From IMG/VR virus record IMGVR_UViG_3300021963_000383, positions 1-34,506 of that record: a stretch of 34,506 nucleotides of DNA; one strand, 5' to 3'. How positions within the stretch are numbered: position 1 is the first letter of the stretch; each line of letters starts with the position of its first letter. Both the position numbers and the translations under genes were made by a program. The stretch is from a virus. The notes beneath the pieces are model-generated. The model did no database searches. It was not told the DNA's origin and was given only the letters and a program-made list of their open reading frames with translations. This document shows, one piece after another, positions 1 through 34,506 of the stretch.

Positions 1-8
1 TATTCTTC

Positions 9-17
9 TATAAATAT
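9..17 (-). promoter_or_regulatory. Candidate late-promoter element, ATATTTATA
   Basis: An exact copy of the 9-base element ATATTTATA (gene sense) lies just after the tail sheath stop codon. It would serve the next minus-strand gene, which begins beyond the left edge. It is one of twelve exact copies in the window. The promoter role is inferred from position only. Confidence 0.45.
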
Positions 18-29
18 CTAATTTTTTAA

Positions 30-2306
30 TTATCCGTTAAATGCGGCACCAGTTGGTAAAATGTTGAAGTCAATTTGAATGAATTCAGCAGTTTTAGTTG
101 GTTGTAAGAAGATAGCTCCTTTCATAATGTTTCTATCAATTACATCTGGTGTGTTGTTAGAATCATCCATTATTACTCTAAATGCGTAAAGTCCTTGTCT
201 TTGTTGGATTGCCTCCAAATATGGATTTACGATATTTAAGAATCTATTTCTAGTTTCAGCAGTATTTTGTTCGAATACTAAATATCTCGAAGTAGATGCA
301 ATGTATTTTCTAACAGTCAATAATAATCTTCTTACATTGATTCTATCCAATGCAGATGGCTTATCTTGTAATGTCTTTTGTCCGAACACTACAATACCTT
401 GTCCTGGGAACTGAACGATTGGGTTTACTTTTGCTTCGTATAATGTATCTTTTTCTGATTGAGTTAATCTGTTTAATACACTAACTGCTCCTGTCAAACC
501 ACCTCTATTCAAACCTGCTGGTGCAAACCATTCAGCAGCTACTCTATCGTTTGATGCGAATACTCCTGGCAACAATACAGATGGTGGTACTGTGATAAGT
601 TTGTTTGTGTTTACATCGATTGTTTTAATCCAAGGGTAGTAAGTTGCTACATAGTTAGAATCAATCGCTGATGCGTTGTAAAAACTAGTAGATGTTACAC
701 TTGCTACCGAATCATTTTGTTGTGATGAATCCATAATGTAGAAACAATCACTTCTTTCTTCAACCATATCGATAATATCACTTGCAACAGATGAGTGTAA
801 ACTACTGATAATACCAGGTGTTACAACCATATTGATGTCAAATTCATCTGCGTTTGATAATGCTGCAATTGCTCTACCGTATGCTACTGAACCACTTGCA
901 GTTGCCGATGATAAGTTAAATCCTTGTGAGTTAGTTGCTGAAATATTATCTCCTTTGTTAATTGGAGTTGCAGGGTTCATACCATCAAATCCTTCTTGGA
1001 ATGCTACAATAAATTGTGCTCTCGTATCACCAACAACTAATGAATTTTGAGAAGCAGTATCTAATCCAAATGAAGAATTTAAACCTACACTTGCTCCTAC
1101 TGGAATTGGCTTTAAATATATTTTATTATCACTATTAAAATCTAAATCGATACCTGGAACAAATGTTGCCGAACCAGATTGTGCTACTGAACCGGTTGAG
1201 AATGATACAGATGGAATTTGTGCACTTAATGCAGTTGATGCTGAAATCGGTAATGTATAAGCTCCGTGTCCAAAAGGAACTGCTTGTACAGGTGCGGATT
1301 CGTTTAAGTTTGCAATTCTAATATATTTTGAATTATTTGCCCAATCTCCACTTTCAGTAATTTTTCCAGCTAAATCGATTGATAATTTTCTATCACCAAT
1401 TACTCTACTAATGTAGTTAGGAGAATTAGGGTCTAAATTTACATTTGCATAAGTTTCTAATACATTTTTCTTTTTGTTAGTATCATTAAAATCTCTAACA
1501 ACTAATGTAAATGTACCATAATCAGTACCACTTATAGTACCTGCTGCTTTGATATTTGAAATACCAATTTTAACTTTTGTATTTGCTGCATTACCTACAC
1601 CTAATGTTTCAATTTGGAATAGATTATATCTATCACCAGAGATTGTTTGTGATTGGATATATGGAGTTAATGCTTCACATGCATCTCCATCACCTTTACC
1701 CATAAATTCTTGGTCACCTAATACAGTCACACTAGCTGATGTAGAAGAATTGAAACTTATAGATGTATTCTTAAAGAAACCATATACATATGGGTTTTTA
1801 GAACCAAATGGTGATGTTCCAAGTGCTGCTTCAATATCATTTGTATCAGCTTTATCTAATGATGCTGAGAAGTTTAAACCTGCACCTCTTAATACAAAGT
1901 CACCTGCACCAGCGTTTGATGATGTTAATTGTGCGTTCGCGAAACCCTCATTATCACTAATTTCAGTATTGAATAAAATACCCAATGATTGTGTTACTGC
2001 TCCCGAAGTTGCAGTTAATAATAAAGGAGCAGTTTCAGTATATCCACCGATACCTGCAACTCTTGCGATTGTTACAGTTCCCGCTTCTCTTAAATATGAT
2101 TGTACTGCCAATGGTGTGTAGTATGTATCATCAACAGTTCCAAATAAAGTTTCAAATTCTGTTTGAGAATTAACAATTGTTGGAACTACTGGTCCTTCTT
2201 TGAAAGGTCCGATGAACGCTGCACCAATATCAGCTACACCTTGTTGTAAAAATGAAAGGTCGTTTTCTTTTGTAAAAACACCTGGTGATACTATTTTGTC
2301 TGCCAT
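30..2306 (-). CDS. gp18: Contractile tail sheath protein (gp18-like)
   Basis: This is the sheath subunit that polymerises around the tail tube and contracts to drive infection. The N-terminus (VSPGVFTKENDLS) matches the opening SPG-V/I-x-x-K/E-E segment of T4-type sheaths. The C-terminal domain, residues about 572-758, carries the conserved core: a PPS-x-LLPGVFA strand, the INVRRLLLTVRKYIA helix, FEQNTAETR, FRVIMDDSNNTPDVIDRN and a closing FIQIDFNILPTGAAF. At 758 residues it is about 100 longer than T4 gp18 (659); the extra length is in the variable, Ser/Thr-rich middle (about 120-500), usually the exposed protrusion domain. It follows the Hint adhesin gene by 69 bases, with an ATATTTATA element 34 bases before the ATG and no Shine-Dalgarno sequence. 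In T4 the sheath gene lies close to the neck genes; here the fibre island separates them. Confidence 0.93.
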   Translation of the reverse strand: MADKIVSPGVFTKENDLSFLQQGVADIGAAFIGPFKEGPVVPTIVNSQTEFETLFGTVDDTYYTPLAVQSYLREAGTVTIARVAGIGGYTETAPLLLTATSGAVTQSLGILFNTEISDNEGFANAQLTSSNAGAGDFVLRGAGLNFSASLDKADTNDIEAALGTSPFGSKNPYVYGFFKNTSISFNSSTSASVTVLGDQEFMGKGDGDACEALTPYIQSQTISGDRYNLFQIETLGVGNAANTKVKIGISNIKAAGTISGTDYGTFTLVVRDFNDTNKKKNVLETYANVNLDPNSPNYISRVIGDRKLSIDLAGKITESGDWANNSKYIRIANLNESAPVQAVPFGHGAYTLPISASTALSAQIPSVSFSTGSVAQSGSATFVPGIDLDFNSDNKIYLKPIPVGASVGLNSSFGLDTASQNSLVVGDTRAQFIVAFQEGFDGMNPATPINKGDNISATNSQGFNLSSATASGSVAYGRAIAALSNADEFDINMVVTPGIISSLHSSVASDIIDMVEERSDCFYIMDSSQQNDSVASVTSTSFYNASAIDSNYVATYYPWIKTIDVNTNKLITVPPSVLLPGVFASNDRVAAEWFAPAGLNRGGLTGAVSVLNRLTQSEKDTLYEAKVNPIVQFPGQGIVVFGQKTLQDKPSALDRINVRRLLLTVRKYIASTSRYLVFEQNTAETRNRFLNIVNPYLEAIQQRQGLYAFRVIMDDSNNTPDVIDRNIMKGAIFLQPTKTAEFIQIDFNILPTGAAFNG

Positions 2307-2340
2307 TTTAATGCTAAATTTAAAAATTTTATTATCTCAA

Positions 2341-2349
2341 TATAAATAT
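2341..2349 (-). promoter_or_regulatory. Candidate late-promoter element before tail sheath
   Basis: An exact ATATTTATA (gene sense) ends 34 bases upstream of the sheath ATG, in the 69-base gap after the Hint adhesin gene. It fits a minus-10-like element giving a short A/T-rich leader. The role is inferred from its recurrence at other gene starts. Confidence 0.5.
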
Positions 2350-2375
2350 AAAAATTATTTTCAAAACATCAATTC

Positions 2376-4106
2376 TTATTTATATGATGGTGAGAAATAG
2401 TTATATGTTTCTGTTACTTTTGTTGAATTCTGTAATGAATTATAGAACAATACAGGTCCTATTTGCCCATTCCAAAACGTTGTTCTTGCACTATTAGCTC
2501 CAATTGTTAAGAAGTTAGTAGATGATGGTGCAGTAAATGCTGCTGATGTAAATGTTCCAACAGATGTACCATCAACATATACAGTACAAGTTCCACTTGG
2601 TTGGAATGTTGCCGAAATCATATACCAAACATTTGATGATAACGAAGTAGTTAGTTGTGCACTATTACCCAATGTACTACCATAGAATCTTACTCTGTTT
2701 AATGCAGAGTTATCAGTTGATTCGATTGCCAAACCATAAAATCCTGCATAATCAAAAATACGTCTAGATGCTACTCCTAATGTAGTTGTAGGTCTAATCC
2801 ACATATGAATAGTACCTGTGTTGGTATTAAATTGTGCTATACCACCATTGATATTTGTTGTTGTATCTTTATACCAGAATTGGTTTGTACCATTTCCAGT
2901 CCAATACTTTTCTTTTCTACTTGCTCCGTTATTATAAGCAGGGTTTCCACCACTAATACCTGCTGCATTTGAAACACCTGCTGGTCTAACACCTGTATTA
3001 TATCCACTTAAATCTAACCAATCCGCCGTTGCAGTACCCGCAGTAGAAGATGCTTTTGATGGGTCTAAGTACATTCTTAAACCTGCCGATGGAATATATG
3101 GTTGAGTTGTTGTACCTTTATTGTGAGATATTGTACCATTTGCCAAATAAACGTCAGCATTCTCAACATTTACTGTTACAATTTCAATATCTTCATTTAT
3201 GATTGCAATATCATATACTTCAACTTCAACTAAACCATCTGCATCTGTGTAAGTAACAACTTTATCACCTATAAGAACATCTTCAATTGCTTTGAAACGA
3301 TATTTGTTTATTTCAACATCATATACCCAAAGAGGGTGAGTTCCAGTTGCTTTTATCAAACCATCATTTAATTCATAGTATCCACTTGCAAAGTTGAATG
3401 TAATATCACTAACAACAACATCTTGTGCTTCACCATTAGATTCTTCTAACATATGGAATCTCCATTCTAATTGGTCTGAATTAGGGTCCTGGTCTTCATC
3501 AGGCAATCCTGCTGGCACCCACGATTTGATTCTATCACCAACTACTAAATCTTCAACATTTAATTGTGTTCCAGATGCAGTTGTTACCTTTGTTCCAAAT
3601 AATAAACAAAAATCAGGTTGGTTAATTGTGTTGTACACATCTACTGCAAATAATTTTTTTGTAACAGTAGTATTATAATTAGTTGCCGTAGTATTAAAAC
3701 CATCTTCATACTTCATTGATAAAATGGATTCTGCTTCTGAATATGTTGATGCTGCAATAGATGCAGGTGTTACTGGAAACGATGGAGTTGCTCCTAATGT
3801 TGCAGAACCTACTGTAAAGTTTGAATTATCAAATGTTACTGAATAGTTTGCAGCTACACTACCAACTCTTGTTCCATGAGCAGCTCCTGCACTTCCAAAT
3901 GTAAATGTTGCATTTTCAGATGTAGATTCTACAATGTATGTAAAAGTTGGTGGAGTTACAGTTACCGAATCAATTGCAAATGCTCCGATGGAAATTGAAG
4001 TTCCTGCTGATGCGTTTCTAGCATTCAATGATGATTGGTTGGCCCCTCTCGCCGTTCCAGTAGTTGCTCTAAATAGATTTCCTAATGATAAATTATTTTT
4101 TGGCAT
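2376..4106 (-). CDS. Virion adhesin with intein-like Hint domain and LamG-like C-terminus
   Basis: This 576-residue protein has three parts. Residues 1-166 are a beta-rich, Ser/Thr/Ala-rich region, probably the virion-bound part. Residues 167-329 form a Hint (intein/hedgehog) domain: block A starts at Cys167 (CLLFGTKV, then VEDLVVGDRI), block B has the TxxH motif Thr254-His257 (TGTHPLWV), and the end has VENADVYLANG followed by His328-Asn329. No homing endonuclease is present. Residue +1 is Lys330, not Cys, Ser or Thr, so canonical splicing is not expected, whereas N- or C-terminal cleavage remains possible, as in bacterial intein-like domains. Residues about 340-576 resemble a LamG/concanavalin A-like lectin domain (GTIHMWIRP, WYMISATF, TVYVDGTSVG, LTIGAN, WNGQIGPVLFYN). 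The gene starts 11 bases after the glycosyltransferase gene and precedes the sheath gene. The domain calls are firm; the outcome of processing is unknown. Confidence 0.85.
   Translation of the reverse strand: MPKNNLSLGNLFRATTGTARGANQSSLNARNASAGTSISIGAFAIDSVTVTPPTFTYIVESTSENATFTFGSAGAAHGTRVGSVAANYSVTFDNSNFTVGSATLGATPSFPVTPASIAASTYSEAESILSMKYEDGFNTTATNYNTTVTKKLFAVDVYNTINQPDFCLLFGTKVTTASGTQLNVEDLVVGDRIKSWVPAGLPDEDQDPNSDQLEWRFHMLEESNGEAQDVVVSDITFNFASGYYELNDGLIKATGTHPLWVYDVEINKYRFKAIEDVLIGDKVVTYTDADGLVEVEVYDIAIINEDIEIVTVNVENADVYLANGTISHNKGTTTQPYIPSAGLRMYLDPSKASSTAGTATADWLDLSGYNTGVRPAGVSNAAGISGGNPAYNNGASRKEKYWTGNGTNQFWYKDTTTNINGGIAQFNTNTGTIHMWIRPTTTLGVASRRIFDYAGFYGLAIESTDNSALNRVRFYGSTLGNSAQLTTSLSSNVWYMISATFQPSGTCTVYVDGTSVGTFTSAAFTAPSSTNFLTIGANSARTTFWNGQIGPVLFYNSLQNSTKVTETYNYFSPSYK
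3120..3608 (-). other. Hint (intein-like) domain-coding segment, Cys167 to Asn329
   Basis: The segment encodes 163 residues, the size of a mini-intein without endonuclease. Cys167 is the potential N-S acyl-shift residue, Thr254/His257 are the block B residues, and His328-Asn329 are the C-terminal cleavage pair. The next residue is Lys330, which lacks the side-chain nucleophile required for standard protein splicing. Autoprocessing at one or both ends is inferred from the family. Confidence 0.85.
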
Positions 4107-4117
4107 ATTAGTATGTG

Positions 4118-5116
4118 TTATTCTCCGTTATAAATATGTAAAAGTTTTTCTTTCCATACTTGTTTATTTCCAAAGTGCAGTTGCATCCAATCTTTTAGTT
4201 TTTGATGTTCTGCTTTCCTTTCTTCGTAAGTATCGTTACAGAGTTGCTCATAGGTTTCCTTAAAAGTTTCTGCATCTTTTGCTTTATATTTGTAGTCAAG
4301 GGGAATACACCAGTTTTCGTGTAATATCGGTATTTTGCCCCAATCAACTGCTTCAAATATTCCATATCCGAATGGTTCATTTTCAAAACACGAGTGAGAT
4401 ACACCCCAATCAAGTCCGTAGAACCTTTCTTTATATTTGTAATCAAACTTATAAATTTTACTTTTTTCGAATTTGTGTCCATATTTCTTTCGATAATACT
4501 TGTTAAATGTTTCTGAGTTAGTAGATACATATGATTCGAGTCCATCTATGAACTCTACATTCTTTCTACCTTCTGCTCTTGCAGCAAAACCTATTTTTAA
4601 CGATTCCGAAACTTCTTTATTTACTTTAAATTCGTATTTGTTTGGTATTTGATGTAAATTATCCGTTTTATATGGAAAATGATACAATCCTACCCAAACT
4701 TTGTGTTTAATCTTATCAATCATTTCTGATTCATACTCCCAATTCCCATACCAATGTAAGTATTCTTCTTTTTGCATTTGTGCCATTAAAGACACTTTTG
4801 TTAAATTATGAAAAACGATTGAATCAATCTTTTCCAAACTTTGATGAATAGCTCTGGTTGGGGTATAATGACCATGAAGAATATGTATCCGTCTTGCACC
4901 TTCAAATATTTTTAGTATTTCATCTTCCGATGTTTCCCAAATGTGGTCAATTTCAATTGGAAACTCTTCGTAATTTTGAGGTTTGTGTCTGTGGAATAGA
5001 AGAAGTGGCTTCACCTCTAAATGAGGAGCCACTTCCTTTATCCATTCTGTTACCCATATATCAGCACCACTATTGAACCAAGGTCCTCCTGCGGTGGTGT
5101 AGTAAACGTCGTACAT
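4118..5116 (-). CDS. GT-B fold glycosyltransferase (GT4-like)
   Basis: This 332-residue protein resembles retaining GT-B glycosyltransferases. Near the N-terminus are a glycine-rich turn (TTAGGPWFNSG, 7-17) and a histidine-rich ILHGHY segment (79-84). The C-terminal nucleotide-sugar half opens with LKIGFAARAEGRKN (about 173-186), with Arg180 and Lys185 placed like the donor phosphate-binding pair. It then has an E-x7-E motif, ENEPFGYGIFEA (Glu247-Glu255), characteristic of GT4-type enzymes. The ATG follows the S74 fibre stop codon directly (TAAATG), so translation is probably coupled to that fibre. The last codons contain the ATATTTATA element that precedes the Hint adhesin. It may decorate fibres, other virion proteins or host surface glycans; the acceptor cannot be read from sequence. 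Confidence 0.8.
   Translation of the reverse strand: MYDVYYTTAGGPWFNSGADIWVTEWIKEVAPHLEVKPLLLFHRHKPQNYEEFPIEIDHIWETSEDEILKIFEGARRIHILHGHYTPTRAIHQSLEKIDSIVFHNLTKVSLMAQMQKEEYLHWYGNWEYESEMIDKIKHKVWVGLYHFPYKTDNLHQIPNKYEFKVNKEVSESLKIGFAARAEGRKNVEFIDGLESYVSTNSETFNKYYRKKYGHKFEKSKIYKFDYKYKERFYGLDWGVSHSCFENEPFGYGIFEAVDWGKIPILHENWCIPLDYKYKAKDAETFKETYEQLCNDTYEERKAEHQKLKDWMQLHFGNKQVWKEKLLHIYNGE
4129..4137 (-). promoter_or_regulatory. Candidate late-promoter element inside glycosyltransferase 3' end
   Basis: An exact ATATTTATA (gene sense) is embedded in the last codons of the glycosyltransferase gene (encoding HIYNG) and ends 22 bases before the Hint adhesin ATG. Its presence within coding sequence at the usual distance supports function, but the promoter role is inferred. 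Confidence 0.5.
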
Positions 5117-7342
5117 TTATTTAGAACCTATTTGTGCCTTTAATTGGTCTATTTGTGTTTGTTGTTCTTTAATTGCTTCTACCAATAAACCTACCATTTT
5201 AGAATAGTCTAATGCTAAGAAACCATCTTCTCTTTCAATTACTACCTGTGGTAAAACTTGTTGAACTTCTTGTGCGATTAAACCAGTCTTAGGAGTTGAT
5301 TTAGTTACTTCACTTACATCATCATTCCATTCCCAAGTTACACCGTTCAATTGTTTAACTTTTAATACTGCGTTTGAAATAGTTTGAATGTTATTCTTAT
5401 GTCTCTTATCAGATGTAAAGAATGCCGTAATATCACCAGTTGCAGTAATAGTTCCGTTAATCGTTAAGTTACCAAATGTTGGAGTTGCAGTAGTTGCTAC
5501 CGATTGTCCAATTGCAATTGTTGGTGTTGCGTTTTCACCACTATTGTTTGATAATGTTACACCCGTTCCGGCAACTAAACTTGCTACATAATCACCAGTT
5601 GTTTGTGTTGCTAATGCAATGTTTCCACTTGCAGAACCTAAACTTACTTGTGATGAACCTGAAATTACAGTATTTGCATCTAATCTATTTTTAATTGTAG
5701 TATTAATAGATGATGTAAATGCTTCCAAATTAGCAGTTTCAACTTCTAATGCAGTTAATCTTGTAAGTGCAGAGCTACTAAATGCTTCCAAATTAGCAGT
5801 TTCAACTTCTAATGCAGTTAATCTTGTAATTGCACTACCACTTGCAGTTGATAATTGGTCTAATCTACTTGTTTGTGTATTATTGGTTGTATCATTTGAT
5901 GCAGTATAAGAGTTTAATGAACTTAATATACCAATTACTTGTGATGAACCAGATACTAATGTTGTACCGGTTGCAAGTAATGTACCACTTACAACTGCGT
6001 TTGAACCTAATGTGATTAATGTACCCGTATCGGTAATATTTGAGTCAACAATGTGTTCTAAACCACTTCCTTTTGGTAATCTATTAGATGTTAAGTAAGT
6101 TTCATTACCTAAATTATCATACGTTTGTGGTCCTTGTATAAAATGAGATGATGTTATATTTGTCCCATTCCCTCTATGAACCATTATAAATTCATCTTCT
6201 ACTGCATCGTATAAGAATGAACCAGAACCACCGTTTGAACCACTATCTACGATATGAATTCCTGCAAATCTAGCCGATGGAGTGTTTGTATTTAAGGTTA
6301 TAAGTGATGCTCCAATTACTAAATTAGAAGAACTAATGTTTTGAATAGATGAAGAACCCAATACAACAAAATCTTGTGTTACAGTCAATGAACCACTAAC
6401 AGTTTGATTTCCATTAAATGTGTTTGTACTATTTGTTCTCACAAATGTTCCACTAACAGCTTCGTTTGCAGCTACTCTCTGTGATAAAGATGCGGTTGTT
6501 GTATTTAAATTAGCAACTGAAATATTTAAACTTGCAGTCGTTGCTTCTAAATTACTCGTTTCAACTTCTAATGTAGCTAATCTTGTTAATGCAGAACCAC
6601 TAAATGTTTCTAAATTACTCGTTTCAACTTCTAATGCAGTTAATCTTGTTAATGTAGAACCACTAAATGTTTCTAAATTAGCAGTTTCAACTTCTAATGC
6701 AGTTAATCTTGTTAATGCCGAACCACTAAAAGATTCAATATTATTTAATCTATTTACGTGTGAATCGGATGCATTATGAAGTACGGACGATGTACTAATC
6801 AATGAACCCGTAACAGTTGCCAATGCAGTATTTTGAGTTAATTGCGAAGAACTGAATGAGTTTAAAGCGTTTACTGATACATTCGCAGAACCTGTTGCAG
6901 CTTCTAATGCAGTTAATGTTTCTGCACTTAATGATTTTACAACTGTTGTTCCTTCTACAAATTTAATTGAACCAGTTGATATATAAAGGTCTCTCCAAAT
7001 TTTACTTGCAGAACCCAAATCAAATGCGTTAGTTGTTTGCGGGATAAGAGAAGAACTCAAAGATGCTACAACATTTACAGTATCGGAAGTTGCATCACCA
7101 ATTGTAAGTTGTCCACCTAATGATAAGTTACCATCAATTTTTGCATTACCCGTAATATCCAATGATGAACCTGAAATTCCAGCGAATGAACCTTGACTCC
7201 CTGTTCCAGAAGCTCCTAGTGTAATATCACCATTTGCTCCACCAATTTGTAATGTTCCTAAGTCTGTATTTACATACGGTTCTCCGAATGCTAACGAACC
7301 GGATTTTTGTGCGTTCGTACCACGTCTAAATTTAAGTGCCAT
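5117..7342 (-). CDS. Long tail fibre with C-terminal S74 intramolecular chaperone
   Basis: This 741-residue fibre starts with the anchor-like motif MALKFRRGT...GEPYVNTDLGTLQIGG shared with other fibres here. Two blocks of 21-residue coiled-coil repeats (TRLTALEVETANLE type; three copies near 200-270, two near 500-541) flank a beta module at about 315-390. The last 98 residues are a peptidase S74/intramolecular chaperone domain. It begins at Ser644 in SDKRHKNN, with Lys649 five residues on, matching the Ser-Lys dyad of endosialidase-type chaperones. It continues with GVTWEW, TGLIAQEVQQVLPQVV, LDYSKMVGLLVEAIKE and a C-terminal helix. By family knowledge the domain drives trimer folding and then cleaves itself off near Ser644. 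This is the only fibre in the window with this domain. The gene is coupled to the following glycosyltransferase gene. Confidence 0.9.
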   Translation of the reverse strand: MALKFRRGTNAQKSGSLAFGEPYVNTDLGTLQIGGANGDITLGASGTGSQGSFAGISGSSLDITGNAKIDGNLSLGGQLTIGDATSDTVNVVASLSSSLIPQTTNAFDLGSASKIWRDLYISTGSIKFVEGTTVVKSLSAETLTALEAATGSANVSVNALNSFSSSQLTQNTALATVTGSLISTSSVLHNASDSHVNRLNNIESFSGSALTRLTALEVETANLETFSGSTLTRLTALEVETSNLETFSGSALTRLATLEVETSNLEATTASLNISVANLNTTTASLSQRVAANEAVSGTFVRTNSTNTFNGNQTVSGSLTVTQDFVVLGSSSIQNISSSNLVIGASLITLNTNTPSARFAGIHIVDSGSNGGSGSFLYDAVEDEFIMVHRGNGTNITSSHFIQGPQTYDNLGNETYLTSNRLPKGSGLEHIVDSNITDTGTLITLGSNAVVSGTLLATGTTLVSGSSQVIGILSSLNSYTASNDTTNNTQTSRLDQLSTASGSAITRLTALEVETANLEAFSSSALTRLTALEVETANLEAFTSSINTTIKNRLDANTVISGSSQVSLGSASGNIALATQTTGDYVASLVAGTGVTLSNNSGENATPTIAIGQSVATTATPTFGNLTINGTITATGDITAFFTSDKRHKNNIQTISNAVLKVKQLNGVTWEWNDDVSEVTKSTPKTGLIAQEVQQVLPQVVIEREDGFLALDYSKMVGLLVEAIKEQQTQIDQLKAQIGSK
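5120..5413 (-). other. Peptidase S74 / intramolecular chaperone domain
   Basis: The segment encodes residues 644-741 of the fibre. Ser644 and Lys649 (SDKRHK) have the spacing of the catalytic dyad of endosialidase-type autochaperones. The IAQEVQ and VEAIKE segments are also family hallmarks. Cleavage would give a mature fibre ending at about residue 643 or 644. Confidence 0.88.
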
Positions 7343-7377
7343 CTAGTTTACCTTTTTTTTAGTTAATTGTTTGTTTA

Positions 7378-7386
7378 TATAAATAT
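7378..7386 (-). promoter_or_regulatory. Candidate late-promoter element before S74 fibre
   Basis: An exact ATATTTATA (gene sense) ends 35 bases before the fibre ATG. The leader that follows is A-rich and contains AAAAAAAGG a few bases from the start, which is at best a weak ribosome-binding sequence. The role is inferred from recurrence. Confidence 0.5.
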
Positions 7387-7403
7387 CTATTTTTTTTTCA
7401 AAC

Positions 7404-10274
7404 CTACACATTAAAATCAATATGGAATTCACTTCCACTATATGTGAAATATTGTGCGTAAGATGCTGAATATAATTCTAATGCGTTTAATCTTGTATTA
7501 GCCGATGCGGTAAATTGATTTAGTTTAGTAAATTCCCCTGCTAATCCTGCTCCTACCGAAATAGATGCCGTATATTCCAAATCATCTAATCTAACTTCTG
7601 TTGAAGTTGTATATGAGTTTAACGATGATGTGAATTGATGAATAGAACCAGTTACTTGTGCTAATGTAGTAAATCTACCTTCTAAACTACCCGTTTCCGT
7701 TTCTAATGATAGTAATCTTAAAAGTGCAGAAGAACTAAATGATTGTAAAGATTCAGTTACAACATTTAAAGATGATGTAGTTTGGTATATCTTTTCTAAT
7801 GAAGCAGTTACACTTGCACTAAATAAGTTTAAACTCGAAGTTGATTCGTATATTTTTTCTAATGAGGATGTTACGCTTGAACTAAATGAATTTAAACTTG
7901 CAGTTGATTCATATAACTTTTCTAATGAAGCAGTTACACTTGCACTAAATAAATTTAAACTCGCAGTTGTTTCATATATCTTTCCCAACGAAGCGGTTAC
8001 ACTAGCACTAAATAAATTTAAACTCGCAGTTGCTTCGTATAATTTTTCTAATGAAGCAGTTACACTTGCACTAAATAAATTCAATGAAGAAGTTGATTCG
8101 TATATCTTTTCCAACGAAGCAGTTACGCTTGCACTAAATAAGTTTAACGAAGCAGTTGATTGGTGGATATTCCCTAAATCAGTATTTACCGATTGTGTAT
8201 ATAAGTTTAAACTAGCAGTTGATTCGTATATTTTTTCTAATGAAGCAGTTACACTTGCACTAAACAAATTCAGACTAGCGGTGGATTCATATAATTTTTC
8301 TAATGAAGCAGTTACACTCGCACTAAATAAATTTAAGCTCGCCGTAGTTTGGTTTAAACTAGCAGTTGATTCATATAACTTTTCTAATGAAGCAGTTACA
8401 CTTGCACTAAATAAGTTTAAACTAGCGGTTGTAGAATTTATTTCTGTTAATTGTAATGATGATGTAAATACATTATCCCCACCTGCTACCAATACTTTTG
8501 TTTCTACCCCTTTAACACCTGCTATCCAATAATCGGTAGTAGTATCCCAAATTAACGAACCAGTTGCATTATTAGGTGAAGTTGCATCTTTTACATGAAT
8601 ACCACCATTGGTTGTACCAGTACCATTTAATTCTAAAATATTATCACCAATTTGTACAGTTGTAGAATCTACAATAGTTTGCGTTCCTCTTACATTTAAA
8701 TCACCTAAAATTGTTACATTTGAACCTGTAAATTCAAATGCAGTTTTTAATGATGATGTATATGAATTAATTTCAACTAATGATATATCAACTGATGCAG
8801 ATTTACTTTCTAAATTAGATAATCTACCATTATGTGAACCAGATGTGGTTTCTAAATTAGATAATCTACTTAATGTACTACTACTAAATGTATTTAAAGA
8901 TGCCGTACTTTCATATAATTTTTCTAATGAAGCAGTTACACTAGCACTAAATAAATTTAAACTTGCAGTTGATGATTGTAATGATGCAATAATAGATGAA
9001 CTAATATTACCTACAATATGAATATCATTATCAAATTTAACACTACCACTTATTTCTACTTCAAATCCGGAAGTTGGAATAGTAATTGCACTATTATTTA
9101 ATTTATCGGTATTTACACCAATCTTACCATCACCATATACTGTGATAGATGCCGATTGCCATTGGTTTCCTCCAAATAAATGAAGATGACCATGTGAACC
9201 AGTTGTAGTAGAACCAACATATAAGTCATTTGCAGCATTATATAAATACCCATCACCACCGTATCCAACATTACCTGCTGAATAATTTGATGAGTTTATA
9301 CCCAAATCAATATATGATGAACTTTCGGTTGAAACATCATTCCATAATATCAAATCGGTGGATGATGATGAACCACTACCAAAGTTTTTAATATTTACCT
9401 GTGCATATGAATCTTGCTTAGATGTTTGGAATGTTGCAATATTAAACGAATTTTCACCACTATTATCCACCATCAATCTTTCTGGGAAGAACGATGTTGC
9501 ACTTGTTCCTAAACTAAGTGTTTTAGAAGTAATAAATGAATTTGCGTATGATTTTAAACTTTTTTCAGTATCAAAATATCCAAGTTTATTTATACCACCC
9601 GTTATAGATGCCGTAAAATCATTTAAACTAGCAGTTGATTCATATAACTTTTCTAATGAAGCAGTTACACTAGCACTAAATAAGTTTAAAGATGCCGTAC
9701 TTTCATATAATTTTTCCAATGAAGCAGTTACACTTGCACTAAAATCATTTAAACTTGAAGTTGATTCGTATAGTTTTTCTAATGAAGATGTTACACTTGC
9801 ACTAAATAAGTTTAAACTAGCAGTTGTTTGATATACGGATACTAATTGAGAATTAACAGATTCACTTAATGCCGTAATATTTACATTATTTACACTACCA
9901 CTAATAGATGCCGTAACACTATTTGCATATATAGTATTCCACTTTGCACCTTCTGTTCCTAAATTTAAAGTTCCATTTGTACCAGGAACTAAATTTGTTG
10001 TAAATACACCTGGAACACTAATATTATCACTACCATTATTTCCTAAAAATAAATTACCGGAAATTGCAACATCTCCACTAAAATAAGCATTTGAAGCAGT
10101 TAAATTTCCAGCCAAAGAAAGTGAACCCGAGTTTACACTATCCAATCTTGTCAATGTTATAGGTGTTGTTCCCAACGCCACTTGCAGAGAACCTAAACCT
10201 TTATGCAAGTATATTTCACCATCAACTAATGATACTGAACCCGAACCTCTTCTTATTTGAAATAATGTTGCCAT
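7404..10274 (-). CDS. Giant coiled-coil tail fibre with 13 copies of a 21-residue repeat
   Basis: This 956-residue protein begins with the fibre anchor-type motif MATLFQIRRGSGSVSLVDGEIY. It contains 13 copies of a 21-residue unit (SASVTASLEKLYESTASLNLF type; three heptads). Copies occur as three near residues 150-225, one near 435-460 and nine within about 609-842. Between them are two beta-rich segments (about 245-405 and 500-600). The second carries the LGDLNVRGTQTI...GDNILEL module shared with other fibres. The C-terminus is short and ends SEFHIDFNV. Composition is dominated by Ser, Thr, Ala, Leu and Asn, as in long trimeric fibres. There is no S74 domain. An ATATTTATA element lies 19 bases before the ATG. 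The likely role is a long fibre shaft or spacer; it does not resemble a hydrophobic tape-measure protein. Confidence 0.82.
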   Translation of the reverse strand: MATLFQIRRGSGSVSLVDGEIYLHKGLGSLQVALGTTPITLTRLDSVNSGSLSLAGNLTASNAYFSGDVAISGNLFLGNNGSDNISVPGVFTTNLVPGTNGTLNLGTEGAKWNTIYANSVTASISGSVNNVNITALSESVNSQLVSVYQTTASLNLFSASVTSSLEKLYESTSSLNDFSASVTASLEKLYESTASLNLFSASVTASLEKLYESTASLNDFTASITGGINKLGYFDTEKSLKSYANSFITSKTLSLGTSATSFFPERLMVDNSGENSFNIATFQTSKQDSYAQVNIKNFGSGSSSSTDLILWNDVSTESSSYIDLGINSSNYSAGNVGYGGDGYLYNAANDLYVGSTTTGSHGHLHLFGGNQWQSASITVYGDGKIGVNTDKLNNSAITIPTSGFEVEISGSVKFDNDIHIVGNISSSIIASLQSSTASLNLFSASVTASLEKLYESTASLNTFSSSTLSRLSNLETTSGSHNGRLSNLESKSASVDISLVEINSYTSSLKTAFEFTGSNVTILGDLNVRGTQTIVDSTTVQIGDNILELNGTGTTNGGIHVKDATSPNNATGSLIWDTTTDYWIAGVKGVETKVLVAGGDNVFTSSLQLTEINSTTASLNLFSASVTASLEKLYESTASLNQTTASLNLFSASVTASLEKLYESTASLNLFSASVTASLEKIYESTASLNLYTQSVNTDLGNIHQSTASLNLFSASVTASLEKIYESTSSLNLFSASVTASLEKLYEATASLNLFSASVTASLGKIYETTASLNLFSASVTASLEKLYESTASLNSFSSSVTSSLEKIYESTSSLNLFSASVTASLEKIYQTTSSLNVVTESLQSFSSSALLRLLSLETETGSLEGRFTTLAQVTGSIHQFTSSLNSYTTSTEVRLDDLEYTASISVGAGLAGEFTKLNQFTASANTRLNALELYSASYAQYFTYSGSEFHIDFNV
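7751..8455 (-). repeat. 63-base tandem coding repeats (nine copies)
   Basis: Nine copies of a 63-base unit encode SASVTASLEKLYESTASLNLF-type modules. Copies 63 bases apart start near 7796, 7857, 7920, 7983, 8046 and 8109; after one divergent unit more follow near 8235, 8298 and 8388. Many differ only at a few synonymous positions, which suggests recent duplication or gene conversion. The length is a multiple of three, so gain or loss of copies keeps the frame. Confidence 0.85.
9605..9835 (-). repeat. 63-base tandem coding repeats (three further copies)
   Basis: Three further copies of the same 63-base unit lie in the N-terminal part of the fibre gene, with cores near 9655, 9718 and 9781. A single additional copy lies near 8926. 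They encode the same three-heptad module as the main array. Confidence 0.8.
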
Positions 10275-10293
10275 TTTATACTTTTATGTTTCT

Positions 10294-10302
10294 TATAAAT
10301 AT
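10294..10302 (-). promoter_or_regulatory. Candidate late-promoter element before giant fibre
   Basis: An exact ATATTTATA (gene sense) ends 19 bases before the ATG of the 956-residue fibre. The intervening leader is A-rich with no Shine-Dalgarno sequence. The role is inferred from recurrence. Confidence 0.5.
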
Positions 10303-10307
10303 GTTAT

Positions 10308-11057
10308 TTAATTAAAATCTAAATCTACATCTATCGATGGTGAGGTTGCACAAGCTAAAAATAATTCAGCAAATGAACGTGGTGGTATGTTATTTCCATC
10401 CACATCATTTAGTTGTGCGGTTGATAAATCCACTTCCATTCCTGTCAACCCACTACCATCTCCTACAAAAGATGTTGCGGTTACACTTCCCGTTACTTGA
10501 ACCGAACCTGTGAATGAATGTATATCATCGGATGTGTTACCAAAATTAGAACTACCACTTTCAAAAAGGACAGATGATGAAATTACCGAAATATTAAATT
10601 GTCTTGCATTTACTGCCCCTAATACTGTTAAATCACTTGTTACTAATTGTGAACCACTAATAATAGTTTCTCCATGATTGACCGTAAGAGTATCATTTAC
10701 TTGTAACGATTGAAATGAACCAGTACCTTCGATTCTAATAGATGACCCCGTAATACTACCACTTATATCTACATCACCATTTGTAATAACATCTCCAATA
10801 ACATACAAATCTCTTTGTATATTTGCATCGTGTGTTATTACTAATTCACTAAATGAACCCGTTTGAGTTAAAGTAATTGAACCTGTTGTGATTGAGTTTG
10901 TTGCAACAATTGCCTCGATTGAATCTACATTACCAGATTTTTTAATAAATAATTTACCATCGTAGGTGTTTATTGCCACTTCACCCACATTTAATGTAGA
11001 TGTATTTGGAACTTTGCCGGGCGTGGCAGAGCGTTTAAGTATAATACTTTGAGCCAT
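10308..11057 (-). CDS. Short tail fibre/adhesin paralogue
   Basis: This 249-residue protein opens with MAQSIILKRSATPGKVPNTS followed by LNVGEVAINTYDGKLFIKKSG. That is the N-terminal domain common in fibres of T4-like environmental phages, with the IIL-K/R-R-S, GE-x-x-x-NT and DG-x-x-F-x-K signatures. Its nearest relative here is the neighbouring 217-residue fibre. Residues about 75-215 are beta-rich Gly/Ser/Thr repeats (SGSITGSSIRIEGTGSF type) ending in the common fibre turn GDGSGLTG. The C-terminal tail ends IDVDLDFN, similar to HIDFNV at the end of the giant fibre. It follows a terminator hairpin, so it probably begins its own transcript. Confidence 0.75.
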   Translation of the reverse strand: MAQSIILKRSATPGKVPNTSTLNVGEVAINTYDGKLFIKKSGNVDSIEAIVATNSITTGSITLTQTGSFSELVITHDANIQRDLYVIGDVITNGDVDISGSITGSSIRIEGTGSFQSLQVNDTLTVNHGETIISGSQLVTSDLTVLGAVNARQFNISVISSSVLFESGSSNFGNTSDDIHSFTGSVQVTGSVTATSFVGDGSGLTGMEVDLSTAQLNDVDGNNIPPRSFAELFLACATSPSIDVDLDFN

Positions 11058-11087
11058 ATATATGGTTTCTATTGAATGTTATATAAC

Positions 11088-11117
11088 AAAAAAAAGGGCA
11101 GTATATATATACTACCC
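11088..11117 (-). terminator. Rho-independent terminator
   Basis: Gene-sense RNA would form a near-perfect hairpin (11096-11117; GGGTAGTATA arm pairing with TATACTGCCC, one G-U pair) followed by eight uridines (11088-11095). It lies after the 217-residue fibre gene. The ATATTTATA element abuts its 5' arm. Confidence 0.8.
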
Positions 11118-11118
11118 T

Positions 11119-11127
11119 TATAAATAT
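11119..11127 (-). promoter_or_regulatory. Candidate late-promoter element abutting a terminator
   Basis: An exact ATATTTATA (gene sense) sits immediately before the 5' arm of the terminator and 61 bases before the 249-residue fibre ATG, the longest distance among the twelve copies. If transcription starts six or seven bases downstream, the new RNA would lack part of the 5' arm and escape the terminator. That mechanism is inference. Confidence 0.45.
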
Positions 11128-11145
11128 AATAATTTTTAATTAAAG

Positions 11146-11799
11146 TTAAAATTCTCCTCCGTCTGAACCAGATTCTAATGCCGTTAGTCTATTAGCTACT
11201 GAACCACTAAATGCTAACACATCACCAATTCCATAAAGAGAACCACTAAACCCTGAATTAGCAGTTATAGTTGCAATTGTTACATCATTATATCTGAAAT
11301 CAATTGCTTCACTATCTGTTGCTACTTTGTAAAGAGAACCACTACCTTGTATATATCCTATTGTTCCTGCGAATGGTTCTGAGTTGAAATCAAAATCATC
11401 AGGTCTCATTGATGCAGTAACACCTGTTAATTGAGCACCATTACCAATGAATACAGAAGAGGATACTATTGATGCAGAAACTGCACCCAATATGTCAATG
11501 CTACCGTTACCTACAATATCACCGGTTATATATGCATCACCCGATACATTTATATCTTGTGTAACCGTTAATTCTCCAAATGAGCCAGTTCCGGTTATAT
11601 TGATTGAACCGATTGTGGTTGAGTTTGCAACTACAATTTGCTCTATGGTATCAACGGCTCCTGATTTGTGTAAAAACGCAGTACCATCGTAGGTATTTAA
11701 ACCAATTTCACCTACTCTTAATGTAAGTTCAGTTGGTCTCGACCCGGATACGGCTGACCGTCTTTGTAATATTATCGTTTTGTCGTTATTTTGAGCCAT
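11146..11799 (-). CDS. Short tail fibre/adhesin paralogue
   Basis: This 217-residue protein has the same N-terminal domain as the 249-residue fibre downstream: TIILQRRSAVSGSRP...LRVGEIGLNTYDGTAFLHKSG. A beta repeat region follows (GTGSFGELTVTQDINVSGDAYITGDIVGNGSIDILG), then GNGAQLTG and a short C-terminal domain with GSGSLYKVATDSEAIDFRYND. The last residues, SGSDGGEF, resemble the ends of the 1094-residue fibre (IDGGSF) and the 208-residue protein (LDQGEF). It lies between two hairpins, at 11832-11851 and 11088-11117. No exact promoter element precedes it, but GTTTATTTACTAACG just after the upstream hairpin is a possible degenerate copy. Confidence 0.75.
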   Translation of the reverse strand: MAQNNDKTIILQRRSAVSGSRPTELTLRVGEIGLNTYDGTAFLHKSGAVDTIEQIVVANSTTIGSINITGTGSFGELTVTQDINVSGDAYITGDIVGNGSIDILGAVSASIVSSSVFIGNGAQLTGVTASMRPDDFDFNSEPFAGTIGYIQGSGSLYKVATDSEAIDFRYNDVTIATITANSGFSGSLYGIGDVLAFSGSVANRLTALESGSDGGEF

Positions 11800-11829
11800 T
11801 TTTTTAGTTTTTTAGTTCGTTAGTAAATA

Positions 11830-11851
11830 AACCCCCCATATTTCAGGGGGG
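11830..11851 (-). terminator. Probable terminator hairpin
   Basis: Six C and six G residues form a perfect stem with an eight-base loop (11832-11851). In gene sense it is followed by a broken U-rich tract (TTTATTTA). It lies between the 1094-residue fibre stop and the 217-residue fibre start. The weaker U-tract lowers confidence; it could be only partial. Confidence 0.65.
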
Positions 11852-11864
11852 TATTTTATGGTTG

Positions 11865-14800
11865 TTAGAACGAACCTCCGTCTATTGTGTTGCTCATTAC
11901 AAAATCAGTACCATCCCATTGTAATAAATCACCTGCTACACTTGCAGTTGGAACTAAATCTAAATTACCATTTGTGTTTCTAAATGCAATTCGTTTAGTG
12001 CTTCCCGCAGTTGTACCTAAATTAACCGATGCGGTTACTGCCGGTGCGATTAATGATACAGATGAAGTAAATGAAGTTGTTGAGTGTTGATAAACAAAGT
12101 TTGCACTTGCTCCTGCCACTTCAATTCCAGAACCGTCTGCGGTTGCTGATGAAGTTGAACCACTTGCTAATGTTATTAATTTATCTTCAACTACTAATTG
12201 TGAAGTATTTAATGTTACAGTATTACCTTGTACTACTAAATCACCACCTACTACTACATCACCTGTCGTTGTTACTTTTGCGAATGTTACTTCGTTTCCT
12301 TGTCCAACTCCTTGTATTGTACCAGTACCTTCTAATGTATCTAATCTACTATCTACCGAAGAACTGAATGTAGTTCCAAAAGAAGAAGTAAATGAGTTAA
12401 TGTTAGAGATAGAAGTATCTACACTAGCTGATTTAGTTTCTAAATTACTTAATCTTCCATCTTGCGTATCGTTTGTAGATTTAGCCGCACTTGCTGATGC
12501 AATTAACGAACCACTAACAACACCAATTTCAGTTAATCTAGTTAATACAGAAGAACTAAATGAGTTTAAGTTACTTACAGAAACATTTACACTTGCAGAA
12601 GTTGTTTCTAAATTAGATAATCTACCTAAATTTGAACCACTAACAGTATTCAATGCATCAATGCTAATTTGTTGAGATGCAGATGAACTATTTAATGCAG
12701 ATACCGAAGTATTAACACTTGCAGATGTACTTTCTAAATTAGATAATCTACCTAATGTAGAACCACTAAATGTGTTTAAAGCATCAATACTAATTTGTTG
12801 AGATGCGGATGAACTATTTAATGCTGCTACCGATGTGTTTAAACTTGCAGTTGTAGAATTTAAGTTACTTACTGATATGTTTAAACTTGCAGTTGTAGAA
12901 TTTAAATTAGAAACGGATGTATTAACACTTGCCGAAGTTGCTTCTAAGTTTGTTAATCTACCGTCTTGTGTATCATTTGTAGATTTAGCAGTTGATGCCG
13001 ATGCAAATAAAGAACCACTAACAACTCCAATTTCAGTTAATTTGGTTTCAACCGAAGAACTGAATGATTCGATGTTAGATAATCTACCTAATGCAGAAGA
13101 ACTAAATGAGTTTAAGTTTGATATAGAAACACCTGCACCACTACCAACCGATGCACTTAATGCCGCGATTGAAGCACTTACTGATGCGGAGTATGCGGTT
13201 ACATTTCCAATACCTGCGATTGAACCACTAAATCCTGCTGATGCGCTTATTGGACCAGTTACATCTAATGAATTATTAATGAATACACCATTTACACCAG
13301 TAATAGTTACCGTTTGTGCACTATCATCTATTTTTACAAAGTTAGTATCATCACCTAAGAAAGTTAATCCACCGGTTGCTTTGATGTGAGTATCACTTAC
13401 GGATGTGTTATAGATTTGAATTGTTCTAGAATCATTAACATCAGGTTGTAAGTATAGATTTCCACTACTTTTAATTGTATCATCAACAATAATTGAACCT
13501 GATACAGTTACATCACCTGCTACCGAAATTGTTGAATTATCGGTTGCTTGTGTAATGATTGAATCACCAATGTGGTCATCGCCAACTGCAACCACAATTT
13601 TACCAGGAGTGATACCTGCCTCATTACCAATTGAACCGGAATTAGCAGGACCAGATATTAATCTTGCGCTAAATCCTGATTCTGCACCACCTGATGGGTG
13701 TTGGTAAAGCCAATGATTATTTTGTGAATCCCAATATAATGAACCACTTGCTCCTGCACCACTTCCACTATCTGCTACCGATATTCCACCAAATCTAACT
13801 GCCGGTGTTGCGGTACTTAATTTAACTACATTAGTTCCAATTTCAACAACAGATGCGGATACATTGGCAAATGATGATGAACCATATACTGTTAATGAAC
13901 CTGTAATGAAAACTGAACCAGTTATTACTTGTGTTCCGTTGAAAACATTACCTCCGTCTAATTTTGCGTATGAACCACTATTTGAATTTAAGTTTGCAAT
14001 AGCAATTGCCGCATTTGATGCCGAAGCAATTAAACTTCCACTAACAACTCCAATTTCTGTAAATTTGGAATTAGCAGAACTACTAAATGAGTTTAAGTTA
14101 CTTACAGAAGTATTTACACTCGCCGATGTAGTTTCTAAGTTAGATAATCTACCATCTTGTGTATCATTTGTTGATTTAGCTGCTGATGCCGATGCTATTA
14201 AACTTCCACTAACTACACCAATTTCAGTAAATTTCTCAGCTGCTGATGCAGTAAAGTTATTTAATGCAGTTGTTGATGTATTTGATGAAGTATAAGAGTT
14301 TAATGCTGCAATTGCAATATCAACACTTGCCGATTTGCTTTGTAAATTAGATAATCTACTATCTACCGATGTAGAGAATGCGGTTACATTACCAATACCT
14401 ACAATAGAACCACTAATTACACCTGCTCCTGCAACATATATTGAAGAACCTGCCGTTAAGTTCAATGAAGAACTATTAGTCAAGTTCATATTAGAATCAT
14501 TAACTGCTACTGCTCCGTTAAAGTTAGTAGAACCACTAACATTTACCGCACCACTTACAGTTTGAGTTCCGTAGAATACATTTGAACCAGTTGTTGCATA
14601 AGAACCAGTAAGCCCACTTAAAGAATCAACACGTACTTTGTTTGCCGATGCAGAAGCAATTAAGCTTCCACTAACTACACCAATTTCGGTTAATTGAGTT
14701 AATACGGATGCACTAAATGTATTTAATAAATTTACGGAGTTACCAATAGTTCCACTACCAATCGAAGATGATAATGCGTTGATTGATGTTGCAACTGATT

Positions 14801-15149
14801 GAGAGAATGGTTGGATGTTACCTACTAAGTCAATTGCTTCATTTGCACCACTACCAAGTAAAAATAAAGTTGGTAATTGTGTTGATGAACTTGCATAGTA
14901 AGGAACACCATTCAACATTCCGTTGTAAGTTGATGCAGGGAATGTGTTTGGTGCAACAGTTCCTCTTATAATACGGTTAGTTGCTTGAACTTGTCCGTTT
15001 TCTGGAACTACAAAGGTAATGGAATTACCATTGGAAGCACTTAGGTTGGTTGAACCCGATGCTATTACTATCTCACCTTTTTGTAGTGAGCCGGTTACGG
15101 AGCTTAGGGATTCTAAACTACCCCGTCTGTGTTTAATTATTTGTGCCAT
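11865..15149 (-). CDS. Giant modular tail fibre (1094 residues)
   Basis: The N-terminus MAQIIKHRRGSLESLSSVTG...KGEIVIASG is a fibre anchor of the RRGS type. The body alternates coiled-coil modules and beta modules. The unit around TEIGVVSGSLIASAS is present five times, usually with STNDTQDGRLSNLETTSAS nearby. A 42-residue unit (SALNSSSASQQISIDALNT...) is duplicated. Two copies of the fibre beta module occur: LTVYGSSSFANVSASVVEIG near residues 420-490 and VVGGDLVVQGNTVTLNTSQL near 960-1025. The C-terminal domain ends NTIDGGSF, similar to the ends of two neighbouring fibres. There is no S74 domain, so folding or tip addition must use something else. A promoter element lies 36 bases upstream and a hairpin follows the stop, so this is probably a single-gene transcript. 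Confidence 0.82.
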   Translation of the reverse strand: MAQIIKHRRGSLESLSSVTGSLQKGEIVIASGSTNLSASNGNSITFVVPENGQVQATNRIIRGTVAPNTFPASTYNGMLNGVPYYASSSTQLPTLFLLGSGANEAIDLVGNIQPFSQSVATSINALSSSIGSGTIGNSVNLLNTFSASVLTQLTEIGVVSGSLIASASANKVRVDSLSGLTGSYATTGSNVFYGTQTVSGAVNVSGSTNFNGAVAVNDSNMNLTNSSSLNLTAGSSIYVAGAGVISGSIVGIGNVTAFSTSVDSRLSNLQSKSASVDIAIAALNSYTSSNTSTTALNNFTASAAEKFTEIGVVSGSLIASASAAKSTNDTQDGRLSNLETTSASVNTSVSNLNSFSSSANSKFTEIGVVSGSLIASASNAAIAIANLNSNSGSYAKLDGGNVFNGTQVITGSVFITGSLTVYGSSSFANVSASVVEIGTNVVKLSTATPAVRFGGISVADSGSGAGASGSLYWDSQNNHWLYQHPSGGAESGFSARLISGPANSGSIGNEAGITPGKIVVAVGDDHIGDSIITQATDNSTISVAGDVTVSGSIIVDDTIKSSGNLYLQPDVNDSRTIQIYNTSVSDTHIKATGGLTFLGDDTNFVKIDDSAQTVTITGVNGVFINNSLDVTGPISASAGFSGSIAGIGNVTAYSASVSASIAALSASVGSGAGVSISNLNSFSSSALGRLSNIESFSSSVETKLTEIGVVSGSLFASASTAKSTNDTQDGRLTNLEATSASVNTSVSNLNSTTASLNISVSNLNSTTASLNTSVAALNSSSASQQISIDALNTFSGSTLGRLSNLESTSASVNTSVSALNSSSASQQISIDALNTVSGSNLGRLSNLETTSASVNVSVSNLNSFSSSVLTRLTEIGVVSGSLIASASAAKSTNDTQDGRLSNLETKSASVDTSISNINSFTSSFGTTFSSSVDSRLDTLEGTGTIQGVGQGNEVTFAKVTTTGDVVVGGDLVVQGNTVTLNTSQLVVEDKLITLASGSTSSATADGSGIEVAGASANFVYQHSTTSFTSSVSLIAPAVTASVNLGTTAGSTKRIAFRNTNGNLDLVPTASVAGDLLQWDGTDFVMSNTIDGGSF

Positions 15150-15185
15150 TGTTTGGGTTTTGGTTGTTCTCGTTTATTCTCAATC

Positions 15186-15194
15186 TATAAATAT
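15186..15194 (-). promoter_or_regulatory. Candidate late-promoter element before 1094-residue fibre
   Basis: An exact ATATTTATA (gene sense) ends 36 bases before the fibre ATG in an 85-base intergenic gap. The leader shows no Shine-Dalgarno sequence. The role is inferred from recurrence. Confidence 0.5.
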
Positions 15195-15234
15195 ATTTTT
15201 TTTTACATAACCATTAAATACATCTTATTATTTT

Positions 15235-15861
15235 TTAAAATTCTCCCTGGTCTAAGATTAGAGATGATGTCAATGTCAATTCTGCATCTGTTGCAAATGA
15301 GTTGTCTAATGAAGAACTGAATAATTCTAAATTAGTTATTCTTGCATTACTTGCAGATATTGATGTTGCTACACTTGCACTTAATCCACTTTCTATTGAA
15401 CCCGTTATAGATGCTAATTGTGTATATACATTTCCAAAAGATGTTGCAACTGATGAACTCAATGATATTATATCACTATTTGTTTCAGCAATAGAACTTG
15501 AAATAGATGCACTTAGTTGTAACAAATCGTTCGTTATTTCAGCAATTGAATTAGAAACAGAAGAACTAAATGTTACTACATTAATATTTGTTTGAGAAAC
15601 AGAAGCTGAAATAGATGAACTAAATTCAACAAAATTAGTAGTTTCTAAAATATCAATTTGAATAGATGAAGATACTACCCCATCTGGCAAAGTTGCTGCA
15701 ACATTATTTGTTATAATATTTATAATAGATTGTGATAACGATGATTCCAAAGATTGAGATATAATCGTATTTACCGATGCACTAAAATTAGTACCCGTTT
15801 CAGCTGCCGTTGTTAATGCAGAACCACTCTCTATTTGTTTTAATCTTATTAAGTTTGCCAT
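15235..15861 (-). CDS. Small coiled-coil fibre-like protein
   Basis: This 208-residue protein is nearly all Ser/Thr/Ala/Ile/Asn heptads (SSSISASVSQTNINVVTFSS type). That predicts a long trimeric coiled coil with no obvious globular head. The N-terminus MANLIRLKQIESGSALTTAAE is a divergent form of the anchor seen in other fibres. The last residues, ILDQGEF, match the D-x-G-E/S-F ending of the 217- and 1094-residue fibres. It starts 12 bases after the 153-residue gene stop, over a degenerate promoter-like AATATTTAC. It may be a connector or short fibre; no specific homologue is recognised. Confidence 0.65.
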   Translation of the reverse strand: MANLIRLKQIESGSALTTAAETGTNFSASVNTIISQSLESSLSQSIINIITNNVAATLPDGVVSSSIQIDILETTNFVEFSSSISASVSQTNINVVTFSSSVSNSIAEITNDLLQLSASISSSIAETNSDIISLSSSVATSFGNVYTQLASITGSIESGLSASVATSISASNARITNLELFSSSLDNSFATDAELTLTSSLILDQGEF

Positions 15862-15873
15862 TAGTTGTAAATA

Positions 15874-16335
15874 TTAACTACCAAATGTTAATGTTATTGG
15901 GTCAGCAAGTGTAAACTCTACGGCAGATGTTGCAGTTTGTGTAGCAGGTGAAGTTGCAATAGCAAAGAATCCAGCTGGGTCAATAAAATATGTACCTGCT
16001 ACCGTACTTCTATATGTTGCTTTATTTCCGTTTTGTGTTATAGATATTATACCACCACTTCCTGTTAAAGCACTAAACTGTGATGTGTAATCAACTCCAC
16101 TACTATCTTTAAGATTGAAAAATAAATTACTAGTACCACTAGTTTTATTTGGGTCAAATGTTTCAACAATTGGTGTGCCACTTATTGTGAAAATAGCATT
16201 ACCATCTGCGATTGGAGGACCTGCATTTAGATTACCCTCGTCGCTATATAAATACCACTCTCCAACACCACTACCCCCACCACCACTATTAGTGTTTGGT
16301 ATTATACTCATTCCATTTGTAAATTGTATTCCCAT
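15874..16335 (-). CDS. Small beta-rich virion protein, MGI-x-FTNG family member 2
   Basis: This 153-residue protein starts MGIQFTNGMSIIPNTN, nearly identical to the start of the upstream 211-residue protein (MGIEFTNGFSITKNP). A glycine-rich linker (SGGGGSGVGEW) follows, then a beta-sandwich-like domain (about 45-153; SGTPIVETFDP, FFNLKDSSGVDYTSQF, GNKATYRSTVAGTYFID). The shared head with unrelated C-termini suggests a common docking peptide carrying different domains. Function is unknown, but placement among fibre genes suggests a small adhesin or tail-tip protein. A promoter element lies 16 bases before the ATG, the shortest spacing in the window. Confidence 0.65.
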   Translation of the reverse strand: MGIQFTNGMSIIPNTNSGGGGSGVGEWYLYSDEGNLNAGPPIADGNAIFTISGTPIVETFDPNKTSGTSNLFFNLKDSSGVDYTSQFSALTGSGGIISITQNGNKATYRSTVAGTYFIDPAGFFAIATSPATQTATSAVEFTLADPITLTFGS

Positions 16336-16351
16336 TTTGTTTTTGTTTATT

Positions 16352-16360
16352 TATAAATAT
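16352..16360 (-). promoter_or_regulatory. Candidate late-promoter element before 153-residue gene
   Basis: An exact ATATTTATA (gene sense) ends 16 bases before the ATG, within a 28-base intergenic gap. If it is a promoter, the transcript would be nearly leaderless. The role is inferred from recurrence. Confidence 0.5.
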
Positions 16361-16363
16361 CTA

Positions 16364-16999
16364 TTACCAACTTTTTGTTGAAGTTGTTACAATTTGTATT
16401 TTTGAAGTTGCACCATTTGGATTTGATGTCCAAGTTCCACCATTATTTGATGAGTTAAAACCACTCCATCCTAAAACTGCATTTGGTGCTTTTGTCATTT
16501 TTAATACAGGATATCTTGTTTCAGTTGCTACATCCGTTGGTGCTTTTCTAACATAATAATCTCTACCACCACCGACTGTTAAACCAGCTGCTCCTCCAAT
16601 ATTTGTTATAGTAGTACCATTAAATAAAGTTGTATATCCTAATTGAGAGCTACCACCATTTTGATTCCAAGCTTCGGTAATCATTGCAATTACATATTCA
16701 CCATTATCAATTTGGAATGATGGTGTTGAACCTGCACCAAATGAAACCCAATAATCTTGATAACCAACTGCAACATCTCTGTTATTTATTTGAGTATCGT
16801 TGTTACCTTTTTTGGTTGCACCACTTACACTTGCAACTACATTGTTGTATTGTGTCTGAGTTACCTTTATCCAAGCACCAACACTTGCAGCATTATATGC
16901 TGTCAATTGTGAACCTGCTAATTGTGCTGCAATAGCATCTACTGCTACTACTGGTGGATTTTTTGTTATACTAAATCCGTTTGTGAATTCTATTCCCAT
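16364..16999 (-). CDS. Small beta-rich virion protein, MGI-x-FTNG family member 1
   Basis: This 211-residue protein begins MGIEFTNGFSITKNPPVVAV, the docking-like head shared with the next gene. The remaining sequence is aromatic- and Gly/Asn-rich (VGYQDYWVSFGAG, AMITEAWNQNGGSSQLGYTTLF, GLTVGGGRDYYVRK, LGWSGFNSSNNGGTWTSN), suggesting a lectin-like or receptor-contact beta domain ending TSTKSW. No family is recognised. It starts 23 bases after the 646-residue fibre gene with no exact promoter element; GATTATTTTAAAAAG upstream is a weak match at most. It is probably co-transcribed with the fibre. Confidence 0.65.
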   Translation of the reverse strand: MGIEFTNGFSITKNPPVVAVDAIAAQLAGSQLTAYNAASVGAWIKVTQTQYNNVVASVSGATKKGNNDTQINNRDVAVGYQDYWVSFGAGSTPSFQIDNGEYVIAMITEAWNQNGGSSQLGYTTLFNGTTITNIGGAAGLTVGGGRDYYVRKAPTDVATETRYPVLKMTKAPNAVLGWSGFNSSNNGGTWTSNPNGATSKIQIVTTSTKSW

Positions 17000-17022
17000 A
17001 ATTTATTTTATTTGTTTTCTTT

Positions 17023-18963
17023 TTAAAATAATCTTTCTATTGAAATGAAGTTACTGATGTATCCTGCACCTATCATCATTGTAATGCGATAAAATCTATT
17101 ATTTGTTTTATCCCTTAAATTAACTTGTACCATATCACCATGTGTAGCGAAGTTCCAATTAAATGCAGAATTAGATGCGGTTGTTGTGTATGTTTGGTTA
17201 TTTCCGGTACCTCCTCCACTACCACCAGAAACTGTGTACCAACCACTTACATCTGCTTCAAATGTTGTTGAAACTGCACCTATACTTAATCCTCTATTAC
17301 CTTGTGCTGCCGATGTAACTGTACATTTAAGATTATCCAAAGTTACAAATGTTCCTACGGCTACCATTCCACTTGATTTCCATATCAATTCACCAGATGT
17401 ACCAATTGGTGTTTTACTTAAATCAATATGCACACCCCTTGCATCACCACCTTGTTCAAATATTCTTATTTTATTTTGATAGGAATCTATCGTTATACCA
17501 CTACCAGTAAGTGAGTTATTTGTTTGTGATTTTGCCAATAGAATTTCCCCACCTTCATCACCACTACCTGTTCCAACTTGTAATGCAGTTGTTGATAACA
17601 TACTTACCGAACCTCTAAATGTATTTGTTCCGGTGAATGTATTGTTTGTAGATGGTAAGTTTGTATTAGTGTTTAATTCTACTATTGTTAAAGTAGGGCC
17701 AGTGGATTCACCGAAGTCAAAATTACCTGAAATACCACTAACAGTTCTCATACTATATGTATAAGTTCCAGCCGATGCCGTATCTATTACATTTAAACAA
17801 TATGGAACATTTAGGTTTGAACTATTTTCAACTTGAACAATATTTCCAATTGCATTTTCATCTCTAAAAATTTGTAATCTAGTCCAAGATGAAACATTTA
17901 CCGGATTTGCATCTCCCGTAACCATAATTTGAACGGGATTACCTGTCGTAGTAATACTTCCACTTATTATGGATACACCTGTTGTTGTGATACTTGTTCT
18001 TCTATTTCCTAATACTTGTGTATAATTTGGACTTCCACTTATGATAGATGATTCTAATGTATCCAATCTACTATCTACCGAAGAAGATAATGTATTAAGC
18101 GATGATGTAGTTGCAAATGAGCCTGTGTTTACGGTTTGAGAAGAACTGATAAATCCAAATGCAGTTATTTGTGCAGATGAACTTATTGTACCATTTAAGT
18201 TTGTCAAAAATGAACCCGTTTCATTTTCAGTAATCCAACTCCCACTTACACTTTCAATTGTATTTAATCTATTTACCAATGATGATGTAGATTGCGATGC
18301 GGTATATTCATTAAATGAAGATGTTTGTAATCTTGCACTTACTCCATTTGTAAATGCAGTATTTAATATTGATTGGGATGCAGTAAATGAATTCAAAGAA
18401 CTCAAATCGGTAGATTGTGAAACTATACCATTTGGTTTGTTTGCTATATTATCCCAAGTTGTTTGAGTAATACTTCCACTTAAAACATATCTACTATCGT
18501 ATGAAGATGTTAATTGTGATGAACCACTAATCAATCCATTAAAAGATTGCTCATTAGTTGCATCTAATATTCTTTGATTAACCGATGATGAAAAATCATT
18601 AAATGACGATGTAGTTAATCTACCAGTTATACCATTTGTGAATGTTGTATTTAATGTACTTTGAGAAGATGTAAATGAATTTAATGCACTTATATCTACC
18701 GATGTTGATATAAATCCTAAATTAGTTATTTGTGCCGATGAACTTATTACACTTCTACCTTTGGTTTCAAACGAAGATGTTACAGATTCCAAATATTGCA
18801 ATCTTTCTCTATCTAATGTATTAACTCTCGAAGTAACTGCATCTGCAAGGGTATCTAATTCAATTTTATAAGTTACCCCATTATCTACACCAACTATCAC
18901 AGTATCAAGTGATGCCGATGTTAATGCCGTTAATTCCGATATTCTTTTTCTTACATTTGTCAT
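17023..18963 (-). CDS. Tail fibre protein (646 residues)
   Basis: The ATG at 18963 is preferred over an in-frame TTG at 18972, because that TTG lies inside the upstream gene and the ATG follows its stop by one base. The N-terminus MTNVRKRISELTALTSASLDTVIVGVDNGVTYKIELDTLAD resembles the small bracelet-like start of fibres in environmental T4-like phages. Residues about 45-310 are coiled-coil and FTSSQSTLNTTFTNG-type repeats with a TTWDNIANKPNG element. The region 310-430 is beta-rich. The C-terminal ~110 residues form a globular head (GLSIGAVSTTFEADVSGWYTVSGG, a glycine linker, then FATHGDMVQVNLRD and ISNFISIERLF). It is probably a receptor-binding fibre translated from the end of the neck operon. 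Confidence 0.8.
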   Translation of the reverse strand: MTNVRKRISELTALTSASLDTVIVGVDNGVTYKIELDTLADAVTSRVNTLDRERLQYLESVTSSFETKGRSVISSSAQITNLGFISTSVDISALNSFTSSQSTLNTTFTNGITGRLTTSSFNDFSSSVNQRILDATNEQSFNGLISGSSQLTSSYDSRYVLSGSITQTTWDNIANKPNGIVSQSTDLSSLNSFTASQSILNTAFTNGVSARLQTSSFNEYTASQSTSSLVNRLNTIESVSGSWITENETGSFLTNLNGTISSSAQITAFGFISSSQTVNTGSFATTSSLNTLSSSVDSRLDTLESSIISGSPNYTQVLGNRRTSITTTGVSIISGSITTTGNPVQIMVTGDANPVNVSSWTRLQIFRDENAIGNIVQVENSSNLNVPYCLNVIDTASAGTYTYSMRTVSGISGNFDFGESTGPTLTIVELNTNTNLPSTNNTFTGTNTFRGSVSMLSTTALQVGTGSGDEGGEILLAKSQTNNSLTGSGITIDSYQNKIRIFEQGGDARGVHIDLSKTPIGTSGELIWKSSGMVAVGTFVTLDNLKCTVTSAAQGNRGLSIGAVSTTFEADVSGWYTVSGGSGGGTGNNQTYTTTASNSAFNWNFATHGDMVQVNLRDKTNNRFYRITMMIGAGYISNFISIERLF

Positions 18964-18964
18964 T

Positions 18965-19513
18965 TTATACAATTAAATCTAAACCATTTTCAGTTGATAA
19001 AATTATATCAGTTTCTGAACTAATTGGTATTTCCACTAATTTACCTATAACATAAATATCAGTTATATCTGTATTATCAAAATCTATATAGGCATCACCC
19101 AAAGTTATTACTACATCATTATTAACATCTTTTATTATATAATCACCAGGAATGTGTAATCCAAATACTAAAATTTCAAAATTATTAGGAGATGCTCCTT
19201 CTGTGCCGTAATCAGTTACAACATTTTTTATTATTAAACTATTTGCATCAATATTAATTTCATCAATTCTTCTAGTAATATATCTTGCACTATATTCTAA
19301 TATTTCTTGATGAAAATCTATAATAGTTGTTTTATTATTTACTAACTTTATAGGATTTGAATTTATTTTTGTTTTAGAATTGAATTTTTTACTACTTGGT
19401 ATTTCTATATTTTGCAAACTACCAGTTATATCATTTGACACTAAATTATTAGAATTTATTTTTGGAATAATTCTATTTAATTTTTTGGTGTTTGAATTAA
19501 ATCTATTAAGCAT
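18965..19513 (-). CDS. Small neck-operon protein with fibre-type beta module
   Basis: This 182-residue protein has a basic, Asn-rich first 60 residues, an amphipathic stretch (IDFHQEILEYSARYITRRIDEI, 64-86), and a beta module at 111-162 (NFEILVFGLHIPGDY...DIYVIGKLVEI). That module resembles the V-x-V-NG-x-x-x-x-x-x-DY...D-x-I-x-V-x-G unit common in phage fibres and also seen at the C-terminus of the gp15-like protein two genes upstream. It overlaps the preceding gene by eight bases. No named family is recognised. It may connect the tail terminator or tail tip to fibres, on the basis of context only. Confidence 0.6.
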   Translation of the reverse strand: MLNRFNSNTKKLNRIIPKINSNNLVSNDITGSLQNIEIPSSKKFNSKTKINSNPIKLVNNKTTIIDFHQEILEYSARYITRRIDEINIDANSLIIKNVVTDYGTEGASPNNFEILVFGLHIPGDYIIKDVNNDVVITLGDAYIDFDNTDITDIYVIGKLVEIPISSETDIILSTENGLDLIV

Positions 19514-19835
19514 ATTGTTCTATATCTCCGTTAATTTCAATATAATCATCTGAATCAATTTCAAATTCAAATCTGTTTTTAATAAATTTAATCAATAAAC
19601 CACCATCACCATTTTCAATAATAAAATCTCTTGGTGAAATTGTTTGTGTATTTAAATATATTGCTATTCTATCTTGTGTTTCTCTTACTTCTATTTCTCT
19701 TAATATAGAAACAAACCTCCAACCTTTTGCTTCGTAAATCCAATAAGTAGAATCTTCTAAATCTTTTGGAGTTAAAACTACCCTATGAGGATTTCTAAAC
19801 ATCCGTTTAGTTATATCTAACAATGTTCTTTTCAT
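19506..19835 (-). CDS. Unknown small protein of the neck operon
   Basis: This 109-residue protein follows the gp15-like gene with a one-base TAATG overlap and overlaps the next gene by eight bases, so it is translationally coupled. The N-terminus is basic (MKRTLLDITKRMFRNPHRVV). The rest is alternating beta strands (YWIYEAKGWRFVSILREIEV, RIAIYLNTQTISPRDFII, LLIKFIKNRFEFEIDSDDYIEI), suggesting a compact all-beta fold. No signal peptide or membrane segment is visible. A small virion or assembly factor is likely from context. Confidence 0.6.
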   Translation of the reverse strand: MKRTLLDITKRMFRNPHRVVLTPKDLEDSTYWIYEAKGWRFVSILREIEVRETQDRIAIYLNTQTISPRDFIIENGDGGLLIKFIKNRFEFEIDSDDYIEINGDIEQYA

Positions 19836-20953
19836 TACACAATATCTACAAACTTACCAATAATTGCAATTTCATCCGTAGATGCAACAGTAAATCCTAA
19901 ATTAGCAGGAATAAAGTTTATACCAAATGAATTGCTGCTTATTGTAACTGTAAAATGTGATGTTTGATAATATCTAACACCATTTATATATACTTTAATA
20001 TTGTATGTAGTATCATTAACTACCAATCCACCCGTTACAACCGATGTCAATTGTTCTGGCGTTTTAATTAATTTAACATCTGAAAATGTTATAGTATTAT
20101 CTACAATAGGATTTCCAATTTTACTATTATTTAATGAAAGAAAATCTACTAAATCTTTATTGTCATAATATGGTGATGGTGTTGTAAGTAATCCTTCTAA
20201 TCTACCGTTTGCAGTTACATCCGTTTCTGTTGCAACAACCACTTTTTTAATAGACATTGATTTTTTAGTAGTTGCCTGTCCATCAAATGTTTCCGGCAAT
20301 AAATATGCTTTTACATTTAGTGAAAATTCTACTCTGTTTATTCTTTCAGTTCCTTCACCTACCTCATTTACTATGTTATATTCACCAACTTCTGTTCTGA
20401 ATTTAAACTTATCTTTATCTCCCCAATACTGTCCTGTATAATTCAATTGCTCTACAACGGAATTTAAGTGTTCTGTATAAGATGTCCAACACATACAATC
20501 ATAGTTTAATTCTACATATTCTGGCATCTGTATATTATAAATTTCATATTTAGGTTGTGTGTTTTTACCTAATAATGTAAATCTATCGTATTTGTTATCT
20601 TTTGAATATTTTGTAATACCAGAGTATGATGTTTCTCTTCTAATCATTGCCATCGTATCATCTTTTGAAATAGATGTTCTACGAATCATTAAAACTGGTA
20701 ATTGTATTTGCCCCTTATTATCTCTAAACACACCTTGTCTTCTTGCACCATTCCATCTTTCGGAATTACCATATATTACAGGTATTTTTAATGCAGTTCC
20801 ATTATTATCCAAAGTTGGTAAAACGGTATCTTCTAAATAAGACATCATTGCATAATCAATATCAAAAAGAGAGATACTTTGTTTTAAGTCACCCTTTTCA
20901 GATTTGATTTGTTTTGCTCTGTTTAAGTCTTTTCTTTGTGGATTTGTAGACAT
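19835..20953 (-). CDS. gp15: Tail completion / sheath terminator protein (gp15-like) with extra beta domain
   Basis: By family role, gp15 caps the tail tube and sheath and joins it to the head neck. Residues about 25-225 follow the gp15 pattern: an N-terminal helix (DIDYAMMSYLEDTVLPTL), a strand with IPVIYGNSERW, then LPVLMIRRTSIS. These are followed by YVELNYDCMCWTSYTEHLNSVVEQLNYTGQYW, which parallels IYELSIFTRYEDDMFQIVEQILPYF in T4, and RVEFSLNVKAYLLPE, which parallels RRIEWSLTFEVNGWMYP. T4 gp15 has 272 residues and this protein 372. The extra C-terminus (314-372; TYNIKVYINGVRYYQ...DEIAIIGKFVDIV) is a fibre-type beta module also present in the 182-residue neighbour. The start lies one base after the gp14-like stop. 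Confidence 0.75.
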   Translation of the reverse strand: MSTNPQRKDLNRAKQIKSEKGDLKQSISLFDIDYAMMSYLEDTVLPTLDNNGTALKIPVIYGNSERWNGARRQGVFRDNKGQIQLPVLMIRRTSISKDDTMAMIRRETSYSGITKYSKDNKYDRFTLLGKNTQPKYEIYNIQMPEYVELNYDCMCWTSYTEHLNSVVEQLNYTGQYWGDKDKFKFRTEVGEYNIVNEVGEGTERINRVEFSLNVKAYLLPETFDGQATTKKSMSIKKVVVATETDVTANGRLEGLLTTPSPYYDNKDLVDFLSLNNSKIGNPIVDNTITFSDVKLIKTPEQLTSVVTGGLVVNDTTYNIKVYINGVRYYQTSHFTVTISSNSFGINFIPANLGFTVASTDEIAIIGKFVDIV

Positions 20954-20954
20954 A

Positions 20955-21410
20955 TTAGTTTATTCTTTCTTCTATATTCAAGTCTGATTTTCTTACCATA
21001 AATGTAGAGCAAACTATACTGAAATTGTTATAAGTTTGTCCACCTACAAATTGAACTTCGGATGTATTATCTATTTGGTAGTATGAATTATCAAAGTAAA
21101 TTACATCACCTGTTTCAGGATATGCACTTTTTTCTTCACAAGCCCATCTATCTAATCTGAATTCAATTGTTTGTCCTTTATCAGAACCAAATCCTTCATA
21201 ATTTATAGTATTAGGGTCTTTGTTTATCAAAGCAAACATTTCAACACCAGGATACCAAGTTTTATTTAATGCTTCTCCATAGATATTTACTTTCGTATCG
21301 GTTAAGTTTATCTTAAACAATACAATTGCATTTTGAATTACATCATCAACTACTTCTCTGGCGATACTTTTGAATAAATCAATATCTCTACCTACTAAAA
21401 ACTTTGGCAT
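20955..21410 (-). CDS. Neck / head-completion protein (gp14-like)
   Basis: This 151-residue protein sits exactly where gp14 does, between gp13- and gp15-like genes, one base from each. The sequence YGEALNKTWYPGVEMFALINKD, the strand TIEFRLDRWACEE, and PETGDVIYFDNSYYQIDNTSEVQFVG resemble the C-terminal beta portion of gp14-type neck proteins. In those proteins an R-P-x-x-GD-x-I-YF segment is followed by a strand facing the tail. It is much shorter than T4 gp14 (256 residues), so it may be a minimal version. The identity rests on synteny plus weak motif resemblance. Confidence 0.6.
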   Translation of the reverse strand: MPKFLVGRDIDLFKSIAREVVDDVIQNAIVLFKINLTDTKVNIYGEALNKTWYPGVEMFALINKDPNTINYEGFGSDKGQTIEFRLDRWACEEKSAYPETGDVIYFDNSYYQIDNTSEVQFVGGQTYNNFSIVCSTFMVRKSDLNIEERIN

Positions 21411-21411
21411 A

Positions 21412-22620
21412 TTATCCTACATATATTTTTAACGGAACTTTTTGTAACATCTGTTGTTGATGGTCTGCTTCGTGTGCTTTATTTTCCATCACATTTTTTC
21501 TACTCATTTCTTCTAAGTTCTCTCTCAATTGTTGTATCAAGTAATCCTTTTCTACCTGTGCTTCTGCCCTCAATGCTGCCCCATCTAAGGATACTTCTGC
21601 ATCGGGTATAGGTATTGAACTATACTTTTCTCTTATTGCCCCTAGTAACTCCTTAGAAAGAGCCAAAGTGTACTTTCTAATCCATTGTTTACCTACATCA
21701 TTTATATTTCTATATTGAATAAAATCATATGGAATATCGGAATAATCAGAAAGTGAATCTGATTGAATAATTTGAGAATCATGCTCAAATTCATCTCTAC
21801 TCATATATTCAATATACACTCTTTTAAGAGTCCTATCGGTAGGTATAGGAAATATTTCTAATTTATTATCAACTATATTAAATGTGTGTGCTGATTTACG
21901 AATATGGTCATTAAATTCAATTTGTTGCATTCTCAATACATCTTCGTAAAGAGGCATCATTAAAAATTGTGCAGCAGGAGAGAAATTACCAAACCCTAAC
22001 TCACTCATTAAATTTAAAGTACCCTGTGCCCCAACTGAATATGGGTCAAAGAAACGAGCAATTGCAGGAGTTGCTTCGTGAAAAACTCTTGTTACATCAA
22101 CCGTTGAACTACCGGAAAAAATTGTTGAAAATGATGAAGATGTTGCAACATCAACTGCTTCCGTCATTATATTATATATCTGTTTACTAGGTGTTAAATC
22201 AATATATGCTTTTTTAATTGCAGTTGAACCACCGACACCTGCTAATGTTCCGTATTGTTGTGATTGACGGATTGTGGTTGGCAAATATGAACCTTCAACA
22301 AGCGTTTGTGAATAATTTGTAATCTTACCCTTTGGTTGTCCTCTTAAAATATCAAGGTTATTACGAAGATTGAATTGATTTACTTGTGCCGAATATTCCG
22401 AAACAGATTCTTCAAAACAAGCCCAAATTTGTGCATTATCTAGTTCAATGTTTACAATTGGGTATCCCAATCTCTTTGCTACCCACGTAGCAGTTTTAGG
22501 AGCATCACTTCTAAAATCGGTATCAGCATCATATAATCCAAATGGAGTTGCTTCCGATAGTGCTACTGATGCTGAAAATGCTGCTGCGGTTGAACCCGAC
22601 CAGTATATATTTTGAGACAT
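21412..22620 (-). CDS. gp13: Neck protein (gp13-like head completion protein)
   Basis: This 402-residue protein resembles gp13 of T4-like environmental phages. Near the N-terminus is LGYPIVNIELDNAQIWACFEESVSEYSAQVNQF (residues about 51-83), a helical block typical of neck adaptors. The middle includes PLYEDVLRMQQIEFNDHIRKSAHTFNIVDNKLEIFPIPTD. The C-terminal KQWIRKYTLALSKELLGAIREKYSSIPIPD-x-x-x-SLDGAALRAEAQVEKD parallels the gp13 W-I/L-K/R-RY-x-x-AL...G-x-x-L-x-GE-x-L-x-x-EA segment. By family role it assembles onto the portal vertex after DNA packaging. The gene heads a tight operon (gp13, gp14, gp15, two small genes, fibre). A promoter element lies 24 bases before the ATG. Confidence 0.78.
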   Translation of the reverse strand: MSQNIYWSGSTAAAFSASVALSEATPFGLYDADTDFRSDAPKTATWVAKRLGYPIVNIELDNAQIWACFEESVSEYSAQVNQFNLRNNLDILRGQPKGKITNYSQTLVEGSYLPTTIRQSQQYGTLAGVGGSTAIKKAYIDLTPSKQIYNIMTEAVDVATSSSFSTIFSGSSTVDVTRVFHEATPAIARFFDPYSVGAQGTLNLMSELGFGNFSPAAQFLMMPLYEDVLRMQQIEFNDHIRKSAHTFNIVDNKLEIFPIPTDRTLKRVYIEYMSRDEFEHDSQIIQSDSLSDYSDIPYDFIQYRNINDVGKQWIRKYTLALSKELLGAIREKYSSIPIPDAEVSLDGAALRAEAQVEKDYLIQQLRENLEEMSRKNVMENKAHEADHQQQMLQKVPLKIYVG

Positions 22621-22644
22621 ATCTAAAATTTATAGTTTTACTAC

Positions 22645-22653
22645 TATAAATAT
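22645..22653 (-). promoter_or_regulatory. Candidate late-promoter element before neck operon
   Basis: An exact ATATTTATA (gene sense) ends 24 bases before the gp13-like ATG, in the 52-base gap after the 365-residue fibre gene. It is the only copy between 22653 and 17023, consistent with one transcript for the packed neck operon. Confidence 0.5.
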
Positions 22654-22672
22654 AAGAATAAAAAAAGAAGTG

Positions 22673-23770
22673 TTATCCTACTTGTGTTAAAGTTGCTATC
22701 ACCGATGGAATTGCAGGTCTATTTGGATTAGATTGTATACCAGAAGCGTGCAATTGACCTGTTGATGAATTACAACTCCACATCAACTCAACATAATCAT
22801 TTGCTTTGATTGGTAACATAAAGTTCCAAGCTGCTACTTGCTTACCCAATCCACCTGTCACTTTGTTTACATCAATTTGTGTATTCGAATTTGCAACATT
22901 ACTACCTGTGTATGCTAACCATATATCAAATGTAATATTTGAATTTGCAGTATTTTCTAACTGAGATGAAAATTGTAAATTGTATATTCCGGTATTTGCA
23001 ACTGTTATTCTACTTCCACTTACAATTAAAACATTATGTGAAAAATCTGTTGTGTTTAATCTTTTTGCGTATGCCGTATTTGCCGAACCACTTTGTATAG
23101 TTGTATCACTAAATTGTCCGTAATTAAATAATTTATTTCCTGCTAAATAAAACTCCGAACCACTTGCTACATTTATGTTTCCTTTTACATCCAATGAACC
23201 CGTAATAGTTTGTGAACCACTTGTGTACATTGAACCCGTCATTGTAATTGTGTGGTTTGAAAAATTAGTTGAACCACTTACAAATAACATTCCTTTTATA
23301 GTAGTATTTCCTACTATATTTGTAGAACCACTAATACCAATGCTACCACTTAAAACAGTATTACCCAATAAAGTATTATTTCCAATTTGAGTTGTTGAAC
23401 CACTTACCAATAGTGAACCAGTCATAGTTGTAGTTCCTATTGTATTTAGTGAACCTGTAATTCTAACTGAACCAGTGAATATGTGGGTATCACCATCATC
23501 TAATCCAAAATTGGTAGATGCAGTAAAGTGATTTACAGATGAGGTTGTTACTAAAAATTCATTTGCGTAAATATCACCTACGATTGTAAGGTTTCCATCT
23601 ATAATTTGACCACCTATGAATATATTAGAACCGGTAGTTGCTAACTGTCCTGCCGAAGCATACCCCAAATACCCATCTTCTTGCTTTACTATGAATTCAT
23701 CAGCAGCTTCTAATGTGTATAATTTAGTATATTCTTTGGCTTTTTCAAAAGCACTATATCCGTTTGACAT
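22673..23770 (-). CDS. Fibre-like virion protein with C-terminal jelly-roll-like head
   Basis: This 365-residue protein has a short N-terminal domain (MSNGYSAFEKAKEYTKLYTLEAADEFIVKQEDGYLGY). A run of beta repeats follows (TGSLLVSGSTTQIGNNTLLGNTVLSGSIGISGS type; about 100-205), then a head at about 225-365 (NTTDFSHNVLIVSGSRITVANTGIYNLQFSSQLEN...FDIWLAY...WNFMLPIKANDYVELMW). The head pattern, with NTGIYNLQFS, a W-L strand and a late KANDYVELMWS strand, resembles C1q/TNF-like jelly rolls used as trimeric fibre heads. It lies alone between the capsid-gene terminator and the neck operon, with its own promoter element 21 bases upstream. The position next to head genes leaves open a head or neck (whisker-like) fibre rather than a tail fibre. 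Confidence 0.72.
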   Translation of the reverse strand: MSNGYSAFEKAKEYTKLYTLEAADEFIVKQEDGYLGYASAGQLATTGSNIFIGGQIIDGNLTIVGDIYANEFLVTTSSVNHFTASTNFGLDDGDTHIFTGSVRITGSLNTIGTTTMTGSLLVSGSTTQIGNNTLLGNTVLSGSIGISGSTNIVGNTTIKGMLFVSGSTNFSNHTITMTGSMYTSGSQTITGSLDVKGNINVASGSEFYLAGNKLFNYGQFSDTTIQSGSANTAYAKRLNTTDFSHNVLIVSGSRITVANTGIYNLQFSSQLENTANSNITFDIWLAYTGSNVANSNTQIDVNKVTGGLGKQVAAWNFMLPIKANDYVELMWSCNSSTGQLHASGIQSNPNRPAIPSVIATLTQVG

Positions 23771-23791
23771 ATAATTGTGTGGTTTATTTAG

Positions 23792-23800
23792 TATAAATAT
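23792..23800 (-). promoter_or_regulatory. Candidate late-promoter element before 365-residue fibre
   Basis: An exact ATATTTATA (gene sense) lies after the capsid-gene terminator and ends 21 bases before the fibre ATG. The arrangement terminator, element, short leader, ATG is what a promoter restarting transcription would look like. Confidence 0.55.
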
Positions 23801-23820
23801 GAAAATAACATAATAGACAT

Positions 23821-23854
23821 AAAAAAAGGGAAGGTATTTCTACCCTCCCTTTTA
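23821..23854 (-). terminator. Rho-independent terminator after major capsid gene
   Basis: Gene-sense RNA forms an 11-pair stem (AAGGGAGGGTA arm, one G-U pair) closed by a GAAA tetraloop and followed by a U7 tract. It ends the scaffold/capsid transcript, 19 bases beyond the capsid stop codon. Confidence 0.88.
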
Positions 23855-23873
23855 ATAAATAAATCTGTTATGA

Positions 23874-25484
23874 TTATAGAGTCTCTAAACCATCAACTAA
23901 GATTTTACCGTAGAATTCTGGTCTAACGATTTTCTTAGCGTAACGAGTCATAACACCACGTCTTGGAGTGAAGTTAGTTGGGTCGTACACTAATGGAGTC
24001 ATAATCAACGGAACGTATGGAGCGTAAACCGCACCTGTCTCGAAGAAGTTAGAACCTTTGAAACCTAATAAGATAACGTTCTCAGTCATATAAGGGTTTT
24101 TGTAAACATCGTATCTGTTAGAGATAGAACCGATGTTAGTTACACCTGCTGCGAAAGTTAAAGCATCTTTACCAGGGTTTGCAGAGAATCCGTTCATTGA
24201 TTCTAAGATTGTAGCCACGTTAGGAGAAACAACAACGAAGTTTGCTCCACCTCTCATAGTCAATTGGTGAATCTTGTTAGAGATTTTCTGTAATTTGATT
24301 CCCAAAGTCTGGAACCAAGTGTTCTTTTGGTATGCAGAAGCAGCTGCTGCGTTAGAATCGATAGAGAATCCGTTTCCGTTCCAATCGTATCCAACTTTTG
24401 CTGACCAGTATTCAGTTGAGAATGCGTTTTGCTGCAACATCTCTAAGATTTCTAAGTCAATCTCTAATGAGATATACTCAGATAACATTTGAGTTAATTC
24501 AGCTTCTGCATCTACTGAGTGGTAAGCGTTTAAGTCTTGCGCTAATTCAGGAGTCCAGATTGCTTTCAACTTACGAGTCTTAGCAACGATTGGCTCTGAT
24601 TTCAATTCTAATTCGATTTCTGGAATCGCTAAATCAGAACCTCTATCTTCGAAATCACCACGAGAGATGTCAGTTGGTTGTACATGGTAGTATAAAGTAC
24701 CACCGTTTCCACCTGCTGAACCAGTACCTGTTACACTTGCAACGAATTCGATGTTGTTACCGTTCTTAGTAGTGTATTGAGGATAGAAAGTAGATGAACC
24801 AGACAATAAAGCCAATTCAAATGCTCTAATTCCTTGGAAATCAGCATCACCAGGTAATGCGATAGTTACTTTCTTCAAAGTGTTTGCTGCGAATGAAGCA
24901 GAAACAGTTGCATCAGATAAGTTCCAATCAATATCAGCTAATGAAGCAGAAGCAACAGTTGCAGTTGAAGCAGAAGTTGCGTTGTTGATTGTGTATCCAA
25001 AACGACCAGCTCCGTAAAGACCACCTTCGGTAGCTTGTGTTGAACCTAATTTGTTTCCTGCCGGTGATTGTGAATCTTTACCAAAAGTTCCACCATTACC
25101 AAATAAAGATTGGTTTTGGAAGTTTGGATTACCTGCTGGGTTTGAACCATATTTGAAATCCATGTAGAAAATAAGACCTGATGGTAAGTTCATTGGTTGA
25201 ACCGAAACGAATTCTTTCGCTGCGATAGAACCAAAGATACGACGTACCAAAGGAAGAGCAACACCTGCCCATTCTTCCGAACCTGCTGATGTACCAGTAC
25301 GAGTTGCCTCGTCTAACAATTGCTTAGCTTGGTTTTCTAACATTACTGCCATACCATGCTTAGTTGTCTCAGAACCTGCGTTCTCTAACAAACCTGTTTT
25401 TTCCCATTTTGCTTTCAAACCACGAGTTTGTTCAAGCATTACTGATTGCGGGTTAGCACCAGTCATTAATTTTTTAATATCCAT
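23874..25484 (-). CDS. gp23: Major capsid protein (gp23-like)
   Basis: This 536-residue protein matches T4 gp23 (521). The segment ALPLVRRIFGSIAAKEFVSVQPMNLPSGLIFYMDFKYG (76-113) parallels the gp23 VQPMNSPTGQVF region at the start of the HK97-like core. The C-terminus includes YDVYKNPYMTENVILLGFKG, YAPYVPLIMTPLVYDPTNFTPRRGVMTRYAK and PEFYGKILVDG, all characteristic of gp23. A likely protease site is LLDE-ATRT, after Glu59, fitting the L/I-x-E consensus and the T4 maturation position (Glu65). Codon use is richer in TTC, AAC and CGT than in the fibre genes, as for a highly expressed gene. It follows the scaffold gene by 32 bases, with no Shine-Dalgarno sequence and no ATATTTATA, so it is probably co-transcribed with the scaffold. 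Confidence 0.95.
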   Translation of the reverse strand: MDIKKLMTGANPQSVMLEQTRGLKAKWEKTGLLENAGSETTKHGMAVMLENQAKQLLDEATRTGTSAGSEEWAGVALPLVRRIFGSIAAKEFVSVQPMNLPSGLIFYMDFKYGSNPAGNPNFQNQSLFGNGGTFGKDSQSPAGNKLGSTQATEGGLYGAGRFGYTINNATSASTATVASASLADIDWNLSDATVSASFAANTLKKVTIALPGDADFQGIRAFELALLSGSSTFYPQYTTKNGNNIEFVASVTGTGSAGGNGGTLYYHVQPTDISRGDFEDRGSDLAIPEIELELKSEPIVAKTRKLKAIWTPELAQDLNAYHSVDAEAELTQMLSEYISLEIDLEILEMLQQNAFSTEYWSAKVGYDWNGNGFSIDSNAAAASAYQKNTWFQTLGIKLQKISNKIHQLTMRGGANFVVVSPNVATILESMNGFSANPGKDALTFAAGVTNIGSISNRYDVYKNPYMTENVILLGFKGSNFFETGAVYAPYVPLIMTPLVYDPTNFTPRRGVMTRYAKKIVRPEFYGKILVDGLETL

Positions 25485-25516
25485 TTTTAATTGAATGTTT
25501 GTTTTTTGTTAATTAA

Positions 25517-26731
25517 TTATTTAATAATACCTGCTAATTTCTTAAATCTGTTAGAGAAATCTGCTGATTCAGCAATTACTTGCTTTTGAGCTTGTGCCGG
25601 CTTTGTAGATTTTGTTACTTTGCTAGCAATTCCTTCTGAGATTGATTTTTTAGTAGATTTGTTAGATGTTGAATATTTGAAGTTCTCTGCTAATGTAGAG
25701 TAAACCAATTTCACTTCTCTAACTGAATTTGTTCTATCCAAAGTTTCGATAACTTTAACTTTCTGTTCGTTAGTCATGTTATGAGCTCTGAATAATTTGT
25801 TTGCAAATAATAACTTTGCGTTTAATAAGTTCACTTCATTGATAGTTCTTTGAAGAGATTTGATTGTTCTATATGCTTCGTTTAATTCAGCAACAGTTTC
25901 ATCATCTTTTTTCTCTTCTTCTCCACCAACTAAATCAGCTTCCATTTCTCTCAAAATTTCTTCTAAATCGATAGTTTCCTTATCATCTTCTTCTGCTTGC
26001 TCAACCTTTACTAATTTAGGGTCTTCTGCTTTGTCAGTTCCAGCTTGCGAACCATCTGAATATGCATCTTCATACATTTCTTCTTCTTCACCACCTTCTA
26101 CACCATCTTCTTGCTCGTCACCTAATTGAGCTTCTAATTCTCTGATGATAGCTTCTAAATCCATATCATCTTCTGATTCTTCTTCGCCACCAAAGTCATC
26201 TGCTTCACCATCTTGTGCTGCAAATGGGTCTTCTTCTTCTCCGAAAGGATTTTCTTCTTCACCACCTTGTGCTGCGAATTCATCTTCTTCTCCACCTTCA
26301 CCTTCTAATTCAGCTAATCTAGCTTTCAATTCAGCGATTTCTGCATCTTTTTCGTCTCCGAATGCTGCATCTTCTTCTTCATTGATGTCTGCTACCTTAG
26401 TATAGTCAGTTCCAGCTTGCTCTGGTTTACCACTATCTTTTGTTACACCTACTGATAAGTCAGTAATTGCATCATAGCTAGGAGTTGCACCAGGAGTTTC
26501 AGCGTATCCACCTTCAACTTTTGAACCGATTCCGTCTGAATCTAATTCTTCTGCCATTTGTTCTGCATCATCTTCCATTTCTTCTGCTTCTGCTCTCATT
26601 TTTTGAGATAAGATAGATTGAAGTCTTGGAGTAAATGCTTCTTCAAGTGCCAATTTTGCGTTTGCTAATGCCGTTTCTTTTACCGCCTTAGCATCTGCGA
26701 TTGCTTCTTTTAACAATTTTGAATTTGCCAT
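25517..26731 (-). CDS. Prohead core scaffolding protein (gp22-like)
   Basis: This 404-residue protein lies immediately upstream of the capsid gene, as in T4. Three regions are visible: a helical N-terminus with AKLALEEAFTPRLQSILSQK (25-44), where LEE-A fits a prohead protease site; a very acidic, low-complexity centre (about 50-275, runs of Glu/Asp with repeated GEEEDPFAAQ-like units); and a helical C-terminus (about 285-404; LNEAYRTIKSLQRTINEVNLLNAKLLFANKLF). A basic end follows (FSNRFKKLAGIIK), probably the capsid-contacting part. T4 gp22 has 269 residues, so the acidic centre is expanded. It is expected to fill the prohead and be degraded by the gp21-like protease. AAGGAAAAA just before the ATG is one of the few Shine-Dalgarno-like sequences here. 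Confidence 0.82.
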   Translation of the reverse strand: MANSKLLKEAIADAKAVKETALANAKLALEEAFTPRLQSILSQKMRAEAEEMEDDAEQMAEELDSDGIGSKVEGGYAETPGATPSYDAITDLSVGVTKDSGKPEQAGTDYTKVADINEEEDAAFGDEKDAEIAELKARLAELEGEGGEEDEFAAQGGEEENPFGEEEDPFAAQDGEADDFGGEEESEDDMDLEAIIRELEAQLGDEQEDGVEGGEEEEMYEDAYSDGSQAGTDKAEDPKLVKVEQAEEDDKETIDLEEILREMEADLVGGEEEKKDDETVAELNEAYRTIKSLQRTINEVNLLNAKLLFANKLFRAHNMTNEQKVKVIETLDRTNSVREVKLVYSTLAENFKYSTSNKSTKKSISEGIASKVTKSTKPAQAQKQVIAESADFSNRFKKLAGIIK

Positions 26732-26904
26732 TTTTTCCTTAAAATTTTTGTTACTTGTAGAGTTATTGAATTCAACTCCAATGATATTATGATGATTGTT
26801 CGGTCACGCCTTATAATAGAAGGGTATTCATTAATCAACAATACTATTTAATCCTTTATGAGAAAGGATATTTTGATAATAAGTATAGTATTTTTTAGAA
26901 AACT
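26732..26904 (-). promoter_or_regulatory. Long structured leader of scaffold/capsid unit
   Basis: About 170 bases separate the upstream terminator from the scaffold ATG. No gene is apparent apart from a possible six-codon reading frame. Two hairpins are visible: 26851-26869 (seven perfect pairs, ATCCTTT with AAAGGAT) and 26761-26779 (GAGTT with AACTC around a TTGAATTCAA palindrome). No ATATTTATA is present. A promoter must lie here or upstream of the terminator; AATACTATACTTATTATC just after the terminator is the best A/T-rich candidate. Confidence 0.45.
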
Positions 26905-26933
26905 AAAAAAAAATCCCAAATTTCTTTGGGATT
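26905..26933 (-). terminator. Rho-independent terminator ending the head operon
   Basis: Gene-sense RNA forms a nine-pair perfect stem (AATCCCAAA with TTTGGGATT) closed by a GAAA tetraloop and followed by a long U tract. It lies 20 bases after the Dps-like gene stop. Confidence 0.9.
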
Positions 26934-26953
26934 CTCAATATTTTTTTGTAATT

Positions 26954-27325
26954 TTACTGATGATTAACTAATTTGTATTTAGTTCTATATAATAAAGATA
27001 CAACCGTATCTATATCATTTTGTATCCAACTATCTTGCAATTTAGGATTTTGTCTTAATTTTGCAACCATATTACAAAGTGTTTCAAAATACTTAATAAT
27101 GTTTTTAATATCATTATTTTTATCTAATACACCGATACCTGATAATTGTATCAACCCCTCTTTACCCTGATATACTTCTACCAACCCGTCAATCAATCCA
27201 CCAATTGTATCATAGTATTCACCTAATGCAACGTGTGCCGAATGTGAACCTACTCCTCTAACTCCTAAATGGAATGAATGGGTCTGTGTTCTACTTTGTA
27301 ATAATAATGATGCTAACTCTTCCAT
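26954..27325 (-). CDS. Dps/ferritin-like small protein (DUF5856-like)
   Basis: This 123-residue helical protein resembles a truncated ferritin-like fold and the DUF5856-type proteins of T4-like environmental phages. The motif THSFHLGVRGVGSHSAHVALGEYYDTIGGLIDGLVEVYQG has the feel of the Dps ferroxidase helix pair. His19, His31, Asp46 and Glu50 have the same spacing as E. coli Dps His51, His63, Asp78 and Glu82. The position of Dps Asp67 is Gly35, with Glu36 next to it. Dps is about 167 residues, so this version is short. The gene overlaps the preceding stop by one base (TAATG) and is last in the head operon. A role in iron or DNA protection is inference; a structural role is equally possible. 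Confidence 0.65.
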   Translation of the reverse strand: MEELASLLLQSRTQTHSFHLGVRGVGSHSAHVALGEYYDTIGGLIDGLVEVYQGKEGLIQLSGIGVLDKNNDIKNIIKYFETLCNMVAKLRQNPKLQDSWIQNDIDTVVSLLYRTKYKLVNHQ

Positions 27326-27753
27326 TATTTACAAGTTTTACATTCTCTTAAACCCAATCTACTTTTCATTACATCTTCCGAAACATCTGCAATTTCAAAG
27401 TATCTTCCCAAAACGTGTCCCATATCTTCATATAGAGATTCTAATCTTTGTTCCTGTGCTTTTGCTTCTAATGATTCTTTTTCGAATGCAGCTTGTAATT
27501 TCTTTAACTCATTCATATTACGTTTAATCGTAACTCTATCAAACCAATCACCACCTTCTCTTAAAGTATATTCTTGTGCAGCATCTGCAATACCACCCAA
27601 AGTTTCTGCAACTTGTCTGATGTCAGATTTTCTAGTCATTCCTTCTCTGTGTTGTCCATAGGTAGAAATGATTTCCAAGAAGTGTCTTTTTAATTCAGTT
27701 GGGAGTTGTTGCAACTCTTCTGATTCTTTAAGTAAATCTTTTAAACGTATCAT
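27325..27753 (-). CDS. Unknown helical head-operon protein
   Basis: This 142-residue, mainly helical, highly charged protein has an N-terminal helix MIRLKDLLKESEELQQLP and a coiled-coil-prone middle (MNELKKLQAAFEKESLEAKAQEQRLESLYEDM, 79-110). It ends RECKTCK, a CxxC-like pair (Cys138, Cys141) with no partner pair visible. The ATG follows the 86-residue gene stop by one base, and its own stop overlaps the Dps-like start. No family is recognised. The position just before the scaffold/capsid unit suggests an assembly or core component. Confidence 0.6.
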   Translation of the reverse strand: MIRLKDLLKESEELQQLPTELKRHFLEIISTYGQHREGMTRKSDIRQVAETLGGIADAAQEYTLREGGDWFDRVTIKRNMNELKKLQAAFEKESLEAKAQEQRLESLYEDMGHVLGRYFEIADVSEDVMKSRLGLRECKTCK

Positions 27754-27754
27754 C

Positions 27755-28015
27755 TTATTTTTTTAATATATCGTTTTTCTTAATGTTTTGAACATATCTC
27801 ATCATTTCTTGCTTGTCAATACCCATAGCATCGATTACTTTTGCTAATACAAGCATTTCCTTTTTACGAGAAAGACTCATTCCTTTAATTTGAGCTACCA
27901 TTTTATCTAAATAACGCTCTACCGATTGTGGTAAGTTTGTATCCAAATCATCTAATGCTTCTTTAACTACTTTATCGTTAATAGCTTTTCCAGGTACTAA
28001 ATTTACTAGTTTCAT
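27755..28015 (-). CDS. Unknown small helical head-operon protein
   Basis: This 86-residue protein is predicted helical throughout (AINDKVVKEALDDLDTNLPQSVERYLDKMVAQIKGMSLSRKKEMLVLAKVIDAMGID) with a basic C-terminus (NIKKNDILKK). It has no cysteine, no signal peptide and no membrane segment. It is packed between the LRR gene (21 bases) and the 142-residue gene (one base). It might be a small prohead core protein, but there is no sequence match to show it. Confidence 0.55.
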   Translation of the reverse strand: MKLVNLVPGKAINDKVVKEALDDLDTNLPQSVERYLDKMVAQIKGMSLSRKKEMLVLAKVIDAMGIDKQEMMRYVQNIKKNDILKK

Positions 28016-28036
28016 ATTTTTATTTTAATTTATTTT

Positions 28037-28891
28037 TTATACTCCACAAGGTGCAGTAGATATTATTTCACCTTTACTACCACTTACTTCAAATTTAACC
28101 GAACCATCTCCATCAATTCTATACCATCCATCAATTGCAGGATTCCATGCATCTGAATTTTGATATAATCTATTACCAACTTCTATTGTCGAACCACTTA
28201 CAATATAACGGTCGACTGTATAGTTACTAGCACATATATTAGTTTGAAGTAGTTCGTATGCTACGTTTATCATAGTATGATTACCATTTGTAATATCAAA
28301 ACTCCAATTTCTTGAATTAAGTACAAAAAGTGAATCTCTTCCTATTTCACCGGGTGTCGAATTAGTTCCGCCAGATAAATCGATATATCCATCTTCTACA
28401 CTACCACTAGCTAATTCTAAAAGAATGTTATCAACTGTGGTTTGAGTAAAAGCACAATTGGAAACTATTACTTCATTTGCATCAAATCCTATTGGTTGTG
28501 TTCTAGATATTATTAATTCGGTTAATTCGGTATTACCACTAAAATCAATTGTAGTTAATAAAGGTAAGTTAGTTATATCTACCGAACCTACTAAATTACA
28601 ATCATCAAAATCTATAAATTGCAAAGATGTACAATCTGATAAATCAGGAAATCCTGCTGAAAAATTACTATCACTAACACGAAGTGTTTCTAATGAGGTA
28701 CACCCACTTACATTAATAGATGTTAAACTATCGGTACCAGTTCCGGGTATATCGTTACGGTCTACATCAATAAGATTAAGTGATGACATTCCAGAAAAAT
28801 CAACAGATGTTAAACTATTGTAATCTGCTTGAAAACTTTGTATGTTTGTTAGATTTTGTAAACCTGTAAATGAAGTTATTGTCGCTCCCAT
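28037..28891 (-). CDS. Leucine-rich-repeat protein in the head operon
   Basis: This 284-residue protein has about five or six LRR units between residues 8 and 131 (LTSVDFSGMSSLNLIDVDRNDI, LTSINVSGCTSLETLRVSDSNF, TSLQFIDFDDCNL, LLTTIDFSGNTELTELIIS). A capping domain (139-202) includes NEVIVSNCAFTQTTVDNILLEL and GYIDLSGGTNSTPGEIGRDSLFVLNSRNWSFDI, a cap that I recall from other phage LRR proteins. The C-terminal 80 residues are beta-rich (VDRYIVSGSTIEVGNRLYQ, WYRIDGDGSVKFEVSGS). No secretion signal is present, so it most likely acts on the virion. It follows the PKD-like gene by 12 bases. A head-surface decoration or adhesin is inferred from the operon position. Confidence 0.75.
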   Translation of the reverse strand: MGATITSFTGLQNLTNIQSFQADYNSLTSVDFSGMSSLNLIDVDRNDIPGTGTDSLTSINVSGCTSLETLRVSDSNFSAGFPDLSDCTSLQFIDFDDCNLVGSVDITNLPLLTTIDFSGNTELTELIISRTQPIGFDANEVIVSNCAFTQTTVDNILLELASGSVEDGYIDLSGGTNSTPGEIGRDSLFVLNSRNWSFDITNGNHTMINVAYELLQTNICASNYTVDRYIVSGSTIEVGNRLYQNSDAWNPAIDGWYRIDGDGSVKFEVSGSKGEIISTAPCGV

Positions 28892-28903
28892 AATATTTTA
28901 TTT

Positions 28904-29383
28904 TTAATCGTCTCCGTTGAATTCTAAATAAGTTACCACGCTTATATCATCAAAACATAATCTAACTGTATATTCCGTATCTGCATCTGCATAGTTGTGA
29001 TTTATTTCAACTTGGTCTTCACCATTTACTTCACCGGTAGTTGTTTCGCCATCGCCCCATGTTATTGTGTAATTAGTTGGTGCAGATGTGTTAATCCAAA
29101 ATCTGCAATCATTCCCATCGGTTGTGTTGTTTACGAATTGAATACATCCTGATGGTAAATCGCCCTCTTCTTGTTGTTGAATATGGCCACCTCCACCGTT
29201 TGCAGATGCTTGTGCAAGTGCTTCTACTTCTGCTCTTGCTATTTGCTCTTGTATCATAGCAAATCTTTGCATCGTTACATCGTTAAGATAGATTCTATAA
29301 TGTCTCTCTTGTTCGTGTAAAGGTAATTTGCTTATATTTGGTAAACTTGAAAATTGTTGCCAAGTTAATTCTTCTAAAAACAT
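28904..29383 (-). CDS. Protein with helical N-terminus and PKD-like Ig-fold domain
   Basis: The 159 residues divide into a helical N-terminus (1-60; TWQQFSSLPNISKLPLHEQERHYRIYLND, then MQRFAMIQEQIARAEVEALAQ), a glycine-rich linker (61-75) and an Ig/PKD-like beta domain (79-155). The beta domain contains the WGDG signature (109-112) and HNYADADTEYTVRLCF, as in PKD folds. The N-terminal helices could anchor the protein in the capsid or prohead core, leaving the Ig-like domain exposed, much as Hoc-type decorations expose Ig domains. It lies between the protease and LRR genes, seven and 12 bases away. The fold call is moderately strong; the decoration role is inferred. Confidence 0.65.
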   Translation of the reverse strand: MFLEELTWQQFSSLPNISKLPLHEQERHYRIYLNDVTMQRFAMIQEQIARAEVEALAQASANGGGGHIQQQEEGDLPSGCIQFVNNTTDGNDCRFWINTSAPTNYTITWGDGETTTGEVNGEDQVEINHNYADADTEYTVRLCFDDISVVTYLEFNGDD

Positions 29384-29390
29384 ATATAAA

Positions 29391-29981
29391 TTAGTTTAAT
29401 TCAATTATAATTTCTCTCATTAAATCTTGTGCTTTACAGAACTTTCCACATTCTTCTGCAATTTTTGCCCATTGTTTTGATTCGTTCATCGGAGCCATAA
29501 ATGCTCCATGTGTTGATGGATTAGATACGAAATCCCAACCTACCAATTCAAAATCTTCTTGAACCATTAAAGTCCCATCGTTCAATTCTTTTACTGAACC
29601 TAAACCTCTTGATGAAATACCTAAACGGATATTGTTTTTTAATAATTCTCTTAAAATGTTTCCTGATGGAGTTGAAAGGATTTCTACTACACCACATACA
29701 TCATCACCTTCCCAATAGATTTCTCTAATGTTGTGTGATACATTCTTTAAGTTAATGATTGGAGAATCCGGATGGTCTAATTCACCCAATGCTCTTCTTT
29801 CTTTAATGAGTTGCTCATACTTAGCACATTCTCTTTCTAAGATTTGCTTTGGGTATCTTCTATGATTTTGGTTAGGAGCACCTGCTCTTTGTAAAACACC
29901 TTTAACTAGGTAAGTTCCATTATCTTGCTCTACTAATTTAGCTTCGAACAAATGTGTCTCTATCAATAATCCCTTGCTCAT
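29391..29981 (-). CDS. gp21: Prohead core protease (gp21-like)
   Basis: This 196-residue protein (T4 gp21 has 212) matches the T4 prohead protease. It has NQNHRRYPKQILERE (38-52), ALGELDHP with His70, and IYWEGDDVCGVVEIL (88-102). The nucleophile segment follows, GISSRGLGSV with Ser123/Ser124, and FELVGWDFVSNPSTHGAF with Asp150. T4 equivalents are NRNKRLYPKRILEKA, ALGELNHP and GVSSRGLGS. It should cleave scaffold and capsid proteins after L/I-x-E motifs during prohead maturation; a candidate site is present in the capsid protein here. The start codon overlaps the preceding stop (TAATG), so translation is coupled to the 159-residue protein upstream. Confidence 0.93.
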   Translation of the reverse strand: MSKGLLIETHLFEAKLVEQDNGTYLVKGVLQRAGAPNQNHRRYPKQILERECAKYEQLIKERRALGELDHPDSPIINLKNVSHNIREIYWEGDDVCGVVEILSTPSGNILRELLKNNIRLGISSRGLGSVKELNDGTLMVQEDFELVGWDFVSNPSTHGAFMAPMNESKQWAKIAEECGKFCKAQDLMREIIIELN

Positions 29982-30460
29982 TACTTTAATTTTAAACTAC
30001 GTTGTGCGTTAGTTAAACCATCAATTATTGATTGTAATCCACCTTTAACACCGTCAGTATCTCTATCCTTAACTCTTTTATCTAAAATTTTTGTATTCAT
30101 TTTTAGAAAGTTAATGATTGCATTTTCAACTGCATTCCATTTGATTTCTTCTTCATTTATAGATTCATCTTTATTAGCTCTTAATTTTGCCAAATCCGAA
30201 CCCTCAATCTCACCATCACCATCCACATCAATCTTCTTTTGTCCCGCAGTTAGTTCTGCTTCGTTGTATCCAGTTAGTCTACCTTCTGATTTTGCTTTAT
30301 ATGCCGTATCTACTGCATTAAAGAATTTCTTTTTCTCATCGTCGGACATATCTGCAATTGATTTGCCGGATTTATCTAACATATGTTTAAATAGTTGTTG
30401 ATAGTCTTGCTCTTCTCTTACAACTTGCTTAACGAATTCTCTTAATTGATTTAATTTCAT
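29981..30460 (-). CDS. Head-operon protein with dockerin/EF-hand-like calcium loop
   Basis: This 159-residue protein has helical, charged ends. The N-terminus is LNQLREFVKQVVREEQDYQQLFKHMLD. A single calcium-loop-like motif, DVDGDGEIEGSDLAKL, lies at 78-93, with Asp78, Asp80, Asp82, Glu84 and Asp89 in dockerin/EF-hand spacing. The C-terminal part (about 105-159) is helical. Genes between portal and protease in T4 encode prohead core proteins gp67 and gp68; this one occupies that position, but sequence similarity is not evident. It is coupled by one-base overlaps at both ends. An ATATTTATA element lies 55 bases before the ATG, inside the previous gene. Confidence 0.65.
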   Translation of the reverse strand: MKLNQLREFVKQVVREEQDYQQLFKHMLDKSGKSIADMSDDEKKKFFNAVDTAYKAKSEGRLTGYNEAELTAGQKKIDVDGDGEIEGSDLAKLRANKDESINEEEIKWNAVENAIINFLKMNTKILDKRVKDRDTDGVKGGLQSIIDGLTNAQRSLKLK

Positions 30461-31548
30461 TATTCAGATATTTTACGAACTTGTCTTTCTAAATTTAACA
30501 ACCTCTCTTTTATAGTATAAATATGGTTATTTGTTCTTTTCCAAAAATTTCCGTTATTTACTCCGTTTTCTGCTTTTAACTTACCATACCATCCTAAAAA
30601 CTTTTCAATTTCTGCAAGTTGGTGGTTGATATTTGCAATTCCTTTATTTACCTTTGTAGTAGCAGGAGCATCTTCGTTTTTAATATCTCTCCAACGATTT
30701 TCGTTTATTTCACTATTAAACTTACGTCTTTCTTCCATAGATTTCCAATTTACACCATCTATTAAATCATCTACCGATTTGAATGATGGGGAATTGATTA
30801 CTTTACCCATTAAAACATATTCATCTGCCAAGTTTTTCTTTATTTTACCCGTACTGATTACTTGCCAAAAATTTCGTTTTTCTCCCTTTGGAACAATAAA
30901 ATCAATTATATTACCAGGTGCTTTGATGATTTTTAATTTTTGGTCTTTACTTGCTTTATTTAATGGAGTTTTTGGTGGAATTCCTTCTAATCCTTTGAAT
31001 TGTTTTTCTAAAAGTATATTTTCTTTAACTACTGAATATCCTGTTAAATCTGCTTGCTTCTTTCCTTTCTTCTCCTCATTATCTTTTTTACCAAATGCAA
31101 ACGGTGTGTTGTAGGGACCAGCAGCTCCTGATGTATTCATCTCATCAACTTTCAATTCAGCATCTTTATAAATACCACTAATCTTTTGGTCTAATTCTGC
31201 TGCTAATGATTTTTTCTTATCGTTCAATTGTTTTAATTTCTGAACATATTGTTTTTCTTGTGGAGTTCCTTTTGATTGTTTGTATAATTCCAATTGTTTT
31301 TGAATATCATCTACAACATCTCCATATTCTTTATGAATAGTTTTAAGACCCCTTGCTTCTTTAACAATGAATTCTTTTACTTTATCTGGCAAACCATCAT
31401 GCTTTGTTGATGCAAAATCTTTGGCATCTTTATCAGACATTGAATCGGCTGCTTTCTCAACTTCCGGAGATGGATTTTCTATATCTCCCTTTTGAGCTGC
31501 ATGAACCATACCCATAAATCGTTGTTGTGCTTTTGATTGTGCTGGCAT
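30460..31548 (-). CDS. DUF3008-like head-operon protein
   Basis: The N-terminal 57 residues (MPAQSKAQQRFMGMVHAAQKG...ADSMSDKDAKDFASTKHDGLPDKV) fit the DUF3008 family, seen as small proteins in bacteria and as N-terminal segments in environmental T4-like phages. The middle is helical and lysine-rich (about 65-130). The motif GAAGPYNTPFAFGKKDNEEK (about 138-157) resembles a G-x-x-G-Y-x-TP-x-AF motif that recurs in environmental phage head-region proteins. The C-terminal ~90 residues are coiled-coil-like (IANINHQLAEIEKFLGWYGKLK, then IYTIKERLLNLERQVRKISE). At 362 residues it is far longer than standalone DUF3008 proteins. It is probably a prohead core or packaged protein; function is unproven. 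Confidence 0.65.
   Translation of the reverse strand: MPAQSKAQQRFMGMVHAAQKGDIENPSPEVEKAADSMSDKDAKDFASTKHDGLPDKVKEFIVKEARGLKTIHKEYGDVVDDIQKQLELYKQSKGTPQEKQYVQKLKQLNDKKKSLAAELDQKISGIYKDAELKVDEMNTSGAAGPYNTPFAFGKKDNEEKKGKKQADLTGYSVVKENILLEKQFKGLEGIPPKTPLNKASKDQKLKIIKAPGNIIDFIVPKGEKRNFWQVISTGKIKKNLADEYVLMGKVINSPSFKSVDDLIDGVNWKSMEERRKFNSEINENRWRDIKNEDAPATTKVNKGIANINHQLAEIEKFLGWYGKLKAENGVNNGNFWKRTNNHIYTIKERLLNLERQVRKISE
30516..30524 (-). promoter_or_regulatory. Candidate late-promoter element inside DUF3008-like gene
   Basis: An exact ATATTTATA (gene sense) lies near the 3' end of the coding sequence and 55 bases before the calcium-loop gene ATG. It could drive that gene and the protease. The looser spacing and coding location lower confidence. 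Confidence 0.35.
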
Positions 31549-31559
31549 TTCTAATTAGT

Positions 31560-31784
31560 TTAAGCTAATACATAAACAGAACCACCGTTGGTTACGGTTA
31601 TACTCTTTACATAGCAAGGAAATGGTTCTCCTGCTGTCAAATGTGCTAATGAAATAGTTGCACCACCTTCTAATGTAAGTGTTCCAGTTACACCATTTAC
31701 AGGTAATACACCCCAAACTCTATCTATCAAATCAGCAGAACCTGATGTTACTAATTTTGAATTAAATGCTCTGTAATTTACCAT
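31560..31784 (-). CDS. Small beta-rich protein
   Basis: This 74-residue protein reads as a compact beta barrel or sandwich (LTLEGGATISLAHLTAGEPFPCYVKSITVTNGGSVYVLA). The pattern, L-x-GG-x-x-x-x-L followed by a P-x-x-V-x-x-I-x-VTNGG strand, resembles small beta proteins often seen beside phage capsid genes. It has no signal peptide. It lies between the helical protein (six bases upstream) and the DUF3008-like gene (11 bases downstream). A capsid-associated role is suggested by context only. Confidence 0.6.
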   Translation of the reverse strand: MVNYRAFNSKLVTSGSADLIDRVWGVLPVNGVTGTLTLEGGATISLAHLTAGEPFPCYVKSITVTNGGSVYVLA

Positions 31785-31790
31785 TTTTAT

Positions 31791-32660
31791 TTATTTTAAA
31801 GTATTTTTTAACTCACCTAACAATTCATAAGTCATCATCATTGCCGAAAGGTGTTCTTCTTTGATTTTTTTAGCAGATTTGATTTTCTTTACATTAGCAA
31901 TTGTTTCTGCTAATTTAATTCTTGTTACTTTATCTGTTAATTTACTACCAACTTCTTTTAGATTTGCAACTAATTTAGTTACCTCATTGCCAACATAATC
32001 GTTTAATTTACCTGTGTTGTTGATATTGTTGATGTATTCTTTTAACAAAGTTTTTTGTTCTGTTGTTAAATTCTTATACTTTGAATTGAAACTTTCTACT
32101 AAGATTTTGTAAGAGATTGCTCTTAAATCTTCGTCTTGCTTTCTATATTCTTCTAAAACTGCATTTTTGATTTTTGCATCTTTATTTTGAATAGAAGAAC
32201 TAATTATGCTTTCTGCAATTGTAAAACGAGATGAAACAATATCCGTTGGGTCAAATTGCTCATCTAATGTTGCTACTTCAAATACCTTATAGATAGATGC
32301 AAGTGTTTTGTAATTTGAAATTGGAGATTTAATAAACTCATCTATATTGTAAGTTTCTTTAATCTGCTTAATAAGATTATATTTTTCTTTTGTAAGTTTT
32401 TTCTCGTCTAATCTTTTTCTTGCTTCTATTATCGTATCAATAAACTTTTCAGCTTTTGTTTCCGAATTATATTTCTCATTTATTAAATACTGATATAACT
32501 TTAATTCTCTGGACAATTCCTTTTTTGAATTAAAATGTTCTTTTAAAATCGTTTCTGCTACCGATTTATTAGAAGACATAATTTCAGATGTAATTTGTCT
32601 TACCAATAATTCAAATATAAATCCAGTATTCTTAAATTTAGAATGTTTAATTTTTTTCAT
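31791..32660 (-). CDS. All-helical protein following the portal gene
   Basis: The ATG at 32660 is preferred over the in-frame TTG at 32663, giving 289 residues. The sequence is lysine-rich and almost wholly helical (KFKNTGFIFELLVRQITSEIMSSNKSVAETILKEHFNSKKELSRELKLYQYLINEKY; later KNLTTEQKTLLKEYINNINNTG and VTKLVANLKEVGSKLTDKVTRIKLAETIANVKKIKS). No catalytic motif or membrane segment is seen. The position after the portal corresponds to the prohead core region of T4 (gp67/gp68), so a core or scaffold accessory is plausible. A promoter element lies 21 bases upstream of the ATG. Confidence 0.65.
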   Translation of the reverse strand: MKKIKHSKFKNTGFIFELLVRQITSEIMSSNKSVAETILKEHFNSKKELSRELKLYQYLINEKYNSETKAEKFIDTIIEARKRLDEKKLTKEKYNLIKQIKETYNIDEFIKSPISNYKTLASIYKVFEVATLDEQFDPTDIVSSRFTIAESIISSSIQNKDAKIKNAVLEEYRKQDEDLRAISYKILVESFNSKYKNLTTEQKTLLKEYINNINNTGKLNDYVGNEVTKLVANLKEVGSKLTDKVTRIKLAETIANVKKIKSAKKIKEEHLSAMMMTYELLGELKNTLK

Positions 32661-32681
32661 CAATTTTTACAATTTGTCAGA

Positions 32682-32690
32682 TATAAATAT
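32682..32690 (-). promoter_or_regulatory. Candidate late-promoter element after portal gene
   Basis: An exact ATATTTATA (gene sense) sits in the 47-base gap after the portal gene and ends 21 bases before the ATG of the helical protein. It could drive the head operon down to the terminator at 26905-26933. Confidence 0.5.
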
Positions 32691-32707
32691 ATTATTATAT
32701 TTGTTTA

Positions 32708-34456
32708 TTACTCTTTTGTTAAATCTTCTGTTAAAATAGTTCTTTTATTTCCGTTCATATCCTTAAATATTTCCAAATAAGAATTTTTTCTAGGTTTATA
32801 TCCAACAGAGTCTTCTTTTTGTTTAAGAGTTTTTATTCCCATTGGGTCTCTACCTTCTGGGTGGTCATCGTGACCATATCTAACAGGGTCTTTTGGTCTT
32901 CCAACTTTACCGTCTTCTTCCAATTCTGTTTTAATTCTTTCTATTTCTTCTTCAACATTAGTTGGTCCTCCCTCTACACCAGTTGGTTTAGCAGGGTCTG
33001 TTCCTTGTGTTTCAATTGATGTTAATCTAAACATTTGTTTAGTATCTTCTAATACTTGTAATGTTATCGCATCTTGCTCATCTTTTGCCATCTTCATTAT
33101 AGACTCATACATCCATTCTTTGGAGAACATCTTTGTTTGTTGCATTTGTTGAATCAACGCAACCTTTGAGTTGTACAATTCTACTTGCTCTTGCTCATAG
33201 ATTTTAGATGGAATAGTTAATTCCAATGAGAAGTTTGTCAATCTATCATCTTCTATACCTTGTGCGTATAAGTGAACGATTGCAATTTTAGTCAATTCTG
33301 AAATGATTACTCTTTGAACTCTTTCGATTGTTTTAGCAAAACGAATATCCATAGCAGCAAGGGTTGCCTTACCGTTTGTATCTTCTTCGTATCCTAAGAA
33401 TGCTTTTGGAATCTTCAATGCTGCCATTAACTTACCCTTTAAGTAGTTAAGGTCATCAATCATATTATATTCCAAACCTTTTAGTGTATCAATAGATGTA
33501 CCATTATCACTACCACGGACTGGCATATAGTAATCTTCAATAAGGTTTTGGATATTGTATTTTAAGTTATACTCACCTGTTTTTTCATCAACAAATGGAA
33601 CTTTCTTTGATGCATTGATAATCTTTTGCATGTAGTTATCCACTTCGTTTGGTGGTATATTACCAACATCTACTTTGAAGATTCTCTTTTCAGGTGCTCT
33701 CATTACTCTATGAATCAACATAGCATCTTCCATCAACATCAACTGTTTCCAAACTCTTCTAGCCCCTTCAATCATAGATTTTCCGTAAGGTAGGAAGTTT
33801 GAATCGGAATTTAAACGGAAGTGAGCAATTTCATAGTTTTCAAATTCTTTTTTAGGAGAACTCAATGCTCCACCATATGGATTTTGATATGGTGCATATA
33901 TAAATTTAACTCTTTGTGGATTTTCTGGGTCAAATCCCTCTACTCTACTCATTTCGTAGGTAGATAAAGGCATTACATTTATAATACCCAATTGGTCTGC
34001 CATTTCTAATTGTAAAAAGAAATCTCCGTATTTAACTAAATTTCTTGTCCAAGGCCAAAGGTTAAATTCAACATTTAAAATATCGTAAAAAAGGTTTTCT
34101 AGTATTTGTTTTACATTATCATCTTCATGATGTATCTTTAATACATTACCTTGTTCGTTTCTAGCAGTACACTCATCGGCATAAACATCTAGTGCAGATG
34201 CTAAAACAGGGTCCATATCCATAGAATCGTAATCTCTGAATAAGTCAATACGAACCTGTGCGTATGCCATTGATGATTCAATTTGACCTGAACCATAGTT
34301 CGTAACCTTTAATTTCATATAACGGTCAATAAGATTGGTCGTCATATTTTGGTACTCGTCCGTATCAATTACTTTAACTCCTTTTGTTGTTTGCCTAACA
34401 ATTGTGTTAGTTGAAAAGAGTTTCTGTAATCTACTAAATACTGATTTATCTGCCAT
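32708..34456 (-). CDS. gp20: Portal vertex protein (gp20-like)
   Basis: This 582-residue protein is the dodecameric portal through which DNA enters the prohead; T4 gp20 has 524 residues. Visible landmarks are MDPVLASALDVYADECTARNEQG (about 82-104), NVEFNLWPWTRNLVKYGDFFLQLEM (about 129-153), a wing segment with RVKFIYAPYQNPYGG, and SDSNFLPYGKSMIEGARRVWKQLMLMEDAMLIHRVMRAPEKRIF. These are followed by LKIPKAFLGYEEDTNGKATLAAMDIRFAKTIERVQRVI near residues 345-382, the clip-stem region. The C-terminal ~100 residues are charged and probably disordered (VGRPKDPVRYGHDDHPEGRDP). An imperfect promoter-like ATCTTTATA lies 19 bases before the ATG. Confidence 0.92.
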   Translation of the reverse strand: MADKSVFSRLQKLFSTNTIVRQTTKGVKVIDTDEYQNMTTNLIDRYMKLKVTNYGSGQIESSMAYAQVRIDLFRDYDSMDMDPVLASALDVYADECTARNEQGNVLKIHHEDDNVKQILENLFYDILNVEFNLWPWTRNLVKYGDFFLQLEMADQLGIINVMPLSTYEMSRVEGFDPENPQRVKFIYAPYQNPYGGALSSPKKEFENYEIAHFRLNSDSNFLPYGKSMIEGARRVWKQLMLMEDAMLIHRVMRAPEKRIFKVDVGNIPPNEVDNYMQKIINASKKVPFVDEKTGEYNLKYNIQNLIEDYYMPVRGSDNGTSIDTLKGLEYNMIDDLNYLKGKLMAALKIPKAFLGYEEDTNGKATLAAMDIRFAKTIERVQRVIISELTKIAIVHLYAQGIEDDRLTNFSLELTIPSKIYEQEQVELYNSKVALIQQMQQTKMFSKEWMYESIMKMAKDEQDAITLQVLEDTKQMFRLTSIETQGTDPAKPTGVEGGPTNVEEEIERIKTELEEDGKVGRPKDPVRYGHDDHPEGRDPMGIKTLKQKEDSVGYKPRKNSYLEIFKDMNGNKRTILTEDLTKE

Positions 34457-34475
34457 TTTTAATTTGTAAAGTATC

Positions 34476-34484
34476 TATAAAGAT
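34476..34484 (-). promoter_or_regulatory. Near-match late-promoter element before portal
   Basis: ATCTTTATA (gene sense; one mismatch to ATATTTATA) ends 19 bases before the portal ATG, within the normal spacing of the exact copies. It is reported as a probable variant. Confidence 0.35.
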
Positions 34485-34506
34485 AATAATTTTTTTTGTA
34501 ATTTCC

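Follow-up and report, generated by a model that had tools for sequence, protein, structure and literature searches.

The window analysed here, a stretch of viral DNA of 34,506 nucleotides covering positions 1 to 34,506 of IMG/VR record IMGVR_UViG_3300021963_000383, encodes a portal protein, a major head protein and a tail sheath. Since the major head protein matches those of T4-like phages (best 54%), the virus is likely to be a T4-like myovirus. Beside the sheath gene, an ATG-initiated open reading frame (ORF) on the minus strand translates into an adhesin-like protein of 576 amino acids that carries an internal Hint domain resembling bacterial intein-like (BIL) domains, and its features are listed below.

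2376 to 4106, minus strand: ORF of 576 amino acids encoding the adhesin-like protein that contains the Hint domain; the order N-terminal domain, Hint, LamG is identical in 149 of 149 close relatives
3609 to 4106, minus strand: N-terminal domain, residues 1-166, putative virion anchor or N-extein; kept in relatives, with a distant version in FN3-type proteins
3120 to 3608, minus strand: Hint (BIL-like) domain, residues 167-329; profile matches to 2lwy and 6tmm, structure match to 6y75 (Z 18.2)
3606 to 3608, minus strand: Cys167, N-terminal nucleophile, block A; 145/145 in the +1-Lys group (sequences with letters there) and 14/14 in the +1-Thr group
3336 to 3347, minus strand: TGTH, residues 254-257, block B; Thr and His each 155/156 in the +1-Lys group and 14/14 in the +1-Thr group
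3120 to 3125, minus strand: His328-Asn329, C-terminal block; 173/173 distinct sequences
3117 to 3119, minus strand: Lys330, the +1 residue; Lys 159, Thr 14 and Arg 0 among 173 sequences, codons AAA 154 and AAG 16
2379 to 3119, minus strand: C-terminal part, residues 330-576, from the translation
2424 to 2837, minus strand: LamG (Laminin_G_3), residues 424-561, Pfam E 2.8e-16

The residues on which the initial annotation had built its case (Cys167, TGTH, His328-Asn329 and Lys330) are all present in this frame, and the Hint segment of 163 amino acids leaves no room for an endonuclease, as had also been claimed. The same annotation described residues 330-576 as LamG-like; a LamG domain is indeed found there, but LamG proper, as delimited by Pfam, is the shorter segment given above.

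The position of the gene is nearly constant. The tail sheath gene adjoins the Hint gene in 277 of the 278 loci with room for it, and this fixed position supports the view that the product is a virion protein. A gene for a 332-amino-acid protein (window positions 4118-5116, minus strand) adjoins the adhesin gene in 218 of the 219 loci that have room for it; its product had no Pfam, PHROGs or PDB match, and by our reading it contains an E-x7-E stretch resembling some GT-B glycosyltransferases. A homologue of this protein (35% identity) is encoded directly after the gene of a C-terminal Hint protein in LR756508, an uncultured 484-kb phage, so the pairing of the 332-amino-acid gene with Hint proteins may be old. 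The frame at 5117-7342 (minus strand) encodes a tail fibre that carries a chaperone domain, Peptidase_S74, and matches Mtd_N below threshold; Peptidase_S74 is another self-cleaving kind of module, and this fibre gene lies two genes from the Hint adhesin. At 7404-10274 (minus strand) a long protein consists mostly of repeats such as TASLNLFSASVTASLEKLYES. At the limits used, the cultured-phage collection contained no match to the N-terminal domain or to the C-terminal part of the adhesin, and in Flavobacterium phage immuto and Microcystis phage Mel-JY01, which have related head and sheath proteins, no gene annotated as a counterpart lies in the equivalent region.

No PHROGs family was obtained for this protein, the Hint_2 match of the window's sequence fell below the Pfam cut-off (similarly weak Hint_2 matches were seen in 18 of 20 family members), and a PDB search with the sequence alone returned no match, a family profile being needed. 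The profile of the relatives matched the PDB entries 2lwy (E 9.4e-9), 6tmm (E 8.6e-8) and the KlbA intein 2jmz (5.9e-6), and the nearest solved structures by profile are BIL domains without the usual +1 nucleophile. A model of the Hint domain was predicted from 43 sequences (mean pLDDT 82.7, pTM 0.81, most of the core above 90), and its best Foldseek match was BIL2 (6y75, E 1.6e-8), which was also the best match in structural comparison, with an rmsd of 1.9 Å over 138 residues at the Z score listed above. Compared with inteins, BIL domains and hedgehog, as the initial annotation had proposed, the model gave Z scores of 14-18, well above chance; differences in Z below 1 are ties, so that BIL2, inteins and hedgehog are tied and the structural ranking among Hint families is not firm. 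It is the sequence profile that favours a BIL affinity over the other Hint families. The full-length model was poor (mean pLDDT 62.4) and was left out of the fold search, and the fold assignment covers the Hint domain only. In a library of predicted viral structures, phage proteins of Hint, fibronectin and collagen type were among the matches listed. Overall, the earlier placement of a Hint/BIL-like domain inside an adhesin-like protein of the tail region agrees with the profile, the predicted fold and the position by the sheath gene, and the analogy drawn with BIL domains is supported by both the sequence profile and the structure match.

The protein belongs to a large and widespread family of uncultured T4-like phages. 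Relatives were collected from viral contigs by searches with the Hint domain and with the full protein, each yielding the best 80 loci, a sample with little bearing on distant or Hint-less homologues. Relatives that keep Cys, TxxH and His-Asn with a variable +1 residue, for which the initial annotation had suggested a search, were found among the 173 distinct Hint sequences that reach that position (159 with Lys and 14 with Thr), and free loss of Cys167 or Asn329 was not found in them (Cys167 145/145 and 14/14 in the two groups, His-Asn 173/173). Within the Lys group, Lys330 is among the 20 of 191 columns conserved in at least 99% of sequences, together with Cys167, Thr254, His257, His328 and Asn329. 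The median pairwise identity of the Hint domains is 65% and synonymous change is plentiful, while the catalytic residues are nearly always kept, a pattern supporting strong selection on these positions; such conservation is evidence of selection and not of any particular product. Position 311, which we read in our alignment as the site of the intein block F Asp, is Thr or Ser in 157 of the 159 sequences of the Lys group versus Asp in all 14 of the +1-Thr group; this difference separates two clades, and descent alone could account for it.

As regards the history of the +1 residue, the 27 phage rows with Lys group together in a tree of 51 Hint domains (support 96/87); over the whole tree, the Lys label requires at least four changes. 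Of about 20 Elusimicrobiota Hint domains recovered with the same profile, 12 have Lys at +1, and some of these lie in tandem in a single protein; L335 and L344, from Elusimicrobiota genomes, encode tandem Hints with HNKG after each. Searches in the phylum of genome G001 gave 3 matches in 200 genomes, and in its order Hint_2 matches occurred in 100 of 101 genomes, often at least 10 per genome. Thus, the +1 Lys that the initial annotation had singled out as unusual is present, but it is not an oddity of one gene: by these alignments it recurs among BIL-like domains, bacterial ones included, and is fixed in this phage clade. Lys330 is also retained whether the downstream part is LamG, FN3 or a short tail (locus L322). 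Its invariance and its retention across unrelated downstream parts favour a role of Lys330 in the chemistry of the domain itself, be it as the nucleophile or in assisting the cyclisation of Asn. That Arg never occurs at position 330 was also considered as an argument and is weak, a second Lys column, 268, being likewise without Arg.

Other architectures in the family bear on whether the domain is a passenger. In L186 and its relatives, an FN3 domain comes after a related N-terminal domain and Hint. A search with only the N-terminal part of L186, listed in full, yielded 27 loci, and all 27 had a Hint match; the 26 ORFs that run through the Hint all read HNK, and one ORF breaks before it. No Hint-less copy occurs among these 27 loci, a limited sample. 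Presence in 27/27 loci, with HNK in 26/26 through-reading frames, argues that the Hint is integral to the protein, and it is best described as an integral BIL-like, putatively self-processing module rather than a mobile intein. The Hint ORF lies in two frames in L188 and in L287/L381 (contigs 3300008110_001303 and 3300020055_000181), through either sequencing error or a real break. In further versions the Hint is C-terminal, with 2 to 10 residues past His-Asn (L322, L158 and an Erwinia group). L322 has an LCCL domain upstream and ends ten residues past His-Asn (HNKNEENQQSNQ), and L158, the protein of LR756508, has HNKH as its last residues and SASQP in place of TxxH, so that its block B His is lost. 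Pairwise identities of the N-terminal, Hint and C-terminal parts of 129 full-length proteins correlate weakly (r 0.33, 0.18 and 0.24), and some protein pairs have the Hint in common but differ in the LamG part, while others show the reverse. We read the weak correlations as recombination between modules, rate differences being another possible source, and on this reading of the sequences the Hint would mark the junction of a conserved base with adhesins that can be exchanged.

Several known systems can be compared with this domain. The fold, as judged from the predicted model, and the near-invariant Cys167 and TxxH place it in the Hint superfamily. A conserved C-terminal His-Asn is a feature of A-type BIL domains (PMC7765530, which summarises A- and B-type BILs), and it is universal here; the intein kind of +1 nucleophile is lacking in the 159 sequences with Lys, the related Erwinia group having Thr; and as for the usual location of A-type BILs, hypervariable regions in proteins that are not conserved, the modules here vary nearly independently (r = 0.24 for Hint against C-terminal part) at a fixed gene position. 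The BIL domain of Clostridium thermocellum (2lwy), the best profile match, superimposes on the model with Z 17.6 and an rmsd of 1.6 over 132 residues, shares the C-terminal His-Asn and, like the phage +1-Lys group, is without the block F Asp in the alignment; it differs in being part of a cellular bacterial protein and has 20% identity to the phage Hint. The ligation reported for 2lwy proceeds without a side-chain nucleophile and therefore leaves the fixed Lys unexplained. BIL2 of Tetrahymena thermophila (BUBL1 locus; 6y75 and 6tmm) has the Hint fold, the Cys at the start and the Asn at the end (it was crystallised as C1A-N143A) and a position between two folded domains in common with the phage domain, with 18% identity over the aligned part; its host gene is eukaryotic and polyubiquitin-like, in contrast to an adhesin-like protein, and zinc activation has been reported for it. 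According to PMC8616854, BIL2 forms an isopeptide bond with a lysine, an amine-based ligation. The suggested kinship of the phage domain to this isopeptide-forming type is one of likeness in fold and sequence only. A related Hint (25-28% identity) with Cys, TxxH and His-Asn kept occurs in Alexandravirus and Yoloswagvirus, jumbo phages of Erwinia and Dickeya, in proteins whose annotation is virion structural protein or tail fibre, but there it lies near the C-terminus after a collagen-like stretch and the +1 residue is Thr (HNT). Class 1 mini-inteins such as NpuDnaB (4o1r) share the fold (Z 17.9), Cys1, TxxH and His-Asn. Class 1 inteins use Cys, Ser or Thr at +1, whereas the phage domain has Lys330 and, in the loci sampled here, is fixed in its family rather than sporadic. 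The results listed from a paper library covering few subscription journals contained no account of this family of phage adhesins. The BIL chemistry is already known; by these results, a fixed +1 Lys in probable virion adhesins appears to be new.

The best reading of these sequence and model data is active self-processing of the BIL kind, by a Hint module permanently built into a virion adhesin, to which we give a probability of about 0.75, shared among three possible products. Judging by the residues retained and by what is established for the chemistry of this family, Cys167 would attack the carbonyl of Phe166, so that the end of the N-terminal domain, presumably an anchor, becomes a thioester, and Asn329 would cyclise, with release of the C-terminal part of the adhesin at Lys330. 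Water could then resolve the thioester, giving cleavage, or an amine could do so, whether the side chain of Lys330, its freed alpha-amine or a lysine of a neighbouring protein. We infer the activity, the order of steps and the final product from these data; the product itself is decided by what attacks the thioester. The initial annotation expected ordinary splicing to fail with Lys at +1, and the Lys is there, but such failure does not imply the absence of ligation. In the C-terminal versions, where only 2 to 10 residues follow His-Asn, a useful C-terminal ligation is unlikely as a common purpose, while cleavage or N-terminal transfer to another amine fits all architectures. Cleavage only, with cuts at one or both ends that release the LamG part or the Hint without ligation, is a tentative first choice among the products: BIL domains give mainly cleaved products according to a review (PMC7664689) and the C-terminal versions have almost nothing to ligate, yet cleavage by itself does not explain the fixed +1 Lys of this clade, and the adhesin part would be lost from its anchor unless held non-covalently. 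We are more doubtful of lysine-mediated splicing, in which the side-chain amine of Lys330 takes the N-terminal acyl group, an isopeptide bond joins residues 1-166 to the adhesin and the Hint leaves. The invariance of Lys330 in LamG, FN3 and short-tail proteins alike, the lack of any Arg among the 173 sequences, the precedent of BIL2 and the Thr/Ser at position 311 would favour it; against this, the missing Arg is weak evidence, the block F difference may be mere descent between two clades, and the BIL2 lysine is described as that of the next domain and is not stated to be the +1 residue. Less likely still would be crosslinking, in which the N-terminal acyl group passes to a lysine of another virion or host molecule and the anchor becomes covalently fixed. 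BIL2 reportedly couples the domain upstream of it to various substrates, and the C-terminal versions fit such a transfer too, but nothing in the sequence points to a partner.

Against self-processing of any kind stand the loss of the block B His in L158 and the apparent pointlessness of ligation to tails of 2-10 residues. That loss in a distant relative is what an inactive Hint, retained as a structural spacer, would account for, but we consider this improbable for the family, whose catalytic residues stay invariant while the rest diverges. Recent insertion of a mobile intein into an adhesin gene would account for the intein-like fold, and is very hard to reconcile with the lack of an endonuclease, the absence of an empty site among the 27 loci found with the L186 N-terminal query, a +1 residue that is not Cys, Ser or Thr, and one domain order in 149/149 relatives. 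Self-processing thus remains our preferred reading, and the data suggest a phage protein that trims or chemically links itself during assembly of the virus particle.

These phages offer a large number of naturally occurring BIL-like domains that have lysine fixed at +1, within a protein for which a role in host attachment or tail assembly can be guessed. Two questions thereby become open to experiment: can the amine of a side chain stand in for Cys, Ser or Thr when splicing occurs in nature, and do phages rely on self-processing when they build, arm or release adhesins? It seems to us rather unlikely that the side chain of the invariant +1 Lys mediates splicing in the assembly of the adhesin and links the anchor to the lectin-like part by an isopeptide bond for virion maturation; if true, it would represent a +1-Lys variant of protein splicing in the maturation of virions.
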